Source: Thioalkalivibrio sp. ALJ3 (lineage in GTDB: Bacteria > Pseudomonadota > Gammaproteobacteria > Ectothiorhodospirales > Ectothiorhodospiraceae). From it: 64,000 nucleotides of DNA. The position numbers were made by a program, and so were the translations under genes. The notes below the pieces were generated by a model that did not search any database, had not been told where the DNA came from, and saw only the letters and a program-made list of their open reading frames with translations. Location of the stretch: assembly GCF_000377205.1 (NCBI RefSeq), contig NZ_KB897907.1, positions 248,001 through 312,000 on the forward strand, in the 5' to 3' direction. Numbering within the stretch: position 1 is the first letter of the stretch; each line of letters opens with the position of its first letter. Positions 1 to 64,000 of this stretch are shown here, piece by piece.

Positions 1-102
1 GTTCATGGTCGCCGCCGCGGCTGGCTGCACGAAGGCGAGAACCAGGGCCACCACCAAGGCCAACAGCAACCGCCACTGCACTGAACCGGATCGCACGCAC
101 AT
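1..102 (-). CDS. Secreted or membrane-anchored protein, N-terminal fragment only
   Basis: Only the first 34 codons are inside the window; the gene runs off the left edge. From the ATG at 102 the frame encodes a short basic N-terminus (an Arg, then WR) followed by a hydrophobic run rich in Leu, Val and Ala and a QPAAAA stretch, the pattern of a type I signal peptide. A GTG two codons later is an alternative start. It begins 12 nt after the rlmB stop on the same strand, so it is probably the last gene of the rnr-rlmB transcript. The mature protein is not visible, so no function can be given. Confidence 0.55.
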   Translation of the reverse strand, partial: MCVRSGSVQWRLLLALVVALVLAFVQPAAAATMN

Positions 103-114
103 TCCAGGAGCATA

Positions 115-870
115 TCAGCGCTGACGCTGACGCCGGACCTCGAACAGCGTGATACCGGTCGCCACCGAGACGTTCAGACTCTCCACCGTGCCAGCCATCG
201 GGATCCTGGCGAGATGATCGCAGGCCTCGCGGGTCAGGCGCCGCATGCCCTCGCCCTCGGCCCCCATCACGATCGCGGTCGGCGGCCGCAGATCCACCGC
301 ATAGAGGTCCTCGCGCGCGGCACCGTCCAGGCCCACGGTCCACATGCCGGCCTCCTTCAATGCCGCCAGGGTCCGCGCGAGGTTGCCGACGGCGACCACC
401 GGCACGGTTTCCGCCGCGCCCGAGGCGACCTTGATCGCCGCCGGCGTGAGCGCCGCGCTGTGGTGTCGGGGTGTCACGATCGCACCCGCGCCGGCCGCGT
501 CCGCGGTGCGCAGGCAGGCGCCCAGGTTGTGCGGATCGGTCACCCCGTCCAGCACCAGCACGAGGTCCAGCCCGTCCTGTACCCGCCGGACCAGGGTCTT
601 TTCCTCCATCACCGGGCGCGGGGCGCAATGCACGATCACGCCCTGATGCTGGAAACCGGGGTGGTGCTGGTCGAGCTTGTCGCGCCCCGCCCGCTCGATC
701 GAAATCCCGCACGCCTGAGCCTGCTCCAGCAAATGAGCCAGCGCCGGCTCCAGGGTGCCGCTCGCCAGCTGGAGCAGACGCACGCGTTCCGGGGCATGCT
801 GCAGCACGGCGGCGACCGCGTGGATCCCGCCGAAGGACTCACCGCGAGGTCCCTTGCCGCCCTTGCCCAT
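115..870 (-). CDS. rlmB: 23S rRNA (guanosine-2'-O)-methyltransferase RlmB
   Basis: A SpoU/TrmH-family (SPOUT fold) enzyme of 251 residues, the family's usual size; RlmB 2'-O-methylates G2251 in the P-loop of 23S rRNA using S-adenosylmethionine. An N-terminal substrate-binding region starts with GIHAV. The three SPOUT motifs follow in order: DPHNLGACLRTAD (motif 1, about residue 112), MGAEGEG (motif 2, about 202) and ESLNVSVATGI (motif 3, near the C-terminus), which form the knotted SAM site. It lies 11 nt downstream of rnr in the same orientation, the arrangement seen in Escherichia coli, and is presumably co-transcribed with it. Confidence 0.95.
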   Translation of the reverse strand: MGKGGKGPRGESFGGIHAVAAVLQHAPERVRLLQLASGTLEPALAHLLEQAQACGISIERAGRDKLDQHHPGFQHQGVIVHCAPRPVMEEKTLVRRVQDGLDLVLVLDGVTDPHNLGACLRTADAAGAGAIVTPRHHSAALTPAAIKVASGAAETVPVVAVGNLARTLAALKEAGMWTVGLDGAAREDLYAVDLRPPTAIVMGAEGEGMRRLTREACDHLARIPMAGTVESLNVSVATGITLFEVRRQRQR

Positions 871-881
871 CGCTCAGGTTC

Positions 882-3362
882 CTAGGAGGAGCTGGACGAA
901 CGGCGCCGCCGACCACGACGACGCCGGCCGGACTTGCCGCCGGGCTCGCCACCGGCGCCGGACGACGTCTCCGAAGTGTCGGCGGCCGGGGCCTCGGCCG
1001 AGGATTCAGCAGCGGACTCCGGCGACCTGCCGCGACCGCGCCCACCGCGACGGCGGCGCTTCTTCTTCGGCGGGGCATCGTCCTGGCCCTGCTCGGGCGC
1101 GGCCTCCGGCGCCGGCTGCACGGCCTCGGCGTCCTTGCGTTTGCGGCCACGGCCGCCCTTCTTCTTCGGCGCGGCCTGGGCTTTCGGCTCTTCGGCCAGC
1201 GCCAGATCGATCTTGCGATCGTCCAGGCTGACACGCACGACCTGCACACGCACCTCGTCGCCAATACGGAACACGCGACCGCCGCGTTCGCCGGTCAGCG
1301 TGTGGCGCGACGGCTCGAAGTGGTAGAAGTCGTTATCGAGTGCGGTCACATGCACCAGGCCCTCGATGTAGACATCCTTGATCTCGACGAACAGCCCGAA
1401 CCCGGTCACCCCGGAGACCACGCCGTCAAAGGTCTCGCCGACCTTGTCCTGCATGTATTCGGCCTTGAGCCAGGCGACCGCGTCGCGCGTGGCGTCGTCC
1501 GCACGGCGCTCCGCCATGGAGCAGTGCTCGCCGAGCGATTCCATGTCGTTGTGCGAATACGGAAAGCCCTTGTTGCTGCCCTTGCGCAGCACATGGCGGA
1601 TTCCGCGATGCACCAGCAGGTCCGGGTAGCGCCGGATCGGCGAGGTGAAGTGGGCGTAGTCATCCAGCGCCAGCCCGAAGTGGCCGTCCAGTTCCGGGGC
1701 GTACACCGCCTGACTCAGCGAGCGCAGCAGCACGGTCTGGATCAGCTGCTGATCGGGGCGCTTCTTCGCCGCCTTCAGCACCTCGGTGTAGTCGCGGGGG
1801 CTCGGTTCACTGCCCCCGCCGAGCGTCAGGCCCACGCCATTGAGGAAGTCGCGCAGGTCGTCGACCTTGTCCGTCGGCGGCTGGTCATGGATGCGGTAGA
1901 GCGCCGGCACCTTGTGCTTCTTGAGAAAGCGCGCGGCCGCCACATTGGCCATGATCATGCATTCCTCGACCATGCGATGCGCGTCGTTGCGCTCGGTCGG
2001 CACGATCTGCTCGATCTTGCGGTCCTCGCCGAACAGGATCTTGGTCTCGGTGGTATCGAAATCGATCGCCCCGCGGCGGTTGCGCGCGGCGTGCAGCGCC
2101 TTGAAGACCTCGTGCAGGACCTCCAAATGAGGCATCACGTGGGCGTTCCGCTCGCGCAGGGCCGTGTCCCCGTCGAGCATCGCCGCGACGTCCTCGTAGA
2201 TCAGGCGCGCATGCGAGCGGATCAAGCCTTCGTGGAAGCGATAGTTCTTCAGCGCGCCACGGGCACCGATCTCCATCTCGCAGACCATGCTCAGCCGGTC
2301 CACGTTCGGGTTCAGCGAACACAGCCCGTTGGACAGGACCTCCGGCAGCATCGGGATCACGTTGTTCGGGAAATACACCGAGGTTCCGCGCGTACGTGCC
2401 TCGCGATCCAGCGCCGCATCCCGCTCGACATAGTGCGACACATCCGCGATGGCCACCCACAGCCGCCAGCCCTTGCCGTCGCGCTCGCAATACAGCGCAT
2501 CGTCAAAGTCGCGCGCGTCGTCGCCGTCGATGGTCACGAACGGCTTCTCGCGCAGATCCAGGCGGCCCTTCTTGGCCTTTTCGCTGACCTCGGCGCCCAG
2601 CTCGTCGGCCGCCGCGGTCACCTCTTCCGGCCACTCGTGCGGCAGACCGTGGGCACGGATCGCGATATCGATCTCCATACCGGGCGCCATGTGCTCGCCC
2701 AGCACCTCGATCACATCGCCGCGCAGGCGTGCAGTGCGCGACGCGGACTCGCGGATGCGTACCACCACGATCTGGTCGTCACCGGCCTCGCCCAGCCCGT
2801 CGGGCGGCACGAGGATGTCGTGCGTAATGCGCTTGTTGTCCGGGGTCAGGGTGCCCACCCCGTCCTCGATGCGCAGGCGCCCGACCACCTGGGTGGTGTT
2901 GTGCTCGAGCACCTCGACGATGCCGCCCTCGCGGCGACCACGACGATCCACGCCCATGACCCGCGCCAGTACACGGTCGCCATGGAACACCCCACGCATC
3001 TGGCGCGGCGAGAGGAACAGATCGTCGTCCTGTTCATCCGGCACCAGAAAGCCGAAGCCGTCCGGGTGCCCGATCACGCGACCGCGAATCAGGTCTTCCT
3101 GGTTGACCGGGAGATAGGCGCCTCGGCGGTTGCAAAGGGCCTGGCCATCGCGCTCCATCGCCTTCAGGCGGCGGCGCAGGGCCTCGAGACGGTCGTCGTC
3201 GGCAATCTCCAGCCGCTCGGCGATCTCGTCATAGGACAGGGGGTTGTCGGCTTCCTGCAGGAGCCCGAGGATGAACTCGCGGCTGGGGATGGGATTGTCG
3301 TACTTCTGCGCCTCGCGCTCGAAATTGGGATCGGCCGGCGCCTTGCTTCTTTTTCTTGGCAT
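882..3362 (-). CDS. rnr: Ribonuclease R (3'-5' exoribonuclease)
   Basis: An RNase II/RNB-superfamily exonuclease of 826 residues (E. coli RNase R has 813) that degrades structured RNA and takes part in rRNA quality control and trans-translation. Domains in order: N-terminal winged helix (EFILGLLQEADNPL...), cold-shock OB folds, the RNB catalytic core with the metal-binding motif GDDARDFDDALY (about residues 280-290), a C-terminal S1 domain (DGVVSGVTGFGLFVEIKD), and a highly basic, low-complexity tail with repeated K/R runs and a serine tract at the end. The basic tail is typical of RNase R and helps bind RNA. The start is the first ATG, encoding MPRKRSK; no strong Shine-Dalgarno is visible. 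Confidence 0.96.
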   Translation of the reverse strand: MPRKRSKAPADPNFEREAQKYDNPIPSREFILGLLQEADNPLSYDEIAERLEIADDDRLEALRRRLKAMERDGQALCNRRGAYLPVNQEDLIRGRVIGHPDGFGFLVPDEQDDDLFLSPRQMRGVFHGDRVLARVMGVDRRGRREGGIVEVLEHNTTQVVGRLRIEDGVGTLTPDNKRITHDILVPPDGLGEAGDDQIVVVRIRESASRTARLRGDVIEVLGEHMAPGMEIDIAIRAHGLPHEWPEEVTAAADELGAEVSEKAKKGRLDLREKPFVTIDGDDARDFDDALYCERDGKGWRLWVAIADVSHYVERDAALDREARTRGTSVYFPNNVIPMLPEVLSNGLCSLNPNVDRLSMVCEMEIGARGALKNYRFHEGLIRSHARLIYEDVAAMLDGDTALRERNAHVMPHLEVLHEVFKALHAARNRRGAIDFDTTETKILFGEDRKIEQIVPTERNDAHRMVEECMIMANVAAARFLKKHKVPALYRIHDQPPTDKVDDLRDFLNGVGLTLGGGSEPSPRDYTEVLKAAKKRPDQQLIQTVLLRSLSQAVYAPELDGHFGLALDDYAHFTSPIRRYPDLLVHRGIRHVLRKGSNKGFPYSHNDMESLGEHCSMAERRADDATRDAVAWLKAEYMQDKVGETFDGVVSGVTGFGLFVEIKDVYIEGLVHVTALDNDFYHFEPSRHTLTGERGGRVFRIGDEVRVQVVRVSLDDRKIDLALAEEPKAQAAPKKKGGRGRKRKDAEAVQPAPEAAPEQGQDDAPPKKKRRRRGGRGRGRSPESAAESSAEAPAADTSETSSGAGGEPGGKSGRRRRGRRRRSSSSS

Positions 3363-3523
3363 TCAAACAACTCGTTGGATGATTCGGTGGCTGCCGGCGC
3401 AGAGCCGGCAACACAAGCAACCTATTATGCGGCATGTGAAGATTCGCTGCCGGAGCTTCCGGACAGCAACACGCGACGCCGATCGCGCGTTCGCATCCGT
3501 CACCGGCTTCCCGCTGACGGACG

Positions 3524-3552
3524 TTGACAGGCCTCTGGCCGCGCACTATATT
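3524..3552 (+). promoter_or_regulatory. Sigma-70 promoter of tRNA-Leu
   Basis: TTGACA at 3524-3529, a 17-nt spacer, and TATATT at 3547-3552. This is a consensus -35 box and a 5/6 -10 box at ideal spacing, about 50 nt before the mature tRNA. The bases after the -10 box are GCGCGC, a GC-rich discriminator of the kind found on stringently controlled stable-RNA promoters. Confidence 0.8.
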
Positions 3553-3603
3553 GCGCGCTCCTGAAGCGCAGGATCCGGTTTCTTACCGGCGCTCCGACCT
3601 CGT

Positions 3604-3690
3604 GCCGAGGTGGCGGAATTGGTAGACGCGCTAGCTTCAGGTGCTAGTGAGCGAAAGCTCGTGGAGGTTCAAGTCCTCTCCTCGGCACCA
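3604..3690 (+). tRNA. tRNA-Leu(CAG)
   Basis: An 87-nt cloverleaf with a 7-bp acceptor stem (GCCGAGG pairing with CCTCGGC), discriminator A and an encoded CCA end. The anticodon stem CTAGC/GCTAG closes the loop TTCAGGT, giving anticodon CAG, which reads CUG, the dominant Leu codon in high-GC genomes. A long variable arm (TGAGCGAAAGCTCG) identifies it as a class II tRNA, and the T arm has GGTTCAAGTCC. It is a single tRNA with its own promoter, on the strand opposite to its neighbours. No intrinsic terminator is evident after it. Confidence 0.97.
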
Positions 3691-3824
3691 TTTCTCTGCT
3701 TCCCGAATCCCCGAAACGAAAGCACCCTCGCCAACCATCCAGTTGGATCATGGCGCCCTCGCGCATGCGGCCCGGACCAGCCCGCACCATATGCCGGGAC
3801 AACTCCCGGGGCGACAGCCCGTGA

Positions 3825-6309
<2,485 letters not shown>

Positions 6310-6360
6310 CTCGTCCCTGCCTTGTCCTTGTGTCACCCGGTAGACAGCAGTGCCCGGCAT

Positions 6361-6390
6361 GACTCGGGCCCGGAAGACCGGGCCCGAGTC
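6361..6390. terminator. Perfect 13-bp hairpin between hflC and hisZ
   Basis: GACTCGGGCCCGG, a 4-nt loop, and its exact reverse complement at 6378-6390. The position, 48 bp after the hflC stop and 51 bp before hisZ, fits a terminator or processing hairpin separating the two units. There is no U-tract on either strand, so it is not a canonical intrinsic terminator. Confidence 0.5.
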
Positions 6391-6438
6391 AAACGGTCAT
6401 CACGCACCGGACACCTGCGATGGCGCCCGGCCCCGGTG

Positions 6439-7323
6439 TTAGCGGGTCGGCAGCGGTTCCGGCCGCTCCCCGCCCGGGGCGTTAAAGAACTGGAAGAACT
6501 CCGAATTCGGCTCCAGGATAAAGGTGCTCTTCTCGCCGCTCATGCTGTTGCGGTAGGCGATCAGGCTCCGGTAGAAGCGGAAGAACTCCTCGTCCTCGCC
6601 GAACGAGCGGCCCAGCGTCTCGGTCGCGCGCGCGTCACCGGCACCCCGGATCTCCTCGGAGTCGCGGTAGGCATTCGCGAGGATGACCGTGCGGTCACGG
6701 TCGGCACGCGAGCGAATACGTTCGGCCTCCTCCTGACCGCGGGCACGGAAATCCTGCGCCACGCGCTCACGCTCGGCACGCATACGCTCGTACACCGACT
6801 CGGAGACCTCGTCCGGCAGATCCATCCGGCGCACACGCACGTCCACCAGATTGATCCCCAGCTCCAGCGCTGTCTCCAGCGCCGTCTGGCGCACCGCGCC
6901 CAGGATCTCGAGGCGCTCGCCGGCGACGACTTCCTGCAGTTCGTACCGCGCGAACTCGTTACGCATCCCGTCGCGCAGGATCTGCGCGAGGCGCTCCTCG
7001 GCCAGACGTTCGTCACCGCGGGTCGAGCGGTAGAACTGGCCGACATCGTCGATCCGCCACTTGGCATAGAAGTCGACGATGATGTTCTTTGCCTCGGAGG
7101 TCAGGAACCGATCCGGCGGGATGTTCAGCGTCATGATCCGGGCGTCGAACTTCTCGACGTTCTGGATCAGCGGAAACTTGAAGTGAAGACCGGGCTCGGG
7201 GTCGACCTGGCGGATCTCGCCCAGGGCAAACTTGATCACGCGCTCGCGCTCGTCGACGGTGTAGGTCGACAGCGCCACCACGATCCCGATGACAACAACG
7301 GCGATACCGGCTATGCGTAGCAT
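6439..7323 (-). CDS. hflC: HflC, SPFH-domain modulator of FtsH
   Basis: The partner of HflK in the large membrane HflKC complex that encloses and regulates the FtsH protease. It has one N-terminal membrane helix (IAGIAVVVIGIVVALSTYTV) followed by an SPFH/Band-7 domain (DERERVIKFALGEI... through the DVRVRRMDLPDEVSESVYERM helix) and a long charged coiled-coil-like region. At 294 residues it is slightly shorter than E. coli HflC (334). Its ATG overlaps the hflK TAA stop by one base, so translation is coupled. Confidence 0.95.
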   Translation of the reverse strand: MLRIAGIAVVVIGIVVALSTYTVDERERVIKFALGEIRQVDPEPGLHFKFPLIQNVEKFDARIMTLNIPPDRFLTSEAKNIIVDFYAKWRIDDVGQFYRSTRGDERLAEERLAQILRDGMRNEFARYELQEVVAGERLEILGAVRQTALETALELGINLVDVRVRRMDLPDEVSESVYERMRAERERVAQDFRARGQEEAERIRSRADRDRTVILANAYRDSEEIRGAGDARATETLGRSFGEDEEFFRFYRSLIAYRNSMSGEKSTFILEPNSEFFQFFNAPGGERPEPLPTR

Positions 7324-8543
7324 TAGCGCACCTCCCGCGAGCGCTGGGCCGCCGGATCGCGGCTACCCAGTCGATTGACACCTGACCCAGTAGTGGCGCC
7401 CAGGCCACCGCGGCTGGTATCGATGGGTTGCGGGGTCGGCATCTCACCCGAGTTGGTGCGGGTGCCGGTGCCGCGGAACAGCTGATCCAGCGGCAGCATC
7501 ATCAGGTTGTTGCTGCTGCCCACGTCGAGCATGACCTTGCGCGAATCCTCGAGCACGGCCTCGACGGCCTCCAGGTACAGACGGTCGCGGGTCACTTCCG
7601 GGTACTCCTGGTATTCGACCAGCAACTGGTCGAAGCGGGAGGCATCACCCTCGGCCTGGGCGATCACCTGATCGCGATAGGCCTCGGCCTCTTCGATGAT
7701 ACGGGCCGCCTGACCACGGGCCCGCGGGATCACACCGTTGGCGTAGGCCTCGGCCTCGTTACGGAAGCGGACCTCGTCCTCGCGAGCACGGATGGCATCG
7801 GCAAAGGCCTCCTGCACCGGCTCCGGCGGCTGGGCCTGCTGCATGGACACGGCGGTCACCGTCACCCCGGCCCCATAGGCATCCAGACTCTCCTGCATCA
7901 CCACGCGCGCGGAGGATGCAATCTCCCCACGCCCTTGACCGAGGATGAAGTCCAGATTGGAACGTCCCACGCGCTCGCGAATCGCCGATTCCATCACGTG
8001 GTTCACGGTGGAGTCCGGGTTGCGCACGTTAAAGAGGAAGTCAACCAGGTCAAGGATCCGGTACTGCACCGCGATATCAATATCGATGATGTTCTCGTCC
8101 CCGGTCAGCATCAGCGCGCGGTGCTCGATGGTCCGCACGTTATCCACGTTGACGATCTCGATGCGCTCGATCGGATACGGCAGATGCCAGCCGGGTCCGG
8201 GGTTCTTCACTTCCTGGAAGGCGCCAAAACGCAGCACCACGCCGCGCTCGCCCTCGGAGATGATATGGAATCCGGAGGCCAGCCAGACCACCAGGGCGAT
8301 GATCAGCCCGAGGCTGACCAGGGCCTGGGTACCACGACCCATGCCACCACCGGAGCTTCCCCCGGAGCCACCGTCGCCACCACCGCCGAAGATCCCGTTC
8401 AGCTGGCGCGACAGCTTGCGCATCATTTCTTCCAGATCGGGGGGCTGGTTGCCCCCGCCGCCACCGCTACCACCGCCGCGCTGGCCACCGCCGCCCCCAC
8501 TCCAGGGGTCGCGGTTACTATTTCCCGGTTCGTTCCAGGGCAT
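7323..8543 (-). CDS. hflK: HflK, SPFH-domain modulator of FtsH
   Basis: The larger HflKC subunit, 406 residues (E. coli HflK 419). The N-terminal 75 residues are Gly/Ser-rich and soluble (GGGGGQRGGGSGGGGGN), typical of HflK, then comes one membrane helix (LVSLGLIIALVVWLASGFHI) and the SPFH domain (VVLRFGAFQEVKNPGPGWHLPYP). The C-terminal tail is low complexity. It is first in a two-gene operon with hflC and has its own promoter upstream. Confidence 0.96.
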   Translation of the reverse strand: MPWNEPGNSNRDPWSGGGGGQRGGGSGGGGGNQPPDLEEMMRKLSRQLNGIFGGGGDGGSGGSSGGGMGRGTQALVSLGLIIALVVWLASGFHIISEGERGVVLRFGAFQEVKNPGPGWHLPYPIERIEIVNVDNVRTIEHRALMLTGDENIIDIDIAVQYRILDLVDFLFNVRNPDSTVNHVMESAIRERVGRSNLDFILGQGRGEIASSARVVMQESLDAYGAGVTVTAVSMQQAQPPEPVQEAFADAIRAREDEVRFRNEAEAYANGVIPRARGQAARIIEEAEAYRDQVIAQAEGDASRFDQLLVEYQEYPEVTRDRLYLEAVEAVLEDSRKVMLDVGSSNNLMMLPLDQLFRGTGTRTNSGEMPTPQPIDTSRGGLGATTGSGVNRLGSRDPAAQRSREVR

Positions 8544-8615
8544 GGACTGGACTCCGTCACTCGCTCAGGGCTGACACCATCCGTTCACCCGACACGGATG
8601 GGCATAAGGGGCCAC

Positions 8616-8644
8616 ATTCTAGGGAGCCGCCCCCACCCGGGCAA
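8616..8644 (-). promoter_or_regulatory. Sigma-70-type promoter of hflKC
   Basis: On the minus strand TTGCCC (8644-8639), a 17-nt spacer and TAGAAT (8621-8616). The spacing is ideal and it lies about 70 nt upstream of the hflK ATG in the acpS-hflK gap. The leader also contains a small inverted repeat (CCATCCG/CGGATGG). Confidence 0.55.
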
Positions 8645-8667
8645 CCACGCCCGGAGGGAAAAGCGGG

Positions 8668-9048
8668 TTACTCGTTGCCTTCGATAACCACAAAGGCCTG
8701 CGCATACTCGCGCTCGTCGCTAATACTGAGGTGGATGACGCTCACCCCGAGCCGCTCGGCGGTCGATTGCGCGCGGCCTCCCAGCACAAACTCGGGGCGG
8801 CCGCGGGCGTCATGGATCACCCCCGCCTCGGACAGTGCCATGTCCGCACCAACCCCGCACCCCAGCGCCTTGGCCAGGGCCTCTTTGGCGGCGAAGCGCC
8901 GGGCCAGAAACCCTCCCGGTTGCTCCAGCGGCAAATCCGCACGTTCCACAGGGTGCAGGATACGCTCTGCCAGTCGGTGACCGTGACGATCCCACATGCC
9001 TTGCATGCGTGCCACCTGGACGAGGTCGGTTCCGATCCCCAGGATCAT
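8668..9048 (-). CDS. acpS: Holo-[acyl-carrier-protein] synthase
   Basis: Transfers 4'-phosphopantetheine from CoA to the serine of ACP, activating it for fatty-acid synthesis. It shows the family's metal-binding N-terminus MILGIGTDLVQVARM and the second motif FAAKEALAKALG; 126 residues is the normal AcpS size. The start is the ATG at 9048, since the upstream 17 codons of open frame precede the conserved MILGIGTD start and overlap pdxJ. It begins 7 nt after the pdxJ stop and is the last gene of the lepB-to-acpS block. Confidence 0.96.
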   Translation of the reverse strand: MILGIGTDLVQVARMQGMWDRHGHRLAERILHPVERADLPLEQPGGFLARRFAAKEALAKALGCGVGADMALSEAGVIHDARGRPEFVLGGRAQSTAERLGVSVIHLSISDEREYAQAFVVIEGNE

Positions 9049-9055
9049 GTAGCGA

Positions 9056-9823
9056 TCACACCGGGTACTGGCCGACCGGCAGGCCGGCGCGGGCGGCATC
9101 CATCAGCCCGCGCATATGACTGACTGCCTCGGGCAGGCCGGTGAACAACGCGCGCGCCACGATGGAATGCCCGATATTGAGTTCGTGGAACACCGGGTTG
9201 GCCGCGATCGGGCGCACGTTGTCGTAATCCAGACCGTGACCCGCATTGATCACCAGCCCAATGGCCTGGCCCGCAGCGGCGGCCTCGTTAATCCCGACGA
9301 GCAGGCGTTCACGCTCGGCCGCCTCGCGGGCATTGGCATAGGCCCCCGTATGCAGCTCCACCACCGGGGCCCCGATCGCGACGGCCGCTTCCAGTTGGCG
9401 AACATCCGGTTCCACAAACAGCGAGACATCGATCCCGGCCGCGGTCAGCGGGGCGACAAAATCGCGCAACCGCTCGAGTTGCCCGGCCGCGTCCAGCCCA
9501 CCCTCGGTAGTCAGTTCCTCGCGTTTTTCCGGCACAATGCAGCAGGCCTCGGGCCGCAGTTTCAGTGCGATGGCCTGCATGCCTTCCGTAGCCGCCATTT
9601 CGAGATTCATCGGGACGGTCAGGCGCGGCTTGATACCAAACACGTCATCGTCCTGTATGTGACGGCGGTCCTCGCGCAGGTGCAGGGTGATCGAATCCGC
9701 TCCGCTCGCCTCGGCCAGGCGCACCGCCTGCATCAGATCCGGATACGGCGTGTGGCGGGCCTGCCGGATCGTGGCGATGTGGTCGAGGTTGACCCCCAGC
9801 TTGAGCGATACGGGATGCGACAT
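9056..9823 (-). CDS. pdxJ: Pyridoxine 5'-phosphate synthase
   Basis: A TIM-barrel enzyme that condenses 3-amino-2-oxopropyl phosphate with deoxyxylulose phosphate to form PNP, the vitamin B6 precursor. N-terminal motif LGVNLDHIATIRQARHTPYP and HLREDRRHIQDDD are diagnostic; NAGHGLDYDN and ELNIGHSIVARAL complete the active site. Length 255 is slightly above E. coli (243). It partners functionally with PdxA, encoded at 43.5 kb. Confidence 0.97.
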   Translation of the reverse strand: MSHPVSLKLGVNLDHIATIRQARHTPYPDLMQAVRLAEASGADSITLHLREDRRHIQDDDVFGIKPRLTVPMNLEMAATEGMQAIALKLRPEACCIVPEKREELTTEGGLDAAGQLERLRDFVAPLTAAGIDVSLFVEPDVRQLEAAVAIGAPVVELHTGAYANAREAAERERLLVGINEAAAAGQAIGLVINAGHGLDYDNVRPIAANPVFHELNIGHSIVARALFTGLPEAVSHMRGLMDAARAGLPVGQYPV

Positions 9824-9859
9824 GATGCGAGTGGCCTTCGTTATGGATCAGGACGTGGG

Positions 9860-10519
9860 CTACAGCAACGCCCGCGTGCGTAGCGCGCGGCCGGCCAGGT
9901 GGTGGTCGATCAGGGCACGCATAAAGTCACGTGCCGAGCGGGCATGATTATCCGGGACCTCCTGCTCCAAGGCCAGCGCCCGCAAGACCTCCCCGGCGAC
10001 GGCGCCCGCACGACCCGGCTGTGTGGGTTCAAGCCCCCTCTCGGGCTCGTAGCGATACCAGACACCGGACTCAAGGTCGGCAGAATCCAGATGTTCCAGC
10101 CCGGAATCGATCGGCAACAGCAGCGCCCACTCGGCGCGGCGCAGCACCACGTCCGCGCGCTCCCGGGCCGCCAGCCGCGCGTAAGCCGTCAACAGGGCCG
10201 GCAGCGCCTCGGGGATCGGGGCCTCGCGCGGGTAAAGACGCAGCACGAGTTCGTTCAGGTACAAACCGCAGACCAAAGCCCGCCCGGTCAGCGGAAAGAC
10301 CCTCTGCTGCTCCGCCACCTGCAGCGTGGGGAGCTCGCCACGGCCGCGCCAGGCCAGATCGAGCAGCACAAAGGGCTGTACCGACCCCGCCTTGCCCCGC
10401 ACCACCGCCGCCACACGCCCGGCCTCGCCGGTCAGCAGTTCCAGTACACGGCTGTTTTCGCGCAGGGCGCGTGCATGCAGGACCACACCCTGGGTAACCG
10501 CCGTCGCCGCGCCACTCAT
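9860..10519 (-). CDS. recO: DNA repair protein RecO
   Basis: A RecFOR-pathway mediator that loads RecA on SSB-coated gaps. It has an N-terminal OB fold (GVVLHARALRENSRVLELLTGEAGRVAAVVRGKAG) followed by a helical region containing GLYLNELVLRLYPREAP, the typical RecO signature; 219 residues, slightly short for the family (E. coli 242). No zinc-finger cysteines are visible, as in other gammaproteobacterial RecO. It lies 16 nt after era and 36 nt before pdxJ, the conserved era-recO-pdxJ order. Confidence 0.94.
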   Translation of the reverse strand: MSGAATAVTQGVVLHARALRENSRVLELLTGEAGRVAAVVRGKAGSVQPFVLLDLAWRGRGELPTLQVAEQQRVFPLTGRALVCGLYLNELVLRLYPREAPIPEALPALLTAYARLAARERADVVLRRAEWALLLPIDSGLEHLDSADLESGVWYRYEPERGLEPTQPGRAGAVAGEVLRALALEQEVPDNHARSARDFMRALIDHHLAGRALRTRALL

Positions 10520-10535
10520 GCGCGCCGCAGAGCCT

Positions 10536-11456
10536 TCACCGGGGTTCTTCGATGCCCAGCTCGCGCAGGGCGCGCGGGTTCCGGGTCCAGTCCGCCTCGA
10601 CGCGCACCGTCAGGCGCAGCATGACCTTGCGTCCCAGCAATTCCTCCAGCTGCAGGCGCGCCGCCTGTCCGATGCGCTTCAGACGCTGACCGCCCTTGCC
10701 GATCACGATCCCTTTCTGGCTGTCGCGCTCGACCAGGATGACCGCGTCGATATGCGTGGTCCTTGGCTCGTCGGCCCACTGCTCCACGCGCACCGCCACC
10801 GAGTACGGAACCTCCTGTCCCAGGCTCTCCAGCAGGGACTCGCGGATCATCTCCTCGGCGCGAAAGCGCTCCGGGCGATCGGACAACTGCTCGGGGTCGT
10901 AGAGGAAGGGGCCCGTGGGCAGATGCACCCGAATCTCGTCGATCAGGCCCCCGACGTTGGAACCCGTCTTCGCCGACAGCGGCACGACACCGGCATAGGG
11001 CATCGCTTCCATCCGCGCCGCGATAAACGGCAGCAATTCTTCTTTTTCCCGCGCCCGGTCGACCTTGTTGATGACCAGTAGCGCAGGCCGTTCGGACTGG
11101 CGAATCAGCTGTTCGATGCGCTCGTCGCCCTCGCCAAAGCGTTCCGCCTCGACGAGGAAACACACCAGGTCGGCGTCGGCCAGGGCCTGGCTGGCCGTGC
11201 GGTTCAGTACCCGGTTCACCAGACGCGTGCGTTCGGTGTCGATCCCCGGGGTGTCCATCAGCACGATCTGGTCGTCCCCCTCGGTCACGATGCCGAGGAT
11301 GCGATTGCGCGTGGTGTGGGGACGCCGCGTGGTGGCCGCCAGCTTCTCGCCCACCAGGCGGTTCATTAGCGTGGTCTTGCCAACATTCGGGCGCCCGACC
11401 AGGGCGACCAGACCACAACGGGTCCCGAAATCGGGGGTGCTCTCCATGTCGCTCAC
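10536..11456 (-). CDS. era: GTPase Era, 30S assembly factor
   Basis: A ribosome-assembly GTPase binding the 3' end of 16S rRNA. GTPase motifs: G1 GRPNVGKTT (residues 21-29), G3 DTPGID, G4 NKVD; a C-terminal KH domain (VILVERDSQKGIVIGKGGQRLKRIG split by the GKGG loop) binds RNA. 306 residues, close to E. coli's 301. Its ATG overlaps the rnc stop by 4 nt (ATGA), so the two are translationally coupled, matching the joint role of Era and RNase III in rRNA maturation. Confidence 0.97.
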   Translation of the reverse strand: MSDMESTPDFGTRCGLVALVGRPNVGKTTLMNRLVGEKLAATTRRPHTTRNRILGIVTEGDDQIVLMDTPGIDTERTRLVNRVLNRTASQALADADLVCFLVEAERFGEGDERIEQLIRQSERPALLVINKVDRAREKEELLPFIAARMEAMPYAGVVPLSAKTGSNVGGLIDEIRVHLPTGPFLYDPEQLSDRPERFRAEEMIRESLLESLGQEVPYSVAVRVEQWADEPRTTHIDAVILVERDSQKGIVIGKGGQRLKRIGQAARLQLEELLGRKVMLRLTVRVEADWTRNPRALRELGIEEPR

Positions 11457-12169
11457 TGCTCCTGGGCCTGCTGCTGCAACCGCCGCAGCGCCGCCTCGGC
11501 CGCGGCCTGCTCCGCGCGGCGTCGCGACGAACCCTCGCCCCGCTGTCCCCAGCCCTGTGTGGGTAAATGCACGGAGACGGTAAAGCGGCGCTCGTGATCG
11601 GGGCCCACCACATCCAGCACCTCGTAGACAGGCAGTTCCGCGTTGCGGCCCTGCAGCTGTTCCTGCAGCCGGGTCTTCGGGTCCTTCAGGGATTCGGCCG
11701 AGGGGAGGTTCCTCAGGCGCTCGGAATATAGAGCCAGGGTGAAGTCACGGGCGGCCTGCATACCCGCCTCGCGATAGGTTACGCCGATCAGTGCCTCGAC
11801 CGCATCGGCCAGGATGGAGTCGCGCCGCTGCCCCCCGCTCTTGCGCTCGCCCTGGCCGAGATTGAGCATCCCCTCGAGCCCCGATTCGCGGGCCAGGGCC
11901 GCCAGCGACTCGCGGTTGACCAGGGCCGCGCGCAGGCGGGTGAGGTCCCCCTCTGGCGCGTCCGGCAACTGCTCGTAAAGGGCATCGGCTATAACCAGCC
12001 CCAGGACCGCATCGCCCAGAAACTCCAGGCGCTCGTTGTTACGCCCGCCGGCACTGCGATGGGTCAGGGCCTGGCGGATGCCCTCGCCCTCGCGCACAGC
12101 CTTCGGCAGCAGATCGCGAAAATCGCGACTCGCGGCAGACCCTTGCAGATGGTGTTCCGACAATCCCAC
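11453..12169 (-). CDS. rnc: Ribonuclease III
   Basis: A double-strand-specific endoribonuclease that processes rRNA precursors. The catalytic signature NERLEFLGDAVLG and the second acidic patch DAVEALIGV are present, followed by a dsRNA-binding domain (DPKTRLQEQLQ to the C-terminus). No ATG fits the conserved N-terminus; the GTG at 12169 gives 238 residues and lies 20 nt beyond the DUF4845 stop, so it is preferred. A TTG two codons later is possible, and a much earlier ATG at 12232 would overlap the upstream gene by 44 nt. Confidence 0.95.
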   Translation of the reverse strand: MGLSEHHLQGSAASRDFRDLLPKAVREGEGIRQALTHRSAGGRNNERLEFLGDAVLGLVIADALYEQLPDAPEGDLTRLRAALVNRESLAALARESGLEGMLNLGQGERKSGGQRRDSILADAVEALIGVTYREAGMQAARDFTLALYSERLRNLPSAESLKDPKTRLQEQLQGRNAELPVYEVLDVVGPDHERRFTVSVHLPTQGWGQRGEGSSRRRAEQAAAEAALRRLQQQAQEQ

Positions 12170-12188
12170 GGTGACTCGTACGAACAGC

Positions 12189-12566
12189 CTAAGGCGCCAG
12201 GGTTTCGCTGCGGGAGAAGCGCGCGACCACATCCACGTTGCCCAGAAACTCGCGGCGGACTTCGTACTCCAGATGCATTTGCCTGCGATCGCCGCTCTCC
12301 GTCACGGAGAAGTCATCCTCCTCGATCCCGTCATATACCGAGTTGATCTGGAACCGGCGATTCATCTCGCGCCACAGCTCGCGTTCGCTCTTGTCGGCCG
12401 CACCTGGCTGAGCCGCGACGTCCTGCATGATAGAGCGCACAGTGAGGTACTGGGTGTACTGCGTACCCATCTTGATCACGAAGGTCCCGACCAGCAGGGC
12501 CAGCAGGATCAGGGCCATCACCGTCAGGGCTCCCGCCCCGCGCATGGAATGTCTGGAATGCTGCAT
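12189..12566 (-). CDS. DUF4845-type single-pass membrane protein
   Basis: A 125-residue protein with one N-terminal membrane helix (GALTVMALILLALLVGTFVIK) and a soluble domain containing YTQYLTVRSIMQDVA and a LWREMNRRFQINSVYDGI stretch. Proteins of this family sit between lepB and rnc in many gammaproteobacteria, and the position here is the same; their function is not established. The start at 12566 (MQHSRHSMRGAG) is chosen because it puts a short basic segment before the helix; the frame is open further upstream. Confidence 0.8.
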   Translation of the reverse strand: MQHSRHSMRGAGALTVMALILLALLVGTFVIKMGTQYTQYLTVRSIMQDVAAQPGAADKSERELWREMNRRFQINSVYDGIEEDDFSVTESGDRRQMHLEYEVRREFLGNVDVVARFSRSETLAP

Positions 12567-12605
12567 CGCGCTACCCCTTGGTTGCCTGCGCCCCGCGGAA
12601 CGCGC

Positions 12606-12627
12606 TAGGGAAACGAAAGTTTCCCTA
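12606..12627. repeat. GGGAAAC palindrome carrying the lepB stop codon
   Basis: TAGGGAAAC, loop GAAA, GTTTCCCTA: a 9-bp perfect stem. On the lepB strand its first three bases, TAG, are the lepB stop codon. The arm resembles the tip (AAGGGAGAC) of the MITE at 21.5 kb and the palindromes after adk and glk. Confidence 0.6.
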
Positions 12628-13395
12628 ACGAATCGCCTGGCCAATCCGCGAAAAGTCCCTGTGCCCTTCATTGTAATCCCAATGCAACCAGATAAAGAGG
12701 GCACGCCCCACCAGCAGGTCCTCGGAGACAAAGCCCCAGGTCCGGCTGTCATTGGAATTGTCGCGATTGTCGCCGACCATAAAGTAATGACCCTCGGGCA
12801 CGGTCACCGAACCATCCAGACTCGGGCGCTCCTCGCGCATCAGCGTCGTGTAGGTGCGTCCGTCGAGCGTTTCCTCGTACAGCGACGCCCCCGACATGAC
12901 TTCCCCGGAGCCCTCGCCCTCGAAGGTTCCCACACGCTCGGCCGACTGCGCCTCGCCGTTGACATACAGCACACGATCACGGAACTCGATGGTATCTCCC
13001 GGCAGCCCGATTACCCGCTTGATGTAGTCCTCTTGCGGGTTGCGCGGGTACTTGAACACCACGACCTCGCCACGTTCGGGCTCGCCCATGTCAAAGACCT
13101 TGGTACGCGTAACCGGCAAACGGATCCCGTAGGAGAACTTGTTCACCATGATGAAGTCGCCCACCAGCAGGGTCGGCATCATGGATCCCGACGGGATGCG
13201 AAACGGCTCGGCCACGAACGAGCGCAGCACCAGCACGATCAGCAACACCGGGAAGAATGATCGCGAGTAGTCCACGAACCACGGCATGCGCGCCTGGCGC
13301 TCGGGGCTCAGCCGCCGCCGCAGGAGCACCCAGCCCAGCCAGATCAGGCCCGTTGCGGCCGTGGCCAGTACCAGGATCAGTTCCAGATTCGCCAT
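12625..13395 (-). CDS. lepB: Signal peptidase I
   Basis: The membrane-bound serine/lysine protease that removes signal peptides from exported proteins. Two N-terminal membrane helices (residues about 5-25 and 47-60) flank a short cytoplasmic loop. Catalytic Ser71 lies in IPSGSMMPTL and the Lys base in EDYIKRVIGLPGD; box E GDNRDNSNDSR is intact. 256 residues, shorter than E. coli LepB (324) but typical of Chromatiales and Pseudomonas-like forms. It follows lepA, as in most gammaproteobacteria. Confidence 0.97.
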   Translation of the reverse strand: MANLELILVLATAATGLIWLGWVLLRRRLSPERQARMPWFVDYSRSFFPVLLIVLVLRSFVAEPFRIPSGSMMPTLLVGDFIMVNKFSYGIRLPVTRTKVFDMGEPERGEVVVFKYPRNPQEDYIKRVIGLPGDTIEFRDRVLYVNGEAQSAERVGTFEGEGSGEVMSGASLYEETLDGRTYTTLMREERPSLDGSVTVPEGHYFMVGDNRDNSNDSRTWGFVSEDLLVGRALFIWLHWDYNEGHRDFSRIGQAIR

Positions 13396-13443
13396 GTATT
13401 GTCCTCATCACCGCCTTGCGGCGTGCCCGCTCCGACCCGGGCG

Positions 13444-15249
13444 TTATTTGTCGTCGCCGACCGACAGCACCGCCAGGAAGGCCTCCTGCGGCACATCCAC
13501 CTTGCCAATCGACTTCATGCGTTTCTTGCCGGCCTTCTGCTTCTCCAGCAGCTTGCGCTTGCGCGAGACGTCGCCACCGTAGCACTTGGCCAGCACGTTC
13601 TTGCGCATCGCCTTGACCGTGGAACGCGCGATGATCTTCGAGCCGATCGCCGCCTGGATCGCCACCTCGTACATCTGACGCGGGATGATCTTGGCCATGC
13701 GCTCGGTCAGTTCGCGACCGCGCGACTCCGCATGGTCACGATGCACGATCCCGGACAAGGCATCCACCCGCTCGCCGTTGATCAGGATATCCACGCGCAC
13801 CAGCGGAGCGGCCTGGAAGCGCCGCGGCTGGTAGTCGAACGAGGCGTAGCCGCGGGTTGCGGACTTCAGCCGGTCAAAGAAGTCCAGCATCACCTCGGAC
13901 ATCGGCAGTTCATAGGACAACTGCACCTGACGCCCCAGATACTGCATCTTCGTCTGTACCCCGCGCTTCTCGATGCACAGGGTGATCACCGCGCCCACAT
14001 AGTCCTGCGGCACGAGGATGTTGGCCTCGATGATCGGCTCCCGAATTTCGGCGATCTCGTTGCTCGGCGGCAGCCCGGAGGGGTTGTGCACCATGACCAC
14101 CTCGCCGTCGCTCTTTTCCACCTCGTAGACCACCGTGGGTGCGGTGGTAATCAGGTCGAGGTCGTACTCGCGCTCTAGGCGCTCCTGCACAATCTCCATG
14201 TGCAGCATACCCAGGAAGCCACAGCGAAAGCCGAAGCCCAGCGCCTGCGAGGTCTCCGGTTCGAAGGACAGCGCCGCATCGTTCAGGCGCAGCTTGTCCA
14301 GCGCCTCGCGCAAATCGTTGAAGTCGTCCGCGCTGACCGGGAACAGCCCGGCGAACACCCGTGGCTGGATCTCCTGGAATCCCGGCACCGGCTCGTCGGC
14401 CGGGTTGTTGAAGTCGGTGAAGGTATCCCCGACCTTGGCCCCGGAGATGTCCTTGATGGTCGCGATCAGATAGCCGACCTCGCCGACCTCCAGGGTCTCG
14501 CGGTCCACCGGTTTGGGCGTAAACACACCGACCCGGCTGACCTCGTGGGCGCGTCCGACGGACATTGCCTTGATCTTCTGGCCTGCATAAAAGCGCCCGG
14601 CCTTGACTCGCACCAGCGCGACCACGCCCAAGTAGTTGTCGTACCAGGAGTCGATCACCAGCGCCTTGGGCGCTGCCTCGGCATCCCCCTCCGGCGGCGG
14701 GATGCGGCGCACGATCTCCTCCAGCAGCTCGGCGATGCCCTCGCCGGTCTTGGCGGAGACCCGCATGGCGTCGGTGGCCTCGATACCGATCACGTCCTCG
14801 ATCTCGGCCGCCACGCGGTCGGGTTCGGCCGCCGGCAGGTCGATCTTGTTCAGCACCGGGACGACCTCGAGCCCCTGGTCAATCGCGGTGTAACAGTTGG
14901 CCACACTCTGCGCCTCCACGCCCTGCGACGCATCGACCACCAGCAGCGCGCCCTCGCAGGCATACAGCGAACGTGACACCTCGTAGGAAAAGTCCACATG
15001 CCCCGGGGTATCGATGAAGTTCAGCTGGTAACGCTGGCCGTCCTGGGCGTCGTAGAACAGCGAGACGCTCTGTGCCTTGATGGTGATCCCGCGCTCGCGC
15101 TCCAGGTCCATCGAGTCCAGCACCTGCTCGGACATCTCGCGCTCGGTAAGGCCATGGCAGCCCTGGATCAGGCGGTCGGCCAGCGTGGACTTGCCGTGGT
15201 CGATATGCGCGATGATGGAAAAATTACGGGTCAGGCGAGTTTCGGTCAT
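13444..15249 (-). CDS. lepA: Elongation factor 4 (LepA), ribosome-associated GTPase
   Basis: An EF-G-like translational GTPase linked to initiation and ribosome assembly. P-loop AHIDHGKST near the N-terminus, G3 DTPGHVDF, G4 NKID, and the LepA-specific C-terminal domain ending in [16 protein letters not shown]. From the ATG at 15249 ([17 protein letters not shown]) it has 601 residues, against 599 in E. coli. Its start overlaps the stop of the glutaredoxin-like gene by 4 nt. Confidence 0.97.
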
Positions 15250-15488
15250 GCAGGGGCCAGTAGGTCCAGCAGTGCCTTTCGGTCGAGGAAATGGCAGCAA
15301 AGAATGTCGCCGTCGACCGCAAGCACCGGGACCTTCGCGTTGAAACGCGCGCGCAGGTCCGGGTCCTCGTCGATGTCGACGACCTCGAGGACGAAAGTAT
15401 AACGGCTTTTGAGGGCCGAAAGCTCTGTGAGCATCTGCTCGCAGAGCCCGCAGCCCTCGCGGTGATACAGCGTCAGCGTCCGCATCAT
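15246..15488 (-). CDS. Glutaredoxin-like (DUF836-type) thioredoxin-fold protein
   Basis: 80 residues with a CGLC redox-type motif after LYHREG, a [13 protein letters not shown] strand-helix and the cis-proline VPVL segment: the minimal glutaredoxin/thioredoxin fold. Genes of this kind commonly precede lepA in this lineage. The stop overlaps the lepA start (ATGA), indicating coupling. A second Cys pair (ILCCHF) near the C-terminus is unusual. The substrate is unknown. Confidence 0.8.
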
Positions 15489-15500
15489 GATCGCCGCTGC

Positions 15501-15519
15501 CCGGGCGCTGGGCGCCCGG
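15501..15519. other. GC-rich 8-bp hairpin between degP and the lepA operon
   Basis: CCGGGCGC, 3-nt loop, GCGCCCGG. It lies in the 46-bp gap after the degP stop, the place for a weak terminator or mRNA 3'-end structure, but has no U-tract. Confidence 0.35.
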
Positions 15520-15534
15520 ACCGGGGCACGATCA

Positions 15535-16965
15535 TCATTCAGACGGGATGCGCAGGGCGATAAAGGTCGGGTTGCCGTCGCGCTGGATCAGGACCGGCAC
15601 CGTACGCCCGGCACCGGCGGCCTCGATCTGCTCTTCCAGCTCTTCCAGCGAATCCACCGAGTGACGACCGAACTGCACGATTACATCACCCGGGCGAATG
15701 CCGGAGGAACGCGCCGGATTGCCCGTCACCTCGGTCACCACCAGTCCGCCGTCCAGACCCAGCTCCTCGGCCTGGGCGGCATCCAGCGGTTCCAGATGCA
15801 TCCCGAGCAGGCTTTGCGGCTTGGCAGGATCTTCCTGCTCCGGCTGGCGGCCGCCGCGCTCCGCCGCGATATCGTCCGGCAGGCGTTCGATCTCGACCGT
15901 AATGGTCCGGGTTTCCTCGCCTCGGCGAATCTCCACCTCGGCCTCGGTGCCGACCGGCGTCCGCCCCACAATCGGCGGCAGGGCGGAGGAGTTCGGGACC
16001 TCGATGCCATTGAACTTGAGGATCACATCCCCGGTCTCGAAGCCGGCCTTCTCTGCCGGGCTGTCCGACTGCACCCGGGCAACCAGAGCGCCGCTGGGCT
16101 TGTCCATGCCGAACGACTCGGCCAGATCACGCGTCACTTCCTGGATCAACACGCCCAGCCAGCCGCGGGTGACCTCGCCGTGCTCGCGCAGTTGCGTGAC
16201 GACATCCTCGACCATCTCGATCGGCACCGCGAACGACAGCCCCATGAAGCCACCGGTCCGGCTGTAGATCTGGGCGTTGATGCCCACGACCTTGCCGTCC
16301 AGGTTCAACAGCGGACCACCGGAATTACCCGGATTGATCGCGACATCGGTCTGGATGAACGGGACGTAGTTTTCAGTCGGAAGGTTGCGCCCCTTGGCGC
16401 TGACGATCCCGGCCGTCACGGAATGGTCGAAGCCGAACGGCGAGCCGATCGCCAGCACCCACTCGCCGACCTTGAGGTCATCCGACGAACCCAGCTCCAG
16501 CGTAGGCAGGTCGTCGGCGTCGATCTTCAGCAGGGCCACGTCGCTTTGCGGGTCCTTGCCAACCACCTCGGCATCGAAAACGCGCCGGTCGGAGAGATGG
16601 ACGACGACCTCGGAGGCCCCCTCCACGACGTGGTTCGCCGTGATGATGTAGCCATCCTCGGTGTAGATGAAGCCAGAACCCAGCGAGCTGCGCTCGGGCA
16701 TACGGCCTTCACCGCCCTCGCCTCGGCCGCCGCCCGGAGGCGCGCCGAAGAAACGCTCGAACAGATCCTCGAACGGAGAGCCCTCGAAATCGGGGTGCCC
16801 GCCCGTCTGGCCACCCTCGCGCTCTCGCGTGGTGGAGATATTGACCACCGCCGGGCTGTGTTCCTCCGCAAGCGGCACGAAGTCCGGCAGCATGCGCGCC
16901 GAGGCCGGCAGGGAAAAGGCGAAAAGGATCAGCCCCAGCAGGGCCCATTGCATCGGTCGCGTCAT
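15535..16965 (-). CDS. degP: Periplasmic serine protease DegP/MucD (Do-like)
   Basis: HtrA-family protease and chaperone for misfolded envelope proteins. A signal peptide (WALLGLILFAFSLPASA) precedes a trypsin-like domain with His in ITANHVVEG, Asp in DVALLKID and Ser in NPGNSGGPLL, then two PDZ domains (the second near the C-terminus with GIRPGDVIVQFGRHSV). 476 residues, as for MucD/DegP. The start at 16965 (MTRPMQW) is preferred over the ATG at 16995, because the sigma-E promoter -10 box ends only 2 nt before that ATG, which would put it at the very transcript start. It is last in the rpoE-rseABC block. Confidence 0.94.
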   Translation of the reverse strand: MTRPMQWALLGLILFAFSLPASARMLPDFVPLAEEHSPAVVNISTTREREGGQTGGHPDFEGSPFEDLFERFFGAPPGGGRGEGGEGRMPERSSLGSGFIYTEDGYIITANHVVEGASEVVVHLSDRRVFDAEVVGKDPQSDVALLKIDADDLPTLELGSSDDLKVGEWVLAIGSPFGFDHSVTAGIVSAKGRNLPTENYVPFIQTDVAINPGNSGGPLLNLDGKVVGINAQIYSRTGGFMGLSFAVPIEMVEDVVTQLREHGEVTRGWLGVLIQEVTRDLAESFGMDKPSGALVARVQSDSPAEKAGFETGDVILKFNGIEVPNSSALPPIVGRTPVGTEAEVEIRRGEETRTITVEIERLPDDIAAERGGRQPEQEDPAKPQSLLGMHLEPLDAAQAEELGLDGGLVVTEVTGNPARSSGIRPGDVIVQFGRHSVDSLEELEEQIEAAGAGRTVPVLIQRDGNPTFIALRIPSE

Positions 16966-16997
16966 GGTTAAAACCGCTTTTGTTCGTGCGTTCATGC

Positions 16998-17025
16998 TCT
17001 AGAAAATCCGCGCCGGGACAAGTTC
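16998..17025 (-). promoter_or_regulatory. Sigma-E promoter of degP
   Basis: On the minus strand GGGAACTT (core GAACTT 17025-17020), a 16-nt spacer and TCTAGA (17003-16998). This matches the RpoE/AlgU consensus GGAACTT-N16-TCtgA closely and lies between rseC and degP. Predicted transcription start about 16991, giving a leader of about 25 nt to the chosen degP start. Confidence 0.75.
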
Positions 17026-17045
17026 CCGGCGGTCACATTCATTGG

Positions 17046-17525
17046 TCAATCGGGCGCGGGCGACCTCGCACTCACAACGCCTGTATCGGTCTCGCGCCGC
17101 AGGAACACCGGCGCCAGATCCGGCGCGCGGTGGCGCATCCAGTAACGCACGCCGCCCAGGCCGAGCACGAAACCGGCCACACCCGCCAGCAGCAGCCAGC
17201 CCTCGCCGAGTAACGGCCATATCCACATCAACAGGCCTGGCACCACGACCAAGCCCAGCAATGGCAGCAGATACATCGCGAGGGCACCGGAGACAAGCGC
17301 CTGGTCCCGAATCCCGATAATCACGCGGTCGCCTGCGCGGAGCTGGCCAGGGTGACCGATGGTCACCTCCACGGCCTTGCGCCCCAGCACCTCCGACAGC
17401 ACACCACTGCCACAGCCAGTACGGGCCGAACAGCTGCCACAGGTGGACTGGCGCTCGATCCGCACGCGCGCGCTGTGCGCCTCGGCCGAGAGCACCACAC
17501 CCTGTTCCTCGATCCAGTGCGCCAC
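17046..17525 (-). CDS. rseC: RseC/MucC-type positive regulator of sigma-E
   Basis: An inner-membrane protein of 159 residues. The N-terminal soluble part holds a four-cysteine cluster, CGSCSARTGCGSG, then two membrane helices (LVSGALAMYLLPLLGLVVVP and a second around LLLAGVAGFVLGLGG) and a short polar tail. The cluster and topology are those of RseC; the gene order rpoE-rseA-rseB-rseC is diagnostic. It starts 5 nt after the rseB stop. How RseC acts on the sigma-E pathway remains poorly defined in general. Confidence 0.9.
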   Translation of the reverse strand: MAHWIEEQGVVLSAEAHSARVRIERQSTCGSCSARTGCGSGVLSEVLGRKAVEVTIGHPGQLRAGDRVIIGIRDQALVSGALAMYLLPLLGLVVVPGLLMWIWPLLGEGWLLLAGVAGFVLGLGGVRYWMRHRAPDLAPVFLRRETDTGVVSARSPAPD

Positions 17526-17530
17526 GGGTA

Positions 17531-18514
17531 TTAGTCGCCCGCGGCGTCCCGATAGGAGACCGCATCCAGCACCTGCTGGACCGTCGTATGGGGCACATCA
17601 CCCACCGCCGTAACCTGATGCCCCGCCATCACCCGCGCGGCGGCATGGGTGGCGCCGGCACGGGTCGTACCCTCGAAACTTTTGTCACCATCCGCCGGTT
17701 CCACGTAGACCGACACCGAGGCCAGGCCATCACTCAGCACGAAATGGCGCGAGACCTCGTCTCCGTTGCCAAGCGAACGCTCGCTGGCGGCCACCGCCTG
17801 AAAGCCCGAGGGCAATTCACCGAACTTCCAGCCACCCAGACCATTGTCTTCGTCCCACTGGGGCTTCTTGTGGCCACGGTCGGCGCGTACCTCGATAAAT
17901 TCGGCCTGGTCGGTCGTCGGCTCAAGCTCACTCTCGGCGATTTCGGCAGACAGTTCGAGATCGGTGAAGGCAAGACGTTCGAGCAGTTTCCCGCTCGGAT
18001 CGTACAACTCGCTCAACAGCGGGAGGGCGCTTTCCAAGTGGAGACAGTAGCGATGACTGTAGCGCAGAGTGTCGCGTGCACGCGCTAGAACCAGGGTGCA
18101 GGAGTAACCGGCCACACGATCCAGGCCCTGGACCTTCAGGGCATAGAGGTCGTGTTCTTTGAGCAGGGAAACCGGCGCGCCGGCAGGGCCCAACGGCGAC
18201 TGCGCACCGTCGCCCGAGGCGCCACGCGCTCCCTTGATTGCACTCAGGCGGTCCACCGATCGGACAATCTCGCGCTCGGCGCCCGTAAGGGTCTCCAGAC
18301 GTTCGCGATAGCCACCATCCTCGGCGATGTGCACCACGCGAATGGTGTCGATGCGGTCATCGCGCTGCAGAACGAAGGTGCCCTGATAGCTCTCCGCATG
18401 CAGGCTTGTCGTCATGCGCTCAAGCCATTCCAGCGGCGAGGCCTCGTCCGCCAGGGTCTGCGCCGGAAGGCAGAGGGCGGTTGCGGCCAGAACGAGCGGC
18501 AGCCCACGCCACAT
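17531..18514 (-). CDS. rseB: Sigma-E regulatory protein RseB/MucB
   Basis: A periplasmic sensor that binds RseA and shields it from DegS until off-pathway LPS or lipoprotein signals release it. Signal peptide MWRGLPLVLAATALCLPAQTL with cleavage near LADEA; the N-terminal lipoprotein-like domain starts ASPLEWLERM and includes ESYQGTFVLQRDD. 327 residues (E. coli 318). It starts 6 nt after rseA, in the canonical operon. Confidence 0.94.
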   Translation of the reverse strand: MWRGLPLVLAATALCLPAQTLADEASPLEWLERMTTSLHAESYQGTFVLQRDDRIDTIRVVHIAEDGGYRERLETLTGAEREIVRSVDRLSAIKGARGASGDGAQSPLGPAGAPVSLLKEHDLYALKVQGLDRVAGYSCTLVLARARDTLRYSHRYCLHLESALPLLSELYDPSGKLLERLAFTDLELSAEIAESELEPTTDQAEFIEVRADRGHKKPQWDEDNGLGGWKFGELPSGFQAVAASERSLGNGDEVSRHFVLSDGLASVSVYVEPADGDKSFEGTTRAGATHAAARVMAGHQVTAVGDVPHTTVQQVLDAVSYRDAAGD

Positions 18515-18520
18515 GGCGTA

Positions 18521-19090
18521 TTACTCGTCGCTGACCGAGTAGCGTACGCGTCCCAGGGCCGAAGAGCCCGGGCCGGTCAGTTCGGCATGGTTCTCGAGGT
18601 AGCGGGCGAACCGCGGATCCAGAGACTCGCCAACCTCCGTCTGCGCCGAATCTTCGGCACTGGCCCGGGAGCTGGCCGTTTGCACGTCGCCTGCGGCTGC
18701 CGGGGTGCCGCTTTCCACGGCCACCGGGGTCGCATCCTGACCGGGGCGATCCCCCAGCATCTGCATGCCGACCAGCGTGACCATCGCCACGGCCGCGGCC
18801 ACACCCGTACCGGCTACCGGCTTCAGCCAGCGCGGCGACTCGCGCCGGGGCACGCCCTGCAAGGCGGGTTCGTCCGCCAGGGCCGTTCGAATGTCATCCA
18901 TGAAATGTGCGGGGGCCGTGTTGCGCAGCCCGCCGCGGAGACTGTCACCGATCAGGTGATAGCGTTCCCACTGACTGCGATCTTCTTCGGATTTGACCAG
19001 TTCGTCGATCAGGCGCCGCGTCTCGAAGTCATCCGTTTCTCCGTCTACGAGGGCGGATAGACGTTCACTCTTGGTGACTTGTTCTTTCAT
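18521..19090 (-). CDS. rseA: Anti-sigma-E factor RseA/MucA
   Basis: A single-pass inner-membrane anti-sigma factor. The N-terminal sigma-binding region (MKEQVTKSERLSALVDGETD...) includes WERYHLIGDSLRGGL, followed by a membrane helix around residue 100 (GTGVAAAVAMVTLVGMQML) and a periplasmic domain that RseB would bind. 189 residues, typical of MucA. The start at 19090 has a GAGAAG-like Shine-Dalgarno; an ATG at 19105 overlapping the rpoE stop (ATGA) is possible and would add five residues. Confidence 0.93.
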   Translation of the reverse strand: MKEQVTKSERLSALVDGETDDFETRRLIDELVKSEEDRSQWERYHLIGDSLRGGLRNTAPAHFMDDIRTALADEPALQGVPRRESPRWLKPVAGTGVAAAVAMVTLVGMQMLGDRPGQDATPVAVESGTPAAAGDVQTASSRASAEDSAQTEVGESLDPRFARYLENHAELTGPGSSALGRVRYSVSDE

Positions 19091-19101
19091 GGTGCTTCTC
19101 G

Positions 19102-19683
19102 TCATTCGTCGTCTAACAAAGGACGCAAGGTCCGGTCGATGGCCTCGCGGGCCCGGAAGATGCGCGACCGTACGGTACCGATCGGACATCCCATCGTCTG
19201 CGCGATTTCTTCGTAACTCAGTCCCTCGATCTCGCGCAGCGTAATCGCCATGCGAAGGTCGTCGGGCAGTTTCTCGATGGTGCGCTGCACCGCGCCTTCT
19301 ATCTCCTCGGACAAGAGCTCCCCCTCCGGGGTTGCATTGTCCTTGAGAGCGGAGTCCCCGCTCATCTGTTCCGCATCCTGCGCATCGACTTCGGCCTCGG
19401 GCCGCCGCCGTCCCTGGGAAACCAGATAGTTCTTGGCCGTATTGATGGCGATACGGTAGAGCCAGGTATAGAACGCACTCTCGCCGCGAAAGTTCGCCAG
19501 TCCCTTGTAAGCCTTGATGAAGGCCTCCTGGGACACATCCAGGGCAGCAGCCTGATCATGCACATAGCGCCCGACCAGGTTCACGATCTTGTGCTGGTAC
19601 TTCAGCACCAGAATGTCGAAAGCCGCCTTGTCGCCGTTTTGTACGCGTTTGACCAGGGCCTCGTCGGAAGCCTTCTCGCTCAT
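19102..19683 (-). CDS. rpoE: RNA polymerase sigma factor RpoE (AlgU)
   Basis: The ECF sigma factor for envelope stress, 193 residues (AlgU 193, E. coli RpoE 191). Region 2 (LVGRYVHDQAAALDVSQEAF and TWLYRIAINTAKNYLV) and region 4 (GLSYEEIAQTMGCPIGTVRS, the -35 reading helix) are intact. It heads the cluster with rseA 11 nt downstream; a likely sigma-E autoregulatory promoter is in the 144-bp gap to the divergent nadB. Confidence 0.97.
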   Translation of the reverse strand: MSEKASDEALVKRVQNGDKAAFDILVLKYQHKIVNLVGRYVHDQAAALDVSQEAFIKAYKGLANFRGESAFYTWLYRIAINTAKNYLVSQGRRRPEAEVDAQDAEQMSGDSALKDNATPEGELLSEEIEGAVQRTIEKLPDDLRMAITLREIEGLSYEEIAQTMGCPIGTVRSRIFRAREAIDRTLRPLLDDE

Positions 19684-19727
19684 GCGGGGGCTCCCGCGAC
19701 GACGCCGGTCTCCGGTAATCTATGGTG

Positions 19728-19755
19728 CATGGACCGCCTGACTCGCATTAAGTTC
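19728..19755 (-). promoter_or_regulatory. Possible sigma-E autoregulatory promoter of rpoE
   Basis: Minus strand GCGAACTT (core GAACTT 19755-19750), a 16-nt spacer, then TCCATG (19733-19728). The -35 core is perfect and the spacing equals that of the degP promoter; the -10 box is weaker. RpoE genes are usually self-activated, which supports the call. Confidence 0.45.
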
Positions 19756-19827
19756 GCTTTCCGCACAACACTGTTGCGAAAGGGCCACGATTTGCTCGGG
19801 CAACAAGCGCAGCACGTTACCTGAGCC

Positions 19828-21468
19828 ATGGAAACAGTACAACAACCTCGCCTGGCCGACGTACTGGTGATCGGGAGCGGCGCAGCGGGACTCTCGGCCG
19901 CCCTGCATCTGGCCCCGTATCGCCGCGTGACGGTGATCAGCAAGGGCCCGGTGGACGAGGGCTCGACCCGCTATGCCCAGGGCGGAATCTCCGCCGTTCT
20001 CGACCGCGCCGACTCGTTCGATGCCCATATCGCCGACACCCTGGATGCAGGAGCCGACCTGTGCGATCCGGACGCCGTGCGCCGCACCGTGGCCGCCGGC
20101 CCCGAGGCGATCCAGTGGCTGCTGAACCTCGGTGTGCCGTTCACCCGCGAGGCCCTGGAGGGGCGCAGCCGCCTGCACCTGACCCGCGAGGGGGGCCACA
20201 GCGCCCGGCGCGTCGCCCATGCCGCCGACGCCACCGGCCGCGCAATCGAGGATGCGCTTGTAAAGAGCGCCTCCGGGCAGGCCAGCATCGAGGTCTTCGA
20301 GCGCCACGTGGCGGTGGACCTGATCACCCAGCCCGTGGACGGCACCCGGCGCGTGGTGGGCGCCTATGTGCAGGACGCCAAGACCCGCGAGGTGGAGACC
20401 ATTCTCGCCCCGACCGTAATCCTGGCGACCGGTGGCGCGAGCAAGGTCTATCTGTACAGCTCCAACCCCGACGGCGCCACCGGCGACGGCATCGCGATGG
20501 CCTGGCGGGCCGGCTGCCGCATCGCGAACATGGAGTTCATGCAGTTCCATCCGACCTGCCTGTTCCACCCGCGCGCCAAGTCGTTCCTGATCTCCGAGGC
20601 GGTACGTGGCGAGGGCGGGCTGCTGTTGCTCCCCGACGGCGAACGCTTCATGCCGCGCTTTGACGAGCGCGCGGAACTGGCCCCGCGCGACATCGTCGCC
20701 CGCGCGGTCGACCACGAGATGAAACGCCTCGGCCTGGATCACGTGAACCTGGATATCAGTCACAAACCGGCGGAGTTCATCCGCGAGCACTTCCCGACGA
20801 TCTACGAGCGCTGCCTGCAGTTCGGCTTCGACATGACCCGCGAACCGCTGCCGGTGGTGCCGGCCGCGCACTACACCTGTGGCGGTGTGATGGTGAACCA
20901 CTTCGGCCAGACCGACCTGCCCGGCCTGTACGCGGCCGGCGAGGTCTCCTACACGGGCCTGCACGGGGCCAACCGCATGGCCAGCAACTCGCTGCTGGAG
21001 TGCCTGGTCTACGCCCGCGGAGCCGCCGAGCACATCCTGTCGCAGACCGATCTGCCCGCTCCGGAGCAACTCACGGCACCGCCCGCCTGGGACGAGTCAC
21101 GCGTTACGGAATCCGAGGAAGAGGTCGTGGTCGCCCACGACTGGGACGAACTGCGCCGCCTGATGTGGGACTACGTGGGCATCGTGCGCACCCGCGAGCG
21201 CCTGCACCGTGCCGAGCGCCGCATCCGCATCCTGCAGGAAGAGATCCACGAGTATTACAGCCACTTCCGCATCTCGCCGGACCTGCTCGAGCTGCGCAAC
21301 CTGGCGATGGTTGCGGAGATCATCGTGACCAGCGCCCTGTCCCGCAAGGAAAGCCGCGGGCTGCATTTTATCCGCGACTACCCGGAGACCGACCCGGCCC
21401 TGGATGGACAGCCGACGATCCTGGCCCCGGACAACGCTCTGCGCCCGGGCGACAGCCGTCGACCGTAA
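19828..21468 (+). CDS. nadB: L-aspartate oxidase
   Basis: A flavoenzyme that oxidises aspartate to iminoaspartate for NadA, the first step of de novo NAD synthesis. FAD-binding [13 protein letters not shown] near residue 12, [19 protein letters not shown] and the active-site [23 protein letters not shown] block are all present; 546 residues (E. coli 540). It is divergent from rpoE, the arrangement known from E. coli and Pseudomonas. No strong promoter stands out in the shared gap. Confidence 0.96.
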
Positions 21469-21505
21469 CCTGCTCTCCCCAGTAGCAGCACGGCCAGCGC
21501 GCTAA

Positions 21506-21818
21506 GGGAGACGCTGATTGGATCGCACGTCCGCGTTGGTGCCCCCTGTTTTCCGAGACAAGGCGCATCGTGCAGCGGGTAGTGGTTCTACCCGCCCGTT
21601 GCTGATTGATTCGGGGCGCAACGCAGGATCGGGGAACAGGGGGCACCAACCCCACAAGACATTGGAAGCAGGGGCTCGGCCGCCCGTTGTTGATCAAAAA
21701 CGGGCGCGCTCACAGCGTTGCGGCTCCCTTGTGCAGAATCGCTGCACGGCAGTCACCGCGCCTTGTTCGCACGCAAAAGCGACTCGAGCGCGGACGCGCG
21801 ATTAAATCAGTGTCTCCC
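21506..21818. mobile_element. MITE-like non-autonomous element with about 32-bp terminal inverted repeats
   Basis: The ends are inverted repeats: left GGGAGACGCTGATTGGATCG..., right (reverse complement) GGGAGACACTGATTTAATCG..., both continuing through GTCCGCG; about 27 of 32 positions match. The element is flanked by a direct duplication TAA (21503-21505 and 21819-21821; CTAA if one base is shared with the end). It has no coding capacity for a transposase. The interior contains small inverted repeats and a stretch (GTTGATCAAAAACGGGCGCG) also found in the repeats near lipA and lipB. It fills the nadB-reductase gap between convergent genes. Confidence 0.75.
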
Positions 21819-21825
21819 TAAGGCA

Positions 21826-22554
21826 TTACCACCACTTCTCGTATTTGAGCTGCGTCTCGGGGATCCCCCATTCGGCCAGCAGCGTGGCCATGTCCTCGAT
21901 GAACTCGCGCGAACCGCAGAAATAGAACAGGGCATCGCGCGGCAGCTTCAGCGACTCCAGCAGCTCGTGGCTGATGCGCCCGGTGTGCCCCAGCCAGTCT
22001 TCGGCCTCGCGCGTTACCGTGAGGGTTATGTCGATGTTCTCGGCCTTGGCCAGGTGCGCCAGTTCGTCCGGGAACAGCATCTCGTCCTGGTGCGCGACGC
22101 TGTAGACGAGATGGGCGTAGACGTCCGGCATGCCGTCATTGACCGCGCGCAGAATGCTGAACAGTGGCGTGACGCCGATCCCCGCGCCCAGCAGCACGAC
22201 GTTCTGCGCCATGCCCGGCTCGAAGAAGAAGCTGCCCTGCCCGGGGGTGATGTAGACCGTATCCCCCTCGCACGCGGTGGTGTGCAGGTAGTGCGTGGCG
22301 TGATGGTGATCGGCGTACTTGATCGCGAGCTGCAGCCGCCCGTCATCGCGCGGCGCGGAGACCACCGAGTAGCCCCCGACAAACGGCTTGCCGGCAGCCT
22401 GCGGGATCACCAGATCCAGCCACTGCCCGGCCTTGCTGGAAAAACGCGCCGGGTCGGCCGACAGGGTAAAGACCTTGATCAGCGGCGTGACGGGTTCGAT
22501 CGCCTCGATCCGGGCCGGCATGAAGTGTTCGGGCAGTTCAACGGCGTGTGTCAT
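21826..22554 (-). CDS. FNR-type FAD/NAD(P)-binding oxidoreductase
   Basis: A single-chain ferredoxin-NADP-reductase fold, 242 residues. The FAD domain carries GQWLDLVIP and GGYSVVSAP, the NAD(P) domain VVLLGAGIGVTPLFSILR, and the C-terminal CGSREFIEDM followed by an aromatic end, YEKWW. The usual flavin-binding Arg of the RxYS motif is Gly here (GGYS). There is no ferredoxin or haem domain, so the electron partner is a separate protein. It could be an Fpr-like or OXNAD1-like reductase; I do not assign a symbol. Start ATGA overlaps the mazG stop? No: the fpr-like gene is downstream, its ATG at 22554 overlapping the mazG stop by 4 nt, so the two are coupled. Confidence 0.8.
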   Translation of the reverse strand: MTHAVELPEHFMPARIEAIEPVTPLIKVFTLSADPARFSSKAGQWLDLVIPQAAGKPFVGGYSVVSAPRDDGRLQLAIKYADHHHATHYLHTTACEGDTVYITPGQGSFFFEPGMAQNVVLLGAGIGVTPLFSILRAVNDGMPDVYAHLVYSVAHQDEMLFPDELAHLAKAENIDITLTVTREAEDWLGHTGRISHELLESLKLPRDALFYFCGSREFIEDMATLLAEWGIPETQLKYEKWW

Positions 22555-23378
22555 TTGGGGTCCGTGCTAGTGTCGCGTTCGCGCCGCCGGGCCTCCTGGT
22601 AGAGGGCCTCCTGGGCGTCGAAATCCAGCTGTTCAAGGGCCTGCCCCTGCTCGCGGGCCAGGGCCTCCATGGTACGAAAGCGCGCCTCGAACTTGCGCGT
22701 AGTCCCGCGCAGCGCGCCTTCCGGCTCCACTCCCAGATGACGCGCCCAGTTGGTCACGGCAAACAACAGATCGCCGATCTCCTCGGCCACGCGGTCGGGA
22801 TCGGCGTCGCCGGCCAACTCCTCGTGGACCTCGTCCAGTTCCTCGTGGATCTTCTCCAGCACCGGAGCCGGCTCATCCCAGTCGAAGCCCAGCCGGGCCG
22901 CGCGGCGCTGGGTTTTGGCGGCACGAGCCAGGGCCGGCATCGCCAGCGGGATGTCGTCCATCGCGCTGTGGTGGTCGCGGGCGGCGCGCTCCTCGGCCTT
23001 CGCCGATTCCCAGGCCGCCTCGCGGGCGGCATCATCCGCGTACTCGGCATCGGCGAATACATGCGGGTGGCGCCGCACCAGCTTGTCGCCGATCGCACGG
23101 GCGATGGCGTCGAGATCAAAGCGCCCGGCCTCCTCCGCGATCCGTGCCTGGAAGACCACCTGAAACAGAAGATCGCCCAGCTCGTCGCGCAGCTCACGAG
23201 TGGCTGCCTCGCTGCCATCGTCGCGAGCGATCGCGTCGGCCAGCTCGAAGGCCTCCTCCAGCGTGTGGGGCACGATGGTCTGGGCGGTCTGCTCCCGATC
23301 CCAGGCACAGCCCTGCTCGGGATCACGCAGGCGCGCCATGATCGCGCGCAGGCGCTCCACGGGATTGGTATTCCTCAT
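22551..23378 (-). CDS. mazG: Nucleoside triphosphate pyrophosphohydrolase MazG
   Basis: Hydrolyses NTPs to NMP and PPi, cleaning the nucleotide pool and affecting ppGpp-linked stress. It has two tandem all-alpha MazG domains: the first with CAWDREQTAQTIVPHTLEEAFELADAI and EELRDELGD-like EL/DLLFQVVF, the second with KIHEELDEVHEELAG and EEIGDLLFAVTNWARHL, including the ExxE/ExxD metal motifs. 275 residues from MRNTNPVERL (E. coli 263). It is followed by the reductase with a 4-nt overlap. Confidence 0.94.
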   Translation of the reverse strand: MRNTNPVERLRAIMARLRDPEQGCAWDREQTAQTIVPHTLEEAFELADAIARDDGSEAATRELRDELGDLLFQVVFQARIAEEAGRFDLDAIARAIGDKLVRRHPHVFADAEYADDAAREAAWESAKAEERAARDHHSAMDDIPLAMPALARAAKTQRRAARLGFDWDEPAPVLEKIHEELDEVHEELAGDADPDRVAEEIGDLLFAVTNWARHLGVEPEGALRGTTRKFEARFRTMEALAREQGQALEQLDFDAQEALYQEARRRERDTSTDPK

Positions 23379-23474
23379 GAGGGCGGAGTGTAAGGGGTCC
23401 AGTGGGCGGGCAAAACCGCCTGCCACACTCCGATGCCAGTGCCGGGGCCGTGCAATCGGCCCCGACACCCTCGA

Positions 23475-24227
23475 TCAGCCCTGCTGGTCCGGTTCGCAGA
23501 GACGCTTCTTCTCGTCGGGCAGGTTGTCCGGGCAGATCCCGCAGCCCTCGTTGCCGGGCAGCGCCCAGTCAATCTTCTTCGGATACGGCAGATCCATCTC
23601 CTCCATGATCTTGACGAACTCGGCCTCGGGCTTGTTCTTGCCCAGGCGCGGGTTGCGCATCTTCTCCTGCCCGATGGTGGTGATCTGACGCTCTTCGTAA
23701 TCGTGGCACGGATACACCAGCGTCTCGTCCGGCAGGGTAAAGAACTTGTCGTGGATCGACCGGTACAGGGTCTTGGCGTCACCTGACTGGAAGTCGGTGC
23801 GGCCACAGGCCTCGATCAGCAGGGCATCGCCGGAGAACAGCATCTTCAGCCCGACATGATCCATCAGAAAGGCGTGATGGGTATCGGTATGCCCGGGGGT
23901 GTAGAGGGGGTTAATCACCAGATTCCCCAACTGGAAAGGTTCGCCCTCGCGCAGGCCGACGTCGCGGCAAGGCAGCTCGTCCAGCGCCGGGCCGGCCAGC
24001 TGGCAGCCCGTCCTCTCGCGCAGCATCTTGCCCCCCGTGATGTGGTCGGCGTGGATATGCGTCTCGATGGCGTAGTCGAGGCTCAGTCCCATCTCCTGCA
24101 ACACACGCAGATCGCGGTCCACAGTCTCGATGACCGGATCGATCAGGGCGGTCTTGCCCGTGTCCGGGCAGCTCAGCAGATAGGTATAGGTGGACGATTC
24201 TTCTTCGAACAGCTGCTTGAAAATCAT
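23475..24227 (-). CDS. Persulfide dioxygenase / ETHE1-like metallo-beta-lactamase-fold protein
   Basis: 250 residues with the MBL-fold metal motif THIHADHITGG and later ligands in TPGHTDTH, FSGDALLI and PCHDY. The ETHE1-type signatures TRTDFQSG-like GRTDFQSGD and IHDKFFTLPDETLVYPCHDY point to persulfide dioxygenase (oxidises glutathione persulfide to sulfite) rather than glyoxalase II. The C-terminus carries a CGIC and a further Cys not usual for the core fold. A sulfur-oxidising host would make the role natural, but that is inference. A sigma-E-like promoter lies upstream. Confidence 0.85.
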   Translation of the reverse strand: MIFKQLFEEESSTYTYLLSCPDTGKTALIDPVIETVDRDLRVLQEMGLSLDYAIETHIHADHITGGKMLRERTGCQLAGPALDELPCRDVGLREGEPFQLGNLVINPLYTPGHTDTHHAFLMDHVGLKMLFSGDALLIEACGRTDFQSGDAKTLYRSIHDKFFTLPDETLVYPCHDYEERQITTIGQEKMRNPRLGKNKPEAEFVKIMEEMDLPYPKKIDWALPGNEGCGICPDNLPDEKKRLCEPDQQG

Positions 24228-24334
24228 GCGATGTCCTCCGTGAGCGCCAGGCGCTTTTCAATCGGTTGGCTCGATGCTAACCGGCGGTCAGCCGATGCAC
24301 CAAGCCGGCACACTGGACGCGCGCCCTTGTCCGT

Positions 24335-24362
24335 TTCGGAGCCCCTGGACCGCCACAAGTTC
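24335..24362 (-). promoter_or_regulatory. Possible sigma-E promoter of the persulfide dioxygenase gene
   Basis: Minus strand GGGAACTT (core GAACTT 24362-24357), 16-nt spacer, TCCGAA (24340-24335). Same core and spacing as the degP promoter. The predicted start near 24328 would give a leader of about 100 nt. Confidence 0.45.
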
Positions 24363-24448
24363 CCCTCTGGGAAAGGCCCCACCCTTCTGTCATGACACGC
24401 CACTGGCTATCATGCGTCCTTCGCCGACACAGACACCAAGGACCCATC

Positions 24449-24688
24449 ATGGAAGCCAATCAAGTGGCCGAGCTCATTCGTGCCGGCCTGCCGGAGGCCG
24501 AAAAGGTCGAGGTCACCGGGGGCGAGGGCAAGTTCGAGGCCCTGGTCGTCAGCCCGCAATTCGCCGGAATGAACAAGGTCAAGAAGCACCAAACCGTCTA
24601 CGCCACGGTGCGTGACCAGATCGACTCCGGCGAGGTCCACGCACTGTCCATCCGCGCCCTGACGCCGGAAGAAGCCGCAGGCGCCTGA
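24449..24688 (+). CDS. ibaG: BolA/IbaG-family protein
   Basis: 79 residues with the BolA fold: VEVTGGEGKFEALVVSPQF, the conserved MNKVKKHQTVYATV helix and the C-terminal VHALSIRALTPEE. The short N-terminus and the KKHQTVY segment resemble IbaG (YrbA) more than BolA; these proteins form [2Fe-2S] complexes with monothiol glutaredoxins. It is not next to murA, its usual neighbour, but is first in a plus-strand run with two unknown genes and two HDOD proteins. Start: the ATG at 24449. Confidence 0.85.
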   Translation: MEANQVAELIRAGLPEAEKVEVTGGEGKFEALVVSPQFAGMNKVKKHQTVYATVRDQIDSGEVHALSIRALTPEEAAGA

Positions 24689-24701
24689 GCACCGCGCCGG
24701 G

Positions 24702-25106
24702 ATGCTCTCGCCCAAGGGCCGCGAGGAGATCGAGCGCCTGCTGGAGGGCGGCCTGGTTCACGACTGGGGCGAGGCCGAGACGACGCTGCGCAATGTCACG
24801 CGCATGCTGTTGACCACGCGCCCGGACCTGCTCCGTCTGTACTTCAGCCCCGAGGCGTGGGAACAGATTACTGCCTGGCCGCAGAAAAAGGCCGCCAACG
24901 CGATCATCGCCGCATTGCGTACCGGCGTGGTCGACGCCCTCGGGCGGCCGGCCATCGCCAACCGCGAACAGGCCCGTTTCTACTTGCTCTGCTTTCAGGA
25001 CGACCTCGCCGAACGGGTGGACGCCTGGTGCCGCGAGCACCCTGAGGAATGTCCGCGTCGCAGCCGCGCACGAACCCAAACCCTCCCTGGCGACTCCGAG
25101 CCATGA
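24702..25106 (+). CDS. Uncharacterised 134-residue protein
   Basis: Starts 13 nt after ibaG, and its TGA overlaps the next gene's ATG (ATGA), so it is a genuine coupled gene. Sequence is largely helical and charged, with WGEAETTLRNVTRMLL and a DLLRLYFSPEAWEQITAWPQ-type central stretch, no signal peptide, no membrane segment and a Cys/Arg/Pro-rich tail (CREHPEECPRRSRARTQ). I do not recognise a family. Confidence 0.65.
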   Translation: MLSPKGREEIERLLEGGLVHDWGEAETTLRNVTRMLLTTRPDLLRLYFSPEAWEQITAWPQKKAANAIIAALRTGVVDALGRPAIANREQARFYLLCFQDDLAERVDAWCREHPEECPRRSRARTQTLPGDSEP

Positions 25107-25687
25107 CCCCCGATGTTCTCGAATGCGGTCAGCCCGCGATTGAAGGACCGCTGCGCCAGCTGCTAGGACGCTACGGGCTGAAACTGGTCATGCACCCGCC
25201 GGGCGCGGCGCTGCCCGGAACCTGGTGGGGCGAACCCGAGGCGGGGATCATCGGGCATACCGTACATGTCCGCCCCGACACACCGCTGCACTCGGCGCTG
25301 CACGAAGCCAGCCACCTGATCTGTATGGAACCGCAGCGCCGCGCGACACTGCATACCAATGCCGGGGGCGACGACCTGGAGGAGTGCGGGGTTTGCTACC
25401 TGCAGATTCTGCTGGCCGATGCCCTGCCCGGAGTGGGTCGCGAACGCCTGATGCGGGACATGGACGCCTGGGGCTACAGCTTCCGTCTGGGTTCGACCGC
25501 GCGCTGGTTTGACGAGGACGCCGACGATGCACGGGTCTTCCTCCGCTCCGAGGGGCTGATCGACTCGCGCGAGCGGCTTTCATTCGCCTGTCGCGGGGCC
25601 CTCGAGACTGCGCGGGATGCTACACTGAGATCCACGTCACAAGACGCGACTCCCCCGGAAAACGCCAGCCAGGATCCAATGCGGTGA
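25103..25687 (+). CDS. Unrecognised protein with an HExxH-type motif
   Basis: From the coupled ATG at 25103 (MTPDVLECG, 194 residues) the protein has HEASH at residues 67-71, preceded by HTVHVRPDTPLHSAL, and a downstream Glu in DDLEECGVCYLQILL. HExxH plus a distal Glu is the zinc-binding layout of gluzincin-type metallopeptidases, but the rest matches no family I recognise and no signal peptide is present, so it would act in the cytoplasm. A C-terminal 20-residue tail is polar and disordered-looking. It overlaps the neighbours on both sides by 4 nt or lies just before the next gene. Confidence 0.7.
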   Translation: MTPDVLECGQPAIEGPLRQLLGRYGLKLVMHPPGAALPGTWWGEPEAGIIGHTVHVRPDTPLHSALHEASHLICMEPQRRATLHTNAGGDDLEECGVCYLQILLADALPGVGRERLMRDMDAWGYSFRLGSTARWFDEDADDARVFLRSEGLIDSRERLSFACRGALETARDATLRSTSQDATPPENASQDPMR

Positions 25688-25755
25688 TTGCGCTGCCGGG
25701 CACAGCGCGCCGGGCAATCACGAACCCACTGGCCACCCTCCCGGGCTGGGGATCA

Positions 25756-26994
25756 ATGGAAACACAGGCAACGGAACCGCTCATGGACACGACGACCATC
25801 GACAGTCTGCTCCAGGAAATGGATCTCACCGCGCACCTGTCGGAGTCCGCCCGCGCAGAACTCGCCCAGGCATGCGCCAGCCCGGAGCTGCCCGCCGGTA
25901 AGCGACTGCGTCCACAGGACGTTGCCGACCGGCACCTGTTCCTGCTGAGCGGCCAGCTGGTACGTGTCAGCGGCGGTACGCCATCCCGCATTACCGTTGG
26001 CGATGGCAACGGCGAGCCACCACTGCAGATGTTCGACGGTGGGGCCGGCCAGCAGGACTTCATCATTACCGAGAAGCCCTGCCGCATGCTGGAGGTACCC
26101 ACTGCGGCGCTGGAGCAGGCCCACAGTGCTTCGCTGGTGATGCACGACACCGAGTTGGACGACACGGAAGGCGCCTTTTTTGGCGAGTTGTACGACCTGA
26201 TTACCAGCAATCGTCTGGAGCTGCCGACCATGCCCGAGGTCGCTCTGCGCATCCAGGAACTGACCCGAGATCCGGATGCGGACATCGACAAGCTGACCGA
26301 TGTCATCCAGCGCGACGGGACCATCGCGGGTGCCCTGTTGCATGCCACGAACAGTCCGCTGTTCCGCGGGTCCCAGCAGATCCAGTCGGTACGCGACGCG
26401 GTCACTCGCCTGGGCTTTCGCAACACCCGCATGCTGGCGATGAACATGGCCATGCGACAAGCCTTCAAGGCACGTCACGCCGCCACACGCAATGCCATGG
26501 AGGCAGTCTGGCAACACGGGGTATTGCAGTCGGCCTATGCCTACCTTGTGGCCGACTCCCTGAAGCTGCTGGACCGAGAACGAGCGCTGCTCGCCGGCCT
26601 GGTCGCCGGCATCGGGGCCGTCCCGATCATCCAGTTCATCGAGGTACGCGAAGACCACCCGGATCCCGAGCGCATCGCTCGCCTGGTTCGCCGCCTGCGC
26701 AACCTCGCCGGGGTCCTGGTCATCAACTACTGGGACCTGGGCGGAGACCTGGTCAACGTCGCCGAACACAGTAGCGACTGGGGCTACCGACCCGCGGAGC
26801 CCGACTACGCCAGTATCGCGCTGGTCGCCCAGTACGCTGCCTTGCAGGCGGAGGGCGAGGAACTGCCGCCACCGTCCGAGGTCAAGGCTTTCGAACTCCT
26901 GGGCATCGATGCCCCCGCCCCCAGGGAACCGATTGCGTTCCTGGAGGCCCGCTCCGAGGATCTAGCGGAGTTGCAGAAACTGTTCGATATGTGA
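25756..26994 (+). CDS. HDOD-domain signalling protein with cyclic-nucleotide-binding-like N-terminus (first of a tandem pair)
   Basis: The N-terminal 130 residues resemble a cNMP-binding beta-barrel (PAGKRLRPQDVADRHLFLLSGQLVRVSGG). The middle is an HDOD domain, opening with LYDLITSNRLELPTMPEVAL and continuing DADIDKLTDVIQRDG and LLHATNSPLFRG. HDOD domains are HD-related but lack the metal-binding HD pair and act in signalling. The start at 25756 (METQATEP) follows GGGGATCA; a GTG at 25684 that overlaps the previous stop is an alternative. Downstream, after 13 nt, is a paralogue with the same layout. Confidence 0.85.
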   Translation: METQATEPLMDTTTIDSLLQEMDLTAHLSESARAELAQACASPELPAGKRLRPQDVADRHLFLLSGQLVRVSGGTPSRITVGDGNGEPPLQMFDGGAGQQDFIITEKPCRMLEVPTAALEQAHSASLVMHDTELDDTEGAFFGELYDLITSNRLELPTMPEVALRIQELTRDPDADIDKLTDVIQRDGTIAGALLHATNSPLFRGSQQIQSVRDAVTRLGFRNTRMLAMNMAMRQAFKARHAATRNAMEAVWQHGVLQSAYAYLVADSLKLLDRERALLAGLVAGIGAVPIIQFIEVREDHPDPERIARLVRRLRNLAGVLVINYWDLGGDLVNVAEHSSDWGYRPAEPDYASIALVAQYAALQAEGEELPPPSEVKAFELLGIDAPAPREPIAFLEARSEDLAELQKLFDM

Positions 26995-27007
26995 GGCTGA
27001 AGCGCCG

Positions 27008-28207
27008 GTGCTCGAGGAACGTCTTCCACAACTGGTCCCGTTTACCGATCTCGGAGAACGGGCGCGCCAGAAGCTCCTGCAGCACGCGAGCACCCTGGAT
27101 ATCACGCCCGGTCTCAAGCTGCATGCACGCGACGAACGGCGCTACCTGATCTTTCTTCTCGAAGGCCGGCTCATCCTGTCCGACGACGGCCACACGGTAA
27201 TGCTCAAGAGCGGCAGTCCGGAATCCCTGCACCCGGTATTCGATGAGCGCGACTATCACAGCCATGCCATCGTAGCGAGCCGCGGCCGCATCGCGCTGTT
27301 CGACCGCAAGGTCTACGAGAATTTGATCGACGGGGCGCACGAAGGGGTCGAGGTAAGCGAGATCGAACTCTCCGACCTCGAGGGCGAATTGTTCACCAGC
27401 ATCTACACCCACGCGTTCTCCGGCGAACTGGAACTGCCCCAACTGCCCGAGGTCGCGCTGCACCTGCAAGCGGCGCTGAAGGACCCGGACGTCGACATCG
27501 AGCGAGTCACCCGGATCATCGAAGAAGACCCCAGCGTCGCCGCGCGCCTGCTGTCGGTGGCCAACAGTCCGGCGATGGGGAGCCAGCGCGAGGTCTCGCG
27601 ACTGGGGGATGCCGTTTCCCGCCTTGGCCTGGAACGTACACGACAACTGGTGATGGCCCTGGCCGCACACCAGGTGTTCATTCACCACGACAGTCCCTAC
27701 CACCGGTTGCTGGAACGCCTGTGGCGCCGTTCGGCCCGTATCGCGGCCATCAGCTGTGTACTGGCCGACCAGAGCGAGGCCGTGGATCCGCAGAAGGCCC
27801 TGCTGGCAGGCCTGCTCCATCGGGTCGGCGCTTTGCCCATCATCGGTGAAGTCGCCCGCAACCACCCCGATCGCAGTGCCGAAGACATCGAACGCATCCT
27901 CTACCGTCTGGAAGGCCTGATCGGCGAACTGGTTGCTCAACAGTGGGGCCTGGCTTCCGATATCATGGAAGTTATTCGCGATTCCGGTGGCCCGGAAACC
28001 GCTACGGCAGCACCCCTGACCGACATCGTGCGCATCGCACGCAGCGCCTGCACGCGCGATGGCGATAACGCCCTTGCGGACCGGACGCCACTGGCCGAGT
28101 TGAACGCCGTGCCACGATTCGGCTTCGTACTCGACGACAACGGGCAGTTACCTGCAATCGACACGGCCCGCCGCGAGATTGACGCGCTGATCCGCGAAGT
28201 CGCCTGA
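27008..28207 (+). CDS. HDOD-domain signalling protein with cyclic-nucleotide-binding-like N-terminus (second of the pair)
   Basis: 399 residues from a GTG start (GTGCTCGAGGAACG). N-terminal barrel ([22 protein letters not shown]), then an HDOD domain opening [20 protein letters not shown] with VANSPAMGS and [18 protein letters not shown]. The HDOD segments of the two neighbours align closely, so they are duplicated paralogues that have drifted. Both keep the ELP-(x2)-PEVAL opening. Neither has a visible output domain such as GGDEF. Confidence 0.85.
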
Positions 28208-28272
28208 CCCCGATCGCGCCGCCACCGCCCCCGATAGGGCGGAGCGACCGCAACCCATTCAGGGAAGACCCT

Positions 28273-29229
28273 ATGACCACTCGAACCCGACCCCAACCTG
28301 GCGAAAAGCAACGCGCCGCCGACAAGGTCGCGCGCATCCCGGTCAAGATCAGCCCGACCGAGCGCCCACAGCGCAAGCCGAAGTGGATCCGCGCCCAGAG
28401 CCAGGCGCGGCCCGAGGTGCAGCGCATCAAGCGCATCCTGCGCGAGCAGAAGCTGCACACCGTCTGCGAAGAGGCGAGCTGCCCGAACCTCGGCGAATGT
28501 TTCGCCCATGGCACCGCCACCTTCATGATCATGGGCGACATCTGCACCCGCCGCTGCCCGTTCTGCGACGTCGCCCACGGCCGCCCCGAGGCCCTCGACC
28601 CGGACGAGCCTCGCCACCTGGCGAAGACCATCCAGGCGCTGGGCCTGAAGTATGTGGTCATCACCTCCGTGGACCGCGACGACCTGCGTGACGGTGGTGC
28701 CGGCCACTTCGTGGAGTGCATCCGCGAGGTCCGCACGCTGAATCCGAACACGAAGATCGAGATCCTGGTACCCGACTTCCGCGGCCGCATGGACCGCGCG
28801 TTGGAGATCATGCACCAGGCCCCGCCAGACGTCTTCAATCACAACCTCGAGACGATCCCGCGGCTTTACCGCGAGGCGCGCCCCGGTGCCGATTATCAGT
28901 GGTCGCTGGAGCTGCTGAAGCGCTTCCGCGAACAGCACCCGGGGGTGCCGACCAAGTCCGGTTTGATGCTCGGTTTGGGCGAGACCCGTGAGGAACTGCT
29001 GGAGGTCCTGGCAGACCTGCGCGAACACGGCTGCGACATGCTGACCCTGGGCCAGTACCTGCAGCCCTCGCGTCATCACCTGCCGGTCACGCGCTTCCTG
29101 ACACCCGAGGAGTTCGACGAGCTCGGCGAGGCCGCGCGCGAAATGGGCTTCAAGCAGGTGGCCAGCGGGCCTATGGTGCGCTCCTCCTACCACGCCGACC
29201 TCCAGGCACAGGGACTCGAAACCGCCTGA
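28273..29229 (+). CDS. lipA: Lipoyl synthase
   Basis: A radical-SAM enzyme that inserts two sulfurs into octanoyl-lysine to make lipoate. The N-terminal auxiliary-cluster motif is [12 protein letters not shown] and the radical-SAM motif CTRRCPFC; the C-terminal RSSYHAD serine ligand is present. 318 residues (E. coli 321). It sits 65 nt after the HDOD pair, with an AGGGAAG Shine-Dalgarno. Its usual partner lipB lies 0.9 kb away on the opposite strand, beyond a repeat island. Confidence 0.97.
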
Positions 29230-29254
29230 TCAGCCCCGCGCCCCTCCCCTAGGG

Positions 29255-29590
29255 CGTTGCCCCGCGCCCTGAGGCTGGCCCTGGTTCGGCATCTGGAGTT
29301 TACGGTGCCTTCGACTGACTGCCTGCCTGCGCTCACTCGCGAGCGCGCCGCGCCCGTTTTGATCAACAACTGGCTTTCTTGCTTGCCCAAGAAAGTACCC
29401 GTCGAGGCGCACCCGGATTCCGCCCGGGAACCTTGCTCCAGGGCCCTCGGGCCGGCGGCGCTGAAACTCGCTGCGCCTTCGGCTTCGCTCAGACAGTCAG
29501 CGCCCCCGTTTCTATTTTGAATCGTCCGTCCCGAGGACCCTTCCGCAAGGGGCTTCATACGGGGGGATAAGGTCAAGACAACGGCTGGCC
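29255..29590 (+). repeat. Repeat A, copy of a ~330-bp inverted repeat between lipA and lipB
   Basis: Shares long, interrupted blocks with the reverse complement of 29805-30124: CTGAGGCTGG, CATCTGGAGTTTACG, CTGCCTGCGCT, GGCGGCGCTGAAACTCGCT, CTATTTTGAATCGTCCG and CAAGGGGCT, in the same order. It contains an 8-bp hairpin CTTTCTTG/CAAGAAAG (29374-29395). No convincing coding frame is visible; short open frames here do not resemble any known protein. It starts about 25 bp after lipA. Confidence 0.75.
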
Positions 29591-29690
29591 TGACGTTCGT
29601 GCCAGTGGATGGAGGTGGGTATTCGGACATCTTGGCACGCGCGGCCTGCGGCCCTGGCGTGCCGCGCCCGCAAGCGGGCGCCAGACCCCA

Positions 29691-29779
29691 TGTAGGATGC
29701 GGATGAGCGCAGCGAATCGCATCAGGGGTTACCCCGGCGTTGGAACGGTGCGTTTCGCTGCACTCAACGCACCCTACAG
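29691..29779. repeat. REP-like palindromic pair
   Basis: TGTAGGATGCGGATGAGCGC... on the plus strand (29691) and a related copy on the minus strand ending 29779 whose reverse complement begins TGTAGGGTGCGTTGAGTG. Both continue through GCAGCGAA. Two inverted REP-type units separated by about 24 bp, of the kind widespread between gammaproteobacterial genes. Immediately upstream (29664-29681) is an 8-bp GC hairpin. Confidence 0.65.
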
Positions 29780-29804
29780 CTCGGGATTTAGACAGGTGCA
29801 GGAA

Positions 29805-30124
29805 CACCGGCGGTTTTGACCTACCCTCCCGATATGAGCCCCTTGTGGAGGGCGTGACAGGCCGGACGATTCAAAATAGACACGGGGCGCTGACTGTCTG
29901 AGCGAAGCGAGTTTCAGCGCCGCCGGCCTGGCGCGTCCGGAGCAAGGTCCCCGGGCGAATCCCGGGCGTGTTTCTTGGTTCCTTCTTTGCACGAGCAAAG
30001 AAGCCCGTTTTTGATTAACAACTGGCGAGGCGCGCTGGCGAGACAGCGCAGGCAGGCGGCAGGCCGAAGCCAACGTAAACTCCAGATGTTGAACCAGGCC
30101 CAGCCTCAGGGTACGGGGCAATGA
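29805..30124 (-). repeat. Repeat B, inverted copy of repeat A, overlapping the lipB 3' end
   Basis: Reverse-complement partner of repeat A, with the same block order. Contains a 9-bp hairpin CTTCTTTGC/GCAAAGAAG with a 4-nt loop (29982-30003) at the position of the A hairpin, with a different but still complementary sequence. The block CCCTGAGGCTGG supplies the TGA stop of lipB. Confidence 0.75.
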
Positions 30125-30819
30125 CCCAGCGCCAGCACCCGGACGAGCTCGGGCGGCAAAGACGGTTCATGCCGGATGCTCGCGGCATCGGCGGGAAACA
30201 GCTGTTCGGCGAGATGGGCGAGCAGCTGCTCGCGGACGCGGGTGGCGTCCAGCGGGCCGAGCAGATGCTGCATGGAGGTCGCGGCGAGACCAGGATAGCC
30301 ACAGGGGTTCATGCGCTGAAACGGCGCCAGATTCGGGGCGATGTTCAGCGCCAGCCCATGGATGCTGCGTCCTTGCCGGATGCGCAGGCCCAGCGCCGCA
30401 ATCTTGGCACCGTCGACATACACCCCCGGCGCCTTCTCCCGGCGCTGCGCGTGGATGCCCCATTGCGCGAGCGTATCGATCAGCGCCTGCTCCAGCACCT
30501 CGACCAGGCGCCGGACCCCAACCCCCAGCCGCGGCAGGTCCACCAGCGTGTAGACGACCAGTTGCCCGGGGCCATGCCAGGTCACCTGCCCCCCGCGATC
30601 GATCGCCACCACCGGCGTCGCGCCGGGGTCCAGCAGATGCTCGGGGCGGCCATTACGGCCCTGGGTAAAAACGGGGGGGTGTTCGACGCACCAGAACTCG
30701 TCCGGACGGGTCGCATCGCGCTCCCGGGCCTGGAGCTGCATCGCCTGCCAGACGGGTACATAGGGCTGCACACCCAGCAGACGGACCACGGGCCCGCCGG
30801 GAACGAGCGGGCCGTTCAC
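30106..30819 (-). CDS. lipB: Octanoyltransferase LipB
   Basis: Transfers octanoate from ACP to lipoyl-domain lysines, before LipA. Conserved [34 protein letters not shown] (catalytic Lys) and [11 protein letters not shown], with the catalytic Cys in MNPCGY. 237 residues. The last five codons and the stop lie inside repeat B, so the C-terminus appears to have been set by that element. The start overlaps the stop of the DUF493 gene by 4 nt. Confidence 0.95.
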
Positions 30820-31085
30820 AGGATCATGCGGACCCGGTCACAACGCCCCAGGGCCCGATAAAGGTCATCGAGCTGAGCCTGGCTGGTCGCGGTGAACGTG
30901 ATGGTGATGCCGAGGAAGCGCCCGCCACTGGAGGCGCGTTGCTGGATCACGGCATCGTCGGGGTCCGGCACATGCTCGGCCACGCAGGCCTCCACGGCCT
31001 CCAGGAGTTCCGGGTGGGAGTCCCCCATCACCTTGATCGGAAAGCGGCAGGGGAACTCGATCAGGCTTTCGCGCTTGTCCGTCAT
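30816..31085 (-). CDS. ybeD: YbeD/DUF493-family protein
   Basis: 89 residues with the family's opening [20 protein letters not shown] and a ferredoxin-like fold pattern ([21 protein letters not shown]). Its role is poorly defined; it sits before lipB in many gammaproteobacteria. The start at 31085 is chosen because it forms an ATGA overlap with the dat stop. Confidence 0.88.
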
Positions 31086-31966
31086 GCACACCCCTTGACC
31101 GCCGCTCGGGACTGCCTTGCCGTGGCCTTCTCCTGCTGGTAGGCAGCATGAACCGACTTCCAGGCCGGTCCGGGTGTCCCGAGTCCCACCGGCTGGCCAT
31201 CAAGGCGGCAGACAGGCAGGACCTCCTTTGTGGAACTGGTCAGCCAGATCTCGTCGGCGGCGCGCAACTCGGATTCGGACAGGGCCCGCTCCATGACCTG
31301 AAGGCCGCACTGGGCGGCAAGACGCAGGACCAGGGCCCTTGTCACACCCGGCAACAGCGATGGCGCCAGCGGCGGTGTCACCAGCGTGCCGTCGACCAGC
31401 GCGAACACATTGCTGGCCGCACCCTCGGTCACCTGCCCGTCGTGCAGCAGAATGGCCTCGACCGCATCCTGGTCACGCGCATCCTGGCGCGCAAGCACAT
31501 TCGCCAGGAGCGTCGTGGCCTTGATGTCACAACGGGCCCAGCGCGTGTCGGATCCCGTTACCACCGCAACCCCGGACTGGCGGATCGTGTCCGGCAGTGG
31601 CGCGATCGGGTTCGCCATGGCAAAAACCGTTGGCGCCCCGCTGGCAGGAAAGGCATGGTCACGCGGGGCAACGCCCCGCGTGACTTGCAGATACAGGCCG
31701 AGATCGGCGGCCTCGTCACCCTCGTTGCGCCGGACGAGCTCCTCCAGCATGGCCCGCCACTGGTCGAGCGACAGCGGCGTCTCAAGACGAATGGCGTCCA
31801 GCGAACGCTGCAACCGTTGCAGGTGTTCCCTCAACAGAAACAGCTGCCCGCCGTAGCTGGGGATCACCTCGTAGACCGAGTCCCCGAACAGAAACCCGCG
31901 ATCCAGCGGCGAGATGCGCACGGATTCAAGCGGTATGAACTCGCCATTGAAATACGCAATGCCCAC
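31082..31966 (-). CDS. dat: D-alanine/D-amino-acid transaminase (fold-type IV PLP enzyme)
   Basis: 294 residues. Fold-IV aminotransferase start MGIAYFNGEFIPLESVRISPLDRGFLFGDSVYE; PLP Lys in RCDIKATTLLANVLARQ; TEGAASNVFAL phosphate-binding loop and LPGVTRALVLRLA. Compared with branched-chain transaminase it is short and lacks that family's N-terminal extension; D-amino-acid transaminase (making D-Glu/D-Ala for peptidoglycan) fits its position just after a D,D-carboxypeptidase. 4-amino-4-deoxychorismate lyase is the other close family. Confidence 0.82.
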   Translation of the reverse strand: MGIAYFNGEFIPLESVRISPLDRGFLFGDSVYEVIPSYGGQLFLLREHLQRLQRSLDAIRLETPLSLDQWRAMLEELVRRNEGDEAADLGLYLQVTRGVAPRDHAFPASGAPTVFAMANPIAPLPDTIRQSGVAVVTGSDTRWARCDIKATTLLANVLARQDARDQDAVEAILLHDGQVTEGAASNVFALVDGTLVTPPLAPSLLPGVTRALVLRLAAQCGLQVMERALSESELRAADEIWLTSSTKEVLPVCRLDGQPVGLGTPGPAWKSVHAAYQQEKATARQSRAAVKGCA

Positions 31967-31978
31967 ACTCGCCCCGGC

Positions 31979-33226
31979 TCAGAACGGCCAGACCGAGCGC
32001 AGCGACAGGGCAGCACCGTCCCACAGGCGACGCACCAGGCCGCCCTCCTCGACCTCTTCAAGGGCAACCACGGGCTGTTGCCCGATCAACTCGCCATTCA
32101 GACGGGCATGCACCTCGCCCACTGCGGCCCCTGCGGCCAGCGGCGCTTCCAGCGGCTGATTCAGTTCCATCGTGGCCTCGAGGCCGTCACCACGACCCGG
32201 CGGCACGATCACCCAGAAGTCCTCGGCGACCCCGACGGAAACCTCGCTATTCGTACCGCGATAGACGCGCGGGCTGCCCAGCTGCGTACCCGCCTCGAAC
32301 AAGCGCTGCGGCTCGGTAAAGCGCATGCCCCAGTTGACCAGGGCCTGCGACTCGTTGGCCCGACGAGTACCGCCCTCCTGGTGATTGGAGGCCTCGATGC
32401 CCAGCACCACGGCAACCAGGCGGCGATCGTTGCGCTTCGCCGACGAAACCAGATTGTAGCCAGCCGCGGAGGTCCAGCCTGTCTTCAGGCCATCGAACCC
32501 GGCATCGCGCCACAGCAGCATGTTGCGATTGCTCTGCGAGATGTCGTTGTATTCGAACGAGCGCTCGCTGTAGTAGCCATAAAGGTCAGGGAAATCGCGA
32601 ATCAATGCCCGCGCCAGCAGCGCCATGTCCTGCGCGGAGGTGGACTGCTCCTCGTCGGACGGCAAGCCGTGCGAGTTGGTGAAATACGAGTTCATCATCC
32701 CGAGTTCACGCGCCTGGCTGTTCATCATGTCAACGAACGCGCCCTCGGAACCCGCCACGGCCTCGGCCAGCGCGGTGGAGGCGTCATTCCCGGACTGAAT
32801 AATCATCCCGCGCAGCAGGTCCTCGACCTCCACCTCGTCGCCAACCTCGATGAACATGCGCGATGCGCCCCGCATACCCGTGCGCCAGGCCCGCTCGCTG
32901 ATGGTGACCGTGTCCTCCAGTCCCAAACGCCCGTCACGGATCTCGCCAAACACGACATAGGCCGTCATCAGCTTGGTCAGGCTGGCGGGCTCGCGGTCCA
33001 CATCCGGCTCGCGCGAGGCCAGCAGCAGACCGGAGTCGAAATCCATCAGCGCATAGCTTTTCGCCGTCACGTCAGAGGGCGGGCTCGGGACCCCGCTCGG
33101 CATGCCCCCGCCACTCCCGGGTACCGGCAGTGGTTCGTCCGCAATCACCGGCATTGCGGCAACACACGCAGCCAGGGACAGAGTCATCAGGACGCGGCGG
33201 GCAAACGTATGGAGAGGGGCGGTCAT
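31979..33226 (-). CDS. dacC: D-alanyl-D-alanine carboxypeptidase (PBP5/6 type)
   Basis: A periplasmic penicillin-binding protein trimming pentapeptides. Signal peptide RRVLMTLSLAACVAAMPVIA with cleavage near IADE; active-site SLTK in EPASLTKLMTAYVV, SGN in IIQSGNDAST and KTG in GLKTGWTSAAG. The C-terminal beta-rich domain and an amphipathic end (LRSVWPF) fit membrane anchoring. 415 residues; the start at 33226 has an AGGAGG 12 nt upstream. PBP5 (dacA) and PBP6 (dacC) cannot be separated by reading. Confidence 0.92.
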   Translation of the reverse strand: MTAPLHTFARRVLMTLSLAACVAAMPVIADEPLPVPGSGGGMPSGVPSPPSDVTAKSYALMDFDSGLLLASREPDVDREPASLTKLMTAYVVFGEIRDGRLGLEDTVTISERAWRTGMRGASRMFIEVGDEVEVEDLLRGMIIQSGNDASTALAEAVAGSEGAFVDMMNSQARELGMMNSYFTNSHGLPSDEEQSTSAQDMALLARALIRDFPDLYGYYSERSFEYNDISQSNRNMLLWRDAGFDGLKTGWTSAAGYNLVSSAKRNDRRLVAVVLGIEASNHQEGGTRRANESQALVNWGMRFTEPQRLFEAGTQLGSPRVYRGTNSEVSVGVAEDFWVIVPPGRGDGLEATMELNQPLEAPLAAGAAVGEVHARLNGELIGQQPVVALEEVEEGGLVRRLWDGAALSLRSVWPF

Positions 33227-33333
33227 GGTATTTAGAGGCCTCCTGTAGAGATGGCTAACGATAGCAGACCGAACCCGCGCAGATGAACGCACACAGGCCG
33301 GTCGGCATGAACAAAAGACAAGGAACCGCGGAG

Positions 33334-34338
33334 TCAGTCGTCGACGATGCGATAGTCGACATGGGCGGCCTCCTGCAGGCGCTCGGTTGCCTCCTGCAAC
33401 TCGACCTCTTCCAGCGGACCGATACGCACCCGGTGCAGATCCGCCTGCGCGTCGCGTTCCAGCGTGGAAATCTCGACCGACTCGAACCCCAGGGCCTGCA
33501 GATCCCGCTGAATCTCCTCCGCCGTTCGGCGCTCGGAAAATGCCCCGACCTGTACCCAACGGCCGTTGCTCGCGGGCACCTCCGAGGCATTCGACTCGGT
33601 GGCGGTCGGGGCGTCATCAGACGATGCCGGGGTTGAGCTTGTGTTGACACCCTCGCCAGCATCGGCCAGCTCGATGGGTTCCGGCGCTGGCGAGCGCGGC
33701 TCGGCCACACGAGGAGGGTCCACGTCATCCGGTCCCACTGCACGGATCCGCACCGGCGCCACACCGGCATCGGTCATGTCCAGCCGATGGGCGGCCGCAT
33801 AGGAGAGGTCGATAATGCGGTCGTCCACGAAGGGCCCGCGATCATTAACCCGCACAATCACGCGGCGGTCATTCTCCAGGTTCACGACCTCGACATAGGT
33901 GGGCAGCGGCAGCGTCTTGTGGGCCGCCGTCATCGCGTACATGTCGTAGGGTTCGCCACTGGATGTGCGCCGGCCGTGGAATTTGGTCCCGTACCAGGAG
34001 GCCAGTCCCTCTTCCTCGAACCCGGTGCTGGTACGCAGGGTGCGGTAGCGCTTCCCGAACACTTCGTATTCGGCCGGATTCCCGTAGCGACTCGGAGGCT
34101 CGTCCTTCGGCACGGCATCGGGAATCAGCGCCAGATCCTGCGGGATGTCATCCGGATCCGGATAGGCGTCAAACGCCGCATCGCCCAGCGGGCGGTCCGG
34201 ATCGGCCTTGCGATCGGGGGCGGACGAACAACCCGCCAGCATCAGCGCGCACGACACCGCCAGCGCGGCGGCCGCCGCGCCAAGCCGGCAGCGGTTACTC
34301 GGCAAAGGCCTCGGCCAGCTGGTGGACAGCCATCGCAT
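33334..34338 (-). CDS. rlpA: Septal-ring lipoprotein RlpA (lytic transglycosylase)
   Basis: Signal peptide with lipobox LAGC (Cys about residue 37). A double-psi beta-barrel domain follows: GLASWYGTKFHGRRTSSGEPYDMYAMTAAHKTLP split by the conserved Asp region VRVNDRGPFVDDRIIDLSY. A linker rich in Pro, Glu and Ala leads to a C-terminal SPOR domain that binds denuded glycan strands. 334 residues. The start lies 44 nt inside mltB; no later in-frame start keeps the signal peptide. Confidence 0.93.
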   Translation of the reverse strand: MRWLSTSWPRPLPSNRCRLGAAAAALAVSCALMLAGCSSAPDRKADPDRPLGDAAFDAYPDPDDIPQDLALIPDAVPKDEPPSRYGNPAEYEVFGKRYRTLRTSTGFEEEGLASWYGTKFHGRRTSSGEPYDMYAMTAAHKTLPLPTYVEVVNLENDRRVIVRVNDRGPFVDDRIIDLSYAAAHRLDMTDAGVAPVRIRAVGPDDVDPPRVAEPRSPAPEPIELADAGEGVNTSSTPASSDDAPTATESNASEVPASNGRWVQVGAFSERRTAEEIQRDLQALGFESVEISTLERDAQADLHRVRIGPLEEVELQEATERLQEAAHVDYRIVDD

Positions 34339-35320
34339 ACAGCGGGCTCCGGTTGTAACGCGTGATCACATAGAAATTGGGATACCCCAGATAGTACTCG
34401 TAGCCGTCCTCGCCCTCGAGACGAATAAACGAGTACTTCCCGTCCTCGGCCACGGACTCGTCGGGATAAATGCCGTGCTCGGCAAGTTCGTCGAGGTCGA
34501 AGCGCGCCTGGAAATTGCGGCTGATCAGTTCCTCGTGAGCATCACCCTCGACCCGGGCACGCGCCACCACCGGCTCGCCGGTGCGCCAGCCATGCTCGCG
34601 GAAGTAGTTGGCCACGCTGCCGATCGCATCCGGCCAGGAATTGAGCAGATCGCGGCGGCCATCCCCGTCGAAGTCCACCGCATAGTGGCGATAGCTCGAC
34701 GAGATGAACTGTCCGCGCCCCATGGCTCCGGCGTAGGAACCCCGTGTTTCGCGGACATCCAGATCCTCCTCCTGCACCAGGGTCAGGAACTGGCCCAGCT
34801 CACTGCGGAAGAAATCCGCACGCGGCGGGTAGTCAAAGCCCAGCGTGACCAGCGCGTCGAACACGCGGAAGCCCCCGGTGTTGCGCCCGTAGTTGGTCTC
34901 CACGCCAATGATCGCGGTGATCAGCGCCTGCTCGACACCGAAAGCCTCCTCGGCCCGGGCGAGCGTCTCGGCCTGCTCCTCCATGAAGCGCTCGCCACGC
35001 TCGATGCGCAGGTCGTTCACGAAAATCGGGCGATAGTCCTTCCAGGGTCGCGCCTCGGCGGGCGCCGAGATCAGGTCGAGGATGCGCTGCTGAGGATCGG
35101 CCTCGGCAAACAGGCCCTCCAGTTCGTCGCGATCCATGCCCGCCTCGACTTGTTCGTCGATAAAGGCCTGGACCTCCTCGCGCTCCAGGTAAGGCGGGTC
35201 GCCGGCGCGAAACTCGGACCCCGAGACGTTCGACAGGGAGCAGGCCCCCAGTGACATGATCAAACCGGCCTGCAGGAGGACGGAACGAAGGGTGCCCAGG
35301 GGGCGGAGGTTCAGGGTCAT
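34295..35320 (-). CDS. mltB: Membrane-bound lytic murein transglycosylase B
   Basis: Lipoprotein, lipobox LGAC after MTLNLRPLGTLRSVLLQAG. Catalytic Glu lies in AIIGVETNYGRNTGGFRVFD, and FFRSELGQFL and GSYAGAMGRGQFISSSYRHYAVDFDGDG are the standard MltB signatures. 341 residues (E. coli 361). Start: ATG at 35320, overlapping the rodA TGA by 4 nt. The frame is open much further upstream through rodA, but no start there is plausible. Confidence 0.94.
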   Translation of the reverse strand: MTLNLRPLGTLRSVLLQAGLIMSLGACSLSNVSGSEFRAGDPPYLEREEVQAFIDEQVEAGMDRDELEGLFAEADPQQRILDLISAPAEARPWKDYRPIFVNDLRIERGERFMEEQAETLARAEEAFGVEQALITAIIGVETNYGRNTGGFRVFDALVTLGFDYPPRADFFRSELGQFLTLVQEEDLDVRETRGSYAGAMGRGQFISSSYRHYAVDFDGDGRRDLLNSWPDAIGSVANYFREHGWRTGEPVVARARVEGDAHEELISRNFQARFDLDELAEHGIYPDESVAEDGKYSFIRLEGEDGYEYYLGYPNFYVITRYNRSPLYAMAVHQLAEAFAE

Positions 35321-36435
35321 CGATTCACCAGGCGCTTTTGCGACGCGATGCTCATGAGAATACCGAAGGCGACCATAAGCGTCACCAATGATGTACCGCC
35401 GTAGCTCACCAGCGGAAGCGGCACGCCAACCACGGGCAGAAGCCCCGTCACCATGGCGATATTGACCGCCATGTAGACGGCGAAGGTCAGCGCCAGGCTG
35501 CCGCCCAGCAAACGGGCGAAGCGATCCTGGGCCAGGGCAGAGATCCACAGCCCGCGCGCCACGATCGCAAAATACAGCAACAACAGGAGCGCGACACCGA
35601 TAAACCCGAATTCCTCGGCATATACCGCAAAAATGAAATCCGTGGAACGCTCCGGCAGAAAATCGAGATGCGACTGCGTACCGTTCAACCAGCCCTTGCC
35701 GTACAGCCCGCCGGAGCCGATCGCGATCTTGGACTGGATAATGTGATAGCCCGCCCCCAGCGGATCCGACTCCGGATTGAACAGTGTCAGCACCCGCTGG
35801 CGCTGGTAATCGTGCATCTGTAGCCACAACGCCGGAATCGCGGCGGCCGCGGCCAGCCCGAGCCCGACAAACCAGCGCCAGCTCAGCCCTGCCAGGAAGA
35901 TCACCAGAAAACCCGCGGCGCCTACCAGCATCGCGGTCCCCAGATCCGGCTGACGCATGATCAGGAACACGGGCACCAGGATCAGCGGCACCGTCACCAG
36001 CAGGTCGCGAAAACGCGGGCGATCATTACGCGTCGACAGGTACCACGCGACCATCATTGGCACGGCAAGCTTCATGATCTCCGACGGCTGAAAGCGCATG
36101 AAGCCGAGATCCAGCCAGCGCCTTGCGCCCTTGCCAATCTCGCCCGCCACCATTACCGCCAGCAACAACGCAATTCCGGCCACGAACAGCCACGGCGCCA
36201 GGGACCGCAGGGTACGCACGGGGATTTGCGCGACCATCACCATCGCGGCCACCCCCAGTCCGATACGCATGGTCTGCCGCTCCAGCGCAATCATGCTCTC
36301 GCCGGAGGCACTGAACAGCACTGCCAGACCGACCAGCAGGAGGATGCCAATCAGCACCAGCAGCACGCCATCCAGGCGCAGGCGCCCCAGCAGCCACTGG
36401 CCCAGCGGCATCTCGCGCCCCGTCACGCTGATCAT
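35317..36435 (-). CDS. rodA: RodA, SEDS peptidoglycan glycosyltransferase
   Basis: A multi-pass membrane enzyme polymerising lipid II during cell elongation, working with PBP2. About ten hydrophobic helices; SEDS signatures include ARRWLDLGFMRFQPSEIMKLAVP, GYHIIQSKIAIGSGGLYGKG, FIFAVYAEEFGFIG and GLLPVVGVPLPLVSYGGTSL. 372 residues (E. coli 370). Its ATG overlaps the mrdA stop by 4 nt. Confidence 0.97.
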   Translation of the reverse strand: MISVTGREMPLGQWLLGRLRLDGVLLVLIGILLLVGLAVLFSASGESMIALERQTMRIGLGVAAMVMVAQIPVRTLRSLAPWLFVAGIALLLAVMVAGEIGKGARRWLDLGFMRFQPSEIMKLAVPMMVAWYLSTRNDRPRFRDLLVTVPLILVPVFLIMRQPDLGTAMLVGAAGFLVIFLAGLSWRWFVGLGLAAAAAIPALWLQMHDYQRQRVLTLFNPESDPLGAGYHIIQSKIAIGSGGLYGKGWLNGTQSHLDFLPERSTDFIFAVYAEEFGFIGVALLLLLYFAIVARGLWISALAQDRFARLLGGSLALTFAVYMAVNIAMVTGLLPVVGVPLPLVSYGGTSLVTLMVAFGILMSIASQKRLVNR

Positions 36436-38312
36436 TCGTCCTCCGACACGTCGAGCGTCATTCCAGCATCACCCTTCAGGAAGGCGTCCATCACCTCGCG
36501 GGCCACCGGCGCGGCCACACGACCACCCGACCCCCCATGCTCGACCAGCACGGCCACCGCAATCTGTGGATCATCCGCGGGCGCATAGCCGACGAACAGG
36601 GCGTGATCCCACAGATGCCGGGGCAGCTCGTCCTCATCGTATTCCTCGTCCTGCCCCAGCCCGAAGACCTGCGAAGTGCCGGTCTTGCCCGCGATGCGAT
36701 AATTCGTCGGCGGGCGGCTGCCAATCGAGCCCCAGGCAGTGCCATGCCTCGCATGCACGGCTTCGATCAGCGACTCGTGAATCGTGTCCCAGTGTTCCGG
36801 GGCTGTATGCACCGGCTCGCGGGGTTGCGGCAGCAACCGTTCGAGCTCGCCGTTGCCATTGTCCATCGACTGCAGCAGGCGCGGCTGAATGCGCTGTCCG
36901 CGCCCGGCCAGGGTCGCCGTGAAATCCGCCATCTGCATCGGCGTCGACAGCATGTAGCCCTGGCCAATCGCCGTAATCAGCGTCTCGCCGGGGAACCAGA
37001 CCTGGTCATGTGTGGCCCGCTTCCAGTCGCGGCTTGGAAGGATGCCCGCGCGCTCGCCCGTCGCATCGATACCGACTCGCTGCCCGATGCCGAAGGCCCC
37101 CAGCATCGGCACCATCCGGTCGATCCCCATCGTATGCGCAAGATCGTAAAAATACACGTCGGAGGAGACCGCGATGGCGCGCGACATGTCGACCCAGCCA
37201 TGCCCTTCCCTGCGCCAGTCGCGGTAGCGGCGCTCGTGGCCGGGGATCTGAAAGTATCCGCGCGCGAACATACGCCGATCAGCGGTGGTGATTCCTTCGT
37301 CCAGCGCCGCCAGCCCCACGAGGGGCTTGATCGTGGAGCCCGGCGGGTACTGCCCCGTCAGGGCGCGGTTGAACAACGGGCGCGAAGGATCGGATTGCAG
37401 ATCGGAAAAATCGGCCTGGGAGATCCCGCGCACGAACATCTCGGGATCGAACCCCGGAGCACTGACCAGCGCCAGGACCTCTCCGTTATTGGGATCCAGC
37501 GCGACGATCGCCCCCTCGCGCCCGGCCAGGGAACGATACGCGGCTCGCTGCAGATCCGCGTCGATGGTCAGGGTGAGGTCGGTCCCTGGCTCCGGTGGCG
37601 TTACCGACAGCTCGCGGATGACCCGGCCCTGGGCATTGACCTCCACCTGGCGGTACCCCGGACGACCGTGCAGCAGGTCCTCGTAGTAACGCTCGATGCC
37701 GATCTTGCCAATGTGCGAGCTGCCGGCGTAGGCACGCGGATCGACCCGTGCCAGATCCTGCTGGTTGATGCGCCCCACATAGCCGACCACATGAGAAAAT
37801 TCCTTGCCGAGCGGATAGAAGCGCATCGGGCGGGCCTCAATCTCCACGCCCGGCAACTCGTGTCGCGATACCGCGATCCTGGCCACCGTGGTGTCATCGA
37901 GACCAGCCTTGAGCAGGACCGGCTGAAAGGGGCGACGCTGACGAACACCGCGACGGAAGCGTTCGACGTCCGCCTCCGACAGCTCGACAAAATCGTGCAG
38001 CCGCTCCAGGAGTTCGTCCAGGTCACCGGCCTGCTCGACCGTCACTTCCAGCTGGTAGGAGGCGCGGTTGCCCGCCAGCAACTGACCATTGCGATCCCGG
38101 ATCACGCCACGGCTGGGCGCAATCGGCTCCACCCGCAGGCGGTTGTTTTCCGACAGCGTGGTGAAATGAGAATGCGCGCCGACCTGGAGCCCCGACAGGC
38201 GCCAGCCGATCAGCAGCAGGACTGCGGCAAGCAGAACCAGCGCCAGCAGGATCCGTACGACAAACCGCTGCTGGTCCTGTTGTTCCTGCCCGTAATCATC
38301 GCGCCTGGCCAT
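36432..38312 (-). CDS. mrdA: Penicillin-binding protein 2 (elongation transpeptidase)
   Basis: A class B PBP, 626 residues (E. coli 633). One N-terminal membrane helix (FVVRILLALVLLAAVLLLIG), a pedestal domain with NRLRVEPIAPSRGVIRDRNG, and a transpeptidase domain with SxxK in GSTIKPLVGL and KTG in AGKTGTSQVF. It is the first gene of the mrdA-rodA-mltB-rlpA elongation operon, all joined by overlaps. Confidence 0.97.
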   Translation of the reverse strand: MARRDDYGQEQQDQQRFVVRILLALVLLAAVLLLIGWRLSGLQVGAHSHFTTLSENNRLRVEPIAPSRGVIRDRNGQLLAGNRASYQLEVTVEQAGDLDELLERLHDFVELSEADVERFRRGVRQRRPFQPVLLKAGLDDTTVARIAVSRHELPGVEIEARPMRFYPLGKEFSHVVGYVGRINQQDLARVDPRAYAGSSHIGKIGIERYYEDLLHGRPGYRQVEVNAQGRVIRELSVTPPEPGTDLTLTIDADLQRAAYRSLAGREGAIVALDPNNGEVLALVSAPGFDPEMFVRGISQADFSDLQSDPSRPLFNRALTGQYPPGSTIKPLVGLAALDEGITTADRRMFARGYFQIPGHERRYRDWRREGHGWVDMSRAIAVSSDVYFYDLAHTMGIDRMVPMLGAFGIGQRVGIDATGERAGILPSRDWKRATHDQVWFPGETLITAIGQGYMLSTPMQMADFTATLAGRGQRIQPRLLQSMDNGNGELERLLPQPREPVHTAPEHWDTIHESLIEAVHARHGTAWGSIGSRPPTNYRIAGKTGTSQVFGLGQDEEYDEDELPRHLWDHALFVGYAPADDPQIAVAVLVEHGGSGGRVAAPVAREVMDAFLKGDAGMTLDVSEDE

Positions 38313-38413
38313 ATTAGAGAACCGCCGCCACCCGCGACGCAGACACGGCCGCTGGGCATACCGACAAAAAAGGGGCCATCCGCGCCACGCGCCGCAGCCG
38401 GGCCGCTACCGCG

Positions 38414-38950
38414 TCAAATCTTGCTCTTCTGGTAACGCTTGTAGCTGGCAACAATCTCCGCCTTGGCGGCCTCGGCGTCCGCCCAGCCTTCCACCTTGAC
38501 CCATTTGCCCTTCTCCAGCTCCTTGTAACGCTCGAAGAAGTGCTTGATCGAATCCAGCAATTCCTTTGGCACATCTTCCGGGCCCTGGAATCGTTCGGAT
38601 TGCGAGCACAGCTTGCTCACCGGAACCGCCAGGATCTTCGCGTCCACCCCAGCCTCGTCGGTCATCTTCAGCATACCAATCGGGCGCGAGCGCACGACCG
38701 ATCCCGGCAGCAGCGGCACCGGGGTAATCACCAGCACGTCCACCGGATCGTTGTCTTCCGACTCCGTGTTCGGGATGAATCCGTAGTTGCACGGATAGAA
38801 CATCGCGACCGCCATGAAGCGATCGACCACCAGAGCCCCGCTGTCCTTGTCCATCTCGTACTTGACGGGCTGGCCCTGGGTGGGGATCTCGATCACCACG
38901 TTGATGTCGTGGGGGAGATCCTTGCCGGCTTCGATCTGGTTGAGGTCCAT
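38414..38950 (-). CDS. ppa: Inorganic pyrophosphatase (family I)
   Basis: Hydrolyses PPi and pulls biosynthetic reactions forward. Family I signature [25 protein letters not shown] with the metal-binding Asp cluster D-(x)4-D-(x)4-D, and [21 protein letters not shown]. 178 residues (E. coli 176). Single gene with its own promoter. A T6 run is on the minus strand about 40 nt after the stop, but the stem before it is not clear. Confidence 0.97.
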
Positions 38951-38986
38951 ACTTGATTATATTCCGGTTGTTTTGAAGAGCGGGGG

Positions 38987-39016
38987 ATTATACAGGGGAG
39001 AGCGCCCGCATTGGCA
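38987..39016 (-). promoter_or_regulatory. Promoter of ppa
   Basis: Minus strand TATAAT (38992-38987), a perfect -10 box 37 nt before the ATG; -35 candidate TGCCAA (39016-39011) at 18-nt spacing is weak. Confidence 0.5.
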
Positions 39017-39059
39017 CCCGTCACCGGCAGGCCAGGGACCCACGGGCTGTATCGCGCGG

Positions 39060-39089
39060 TTGCGGCCGATTACCCTCAGGCGGTATAAG
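39060..39089 (+). promoter_or_regulatory. Promoter candidate of adk
   Basis: TTGCGG (39060-39065), 18-nt spacer, TATAAG (39084-39089). It is divergent from the ppa promoter and leaves a leader of about 117 nt before adk. Confidence 0.4.
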
Positions 39090-39212
39090 ACCGCGCTCGG
39101 GAAACGGTTTGTGCAGGGTCTGCGCAAATCTTCTTCGATGGCCATTCACCGTGCCGTCCCGCAACCGGCTTGTGCTGCGGTTCGGCGATGCACCGGGGAG
39201 CAGGAGTCAGTC

Positions 39213-39860
39213 ATGCGTATCGTCCTGATGGGCGCGCCGGGGTGCGGCAAGGGTACCCAGGCCAAGAAGATGGTCGCCACCTTCGGCATCCCCCAGATCT
39301 CCACCGGCGACCTGCTGCGCGCCGCGATCGCCGCCCGGACCGAGCTGGGCAGGCAGGTCGAAAGCGCGATGGACGCTGGCCAGCTGGTACCAGACGATCT
39401 GGTCCTGGGGCTGATCCACGACCGGCTGCAAGAACCCGACGCGCAAGAGGGCTTCATCCTCGACGGCTTCCCGCGCAACGTGGCCCAGGCCGAGGCGCTG
39501 GACACCATGCTCGAGGATCTCGGCGCGCCGCTGGACCAGGCCATCCAGATCGACGTGCCCTTCGAGGAGTTGAAACAGCGCCTGACGGGCCGTGTCTCCT
39601 GCGGCGACTGCGGGGCCGTGTTCAACACCCGTACCTTTCCCCCCAAGCAGGAAGGCGTGTGCGATCTATGCGGCGGCGAACTCGTACACCGTGCCGATGA
39701 CACCGAGAAAACGGTCGTCAACCGCCTGAAGGTCTACGAGGAACAGACTCAGCCGCTGATCGAATACTACTCGCGTCGCGATCTGCTCAGGCACGTGAAT
39801 GGCACCCGCGACATCGCGTTGATCTTTGACGAAATCCGCCAGTTGCTGGGTAAACACTGA
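39213..39860 (+). CDS. adk: Adenylate kinase
   Basis: Balances ATP, ADP and AMP. P-loop GAPGCGKGTQ at residues 8-17, ISTGDLLR, and DGFPRN. The LID is a zinc-type lid with two CxxC pairs (SCGDCG and VCDLCGG, about residues 128-153); the E. coli enzyme has a zinc-free lid, though zinc lids occur in other gammaproteobacteria. 215 residues. Start: ATG at 39213. The stop codon lies inside a 17-bp palindrome. Confidence 0.97.
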   Translation: MRIVLMGAPGCGKGTQAKKMVATFGIPQISTGDLLRAAIAARTELGRQVESAMDAGQLVPDDLVLGLIHDRLQEPDAQEGFILDGFPRNVAQAEALDTMLEDLGAPLDQAIQIDVPFEELKQRLTGRVSCGDCGAVFNTRTFPPKQEGVCDLCGGELVHRADDTEKTVVNRLKVYEEQTQPLIEYYSRRDLLRHVNGTRDIALIFDEIRQLLGKH

Positions 39861-39885
39861 TCCAGAATGATCAGTGTTTACCCAG
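39846..39885. repeat. 17-bp palindrome containing the adk stop codon
   Basis: CTGGGTAAACACTGATC, loop CAGAAT, and its exact reverse complement. The TGA stop of adk is within the left arm. No U-tract follows. The arm matches the glk palindrome (GGGGAAACACTGA) and the MITE end (GGGAGACACTGATT). Confidence 0.7.
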
Positions 39886-39899
39886 GCTGAATCCACATC

Positions 39900-42152
39900 A
39901 TGCCCCCGCCTGCCGGCCCTGCAAACCCGCTGTACCGCCGGGCAACCGCGCGGGCCGTGATTGTGTTGGCGATTGGTGCCATCGCCATGACAGCACAGGC
40001 CGAATTCGAACGGCTGGAACGTCCTCCTGGCTGCGAGTTCGCGCCCGACATGGAGTGGCCCGAGCGCCGCGAGCTCGCGGCCGAGATCACCGAGATCGAC
40101 GCCGATCATGTTCGACGCGACGGCGAACATATCAGCGCGTGGGGCAACGTCCAGCTCTATGAAAAAGGCCGGCGCCTGGATACCGAGTTCCTGGAGTATG
40201 ACCGCGCGACGGGACTGGCCCGCACCGAGGGTGACACCCGCATGTTCGACGGTGACCTGCTGCTGCACACCGACGGCGGCGAATACCGGCTGGACGAGGA
40301 AACCGGCGAATTCCGGCGCATCGACTATCTGGTGCAGTCCGTGCCCGCGCGCGGCAGCGCCGGGGTGGGCATCCAGCTCGCGCCGCACCTGCACGAATTC
40401 GAGGACGCCGAATACACCACCTGCCCGATCGACAACGACAGCTGGTGGCTGCGCACGCGTGATCTGGAGCTGGACCGCGAACGCGGGATCGGCGTTGCCC
40501 GCAACGCACGCATCGATTTCAAGGGCGTGCCCATCGCCTACACGCCGTATATCCACTTCCCGCTGGACGACCGCCGCCAGAGCGGCTTCCTGCTGCCCAG
40601 CGCCGGGGTCAGCTCACGCCACGGGGTCGATATCAGCACACCCTGGTACTGGAACATTGCGCCGAACTACGACGCCACCTTCACGCCGCGGGTGATGTCG
40701 GATCGCGGGGTCAAGCTCGGCACCGAGTTTCGCTACCTGCAGCCCCGCCACGAGGGCGTAGCCGATATTCGATACCTGCCGAGCGACCGTGAGTTCGGCG
40801 ACGACCGGCACTACGTACAGTGGTTTCACCAGAGCCGGCTGACCTCGGACCTGCGCTTTCGGCTGGACGCCGCCGATGCCTCCGACAGCGAGTATTTCCG
40901 CGACTTCGGTGGCGCGGACCGCTACTCCGGTAGCACCCCCTATCTGCGCCGCCGAGCCGATCTGACCTATAGCCAACCGGCCTACCGTCTGCGCACCCGG
41001 ATCGAGGACTACCAGATCGTCGATCCCGAATTGCGCGCCCAGCGCGAACCCTACCAGCGACTGCCGCAGATCACCCTGGAGGCAGGCGAGTATCTGGGCC
41101 GCGGGCTGGCCTGGGACCTGGACACCGAGCTGGTACGCTTCGAGCGCAGCGAGGGGGACTCGCTGGAGCCCCTGGGGACACGTTTCGACCTGAACCCTAC
41201 GGCCTCCTGGCGCTACGATACCGGCGGCTTCTTCTTCGAGCCCCGCGCCGGCGTGCGCTATACGCACTACGAGCTGGACCGCCGGGGCGAACCTGGTCCC
41301 GAATCGATCAGCCGCACCGTCCCCCGGGCCTCGATCGACACCGGGCTGGTCTTCGAGCGTCCAATCCAGAACGGACGTCGTTTGCAGACCCTGGAGCCCC
41401 GCATCTTCTATGGCTATGTCCCGTTCGTCGACCAGACCGATATCCCGGTCTTCGACACCGGCGAGGCGGACTTCAGCTTCGACAACCTGTTCAGTCTGGA
41501 CCGCTTCGTCGGCGCCGACCGGGTCGGGGATACCCACCAGCTGACCACCGCGCTGACCACCCGCATCTTCGACGAGCAGACCGGCCAGGAACGGATGAGT
41601 CTGTCGGCGGGCCAGATCCGTTACTTCGAGGACCGCGAGGTCCGCCGCGACCCGCAGGGCGACCCGTTGACCGAGTCCCGCTCCGATCTCGCCGTGGAGG
41701 GCCGCGTACACATCGGCGATGCCTGGAGCGGTCGTGGCTCCATCCTGTACAACCAGGACGAAGGCGAGACCACCCTCACAGCGCTGTCGGTCAGCTACAG
41801 CCCGGGCGCGCGCGCCCGCATCAACCTGGGATATCGTCAGCGCGAGGCTGGCGACCGTTCCATCGACCAAACTGATGTCTCGGTGCTTTGGCCGGTCACC
41901 CCTCGTATTGATGCGATCGGGCGCTGGAATTACAGCCTGCAGGAGGAGCGTGATCTCGAACTTCTGGCCGGCCTTCAGTATCGTAGTTGCTGCTATGGCA
42001 TCCGAGTGGTCGCCCGCCGCGCCTACGACTTCGACGAGACCTACGACAACTCGATTTATTTCCAACTCACGCTGGACGGACTCGGACGCTTCGACTCCGG
42101 CGTGGATTCGCTTTTGAGCGAGGGTATAGCCGGATATGACGCACTCCCCTGA
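39900..42152 (+). CDS. lptD: LPS-assembly protein LptD
   Basis: The outer-membrane beta-barrel that inserts lipopolysaccharide into the outer leaflet together with LptE. Signal peptide AVIVLAIGAIAMTAQA, an N-terminal OstA/jellyroll domain (EITEIDADHVRRDGEHISAWG) and a long beta-barrel with alternating aromatic/charged strands, including GVPIAYTPYIHFPLDDRRQSG. Cysteines at about 45, 179 and the CC pair in QYRSCCYGIRV fit the disulfides that LptD needs. 750 residues (E. coli 784). Overlaps surA by 17 nt. Confidence 0.96.
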   Translation: MPPPAGPANPLYRRATARAVIVLAIGAIAMTAQAEFERLERPPGCEFAPDMEWPERRELAAEITEIDADHVRRDGEHISAWGNVQLYEKGRRLDTEFLEYDRATGLARTEGDTRMFDGDLLLHTDGGEYRLDEETGEFRRIDYLVQSVPARGSAGVGIQLAPHLHEFEDAEYTTCPIDNDSWWLRTRDLELDRERGIGVARNARIDFKGVPIAYTPYIHFPLDDRRQSGFLLPSAGVSSRHGVDISTPWYWNIAPNYDATFTPRVMSDRGVKLGTEFRYLQPRHEGVADIRYLPSDREFGDDRHYVQWFHQSRLTSDLRFRLDAADASDSEYFRDFGGADRYSGSTPYLRRRADLTYSQPAYRLRTRIEDYQIVDPELRAQREPYQRLPQITLEAGEYLGRGLAWDLDTELVRFERSEGDSLEPLGTRFDLNPTASWRYDTGGFFFEPRAGVRYTHYELDRRGEPGPESISRTVPRASIDTGLVFERPIQNGRRLQTLEPRIFYGYVPFVDQTDIPVFDTGEADFSFDNLFSLDRFVGADRVGDTHQLTTALTTRIFDEQTGQERMSLSAGQIRYFEDREVRRDPQGDPLTESRSDLAVEGRVHIGDAWSGRGSILYNQDEGETTLTALSVSYSPGARARINLGYRQREAGDRSIDQTDVSVLWPVTPRIDAIGRWNYSLQEERDLELLAGLQYRSCCYGIRVVARRAYDFDETYDNSIYFQLTLDGLGRFDSGVDSLLSEGIAGYDALP

Positions 42153-43563
42153 CCAACACCGCCGAGCCTTCTGGCTCCCGCTACTGGGCGCCGTGCTCAT
42201 GGGCCTCGGCCTGTCTGCGCAGGCGCAGGTCCCCGGCGGCGAACAGCCCGAGGACGCCGTCGAGGCCCCGGTGACCCCGGGTGCCGCCTCCGAGGCCGGC
42301 GCGCCCGCCGCGCCCATCACGCCACCGGAGGGGGATCAGTTCACCGACCGCATCCTGGTGGTGGTCGGCGACGACGTGGTGACCCAGCGCGAACTGGTCG
42401 AGCGCATGAACCTGGTCGCCCAGCAGATGATGGAGCGCGGAACCCGCCCGCCGGATCGCGACACCCTCGCCCGGCAGGTCATGGAGCGCCTGATCGTCGA
42501 ACGCGTTCAACTGCAGGAGGCCGAGCGGGTCGGTATCAACATCGACGAGATGACCCTGAACCGGGCGATGGAGAACATCGCGCGCGAGAACCGCATGACC
42601 CTGCCGCAGCTGCGCCAGGCCCTGCTGCAGGACGGTGTCGACTTCAACGCCTTCCGTGAGCAGATCCGCAACGAGCTGACGGTCAACCAGTTGCAGCGCC
42701 GCCAGGTCGACAACCAGATTCGCGTCAGCGATCAGGAAATCGCGGATCTGATCGCCTCGGAAAGCGGCGCCATTGACCGCGGCGTGCGCTATCGTATCGC
42801 GCACATCCAGGTCTCGCTGCCGCGCGGTGCGGACTCCAGCCAGATCGCCACCGCCCGCGAAAAGGCCCGCGAACTGCGCCAGCGGGTCCGCGAGGGCGAC
42901 GATTTCGCCAGCGTGGCAATCGCCGAATCCGACGCGCCGGATGCCCTGGAGGGCGGCGACCTCGGCTGGCGTACGGCCGGCGAGATCCCCTCCGTATTTG
43001 CCCGTGAAATCGCGCTGATGCGGACCGGCGAGATCAGCGACGTGCTGCGCTCGCCAAACGGCTTCCACATCATGAAGCTCGTCGACCGCGAAGGGGGTGA
43101 CCAGACCCGCGTCCGTCAGACGCAGGTACGCCATATCCTGATCAGCCCGGACCAGGTCCGTACCGCAGAAGAGGCCCGCCGCCAGGCTGAATCGCTGTAC
43201 AACCGCATCCGCGAGGGCAGTGACTTCGAGGCACTGGCACGCGCGAACTCCGACGACCCCGGCTCCGCCGCCCAGGGCGGCCAGCTCGGCTGGATCAGCC
43301 CCGGCGAGCTGGTGCCCGAGTTCGAGGAGGCGATGAACGCCCTGCAACCGGGCGAGATCAGCGAGCCGGTGGAGAGCCAGTTTGGCTGGCACATCATCGA
43401 GGTCCTCGACCACCGCGAGGTCGATACCTCGCGCGAGCAGATCCGTGCCCGTGCCCGCGAGATCCTGCAAAACCGCAAGCGCGAGGAAGAGATCGAGCTG
43501 TGGATGCGGCGTCTGCGCGACGAGGCCTATGTCGAGTACCGCGTTGACGGCTTCGACTCCTGA
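42136..43563 (+). CDS. surA: Periplasmic chaperone / peptidyl-prolyl isomerase SurA
   Basis: The main chaperone for outer-membrane proteins, including LptD. Signal peptide LLGAVLMGLGLSAQAQ. The N-terminal chaperone region starts DRILVVVGDDVVTQRELVERM; two parvulin domains are marked by RYRIAHIQVSLPRG...GGDLGWRTAGEIP and VRHILISPDQVRT...GGQLGWISPGELVPEFEEAM. 475 residues, longer than E. coli (428) because of a Pro/Ala-rich stretch after the signal peptide. Confidence 0.96.
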   Translation: MTHSPDQHRRAFWLPLLGAVLMGLGLSAQAQVPGGEQPEDAVEAPVTPGAASEAGAPAAPITPPEGDQFTDRILVVVGDDVVTQRELVERMNLVAQQMMERGTRPPDRDTLARQVMERLIVERVQLQEAERVGINIDEMTLNRAMENIARENRMTLPQLRQALLQDGVDFNAFREQIRNELTVNQLQRRQVDNQIRVSDQEIADLIASESGAIDRGVRYRIAHIQVSLPRGADSSQIATAREKARELRQRVREGDDFASVAIAESDAPDALEGGDLGWRTAGEIPSVFAREIALMRTGEISDVLRSPNGFHIMKLVDREGGDQTRVRQTQVRHILISPDQVRTAEEARRQAESLYNRIREGSDFEALARANSDDPGSAAQGGQLGWISPGELVPEFEEAMNALQPGEISEPVESQFGWHIIEVLDHREVDTSREQIRARAREILQNRKREEEIELWMRRLRDEAYVEYRVDGFDS

Positions 43564-44593
43564 CGCCCGGGCGCCGGATGTAATCCCGCGTCTGGCACTG
43601 ACCGCCGGCGAGCCGGCCGGGATCGGGCCGGATCTGCTGATTGCCCTGGCCCACGAGCCTGGCGGTGGCGCCCAGCGCGTTGCCATTGGCGACCCGGATC
43701 TGCTCGAGCAACGGGCGCAGCAACTGGGCCAGCCGATCCACTTGACCCCCTTCGACCCCGAACGACCGCGCTCTGCCACGGCGCGCGGCACCCTGGAAAT
43801 CGTCGCGGTCCCGGCAGGCGGCCCGGTGCAGACCGGCATCCTCGACCCCCGGCACGCCGAGGGCGTGCTGGCGATGCTTGCCGCCGCCGCCGATGGCTGT
43901 CTCGATGGCACCTTCGATGCGATGGTCACCGGTCCGGTGCACAAAGGCGTGATCAACCGCGCGGGCATCCCCTTCAGTGGGCATACCGAGTGGCTGGCCG
44001 AACGCGCCGGCGCGCCAATGCCCGTGATGATGCTGGCCACCGAATCCCTGAGGGTCGCGCTGGTAACCACGCACCTGTCCCTGCGCGATGTCCCCGATGC
44101 GATCACGCCGGAGCGGATCGAGGCGGTCACCCAGGTACTCCACCACGACCTGGTCGAGGATTTCGGGATCGAGCAGCCGCGCATTGGCGTGTGCGGGCTG
44201 AACCCCCACGCCGGCGAAGACGGTGTGTTGGGTCACGAGGAGATCGAGGTCATCACCCCGACGCTTGACCGTCTGCGGGGCGAAGGCCTGGACCTGCGCG
44301 GGCCACTGCCCGCCGACACTGCATTCACACCGCGCGCACTTGCCGAGGTCGACGCGGTACTGGCGATGTATCACGACCAGGGGCTCCCGGTGCTCAAACA
44401 TGCGGGTTTCGGACATGCCGTCAACGTGACCCTCGGGCTGCCCTTTGTCCGCACCTCGGTCGATCACGGCACGGCCCTCGACCTGGCCGGCAGTGGTCGC
44501 GCCGAGGTTGGCAGCTTCCTCGCGGCCGAGAGCCTGGCGCGCGAACTCGCCCGCCATCGATTGCAGGAACAGGCCGCACACGCCCATGGGTAG
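43529..44593 (+). CDS. pdxA: 4-hydroxythreonine-4-phosphate dehydrogenase
   Basis: Makes the precursor used by PdxJ in vitamin B6 synthesis. LALTAGEPAGIGPDL opening, MVTGPVHKGVINRAGIPFSGHTEWLAE with metal-binding His, and MYHDQGLPVLKHAGFGHAVNVTLGLPFVRTSVDHGTA. The ATG at 43529 (MSSTALTASTP) has a GAGG Shine-Dalgarno and gives 354 residues; it lies 35 nt inside surA. A TTG 15 nt later is the other possibility. Confidence 0.95.
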   Translation: MSSTALTASTPDARAPDVIPRLALTAGEPAGIGPDLLIALAHEPGGGAQRVAIGDPDLLEQRAQQLGQPIHLTPFDPERPRSATARGTLEIVAVPAGGPVQTGILDPRHAEGVLAMLAAAADGCLDGTFDAMVTGPVHKGVINRAGIPFSGHTEWLAERAGAPMPVMMLATESLRVALVTTHLSLRDVPDAITPERIEAVTQVLHHDLVEDFGIEQPRIGVCGLNPHAGEDGVLGHEEIEVITPTLDRLRGEGLDLRGPLPADTAFTPRALAEVDAVLAMYHDQGLPVLKHAGFGHAVNVTLGLPFVRTSVDHGTALDLAGSGRAEVGSFLAAESLARELARHRLQEQAAHAHG

Positions 44594-45377
44594 CGCGCTG
44601 CCGCCGATCCGCAAGCGGTTCGGCCAGAACTTCCTGCATGACCAGGCCGTGCTCGCGCGCATCGTCGGAGCGATCGCCCCGCACCCCGACGACCCGGTGC
44701 TCGAGATCGGCCCCGGCCGTGGGGCCCTGACAGGGGCCCTGCTGGAGCGTTTGGACCGTCTGGTCGCGGTGGAGATCGACCGTGACCTGGCGGCCGGCCT
44801 GCAGGCCGCATTTGCCCCGGAGCGCCTGGATCTCCATGTGGGCGATGCCCTGGATCTGGACCTGCAAAGCCTCGGCCCGACACCACAGGGTGGCTGGCGC
44901 GTCGTGGGCAACCTGCCCTACAACATCTCGACCCCCCTGCTGTTCCATCTGCTCGATCAGATGGATGCCATCCGCGACATGCATTTCCTGCTGCAGCGCG
45001 AGGTGGTCGAACGCATGACCGCCGCTCCTGGCAGCAAGACCTATGGCCGACTGACGGTCATGCTCGCAGCACGCGCCCAGGCCCAGTCCCTGTTTGGAGT
45101 CCCTCCCGGCGCCTTCCACCCGCCGCCGAAGGTCCACTCCGCGATCGTACGCATCACGCCACTGGAGGCGCCGCTGGTGGACAACGCGCTATACCCGGTG
45201 TTTGCAAAGGTCGTCAACCAGGCCTTCTCCAACCGCCGCAAGACGCTTCGACGAGGACTGTCCGGGCTGGCAGACACCTCCACCATCGAGGCCGCACAAC
45301 TCGACCCGGGTGCCCGCCCGGAAACCGTGGATGTCCACGGCTTCGCGGGCCTGGCGCGACTGATCGCTCCAAACTGA
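44586..45377 (+). CDS. rsmA: 16S rRNA dimethyladenosine transferase RsmA (KsgA)
   Basis: Dimethylates two adjacent adenosines near the 3' end of 16S rRNA. RKRFGQNFLHDQAVLARIV, SAM motif EIGPGRGALTGALL, and the catalytic NLPYNISTPLLFHL. 263 residues (E. coli 273). Overlaps pdxA by 8 nt, in the conserved surA-pdxA-rsmA order; apaG and apaH follow after glk. Confidence 0.97.
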   Translation: MGSALPPIRKRFGQNFLHDQAVLARIVGAIAPHPDDPVLEIGPGRGALTGALLERLDRLVAVEIDRDLAAGLQAAFAPERLDLHVGDALDLDLQSLGPTPQGGWRVVGNLPYNISTPLLFHLLDQMDAIRDMHFLLQREVVERMTAAPGSKTYGRLTVMLAARAQAQSLFGVPPGAFHPPPKVHSAIVRITPLEAPLVDNALYPVFAKVVNQAFSNRRKTLRRGLSGLADTSTIEAAQLDPGARPETVDVHGFAGLARLIAPN

Positions 45378-45417
45378 TCTGCCACGCCAGCGGACCGTGA
45401 TCCGCTATGATGGGCCC

Positions 45418-46395
45418 ATGGACTTCATCGTGGCCGACATCGGAGGGACCCGCACCCGGGTCGCACGCGCCCGCCACAACGGCACGCACTGGTCGCTGCA
45501 TGATATCCACCGCTATCCCAGCCGTGACTTTCCGGACCTTGGTCACATCCTCGAGGCCTGGCGAGCCGAGGTCGCTCCGCGCGAGCCTCTGGCGGCCGCC
45601 GGCCTGGCCCTCGCCGGCCCCGTGCAGGGGAGTCGGGCCCGCGCGACCAACCTCGACTGGCCCGAACTGGATGCGCGTGCCCTCGAACAGACCCTGGACA
45701 TACCCGTAGCCCTGATCAACGATTTCGCCGCGGTCGGCGCCTGCCTGGATGCCCTGGAACCGGGAGACCGAATCACCCTCCAGAACGCGACAGCCGATGC
45801 AGACGGAATGCGCCTGGTGGTGGGGGCCGGCACGGGTCTAGGGACCTGCCTGGTCGGCCCGCCCCGGCAGCCTGCCATTCATCCCGGAGAAGGAGGTCAC
45901 GCGCGCTTTTCACCCGCCGATGCAGAAGAGGCGGCGCTCGCGGCGTTCGTTAGCGCCGAGGAAGGGCTTTGCACCCGCGAACACCTGCTCAGCGGCCGCG
46001 GCATTGCGCGCATCGCACGCTTCGAGCTGACACGCCGGGACGATGGCGCGCTGGCACGGGCCTTGACCGCGGCCGACCCGGCCGCCGCAATCAGTGATCT
46101 GGCCGATGACGGCCGCGCGGCGGCCCTCGCCGTCGTCCAGCGTTTCGTGACGATCTATGCGGGACAACTGGCCGATATGGCCCTTACCGCGCTGCCCACC
46201 GGCGGGTTGTACCTGGCCGGCGGAATCGCCCCGCGCTGGGCCGATTACTTCCAGGACACGACGTTTCTGCGGGCCCTGCATAATCGCCCACCGATGACCC
46301 ACTTGCTTGAGCGTCTGCCTGTGTCCCTTATCATGCACCCTGAACCCGGCCTGCTGGGCGCTGCCGTCAGCGCCTGGCGGCAGGGGAAACACTGA
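45418..46395 (+). CDS. glk: Glucokinase (hexokinase-family, bacterial GLK type)
   Basis: Phosphorylates glucose with ATP. ASKHA motifs: phosphate-1 DIGGTRTRVARA at residues 6-17, LALAGPV, NDFAAVG, and VVGAGTGLGTCLV; HPGEGGHA with its Glu-His pair and YLAGGIAPR near the C-terminus. 325 residues from MDFIVADIGG (E. coli 321). It interrupts the usual rsmA-apaG junction. Its stop codon is inside a palindrome like the one on adk. Confidence 0.92.
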   Translation: MDFIVADIGGTRTRVARARHNGTHWSLHDIHRYPSRDFPDLGHILEAWRAEVAPREPLAAAGLALAGPVQGSRARATNLDWPELDARALEQTLDIPVALINDFAAVGACLDALEPGDRITLQNATADADGMRLVVGAGTGLGTCLVGPPRQPAIHPGEGGHARFSPADAEEAALAAFVSAEEGLCTREHLLSGRGIARIARFELTRRDDGALARALTAADPAAAISDLADDGRAAALAVVQRFVTIYAGQLADMALTALPTGGLYLAGGIAPRWADYFQDTTFLRALHNRPPMTHLLERLPVSLIMHPEPGLLGAAVSAWRQGKH

Positions 46396-46410
46396 TCTCA
46401 GTGTTTCCCC
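46383..46410. repeat. 13-bp palindrome containing the glk stop codon
   Basis: GGGGAAACACTGA, 2-nt loop, TCAGTGTTTCCCC. The TGA stop of glk ends the left arm; the apaG Shine-Dalgarno (AAGGAG) follows 4 nt later. Confidence 0.7.
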
Positions 46411-46429
46411 CACAAGGAGCCGCAAACGA

Positions 46430-46822
46430 ATGAATTCGCCCCACACAACCGAAGAGCACGCAATCGAGATCGAGGTCGCCACGGCCTACGTCGAGGACCA
46501 GTCGGAACCCGATGACGACCGCTACGTGTTCGCCTATCACATCACGATCCGCAACTCCGGCGCGCTGACCGTGCAACTGCTGAACCGCCACTGGATCATC
46601 CGCGATGGCCGCGACCAGACGCAGGAAGTGCGCGGCGAAGGCGTGGTGGGCGAACAGCCGCGCATCGAGCCCGGCGACAGCTTCGAATACACCAGCGGCA
46701 CGGTGATCGAGACACCCGTCGGCACCATGGAGGGCAGCTACGGCATGCAGGACGAACGCGGCAACACCTTCGAGGCTCCGATCCCGCCCTTCACGCTCTC
46801 CGTACCCCGCACGCTTCACTAG
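46430..46822 (+). CDS. apaG: ApaG (CoaD/ApaG beta-sandwich family)
   Basis: A small beta-sandwich protein (DUF525) linked to cobalt and magnesium efflux phenotypes; function otherwise unclear. IEIEVATAYVEDQSEPDDDRYVFAYHITIRN, then NRHWIIRDG, EVRGEGVVGEQPRIEPGD and YTSGTVIETPVGTMEGSY, the family's full set. 130 residues (E. coli 125). 9 nt before apaH. Confidence 0.95.
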   Translation: MNSPHTTEEHAIEIEVATAYVEDQSEPDDDRYVFAYHITIRNSGALTVQLLNRHWIIRDGRDQTQEVRGEGVVGEQPRIEPGDSFEYTSGTVIETPVGTMEGSYGMQDERGNTFEAPIPPFTLSVPRTLH

Positions 46823-46831
46823 GCCGGCCCC

Positions 46832-47659
46832 ATGGCCCTTTACGCCGTCGGTGACCTCCAGGGCTGCCTGGATCCGCTGGAACGCCTGCTGGAGCAGGTT
46901 CGTTTTGACCCCGCCACGGATCACCTGTGGCTGGTGGGCGACCTGGTCAACCGGGGACCGGACTCGCTTGGCTGCCTGCACTACGTACGCGCCCTGGGCG
47001 ATGCTGCAACGGCCGTGCTCGGCAATCACGACCTGCACCTGCTGGCCACTGCCGAGGGCGTGCGCACGCCCGGGAACAAGGACACCCTGCAACCCGTGCT
47101 GGATGCCCCGGATGCCGCCGAACTCCTGGAGTGGCTGACACAGCGCCCCCTGCTGCACACGGATTCCGACACTGGCTGGACCCTGGTGCACGCCGGCATC
47201 CCGCCGGGCTGGGATCTCGAGACCGCGCAGACCGAGGCCCGGCGGGTGGAGGCCGAACTGCGCGATGACGCGCGACGCCACGCCCTGTTCGAAGTGATGT
47301 ATGGCGACGAGCCCGCCCATTGGGACCCGGAGCTAGCCGGGTATGATCGCCTTCGTTACACGATCAACTCCTTTACCCGCATGCGCTATCTGATGCCCGA
47401 TGGCGGTCTGGAATTCGCGGGCAACGGGCCACCGGAAGACGCCCCGGAGACACTGATACCGTGGTTTGCCTGGCCGCGACGCCCGAGTCACGGTTCGCCC
47501 CTTGTGTTCGGTCACTGGGCCGCCCTCGGCCACCGCCGGGGAGCCGACTGGCTGTCACTGGACAGTGGCTGCGTCTGGGGCAGGACGATGACGATCGCGC
47601 GCCTTGACCAGACCCGCGACCCCTATCAGGTACCAATCTGGCAGGCGGCTTGCGGTTAG
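46832..47659 (+). CDS. apaH: Diadenosine tetraphosphatase (symmetrical)
   Basis: Cleaves Ap4A to two ADP and removes Np4-caps from RNA. Metallophosphatase motifs AVGDLQGCLDPLERLL, WLVGDLVNRGPDSLG, VLGNHDLHLL and WTLVHAGIPPGW, followed by GHWAALGHR. 275 residues (E. coli 280). It converges with pmbA, with only 4 nt between the stops. Confidence 0.97.
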   Translation: MALYAVGDLQGCLDPLERLLEQVRFDPATDHLWLVGDLVNRGPDSLGCLHYVRALGDAATAVLGNHDLHLLATAEGVRTPGNKDTLQPVLDAPDAAELLEWLTQRPLLHTDSDTGWTLVHAGIPPGWDLETAQTEARRVEAELRDDARRHALFEVMYGDEPAHWDPELAGYDRLRYTINSFTRMRYLMPDGGLEFAGNGPPEDAPETLIPWFAWPRRPSHGSPLVFGHWAALGHRRGADWLSLDSGCVWGRTMTIARLDQTRDPYQVPIWQAACG

Positions 47660-47663
47660 GGAG

Positions 47664-49037
47664 TCAGTCGCCGGCGACGGTCATCGACTCGACCAGGATA
47701 GAACCGGTGTGGATGTTGCCCCGGCGGTCCACATCGGTCCCCACCGCGACGATGCGCTGGTAGATGTCTTTCAGATTGCCGGCGATGGTGATCTCTTCCA
47801 CCGGGTACTGAATCTCGCCATTCTCCACCCAGAAGCCGGCGGCGCCGCGCGAGTAGTCACCAGTTACCGCGTTTACGCCCTGGCCGATCAGTTCGGTCAC
47901 CAGAAAGCCCGTGTCCATCTTGGCCAGCAAGGCGGCAAAGTCCCGCTCGCCCGGCTTGACGGTCACGTTACGCGCGCCGCCTGCGTTACCGGTGCTCTCC
48001 AGCCCCAGGCGCCGGGCGGCATAGCTGTCCAGGGTATAGCTCTGCAGTACGCCATCGGCCACCAGGGGGCGGTTGCGCGTACGCACGCCCTCGCCGTCGA
48101 ACGGAGCGCTGCCAAGCGCGCGCGGCGTCAGCGGGCGTTCCTCGATCTGCATCCAGTCGGGGAATACGGGCTCCCCGACCGCATTCAGCAGGAACGAGCT
48201 GTGGCGATACTGTGCGGGGCCGGAGATCGCGCGGGTAAAGCTGCCGATCAGCGTGCGCGCCATCTCCGGGACAAACAGCACCGGGCAGCTGCGCGTGGAG
48301 AGCTTGCGCCCGCCCAGACGCCGGACGGTACGCTCGGCGGCCTGACGCCCGATGGCCTCGCAGGCGTCGAGGTCCGCCGAGTGGCGGGCCACGGTGTAGG
48401 CATAGTCACGCTGCATGCCGGCGTCGTCGCGCGCCACCAGGGCACAGGACATCGCGTGACGCGTGCTGCGATACCCGCTCATGAAGCCCTGCGAGTCGCC
48501 GAGAAAGGCGATCGCCCGGCGGGTACTGACACTCGCACCCTCGGAGTTCTCGATCCGCGAATCGGCGGCAAAGCCCGCGGCCTCGATCGCGCGCGCGAGT
48601 TCGGTCGCCTGCTCCGCATCGCAGTCCCAGGGGTGATCGAGGTCCAGGTCATCCCACTCCCCGGCCTTGAGCGCGGGATCGGGCATCCCGGCATGGGGGT
48701 CCGGCTCGGTGTAGCGCGCGATGCGGCAGGCGGCCTCGACCGTATCCAGCAAGGCCTGCTCGCTGAAATCAGTGGTCGAGGCGGCCCCCTTCGACTGGCC
48801 GAAGTAGGCAATCAGCGACAGGCTCTGATCGCGTTCGTACTCCAGCGTCTCGATCTCGCCCTTGCGCACGGAGAGCTCCAGCCCGACGCTGTGGCTGACC
48901 ACCGCCTGCACACCCGAAGCCCCCTGCGCGCGGGCCGCGTCCAGAGTCCGCTGGACGCGATCCTGCAGGGAGTCGGCGGAATGGGACAGGGCCTGGATCT
49001 CGCGATCCGGCGCCATGCGTTCGGGGGATGTGCTCAT
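47664..49037 (-). CDS. pmbA: TldE/PmbA, metallopeptidase-complex subunit
   Basis: Forms a heterodimer with TldD that degrades linear peptides (microcin B17 maturation, antidote turnover). GASGVQAVVSHSVGLELSVRKGEIETLEYERDQSL, and the C-terminal GVNAVTGDYSRGAAGFWVENGEIQYPVEEITIAGNL are the signature. No HExxH is present, as expected: TldD carries the zinc site. 457 residues from MSTSPERMAPD (E. coli 450). Confidence 0.96.
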   Translation of the reverse strand: MSTSPERMAPDREIQALSHSADSLQDRVQRTLDAARAQGASGVQAVVSHSVGLELSVRKGEIETLEYERDQSLSLIAYFGQSKGAASTTDFSEQALLDTVEAACRIARYTEPDPHAGMPDPALKAGEWDDLDLDHPWDCDAEQATELARAIEAAGFAADSRIENSEGASVSTRRAIAFLGDSQGFMSGYRSTRHAMSCALVARDDAGMQRDYAYTVARHSADLDACEAIGRQAAERTVRRLGGRKLSTRSCPVLFVPEMARTLIGSFTRAISGPAQYRHSSFLLNAVGEPVFPDWMQIEERPLTPRALGSAPFDGEGVRTRNRPLVADGVLQSYTLDSYAARRLGLESTGNAGGARNVTVKPGERDFAALLAKMDTGFLVTELIGQGVNAVTGDYSRGAAGFWVENGEIQYPVEEITIAGNLKDIYQRIVAVGTDVDRRGNIHTGSILVESMTVAGD

Positions 49038-49123
49038 ACAGACGTCCGTTTGCAATCAGATCAACAGTATCGGCGAGCCGGGTGCATCCCGGCCCGCCGT
49101 GGTGCGTAAAGCCCCGCGGGGCT

Positions 49124-49387
49124 TCAGGAGGGGCGGCCCGTGTGCTTGTGTACGGCGCCAACGTTACCCCAGCGTTCCAGGTCCTCGACGTGCACGCCGA
49201 CCCAGTAGAGCTTGCCAACGCTGTCACGGGTCCAGCCACCGACCAGTTCCTGGCCCGCACCCAGCTCGACGTGATCGGCGAAATGCTCGGCCCGTTCGCG
49301 GTCGCGGAAGACATGCCACTGCACGATCTTGTCGTGGCCATGTCCCTCGGGCAGGGAATGTTCCTGATCCAGAAAATCCAGCTTCAT
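49124..49387 (-). CDS. Uncharacterised 87-residue protein between pmbA and tldD
   Basis: MKLDFLDQEHSLPEGHGHDKIVQWHVFRDRERAEHF... with a mix of His and Trp, no signal peptide or membrane helix, and a possible Shine-Dalgarno (GGAGG) just before the ATG. It has the length and base use of a real gene and occupies most of the pmbA-tldD gap. I recognise no family. Confidence 0.6.
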   Translation of the reverse strand: MKLDFLDQEHSLPEGHGHDKIVQWHVFRDRERAEHFADHVELGAGQELVGGWTRDSVGKLYWVGVHVEDLERWGNVGAVHKHTGRPS

Positions 49388-49422
49388 CTAAGCCTCCTTG
49401 TCGCTGCTCGGGCACCCGGCCT

Positions 49423-50865
49423 TCAGGCGGCCTGGGTGCCACCCACGGTCATGCCGTCGATACGCAGGGTGGGCTGCCCCACTCCCACCGGCACGCCTTG
49501 TCCTTCCTTGCCACAGGTCCCCACTCCGGGGTCCAGGCGCATGTCGTTGCCCACCATCGAGACGCGGGTCAGCACGTCCGGGCCGTTGCCGATCAGGGTC
49601 GCGCCCTTGACCGGGTAGGTCACCTTGCCCTTCTCGACGCGATAGGCCTCGGAAGCGGAGAAGACAAACTTGCCGGAGGTGATATCCACCTGCCCGCCGC
49701 CGAAGTTGACCGCATACAGGCCGTCCTCCACCGAGGCGAGGATCTCCTCCGGGTCGGCCTCGCCGCCCAGCATGTAGGTGTTGGTCATGCGCGGCATCGG
49801 CAGGTGGGCGTAGGACTCGCGCCGGCCGTTGCCGGTCGACTGGACGCCCGTCAGCCGTGCGTTCATTTCGTCCTGCATGTAGCCGCGCAGGGTGCCGTCC
49901 TCGATCAGTACGGTCTGCTGCGTCGCGGTGCCCTCGTCGTCCACGTTCAGCGAACCGCGGCGCCCTTCCAGGGTGCCGTCGTCGACGATGGTGATGCCCT
50001 TTGCAGCCACCTGCTCGCCGATGCGCCCAGAGAAGGCCGAGGTCCCCTTGCGGTTGAAATCGCCCTCCAGGCCGTGGCCAATCGCCTCGTGCAGCAGCAC
50101 ACCGGGCCAGCCGGGGCCCAGCACAACCTTCATCGTACCGGCCGGTGCGTCACGCGCCTCCAGATTCACCAGGGCCTGACGCACCGCCTCGCGGGCATAG
50201 CCGGCCGCGCGGTCGTTCTCGAGGAAGTAGCGGTAACCGAAGCGGCCGCCGCCCCCGGAGGTGCCGGACTCGCGGCGATCGCCCTGCTGGGCGATCACCT
50301 GAACGCTCAGGCGGACCAGCGGGCGCACATCGGTAGTCAGTTCGCCGCGGGCATTCAGCACAAGGACCACCTCGTGTACCCCGGACAGGGAACACATCAC
50401 CTGGGTCACGCGCGGGTCGGCAGCGCGCGCCGCGGCGTCCACTTCCTTTAGCAGATCGATCTTGGACTGCTCGTCCAGCGAGTCCATCGGATTCTCCGGG
50501 GCGTACAGCGCCGGACGCGAGGGCGCGCGGCTCGCGACCGCGATCCGTCCGCTCTGGCCCGCATCGGCGATGCTGCGCGCGGTCCGGGCCGCATCCAGCA
50601 GTGCCGGCATCGCGATGTCGTCGGAATAGGCGAAACCCGTCTGTTCGCCGCGCACCACGCGAATGCCCACCCCGCGCTCGATGTTGAAGCTGGCCGACTT
50701 GACGATGCCGTCCTCCAGCGACCAGCCCTCCTGGCAGGCAAACTGGAAGTAGCAGTCGCCCCCGTCCACACCGCGGCCGAAGGTGGTACCGAGCAGGGTG
50801 GTCAGCTCGTGGTCACCCAGGCCGGCCGGGTCGAGCAGGGTTTGTTGGGCAAGGCTGTCGATCAT
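49423..50865 (-). CDS. tldD: TldD, zinc metallopeptidase subunit
   Basis: The catalytic half of TldD-TldE. The zinc site HEAIGH lies in VLLHEAIGHGLEGDFNRKG, and the C-terminal GEADPEEILASVEDGLYAVNFGGGQVD is diagnostic. 480 residues (E. coli 481). The ATG at 50865 (MIDSLAQQTLLDPAGLG) matches the family start; the frame is open further upstream. A small gene separates it from pmbA here. Confidence 0.96.
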   Translation of the reverse strand: MIDSLAQQTLLDPAGLGDHELTTLLGTTFGRGVDGGDCYFQFACQEGWSLEDGIVKSASFNIERGVGIRVVRGEQTGFAYSDDIAMPALLDAARTARSIADAGQSGRIAVASRAPSRPALYAPENPMDSLDEQSKIDLLKEVDAAARAADPRVTQVMCSLSGVHEVVLVLNARGELTTDVRPLVRLSVQVIAQQGDRRESGTSGGGGRFGYRYFLENDRAAGYAREAVRQALVNLEARDAPAGTMKVVLGPGWPGVLLHEAIGHGLEGDFNRKGTSAFSGRIGEQVAAKGITIVDDGTLEGRRGSLNVDDEGTATQQTVLIEDGTLRGYMQDEMNARLTGVQSTGNGRRESYAHLPMPRMTNTYMLGGEADPEEILASVEDGLYAVNFGGGQVDITSGKFVFSASEAYRVEKGKVTYPVKGATLIGNGPDVLTRVSMVGNDMRLDPGVGTCGKEGQGVPVGVGQPTLRIDGMTVGGTQAA

Positions 50866-50917
50866 GGAATCCTCGTGGTTCGGGAAGACGTTCAGTATGG
50901 AGCTTGGGGTCCACGCC

Positions 50918-50966
50918 GGGCTTTCAAGCCCGTGCGCCACGCGGTTATGCCAGGCAGTCGTGCCTG
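50918..50966. other. Two small hairpins in the nitrilase-tldD gap
   Basis: GGGCTT/AAGCCC (50918-50931) and CAGGCA/TGCCTG (50951-50966), both 6-bp stems with tight loops, within the 115-bp gap. No U-tract, so they are weak terminator or stabiliser candidates. Confidence 0.3.
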
Positions 50967-50980
50967 CCCGGACAGACGTA

Positions 50981-51811
50981 CTAAACGGTCCCCGGGCAAG
51001 CCAGACGCCGGTGATCGATGGTCGGAAATACCGTGCGGATACGTTCGACCTGGGCATGATCCAGATCGGCCAGCAGCACACCCGGGTTGCGCTGTAGCTG
51101 ATTCACAACCCGCCCCCAGGGGTCGACCAGTGCGCTGTGCCCATGGGTCTCGCGACCATTCACGTGAAACCCGCCCTGGGCCGCCGAGAGCATGTAATAC
51201 TGGTTTTCGATTGCGCGTGCACGCAGCAGGACATCCCAGTGGGCCTGGCCGGTCTGCGCGGTAAACGCCGCCGGCAGCGCAACCCAGTCAGCGCCCTGAT
51301 CGAGCAGGGCCCGAAACAGCTCCGGGAAGCGCAGGTCATAGCAAATCGCGAGCCCCATACGCCCCACCGGGGTATCCACGACGACCACCTGTTCGCCACG
51401 CTCGAACACCTTCGATTCGGTGTAGGCCTCGCTGCTGTCTGGCAGTTGCACATCAAACAGGTGAATCTTGTCGTAGCGCGTCACCTGCTGACCCTGGTCG
51501 TCGAACACCAGGCAGGCGGAACGTACGCGCTGGCCTCCTTCGGTTTGCAGAGGCACGGTCCCGCCGACAATCCACAATCCCAGGCGGCGCGCCTGCTCGG
51601 CGAGAAAGGCTTGCAGGGGCCCTGCCCCGTCCGCCACCTCGGCGATGCCCAGGATGTCCGGCTCCTGCATCCCCATGAACGCGAAATTCTCCGGCAGCAC
51701 CGCCAGGCACGCCCCCTTGTCCGCGGCCTCCTGCAGCAGACGCTTGGCCTCCAGCAGATTTGCCTGGGGCTGGGGCCCGGAGGCCATCTGTATTGCCGCT
51801 ACCTGTGTCAT
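50981..51811 (-). CDS. Carbon-nitrogen hydrolase (Nit1/omega-amidase type)
   Basis: Nitrilase superfamily, 276 residues, with catalytic triad Glu in AVLPENFAFMG, Lys in RYDKIHLFDVQLP and Cys in GLAICYDLRFPELF. The KIHLFDVQLPDSSEAYTES and QTGQAHWDVLLRARAIENQ stretches match the deaminated-glutathione amidase group (Nit1). It lies between yhdP and tldD, a recurrent neighbourhood in gammaproteobacteria. Confidence 0.88.
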   Translation of the reverse strand: MTQVAAIQMASGPQPQANLLEAKRLLQEAADKGACLAVLPENFAFMGMQEPDILGIAEVADGAGPLQAFLAEQARRLGLWIVGGTVPLQTEGGQRVRSACLVFDDQGQQVTRYDKIHLFDVQLPDSSEAYTESKVFERGEQVVVVDTPVGRMGLAICYDLRFPELFRALLDQGADWVALPAAFTAQTGQAHWDVLLRARAIENQYYMLSAAQGGFHVNGRETHGHSALVDPWGRVVNQLQRNPGVLLADLDHAQVERIRTVFPTIDHRRLACPGTV

Positions 51812-51822
51812 CGGTACATCCG

Positions 51823-54800
51823 CTAGTCGTCGTTGTCAGTGGCGGGCTGAACCAGGGTCTGCACCTCCGGGTCGTCCCACGGACCGGTCACGCGATATTC
51901 CACGCGAGCCGCCTCTTCGATTTGATCCCCAATTCCCAGCACTCGTTCCGCCAACAGTACCACCACCCCGGTTACCGGACCGCCGACCAGGGCTCCGACG
52001 ATCGGCAATGCCGTACGCAGGCTCGGGACGACCACGATATGGTGGTCATAATCCCGTGCGATCAAACCGGTGCGGCCACTCAGACGCACGCGCGCGGACG
52101 GGCCCCGCATCTCCATGTCGGGGACGTGCAGATTGCCATCTTGCAGCGTCGCCGTCGCGTCCAGCCGGTCGAACGAAAGCCCTTCCGTGAACACGTCACG
52201 GAAATCGAGACGCAGACGCCGGGGCAGCACATCCAGACTCACCAGCCCCAGCAGGCGCCCCGCTCCCGGCTCCACATCCGCCAGACGGCCATCTTCCAGT
52301 TCCAGTTCCATCGTGCCGGCCAGTAACGCCAGGCGCGGTGCATACAGCGGGCCAGCCCAGGACAGGTCCAGTCGACCCTCGCCCTCGCCACCCACCAGTG
52401 CGCGGGAAAACCGGGCCGACTCCAGGGCCCCGCCCCAGTCACCCCCCGACAAGCGGACATCCAGACGCGTATCGGGGCGTCCGTCGGCAAGCACATGCCA
52501 ATGGCCGCTGGCTGTCGCCTGCAGATCTCCATCCGGCCCACGGGCCCGCAGGCTGTCCACCCGCAGGCCCTGGTCCACCGGTTCCAGCGCCAGGTGCACA
52601 TCGGCCAGGCGGTACTCCCCCACTTGCAGCCGGTCGAGGATCAGGTCCACCCCCGGCCACTCCCGCGGATCGTCCAGCCCCCCTTCCTCTACGGCCTGCA
52701 CGGTGGTGTCCGTCTGCGGCTCGCCGTCGAAATCCATGTCTTCGAGCACCAGGTGACGCAGACGCGCCTGCCAGCGGTCACGCCCATCAGCCGACGACCG
52801 CCAGGCAGCACTGCCCGCCAGCCAGGAAGACCGGGCCTCCAGGTCCCAGCCATCATCACGACGCTGCCCCTGAAGACGCGTCCCCGGGATCTCCCACTCG
52901 CCCCAGCGGATACGATCGCGCACGTCCAGCTCGATTCGTTGCAGGCCGAGCCCGCCATTGCCATCCGCGGCTTCCACATCGCCCAGGTCCACGTCTCGCG
53001 CCCAGGGTGCCTCGGCCAGAGCCTCCAGCCAGGGCTGAACCTCCAGCTCCGGCAACCGCGCCCGCACCGACAGTCCCTCGCCGGGGAGCGGGAGCAGCGT
53101 TGCCTCCGGGATCCCGATCTCCAGCGCCATGGCCTGCACCGCCATGCCCGCAGCGGCGGTGTGCGGATCCACTCCCCTCGCGGCCGGATCGTCCGGCGCC
53201 TGGGTTGGGCTCAGGCGCAGGTGGGCCCGCAATGTCTCGCCCAGCCGGACATGCCCGATGCCCGCTCGGCTGTGACCGAACGGGAGCGTCACCTCCAGCG
53301 GACGCCGCTCATCAGGGGATTTGCCGATGGGACTGGGCCAGTCGATCCCGACTCCGACCAGATCCGAACTCAAATCAAGGCGCACACCATCGATCGCATC
53401 CCCCAGCCGCAGGGTCACGTCCCAGGTCGCGTGCCCGTCCAGGTAGGGCTGCAGAGTGGGTATTTCCTCCAGCCACGGTTCCAGCGGCTGGGGACCATAC
53501 GCCCGGATACTGGCCTCCTCGCCATTCAACGGCCAGTCGGCACTGAGGTTGATCCACTCCCCATGGACGCGCGCCTGCACGTCGTCAGCCCATACCCGGT
53601 CGTGGGTATCAAAATGCACCGAACCTTCCACGGCCTCGAACCCGGTCGGCCAGTCGGCCACCTCGGCCCGCGTGCTCAACAAATCCAGCCGTCCCTGTAC
53701 ACGGACGTCCTGCAGGCGGTCCTCGTCAAGCGGCAGGGTAATACCCAAGGCCAGGCGCGTAGCCCCCTCCAGTGTGGCGGCATCGCGAATCTCGGCGGCA
53801 TCCTCCATCAGCCCGGCCTGACGCAGATACAGCATGAGGTCCTGTGCGGTGCCGTCGGCCGTGCCTTCGATCTCCAGGACCGGGTTGTCCATCATGTCGT
53901 CGATCCGCACTTCCGTCCCGTGGACAGCCGTGTCGAGGATGCGTCCGGAGACATCGGTCGCACGGAAACTTGCATTGTGGAACAGCAACCTCCCACGCAA
54001 ATCCTCCGCCACCGGCCAGCCGGGCTCATAGTCAAGCAGACCTTCCTCGATGTCCGCCCACAGATCGAACACCCCCTCCTGATCGGTAAACGGAAAGTCA
54101 CGGCCTCGGCCCCGATAGACCATGCCGCCCCCGCTGGAGACCCCGGTCTGGATGCTCTCGGCCAGCCACTGGTAGGTATTGGACGGTAACAGGTGGACCG
54201 GCAGATAACGCTGGGTGTAGTCACCATCGGCACGCAGGATATCCAGCGCCAGGTCCACACGCGGACCCGACTCGTGCCCGTCAAACAACAACCGCATGCG
54301 GCCCCGCGCCGCTGCGTGTTCGTTGGCGACATCGAGGCCCTCTCCAGCAATACGCCAGTCACCGGCCTCGTTGCGCTCGGCACGCAGCCGTCCGCGCACC
54401 GTCTCGATCCACAGAGGGTCGTCGAACAACGCCGGCATTTCGAAGCGCACATTGCGGCTGTCGAGATCGAGCTCCAGCCCCCCTTCGCGCCAGGCCAGCT
54501 CCCCGTCGACCCCCTGCACACCGGGTCCGTAGTTACCCGAATGCCATTGCATATCGCGCAATTCCGCCCGCCCCTCATCCGGCTCCAGGCGCTCCCCGTC
54601 GTGACGTGCCCGCACCCAGGCATCAGCGAGCCGACCCCGCGGCCGCACCTCGCGCAGCGGGTCAGCCAGTTCGGGGGCCCGCTGTTCCACCAGGAACAGC
54701 AGGGGTGCATACGGTTCCACTTCCAGATCTCGCGCCGCGAGTTCCAGTTCGTCGACAATCAGGGCGTCGGGTTCCCCCTTGAGGGTGTAGCGCAGACGCA

Positions 54801-55725
54801 CGTCACCCGAACCCGGACGGGTGGCGGTCCAGTTGGATTCGTGGGCGGCGCCGCGCACCCGCCAGTCGAAACGATGACCAAAGGCGCCCCCCGGCTCGCC
54901 CCCGGCTCCGTCCAGCTGGGTGTCGTGTTCGCCGCGCAGCGCGACCACACGGCCATCGTCAATCTCGCCCCAAAGACGCAGCGCAGTCGTGCCGGGAGGC
55001 GGCTCCCAGCCCAGGCGCACCAGCCAGGGAGACCAGGCCCCCAGTGCCACCGGTTCGGTGTCGAGGAAGAAACGCCCGTCGCGCATGGTCGCATCGGGAA
55101 CCTCCACCCCCAGGATGAAGTCCCCATCGGCCGCGCCCTGCATAGCGCCATCGAGGAACAGTCGCAGCCGACCCCGGGCATCCGACCGTACGGCCAGACG
55201 CCGCACATCCAGGACTGACTCCAGGCCCGCCCCGCGGTCCTCCCATGTGATACGCACCTCACTGGCCTCGAGATCCGGCCAGCGCTCCACCGGGATCTCC
55301 AGCAAGGCACCATCGCCCAGGCCAACCTCGTACCCGTGTACGTGAATCGCACCATCGGCCTCGCGGACGACCCGGACCTCGGTGCCGGCGACCTCGACCT
55401 GCATTGAAGGATAGCGGCTGCGAAGTGATGCGCCGGCACTCAGTGACAGACGCAGGCGTTCGAGGTGTAGCGGCTCCTCGCCAGACAGGTCGACGCTCAC
55501 CCCCCGCGCGACCAGCGCCGGGGACCAGCCGGACCAGCCCAGATCGATCTCGTCCGTGCGTACGGGATAGCCCAGTTGCTCGCTGGCCGTTGACTCCACC
55601 CAATAATCAAGCCCGTCCCAGTGGGCCACGGTCAGGCGCAGGGCCAGCACAGCGAGCGCGGCCAGTGCGACCAGCAGCAGGAGCACGCCTAGAACAATCC
55701 GGACTGAGTGTGACAGAACTCTCAT
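51823..55725 (-). CDS. yhdP: YhdP-type AsmA-like envelope lipid transporter
   Basis: A giant protein of about 1300 residues with one N-terminal membrane helix (LGVLLLLVALAALAVLALRLTV) and a long periplasmic beta-taco, matching the YhdP/DUF3971 group that carries phospholipid to the outer membrane. N-terminal AVHWDGLDYWVES-like segment after the helix, and a C-terminal DUF-type segment (YDHHIVVVPSLRTALPIVGALVGGP). The start at 55725 (MRVLSHSVRIVL) is preferred; an ATG 7 codons upstream also fits. rng lies directly upstream, the usual order. Confidence 0.9.
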   Translation of the reverse strand: MRVLSHSVRIVLGVLLLLVALAALAVLALRLTVAHWDGLDYWVESTASEQLGYPVRTDEIDLGWSGWSPALVARGVSVDLSGEEPLHLERLRLSLSAGASLRSRYPSMQVEVAGTEVRVVREADGAIHVHGYEVGLGDGALLEIPVERWPDLEASEVRITWEDRGAGLESVLDVRRLAVRSDARGRLRLFLDGAMQGAADGDFILGVEVPDATMRDGRFFLDTEPVALGAWSPWLVRLGWEPPPGTTALRLWGEIDDGRVVALRGEHDTQLDGAGGEPGGAFGHRFDWRVRGAAHESNWTATRPGSGDVRLRYTLKGEPDALIVDELELAARDLEVEPYAPLLFLVEQRAPELADPLREVRPRGRLADAWVRARHDGERLEPDEGRAELRDMQWHSGNYGPGVQGVDGELAWREGGLELDLDSRNVRFEMPALFDDPLWIETVRGRLRAERNEAGDWRIAGEGLDVANEHAAARGRMRLLFDGHESGPRVDLALDILRADGDYTQRYLPVHLLPSNTYQWLAESIQTGVSSGGGMVYRGRGRDFPFTDQEGVFDLWADIEEGLLDYEPGWPVAEDLRGRLLFHNASFRATDVSGRILDTAVHGTEVRIDDMMDNPVLEIEGTADGTAQDLMLYLRQAGLMEDAAEIRDAATLEGATRLALGITLPLDEDRLQDVRVQGRLDLLSTRAEVADWPTGFEAVEGSVHFDTHDRVWADDVQARVHGEWINLSADWPLNGEEASIRAYGPQPLEPWLEEIPTLQPYLDGHATWDVTLRLGDAIDGVRLDLSSDLVGVGIDWPSPIGKSPDERRPLEVTLPFGHSRAGIGHVRLGETLRAHLRLSPTQAPDDPAARGVDPHTAAAGMAVQAMALEIGIPEATLLPLPGEGLSVRARLPELEVQPWLEALAEAPWARDVDLGDVEAADGNGGLGLQRIELDVRDRIRWGEWEIPGTRLQGQRRDDGWDLEARSSWLAGSAAWRSSADGRDRWQARLRHLVLEDMDFDGEPQTDTTVQAVEEGGLDDPREWPGVDLILDRLQVGEYRLADVHLALEPVDQGLRVDSLRARGPDGDLQATASGHWHVLADGRPDTRLDVRLSGGDWGGALESARFSRALVGGEGEGRLDLSWAGPLYAPRLALLAGTMELELEDGRLADVEPGAGRLLGLVSLDVLPRRLRLDFRDVFTEGLSFDRLDATATLQDGNLHVPDMEMRGPSARVRLSGRTGLIARDYDHHIVVVPSLRTALPIVGALVGGPVTGVVVLLAERVLGIGDQIEEAARVEYRVTGPWDDPEVQTLVQPATDNDD

Positions 55726-55831
55726 TTCAGCCCCGGCCAGTCGCAACCCTGCCGGCCCGGTGTGCCGGGACCCCCGCGTTGTCTGGGCCCGCGCATCGAT
55801 GTCACGCCGTCCGTATCCTCCTCCGTACCTG

Positions 55832-55866
55832 GCTGGGCGATCGTTTACCCAGCGTTTCCCTGACTA
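55832..55866. repeat. GGGAAAC/GGGTAAAC palindrome remnant after rng
   Basis: On the rng strand the stop TAG is followed by TCAGGGAAACGCTGGG and TAAACGATCGCCCAGC: GCTGGG/CCCAGC forms a 6-bp stem (55832-55853) and both core variants of the adk/glk palindromes (GGGAAACGCTG, GGGTAAACGATC) appear side by side. A degraded member of the same family is the simplest reading. Confidence 0.4.
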
Positions 55867-57366
55867 GACGAAAACCACGTCGAACTGCTCCTGGGTATAT
55901 AGCGTCTCCACCTGGAAACGGATCGGGATACCGACAAAGCTCTGCAGCTCCGCCAGACTGGCCGATTCCTCGTCCAGTAGCAGGTCGATCACGTTCTGCG
56001 AGGCGAGCACGCGCAGTTCGCGCGCGTCGTACTGTCGTACTTCGCGCAGGATCTCGCGAAACAGCTCGTAGCAAACGGTCTCGGCCGACTTCAGATAGCC
56101 GCGCCCCGCACAAGTTGGACACGGCTCGCACAGCTGGTGTTCCAGGCTCTCGCGTGTGCGCTTGCGCGTCATCTCGACCAGCCCCAGCGGCGAGACATCG
56201 CAGATCTGCGTCTTTACGTGATCGCGCTCCAGCGCCTTCTCCAGCGCACGGATCACCTGACGCTTGTGCTCGTCGTCCTGCATGTCGATGAAATCGATGA
56301 TGATGATCCCGCCGAGATTGCGCAGACGCAGCTGGCGCCCGATCGACTGGGCCGCCTCGAGATTGGTCTTGAAGATCGTCTCTTCGAGCTTGCGATGGCC
56401 AACGAAGCCGCCAGTGTTGATATCCACCGTGGTCATCGCCTCGGTCTGATCGAAGATCAGGTAGCCCCCGGACTTCAGTTCGACCTTGCGCTCCAGAGCC
56501 CGCTGGATCTCTTCCTCGACATTGAACAAATCGAAGATCGGACGCTCGCCGGGGTAGTGCTCGATCCGCCCAACCAGCTCCGGCAGGTACTGTGCGACGA
56601 ACTCGCACACCTTCTGGTAGGTCTCGCGCGAGTCGATGCGGATGCGCTCGATCTCCACCCCGACCATGTCGCGCAGGATGCGCAGCACCAGCGGCAGGTC
56701 AGCGTAAACCTCCTCTCCGGCGCCAGCCTCGGAAGCCGCGATCTGGATGCTGTCCCAGACCTTCTTGAGAAAGGCGGTGTCGTTTTCCAGCGCCTCGTCA
56801 TCCACCAGCTCCGCCGCGGTGCGCACGATAAACCCGTGCTGCGGGGCGATCTCGTCGCGCAGGGCCTCCACCTTCTCGCGCAGGCGGCTGCGCGAACCGT
56901 CATCCTCGATACGCGTGGACACACCCACATTGCTCTGATTCGGCATCAGCACGAGGTGGCGCGACGGCACGGTGATGTAGGTCGTCAGCCGGGCGCCCTT
57001 GGAGCCCAGCGGGTCCTTGATCACCTGAACCAGCACATCCTGGCCCTCGCGCAGCAGCTCGCGGATGGTCTCCGCACGGCCGGACCCGTTTCCGTTCCCG
57101 TTGCCCTGTCCATTGCCATCGAGCTCTTCGCGCTCCACCGGGGCCACGTCCGAGGCGTGCAGAAAGGCCGTACGCTCAAGGCCAATGTCCACGAACGCCG
57201 CGTCCATACCCGGCAGCACGCGCACAACACGGCCCTTGTAGATGTTGCCGACGATCCCGCGCCGACGGGCTCGTTCCAGATGCAGTTCGGTCAGAACGCC
57301 ATTCTCGACCAGGGCCACGCGGCTTTCCTGGGGGGTCACGTTCATCAGGATTTCGGTACCGGTCAT
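55864..57366 (-). CDS. rng: Ribonuclease G
   Basis: An RNase E/G family endonuclease that matures the 16S 5' end. S1 domain interrupted early (GIVGNIYKGRVVRVLPGMDAAFVDIG), catalytic DVNTGG-like VDINTGGFVG with the second Asp in IDFIDM, and the zinc-link CEPCPTCAGRGYL. 500 residues (E. coli 489), without RNase E's long C-terminal scaffold. It lies 81 nt downstream of the permease gene. Confidence 0.96.
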   Translation of the reverse strand: MTGTEILMNVTPQESRVALVENGVLTELHLERARRRGIVGNIYKGRVVRVLPGMDAAFVDIGLERTAFLHASDVAPVEREELDGNGQGNGNGNGSGRAETIRELLREGQDVLVQVIKDPLGSKGARLTTYITVPSRHLVLMPNQSNVGVSTRIEDDGSRSRLREKVEALRDEIAPQHGFIVRTAAELVDDEALENDTAFLKKVWDSIQIAASEAGAGEEVYADLPLVLRILRDMVGVEIERIRIDSRETYQKVCEFVAQYLPELVGRIEHYPGERPIFDLFNVEEEIQRALERKVELKSGGYLIFDQTEAMTTVDINTGGFVGHRKLEETIFKTNLEAAQSIGRQLRLRNLGGIIIIDFIDMQDDEHKRQVIRALEKALERDHVKTQICDVSPLGLVEMTRKRTRESLEHQLCEPCPTCAGRGYLKSAETVCYELFREILREVRQYDARELRVLASQNVIDLLLDEESASLAELQSFVGIPIRFQVETLYTQEQFDVVFV

Positions 57367-57447
57367 GCTGGGTTTTTCTTCTTGTTGTTGTGAATGTGCA
57401 AGCCGAGCCAGACTCCCGCGCGAACGCGGAACGCCGGGCTGGCAGGG

Positions 57448-58566
57448 CTACTTCGGTGCGGCTTCGGTGGGTTCGGCCGTCGCAGTCGGTGGCTCGGCCT
57501 CGGGCCTCGTATCGAGCTTGTCGGTGCGCGGCCAGGACTTGATCACCGCGTGCACCAGGGTCGCCAGCGGGATCGCAAAGAACACGCCCCAAAGCCCCCA
57601 GATACCCCCGAACACGAACACTGCCGCGATGATTGCGACCGGATGCAGATTGACCACCTCAGAGAACAGCAGTGGCACGAGTACATTGCCGTCCAGGAAC
57701 TGGATCACCCCGTAGGCGATCAGCAGCCATGCAAACTCGCTGGACAGCCCGAATTGGAAGTAGGCCACCGCGGCGACCGGAATGGTCACCACGGCCGCAC
57801 CGATGTACGGGATGATCACCGAGATGCCAACCATGAACGACAGCAGCACGGCGTATTCCAGGCCGAACCAGTTGAAGGTCAGAAAGCTCACGGCCCAGAC
57901 AATCAGGATCTCGATGAACTTGCCGCGCACATAGCTGGCGATCTTCACGTTGACCTCGCGCCACACCTGGCTGGCCAGGTGCGAGTCGCGCGGCATGAAG
58001 CTGCGCACCCAGTCGAGAATCAGGTCGCGGTCCTTCAGCATGAAGAACACCATCAGCGGCACCACGATCAGGTAGATCACGACATCCACCAGATGCCGGG
58101 CACCGGCCAGCGAGAACGAGACCACGCGTTGTCCGAGCATGGTGGCCTCGGCCTGAATGGCGCCCATCAGGTCGCGCACCTGCTCGTCGGTGATCAGCTG
58201 CGGATAGCGCTCGGGCAACTGCAGGAGCAGGGCCTGACCCTCGCGGATCATGCCCGGCAGTTCGCGTACCAGTTGCGTCACCTGGGCCGACATCAACGGC
58301 ACGACGCTGAACAGCGCGGCCACCGTCAGCGCCAGGAACGCGATCAGCACGATCGTCACGGCCAGCAGGCGCGGAATATGCAGACGTATCAGCTTCTGCA
58401 CCGCCCCCTCCAGCAGGTAGGCGATGATCAGTGAGGCCAGAAGCGGGGCGAGAATGCGCCCGGCAAAGATAATGATCAGGAACCCCGCCAGCAGCAGGAA
58501 GGCCAGGATCACCACCTGGGGATCGGTGAAGTGTCGGCGATACCACTCGCGCAGGACGTCGATCAT
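57448..58566 (-). CDS. AI-2E/PerM-family permease
   Basis: 372 residues with the family's arrangement of hydrophobic pairs: an N-terminal pair (VILAFLLLAGFLIIIFAG; LLASLIIAYLLEGAVQ), a central soluble stretch and several C-terminal helices ending GGIWGLWGVFFAIPLATLVHAVIKSW. Members export small molecules (autoinducer-2) or antiport ions; the substrate cannot be read. It is the last of a four-gene set; its ATG overlaps the previous stop by 4 nt. Confidence 0.85.
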   Translation of the reverse strand: MIDVLREWYRRHFTDPQVVILAFLLLAGFLIIIFAGRILAPLLASLIIAYLLEGAVQKLIRLHIPRLLAVTIVLIAFLALTVAALFSVVPLMSAQVTQLVRELPGMIREGQALLLQLPERYPQLITDEQVRDLMGAIQAEATMLGQRVVSFSLAGARHLVDVVIYLIVVPLMVFFMLKDRDLILDWVRSFMPRDSHLASQVWREVNVKIASYVRGKFIEILIVWAVSFLTFNWFGLEYAVLLSFMVGISVIIPYIGAAVVTIPVAAVAYFQFGLSSEFAWLLIAYGVIQFLDGNVLVPLLFSEVVNLHPVAIIAAVFVFGGIWGLWGVFFAIPLATLVHAVIKSWPRTDKLDTRPEAEPPTATAEPTEAAPK

Positions 58567-59051
58567 CGAGGCCCGTCCCCCTCCGCGTCCGTGCTCGCCT
58601 CGGCGGACCCGCCCTGGCGCGTCGGGTCTTCGGCCACCACCTTTTCGTAGTGGGCCTGGAACACGACCTCCAGCTCGTCAATCACCTCCACCGCGGGACG
58701 CCCCTGCATTACATGCTGGGCCATCAGCGCCGAGGTCTCGTTGAGCAGCCTGGAACGATCCAGCATGTGGTAGGTCGCCGACAGCCGCCGCATGGCCTTG
58801 ATCACCGATTCGCTCTCCGGGCGCGGGATCGGCGCAGGATCGGGCACCGGTTCCGGCGTCGGGGCCGGCGACTGCTGCTCAAGAAAGCGCGCGAATTTCA
58901 GCAGGCTGTCCTGATCCTCGGACGACAGGCGCGCCGCGATCTCGGCCAACTCCCGCGCCGGGTCGTCCTTTTTCTTCTTGTCACGGGCGGCCAGGGCAGA
59001 GGCGACATCGCCCCCGCCCAGTCCACCCGGATCGCCCATCGGCGGGAGCAT
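58563..59051 (-). CDS. Uncharacterised 162-residue protein
   Basis: No recognised domain. A Gly-rich start (MLPPMGDPGGLGGGD), a basic run DKKKKDD, a helical segment with EIAARLSSEDQDSLLKFARFLEQQ, a Pro-rich linker (PTPEPVPDPAPIPRPE), then a helical C-terminal part (KAMRRLSATYHMLDRSRLLNETSALMAQHVM). Its placement, one base after the amidotransferase-like stop and with an overlap to the permease, makes it a real gene of this operon. Confidence 0.7.
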   Translation of the reverse strand: MLPPMGDPGGLGGGDVASALAARDKKKKDDPARELAEIAARLSSEDQDSLLKFARFLEQQSPAPTPEPVPDPAPIPRPESESVIKAMRRLSATYHMLDRSRLLNETSALMAQHVMQGRPAVEVIDELEVVFQAHYEKVVAEDPTRQGGSAEASTDAEGDGPR

Positions 59052-59053
59052 CG

Positions 59054-59797
59054 CTAGTCGTTCTCGATGTTCAGGCTGAACACGGGCATCTTGCGGCGCT
59101 CCTGCATCAAGCCAAGTTCCTTGACCAGGGCGACGATCACGTCCTCGGTGACCTTCTGCATTTCGCCCCACTCCATGCGCGCCTCGCCCAGCAACTCGCC
59201 CATGTTCGGCGGCGGGTTGTGCTTGGCCTCCATGATGATGTCTTCCAGCATGCCCGGCTTCATTTCCGGCCGGAACAGCAACCCATAGGTCAGCTTGTCC
59301 GGCCGGATCGCCAGCCAGTCACCATCGTCGTCCACCAGAACCGGTTCCACCCCCTCCGGGAGATCCACGCGGCCGTTGACCAGCTGCAGCACACGGCGTC
59401 CGTCCAGGGCCTCGGCCAGATCGTCGCCCTCGCCGGCCGCGGTCTTGTGCGCGGTCACGAAACGGGCTCGGTACATCGGGTCCTCATACGCGGTCCCGCC
59501 GGCCTGCTCGGCCACCAGCAATCCGCCCATGCCCAGCCCGACGACCGGGCGCTGCGAACGGCGGAAGATATCGATCAGGGCCAGCTCGTCGGGGACCTGC
59601 GGGTTCTCCTCGTGGTCCGCGGTCGGCCAGGCGCCCCCCAGCAACCACAGACCATCAAACTGGGCCGCCGACCCGGGGAGGTCCTGGCCGACAAAGGGCC
59701 GGTAGTAGGAAAAGCCGATATCGCGCTTCTCGAGCTGTGACTCGATCAGGCCGAGAAACTCGGAGTAACTGTGCTGCACTACGCAGTAATTCTTCAT
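59054..59797 (-). CDS. Class I glutamine-amidotransferase fold protein lacking catalytic residues
   Basis: 247 residues with the flavodoxin-like GATase layout: FDGLWLLGGAWPTAD, the nucleophile elbow PVVGLGMGGLLVAEQAGG and a late FRPE. In active members the elbow reads G-x-C-x-G and the late motif HPE; here Cys is Gly and His is Arg, with only the Glu left. So it cannot hydrolyse glutamine and is presumably a binding or regulatory protein. It is coupled to the LysR gene upstream (ATGA) and lies 2 nt before the next gene. Confidence 0.75.
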   Translation of the reverse strand: MKNYCVVQHSYSEFLGLIESQLEKRDIGFSYYRPFVGQDLPGSAAQFDGLWLLGGAWPTADHEENPQVPDELALIDIFRRSQRPVVGLGMGGLLVAEQAGGTAYEDPMYRARFVTAHKTAAGEGDDLAEALDGRRVLQLVNGRVDLPEGVEPVLVDDDGDWLAIRPDKLTYGLLFRPEMKPGMLEDIIMEAKHNPPPNMGELLGEARMEWGEMQKVTEDVIVALVKELGLMQERRKMPVFSLNIEND

Positions 59798-60753
59798 GTC
59801 GCGTCTTCTATTCGCTTGGGTTTGGTATTCGCGGTTTCACCCTCGGCCACGCCGGGCCCCAGGCCCGTGCAGTAGCCGCGCAGGAACTGCATCAACACCT
59901 CCAGCGTCGGTACGCGGAACTGCTGGCGTGCATGCACCAGCGAGATTGGGCGCTCCAGCGGCGGGTCCAGCGGGATGGCCGCCAGCTCGCCCAGCGCCAG
60001 TTCCTTGGCAACCACGGCCTCGGACAGCACCGACACGCCCACGCCCGCCGCCACGGCGCCCTTGATGGCCTCCGGGCTGCCCAGTTCCATGCACCCGCGC
60101 AGGGTGTTGCGGTCGTAACCGGACCGCCCAAGGTACTCCATGATAACCTCGCGGGTCCCGGAACCCTCCTCGCGGCATATGAATGGCTGCTCGACGAACT
60201 CCGCGACCCGCACGCTCTTGCGCCCGGCCAGCGCATGTTCCGGGGGCACGATCAGCCGCAACTGATCCACCGTGCAGGGCTGCACCAGCAGGGTCCGATG
60301 GCTCACCGGCGCCTCGACAATGCCCAGATCGACACTGCCCTCCTCGACCATCGCGACGACATTTTCGGTGTTCCCGACACGCAGGCGGATGCCGATATCC
60401 GGGTGCGCGCGCCGGAAGGCCCCGAGCAGAGCCGGCAGCATGTATTCGGCCACCGTCATGCTCGCGCCGATCACGATCGCCCCGCCGTCCGCGCCCTTGA
60501 GTTCGCGCAGTGCGGCCTCCAGCTCGCCATAGGTATCGAAGATACGCTCGGCATAACGCTGCACCAGGCGCCCGGCCTCGGTCAGGGTCACCCGGTTGTG
60601 GTTGCGGTCGAACAGCCGCGTCTCCAGCTGTTCCTCCAGCTGGCGGACCTGGAAGGTGACCGCCGGCTGGGTCATGTGCAGGACCTCGGCCGCCCGCGTG
60701 AAGGACAGCAAACGCGCTACCGTTAGAAAGACCTGCAAACGTCGATCGGCCAT
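59794..60753 (-). CDS. LysR-family transcriptional regulator
   Basis: 319 residues: N-terminal winged helix-turn-helix (FLTVARLLSFTRAAEVLHMTQPAVTFQVRQLEEQLETRLF) and a C-terminal periplasmic-binding-like effector domain starting GGAIVIGASMTVAEYMLPALLG. The domain has features of the CbbR/CysB-like subgroup, but the effector cannot be read. It is first in a four-gene unit, so its product probably regulates its own operon. Confidence 0.9.
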   Translation of the reverse strand: MADRRLQVFLTVARLLSFTRAAEVLHMTQPAVTFQVRQLEEQLETRLFDRNHNRVTLTEAGRLVQRYAERIFDTYGELEAALRELKGADGGAIVIGASMTVAEYMLPALLGAFRRAHPDIGIRLRVGNTENVVAMVEEGSVDLGIVEAPVSHRTLLVQPCTVDQLRLIVPPEHALAGRKSVRVAEFVEQPFICREEGSGTREVIMEYLGRSGYDRNTLRGCMELGSPEAIKGAVAAGVGVSVLSEAVVAKELALGELAAIPLDPPLERPISLVHARQQFRVPTLEVLMQFLRGYCTGLGPGVAEGETANTKPKRIEDAT

Positions 60754-60980
60754 GCACCACTCCGCAACCCCGTACCCCCTGGCATGCTACCAAGCCGCCA
60801 GCAAGCGTGACAGCCGGGCGAAGGCCGGACCCAACCGCTCGGTGACGCTTGACGGACGCACTTTCCGCTCAAGGCTGGCAGCAAAACGGCAGGTGCTGGT
60901 AGCAAGAATGCGTAAAGCTACTAGAATGAGTCTATAGACAAGGAAGAACCACGGAACTCATGCCATAAAAAGGAACGCAC

Positions 60981-62717
60981 ATGGAGCGGCTATCGGAGTT
61001 CGATCGACCGTGGCGTCCCGAATCCTGGCTGGGAGTGACCGGTGCCTGGTGCCTGGCCGGTGTGGGGCTGATCCTGATCCTGATGGCCGGCGTCACGCTG
61101 CTGGTCTATCAGACTGGCGGAACCAGTACCTCCTATCTCAACTTCATACTGATCCCGGTACTGCTGGGCGCCGCACTGATGGGCCTGTGGGGCGGGCTGG
61201 CGTTCGGGCTGCTGGCCGGATTGCTGCTGGGGCCGTTCATGCCCCTGAATGTCGACGAAGGCATCGCGCAACCGGCCGCCAACTGGATGACTCGAGCGGG
61301 AATCTATCTGGTGCTTGGCGGGTTCAGCGGCTGGCTGTTTTCCCAGCTGCGCCGGCACGCGAACCGCCTGATTGACCAAGCCTATCTCAATCCTGTTACG
61401 GCACTGCCCAATCGCGAATCGCTGGAACAGAAAATCCACCAGTTGATGGCCCAAGCCCAGAGCGCAGACCAGCCCGCTACCCGGGTATTCGTCGTCAGCC
61501 TGCAGATGGACAGCTATCCGGACACGATCGGTGTCCTGGGCTTTGCCGCGGAACGACCGTTGCTGAAGAGTATCGCCGAACGACTGCAGGCGGTTGCCGG
61601 GCCTGCGAATGCCCTCGTTTATCACATCCACGACGATCACTTCGCCCTGATGCTGCCTCACAGCAGCCGGCCGGAATGCCTGGCCACCACGCAAAAGGCC
61701 GTGGAGGCACTGCAGTCCCCGTTCGAGGTGCTGGGGCTGCAGGTGTACCTGGGGGCGCACGCCGGGGTGTCGTCGTTTCCATTCCACGAACAGGACGACC
61801 CGCAACGGCTGCTGACCAAGGCGTGGATCGCCATGCACGAGGCCAGCCAGTCCGGGCGTCGCTACCGCACCTACGACCGACGCAGCAACGATGCCAGCCG
61901 CCATAGCGTGGAATTGCTGGGCGAGTTGCAGGACGCCCTGGAGCGGGATCAGCTCCGGCTGCATTACCAGCCCAAGATCAACCTTCTGCGCGGCGAAGTG
62001 TGCGGCTTCGAGGCCCTGCTGCGCTGGGAACACCCGCAGCGAGGTCAGGTCCCGCCCGGTCAGTTCATCGCGCAGACCGAACGCACGGGCCTCATCCATC
62101 CCGTGACGCTCCAGGTACTGGATCTGGCGATCGCCGACCTTCTTGCCTTTCGCGCGCAGGGAATCCTGGCGCCCGTCAGCATCAATGTCTCGGCACGCAA
62201 CTTCCTCAATCCCGACTTTGCACAAACCATCATCGATCGGATGGAGACCGCCGGCCTGCCGGCCAGCTCGCTGGAGATCGAGTTTACCGAGACGGCCCTT
62301 ATGGCCGACCCCGACGAGGTGATCGGTGCATTGCGGCGCCTGAACGGACAGGGGTTGGCGCTTTCCATCGATGATTTCGGCACCGGATATTCGTCCCTTT
62401 CCTATCTGAAAAGCCTGCCGGTCACGACCCTGAAGATTGATCAAACCTTCGTGTCCCAAATGGCCACACAGCGAGTGGACGAGCAGATTACCCGCGCGGC
62501 AACCGGTCTCGCTCACGACCTCGGTCTGAAGGTGGTGGCCGAGGGCGTGGAGGACGAGCAGACCCTCGCAATGCTGCGCGAGCTGGGCTGCGACGACGCC
62601 CAGGGCTTCGGGATCGCCCGCCCCATGCCCTTCGACGAGGCACTGTCCTGGGCGCGCCAGTACTCCCCTGCGCCTGCCCAGGACAGCCCGGTCGCCACAG
62701 GCCACCGCGATCGCTGA
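60981..62717 (+). CDS. Membrane-anchored EAL phosphodiesterase with degenerate GGDEF domain
   Basis: 578 residues. Three hydrophobic segments in the first 130 residues, a coiled stretch ([18 protein letters not shown]), a GGDEF domain whose signature has decayed to HDDHF, and an EAL domain with [47 protein letters not shown] and VAEGVEDEQ intact. All catalytic and metal ligands are kept, so it should hydrolyse c-di-GMP while the GGDEF part can only be regulatory. No clear promoter is visible in the 227-bp gap to the divergent LysR gene. Confidence 0.9.
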
Positions 62718-62722
62718 CGATC

Positions 62723-62751
62723 TTGCACCCGGCGGGCGACTGGGCTATGAT
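62723..62751 (+). promoter_or_regulatory. Sigma-70 promoter of rpmB-rpmG
   Basis: TTGCAC (62723-62728), 17-nt spacer, TATGAT (62746-62751), about 40 nt before the rpmB ATG, in the gap after the EAL gene. Confidence 0.7.
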
Positions 62752-62791
62752 CCGCCGTCTTTTGCTAGACCCAATTTCCGGAGTCCCCGAG

Positions 62792-63028
62792 ATGGCCCGA
62801 GTATGTCAGGTGACCGGCAAGCGCCCGGCGACCGGTAACAACGTGTCCCACGCCCACCGCAAGACGCGGCGGCGTTTCCTGCCCAATCTGCACACCCACC
62901 GCTTCTGGGTGGAGAGCGAGAACCGCTTCGTGCGGCTGCGTGTGAGCAGCAAGGGCATGCGGATCATCGACAAGCTGGGCATCGATGCAGTGCTCGCGGA
63001 CTGCCGCGCCCGCGGCGAAAAGGTGTAA
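62792..63028 (+). CDS. rpmB: 50S ribosomal protein L28
   Basis: 78 residues (E. coli 78). [33 protein letters not shown] split by the conserved basic run, [21 protein letters not shown], then KLGIDAVL. There is no CxxC, so it is a zinc-independent form. Start: the ATG at 62792; a TTG further up is not needed. Confidence 0.98.
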
Positions 63029-63038
63029 GGAGCTCTCC

Positions 63039-63209
63039 ATGGCAGCGAAAAGCGCACGCGACAAGATCCGCCTGGTGTCCTCCGCCGGCACCGGCCATTT
63101 CTACACTACGTCGAAAAACAAGCGGAACATGCCCGAAAAGATGGAGATCAAGAAGTTCGATCCCGTCATCCGCAAGCACGTGATGTACAAGGAAGCCAAG
63201 ATCAAGTAG
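63039..63209 (+). CDS. rpmG: 50S ribosomal protein L33
   Basis: 56 residues: [30 protein letters not shown], then the basic C-terminus ([20 protein letters not shown]). It has no cysteines, the zinc-free (C-) form. AAGGAG lies before the ATG and rpmB ends 10 nt upstream. Confidence 0.98.
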
Positions 63210-63246
63210 CCATTGCCCGGCGCGAGATCGTCTGAATACAGACAAG

Positions 63247-63272
63247 AAAAGCCCGGCATTGCCGGGCTTTTT
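63247..63272 (+). terminator. Intrinsic terminator of rpmB-rpmG
   Basis: AAAAGCCCGGC, 3-nt loop, GCCGGGCTTTT, then a further T: an 11-bp GC-rich stem with a 5-T tail, about 37 nt after the rpmG stop. Confidence 0.9.
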
Positions 63273-63298
63273 GTTACTGGAAACAACCTGTTGCCCCG

Positions 63299-63532
63299 TC
63301 ACGGCCCGGAATCACCCTGGTCCCGTCGCCCCTCCACATCGCCGCTTTCAGCCACGGACTCGGCCCAGCGAACCATCATCCGTCCCCAGCTATGGGCAGT
63401 TGACGGGTCCAAGTCAAGCTTGGTATAGCGACCTCCATCACGGATAATAATCCTCAGGAGAGGGATTCCCGAGTCGTGCAGTATCTGCCGCAGCTCCACG
63501 ACCTCGCCGAACGGCGCCTCAATCGACTCCAT
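63299..63532 (-). CDS. Uncharacterised 77-residue protein
   Basis: From the ATG at 63532 (MESIEAPFGEVVELRQILH) the sequence alternates hydrophobic and charged residues: SGIPLLRIIIRDGGRYTKLDLDP, then TAHSWGRMMVRWAESV and a polar tail. It resembles a small DNA- or protein-binding fold rather than a random frame, but I do not recognise a family. Divergent from the next gene, 75 bp away, and convergent with rpmG across the terminator. Confidence 0.6.
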   Translation of the reverse strand: MESIEAPFGEVVELRQILHDSGIPLLRIIIRDGGRYTKLDLDPSTAHSWGRMMVRWAESVAESGDVEGRRDQGDSGP

Positions 63533-63606
63533 GATGTGTTCGCTCTCTCCCGGGCCAGCCACGTGCAGATCATGGCTGCCTACCCCCTCTACTGGCAAAC
63601 GCAAGC

Positions 63607-64000
63607 ATGCACCCAATTTTTGTCGGTCGGCAACCCATCTTCGACGCCCACGAACAGCTGGTGGGTTTCGAGCTCCTTTTTCGCGCGGGAAACTATAACG
63701 AGGCCACCATCACCGATGGCGACCAGGCCACATCAGACCTGCTGCGCAGCGCGTTCGTGGATATCGGGCTTCCCCACCTGGTGGGCCAGCACCTGGCCTT
63801 CGTCAACCTGACGCGCTCCTTTCTGGACAACGAGGTCATCACCGCACTCCCCCCCGATCAGGTCGTACTGGAACTCCTGGAGGACATCGAGATCGACGAC
63901 GAGGTCGTAGCGGCCGTTCAGCGGCTTAAGAGCGCGGGATTTCGCATCGCGCTCGACGACTACCAGTTCCAGGACCACCATTCCGACCTTGTTGAACTGG
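63607..64000 (+). CDS. HDOD/EAL-type (YuxH-like) signalling protein, N-terminal part only
   Basis: Runs off the right edge; 131 codons are visible. MHPIFVGRQPIFDAHEQLVGFELLFRAG is the usual opening of the degenerate EAL domain in YuxH/CdgJ-type proteins (EAL reads ELL), with VNLTRSFLD and RIALDDYQF continuing the barrel. These proteins usually end in an HDOD domain and bind rather than hydrolyse c-di-GMP; the second domain lies outside the window. Confidence 0.8.
   Translation, partial: MHPIFVGRQPIFDAHEQLVGFELLFRAGNYNEATITDGDQATSDLLRSAFVDIGLPHLVGQHLAFVNLTRSFLDNEVITALPPDQVVLELLEDIEIDDEVVAAVQRLKSAGFRIALDDYQFQDHHSDLVEL

Follow-up and report, generated by a model that had tools for sequence, protein, structure and literature searches.

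The window, a stretch of 64,000 nucleotides from the genome of Thioalkalivibrio sp. ALJ3, carries between positions 24449 and 28207 a run of five reading frames on the plus strand, all of which are present as the original prediction had described them. The genes of the run, the codons discussed below and the next gene downstream are the following:

24449–24688, plus strand: ibaG, BolA family (PF01722, E 1.2e-15)
24702–25106, plus strand: U134, a 134-residue protein that accompanies the HDOD genes
25103–25687, plus strand: the HExxH protein, 194 residues, a predicted EF-P hydroxylase-like enzyme
25289–25315, plus strand: codons of the putative metal-binding helix, with H63, H67 (25301–25303), E68 (25304–25306) and H71 (25313–25315)
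25337–25342, plus strand: R79-R80, at +12 and +13 from the first motif histidine, as R71-R72 of E. coli EpmC
25379–25384, plus strand: E93-E94, E94 being the predicted third metal ligand and counterpart of EpmC Glu98
25684–26994, plus strand: HDOD1, cNMP-binding-like barrel and HDOD domain (start possibly ATG 25783)
27008–28207, plus strand: HDOD2, cNMP-binding-like barrel and HDOD domain
28273–29229, plus strand: lipA (from gene order, with E. coli lipA as tblastn query)

The gaps of 13 nt, as well as the 4-nt overlap (ATGA) between U134 and the HExxH gene, had been read correctly, and a single transcript for the run is plausible. The second 4-nt overlap, between the HExxH gene and HDOD1, holds with the GTG start and is lost if ATG 25783 is used; the resulting gap of 95 nt is possible because the first aligned residue varies among HDOD1 orthologues, the alignments of close relatives beginning at residue 1 (L072) or 13 (L077) and those of distant orthologues (L073–L076, L078–L082) at residue 34, which is ATG 25783. 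For the HExxH gene, translation from another ATG, at 25049, would lengthen the product by 18 residues; the family alignment starts near 25103. In the Thioalkalivibrio lineage this gene lies between ibaG and lipA, with U134 and the HDOD genes as a cassette around it: ibaG is found upstream in all genus loci read, even in those lacking U134 and the HDOD genes, where lipA follows the HExxH gene directly.

Searches of Pfam, NCBIfam, PHROG and PDB sequences returned no match for the HExxH protein at E 1e-3. Its family is mainly gammaproteobacterial and without a name in family databases, and counts at least 582 stretches among contigs taken from one genome per species; the gene is present in 71 of 274 class genomes, 70 of them, besides the window's, found by profile search. 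A phage origin was rejected (two pattern matches in viral contigs, none confirmed, and P0003 without a hit in PHROG at E 1), as was a plasmid origin, for which a match was absent, and P0002–P0005 had no match in PADLOC at E 0.1. Conservation was counted in 166 aligned sequences, obtained from 192 loci by removing duplicates and fragments no longer than 110 residues; 80 loci had been collected by patterns containing HS.LHE or DMD.WGY, so that motif conservation in those 80 is partly due to selection. H67, E68, H71 and E94 are present in 166/166 sequences, E93 and R80 in 165, H63 in 163 and R79 in 161, and the family has invariant blocks of its own (EAG, TPxHS and DMDxWGY). The HEASH motif with its distal Glu, pointed out from the window alone, is therefore beyond chance, and with HExxH and a downstream Glu the protein has the sequence signature of gluzincins. 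In the predicted model, the motif occupies a helix at residues 62–74, and a second helix (91–105) begins in the region of E93-E94.

In 13 of the 71 class genomes, belonging to seven families (f52, f57, f61, f94, f145, f155 and f157), the HExxH gene is the third of a same-strand series, efp, epmA, HExxH, with an alignment spacing of 12–57 nt behind epmA, and the same order occurs in two Granulosicoccaceae contigs (L136 and L154; 24 and 102 nt). In the stretches read for the other 58 genomes, some of them cut by a contig end, efp and epmA were not seen beside the HExxH gene; the neighbour search, which used E. coli and window sequences as tblastn queries against the fetched stretch only and required at least 45 bits, misses diverged neighbours. 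At the level of whole genomes, EpmA-grade matches (E below about 1e-84, a threshold that lies close to the curated cut-off and yields 220 genomes against 219 at the tool's cut-off, G096 being borderline) are present in 67 of the 71 genomes with the HExxH gene and in 153 of the 203 others (Fisher P 2.4e-4). In two more, G193 and G303, efp is accompanied by a divergent epmA that falls under the cut-off, which brings the genomes with an EpmA-like gene to 69 of 71, and the remaining two are 62% and 81% complete; G518, 96% complete, carries a HExxH gene, on a short contig end, without EpmA. The main EF-P copy has the VKPGKGQAF loop (Pro32, Lys34) in all 21 HExxH genomes in which EF-P was found, out of 23 searched, and this loop is non-specific, being also present in G033 (L297), a genome without the HExxH family. 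The window's own genome encodes EpmA (E 1e-101), EpmB (E 7.9e-137) and an EF-P with Lys34. This genomic evidence places the HExxH protein in the EpmA/EF-P Lys34 pathway, and, since the gene stands behind the lysine-attaching efp-epmA pair in several lineages, its product probably finishes the modification of EF-P.

The known EF-P Lys34 hydroxylase of E. coli is EpmC (YfcM; PF04315; PDB 4PDN and 3WTR). EpmC and the HExxH protein occur together at cut-off in none of the 274 genomes (16 with EpmC and 71 with HExxH; expected overlap 4.6, P 0.0035, uncorrected) and in none of the 299 of a second sample (36 and 10, respectively), a non-overlap for which clade structure may be partly responsible. PF04315 matches in G074 and G048 were rejected as co-occurrence, being below cut-off and on contigs other than that of the HExxH gene; the one in G074 (L174) we take to be ArdC-like from the appearance of its sequence. 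PF04315 does not match the HExxH protein, 23 family members or any protein of the window's own genome, and pairwise BLASTP between the HExxH protein and EpmC gives E 0.10. The comparison of the family profile A2 (the window's sequence and 61 of 79 others, L130 having failed the motif filter and been excluded; Neff 2.5) with the EpmC profile A3 reaches a score of 42.4 and E 6.4e-6, the latter for a single comparison, with the SALHExxH..RR segments paired. None of 200 plus 200 column-permuted controls in which HExxH was kept attains 42.4 (means 22.5 and 18.8), the top controls, 40.1 and 42.2, lying near the real score; as for specificity, A2 scores 14.1 with the YbeY profile and 17.5 with another HExxH family.

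The two families are alike in being small, in the SA[LI]HExxH helix, in the RR pair at +12/+13, in the Glu ligand on the next helix, and in occurring with EpmA and a Lys34-type EF-P. By sequence, the metal residues His59, His63 and Glu98 of E. coli EpmC are matched by H67, H71 and E94 in 166/166 members, a metal role of Glu98 being described in PMC4231759. They differ in that the HExxH family lacks the GYWY..DGR loop which EpmC has between its metal helices (A3 against A1 and A2), and in which GYWY is invariant and PDGR nearly so across 15 EpmC rows; in that, by spacing, Asp105 of EpmC is replaced by Gln (159/166) or, in two sequences, by Glu; and in that the HExxH gene is a member of the efp-epmA operon in some lineages. 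Together, profiles and models suggest a weak link in sequence and fold between the HExxH family and EpmC. With regard to the fold, Foldseek of the HExxH model against PDB and viral models found nothing at E 1e-3. In VIA-align, YfcM structures range from Z 4.7 to 4.9 (3wtr: Z 4.9, 106/141 residues aligned, rmsd 4.1), and gluzincin peptidases equal or exceed them (BepA, Z 5.7; the minigluzincins and IrrE-type domains abylysin, jannalysin and IrrE, Z 4.0–4.9); as all values are under 6, below the level that the structure tool calls telling, the fold does not choose a hydroxylase over a peptidase. Minigluzincin and IrrE-type domains share the order HExxH...E with the HExxH protein, with no sequence match between them, and differ from it in genome context, which in the operon lineages is that of EF-P modification.

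We therefore give a probability of about two in three (0.66) to the reading that the HExxH family is a second, Fe(II)-type family of EF-P hydroxylases that replaces EpmC. EpmA would attach lysine to Lys34 of EF-P and the HExxH enzyme would act afterwards; His67, His71 and Glu94 would bind Fe(II) in a 2-His-1-carboxylate site, and the enzyme would hydroxylate the (beta-)lysyl-lysine of EF-P, the job of EpmC, in EpmA lineages without EpmC. We infer metal, substrate, reaction and benefit alike. Among genomes with both EpmA and EpmB, 118 of 190 have neither EpmC nor the HExxH family (the EpmB threshold gives 197 genomes against 189 at the tool's cut-off). Of the 16 genomes that carry EpmA and lack every EpmB match, 6 belong to lineages with the efp-epmA-HExxH operon, and here EpmA might attach alpha-lysine or another compound, which the HExxH enzyme would mature into an undescribed EF-P decoration, a tentative proposal and on balance an unlikely one.

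The same association with efp-epmA would be expected if the HExxH protein were an EF-P delysylase, that is, a gluzincin-type metallopeptidase that, for instance, cleaves the isopeptide bond at Lys34 and thus edits or reverses the action of EpmA. HExxH with a distal Glu would suit such an enzyme, and zinc peptidases (BepA, minigluzincins, IrrE) make up the majority of the solved folds listed; we consider it improbable all the same, as it predicts neither the non-overlap with EpmC nor the profile link to it, and to our knowledge no EF-P delysylase activity has been reported. Slightly more improbable is that the protein is another translation or RNA enzyme, such as a YbeY-like nuclease, and that its adjacency to epmA goes back to a single ancient linkage with no function in common. 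PMC4231759 presents YbeY (UPF0054) as a fold relative of YfcM, with two His of its metal site on the same kind of helix; the motif of YbeY has three His, unlike the HExxH..E of the HExxH protein, YbeY homology was rejected on the low profile score given above, and in L152 and L155 the two are separate genes of the same run. An old linkage would fit the other neighbourhoods of the HExxH gene, which adjoins leuS-lptE (G202, E. coli queries) or lies near rsmA and pgl or cysS/holA/nadD (read by eye), and the presence of psd, convergent on the opposite strand, less than 2.5 kb away in 10 of the 13 genomes with the operon. The operon label changes four times on the HExxH tree, from which L282, L286 and L251 (His63 to Gln, missed by the motif filter) and L295 (a fragment) were left out, and a single origin of the operon, as the linkage reading would have it, is possible. 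Against that reading stand the tight same-strand spacing across seven families and the EpmA-like gene in nearly all genomes of the family.

The remaining genes of the run bear on the signalling role first proposed for it. HDOD1 and HDOD2 are plain members of PF08668 (E 1.5e-34 with 119.7 bits and E 3.8e-40 with 137.9 bits, against a cut-off of 22.9) that share 33% identity across 317 columns, and we do not present them as a novel type of HDOD protein; that they are paralogues with a cNMP-like barrel is borne out by PF08668, profile and model. The profile of the N-terminal barrel (A5) matches a tandem-domain cGMP kinase at E 1.3e-8 as a sum over the kinase's four domains, the best of which reaches 0.51 on its own, and the model is a beta-barrel for which Foldseek finds cNMP domains at E of about 2e-4 to 9e-4. 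The usual phosphate-binding cassette contains a Gly-Glu and an Arg, and these are absent from the conserved columns of A5 and from the aligned stretch, which makes nucleotide sensing by the barrels doubtful. U134 matches no Pfam family, and no NCBIfam family above cut-off. In 13 of 30 close loci read, ibaG and the HExxH gene occur without U134, followed directly by lipA in 11 and by the contig edge in two; outside the taxonomic family, only L087, L245 and L261 among 163 loci read show an HDOD gene next to it on the same strand, and L130 has one on the opposite strand. U134 and the HDOD genes, which move together yet are absent near the HExxH gene in most relatives, are local additions beside it, and the genes proposed as a functional unit are thus scattered in relatives. 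On the strength of these neighbourhoods, the idea of an unspecialised HExxH protease coupled to signalling by HDOD proteins was dropped. It is accordingly very improbable that the HExxH protein, as a metallopeptidase-like component, forms a small nucleotide-sensing signalling module together with U134 and the two HDOD paralogues: contiguity in the window, the cNMP-like barrel and the three same-strand loci (L245 in G162, L261 in G297 and with U134) speak for it, but 13 of the 30 close loci have the HExxH gene and no U134 (11 visibly without HDOD), the stretch read around the gene contains no HDOD match in 67 of the 70 further class genomes, and the cassette residues are not retained.

The modification of EF-P helps bacteria through polyproline stalls. 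Among the literature matches listed, in which preprints are absent and subscription journals mostly absent, none dealt with a second family of EF-P hydroxylases. In PMC6544042, 358 EpmA and 143 EpmC proteins are counted among 1137 genomes with EF-P, so that many genomes with EpmA lack a known hydroxylase; its introduction regards the hydroxylation of E. coli EF-P as functionally negligible, which makes the benefit of this step uncertain. If the preferred reading of the HExxH family as an EF-P hydroxylase is true, an orphan family present in 71 of 274 genomes would fill part of the EpmC gap in EpmA-bearing genomes, and nature would have arrived twice at a non-haem iron hydroxylase for this type of reaction.

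In the window (G000:C3:248001-312000, within the 2.63 Mb genome G000), all five genes named in the original prediction are present:

24449-24688, plus strand: ibaG
24702-25106, plus strand: U134, a 134-residue product
25103-25687, plus strand: HExxH (HEASH) protein, 194 residues
25684-26994, plus strand: HDOD1
27008-28207, plus strand: HDOD2

Family profile matches identify the ibaG product as a BolA protein and both larger genes as HDOD proteins; neither U134 nor the HEASH product has an above-cut-off match in Pfam or NCBIfam. The five-gene layout stands, except that in the HDOD1 start region (25684-25783) the GTG start at 25684 and its 4-nt overlap are doubtful, because in more distant orthologues HDOD1 starts from the ATG of position 25783. 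Further along the window (30106-33559), the order of lipB, ybeD-like, aminotransferase-like and dacA-like genes is conserved in several relatives and recalls the E. coli lipA-dacA-leuS-lptE region.

The suggestion that these genes form a signalling module is not borne out, since U134 and HDOD are missing beside the HExxH gene in part of the close loci and HDOD neighbours are rare elsewhere. The window's family (30 close loci, the window's own included) has two arrangements around the HExxH gene: ibaG-U134-HExxH-HDOD in 15 loci, and ibaG-HExxH without U134 in 13, with lipA directly next in 11 and a contig end in two; both sister-genus loci (2/30) carry U134 and HDOD. U134, which matches no family and is 78-97% identical within the genus, lies beside HDOD in 17/17 loci and is missing from the 13 others; U134 and HDOD thus appear and disappear jointly. 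A further U134 occurs in locus L261 (genome G297). Outside the family, among 163 loci read, HDOD is a same-strand neighbour only in L087, L245 and L261 and an opposite-strand one in L130, and the pair adjoins the HExxH gene in few lineages only. HDOD1 and HDOD2 are ordinary HDOD proteins by family; their N-terminal domain is the cNMP-binding-like barrel that had been predicted, but nucleotide sensing is made doubtful by the absence, in our alignment, of the usual phosphate-binding residues. The whole genome has nine HDOD matches; one (51.5 bits) lies just past the window end, at G000:C3:312219-312563. In other settings the HExxH gene lies 3' of leuS-lptE, as part of a ybeY-ybeX-lnt-leuS-lptE run (L152, L155 and L246 of genome G202), with cysS, holA and nadD, identified by eye, also nearby in L152 and L155, or adjoins apparent rsmA and pgl (likewise identified by eye).

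The HExxH family occurs in 39/58 genomes (own genome counted) and 9/26 genera, with full-length matches, own genome aside, at 50 to 84% identity; the best E in a Pfam scan of 23 members was 0.016, none passing the cut-off. Scanning contigs of one genome per species gave at least 582 encoding stretches. Record titles for the 80 top-ranked ones point, by impression, mainly to gammaproteobacterial bins or to proteobacterial bins of no finer placement; Burkholderiales, Acidithiobacillales and Acidobacteria contribute a single bin each. The gene is present in 71/274 genomes of an even Gammaproteobacteria sample and in 10/299 of a phylum sample, two of these ten out of class; in one of the two, G518, it sits at the extreme end of a short 4.6 kb contig (L307, G518:C228:1-4631), no EpmA-grade match is found, and its presence may be a binning error. 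As anticipated, the HEASH motif and a distal Glu are conserved: His67, Glu68, His71 and Glu94 (residues counted from the start at 25103) are invariant across 166 aligned sequences, where His63 is Gln in three and Glu93 is Ile in one. In a confident AlphaFold2 model (pLDDT 90.9, pTM 0.83), HExxH lies on helix 62-74 and Glu93/94 open helix 91-105.

The recurrent functional neighbour of the HExxH gene is the EF-P pathway. The order efp > epmA > HExxH on one strand is found in 13/71 class genomes from seven families (G228, G092, G192, G302, G180, G292, G300, G190, G087, G225, G129, G249 and G096), with epmA-to-HExxH alignment distances of 12-57 nt, and recurs in loci L136 and L154 (24 and 102 nt); in the stretch read, neither efp nor epmA was seen beside the gene in the remaining 58/71, window included. 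On the protein tree the operon label needs four changes; the arrangement may still have arisen once. An EpmA-grade match, by an author-set threshold close to cut-off, is present in 67/71 HExxH genomes versus 153/203 others (Fisher P 2.4e-4); of the four exceptions, two have a divergent epmA adjoining efp and two are genomes 62% and 81% complete. Of 23 selected HExxH genomes, 21 yielded EF-P, and the main copy carries VKPGKGQAF with Lys34 in 21/21; G033 has this loop too, although the family is absent there.

EpmC (PF04315), the known EF-P hydroxylase, is above cut-off in 16/274 class and 36/299 phylum genomes, and in neither sample does it share a genome with the HExxH family at cut-off; the overlap expected among 220 EpmA genomes is 4.6 (P 0.0035, relatedness uncorrected). 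Of 190 genomes that carry both EpmA and EpmB, 118 contain neither EpmC nor the HExxH family. At E 1e-3, EpmB (TIGR03821) goes unmatched in six of the operon genomes: G129 (L284), G192 (L269), G225 (L286), G249 (L290), G292 (L291) and G302 (L273). By contrast, a 725-genome survey gives yjeA without yjeK in two organisms only (PMC2821294). With no EpmB match, EF-P decoration of another kind may exist in these six.

The published account of YfcM (EpmC) names His59, His63 and Glu98 as the metal ligands, likens the fold to that of YbeY and reports Fe-dependent hydroxylation (PMC4231759). Aligned by hhalign with EpmC (E. coli sequence from NC_000913 plus 14 relatives), the HExxH family gives a probability of 84.9 and E 6.4e-6 (one comparison) over 32 columns, pairing SALHExxH and RR at +12/+13 in both. 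With columns permuted and HExxH kept, 0/200 controls on the EpmC side and 0/200 on the HExxH-family side reach the real score, the best (40.1 and 42.2) being near it; the corresponding scores are 14.1 for YbeY (12 sequences) and 17.5 for a different HExxH family (2 sequences). Unlike EpmC, the protein has no PF04315 match and lacks the GYWY..DGR loop, and is therefore not classed as EpmC. Foldseek returned no match at 1e-3 for the model; in a second structural comparison YfcM takes places 4 and 6 (Z 4.9 and 4.7), surrounded by gluzincins, BepA reaching Z 5.7. The tool itself rates Z values of this size as middling, so the fold cannot tell a hydroxylase from a peptidase. The main rival, a delysylase acting on EF-P, shares the pathway evidence and is considered improbable. 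A literature search, mostly of open-access journals, listed no such EF-P hydroxylase family among its matches.

We propose that the HExxH protein works like EpmC, whose analogy would supply the metal, chemistry and step order: EpmA would attach (beta-)lysine to EF-P Lys34, and the HExxH protein would then bind modified EF-P and hydroxylate its side chain by means of Fe(II) coordinated through His67, His71 and Glu94. The link of the family to the EF-P pathway is itself well supported by the genomics.
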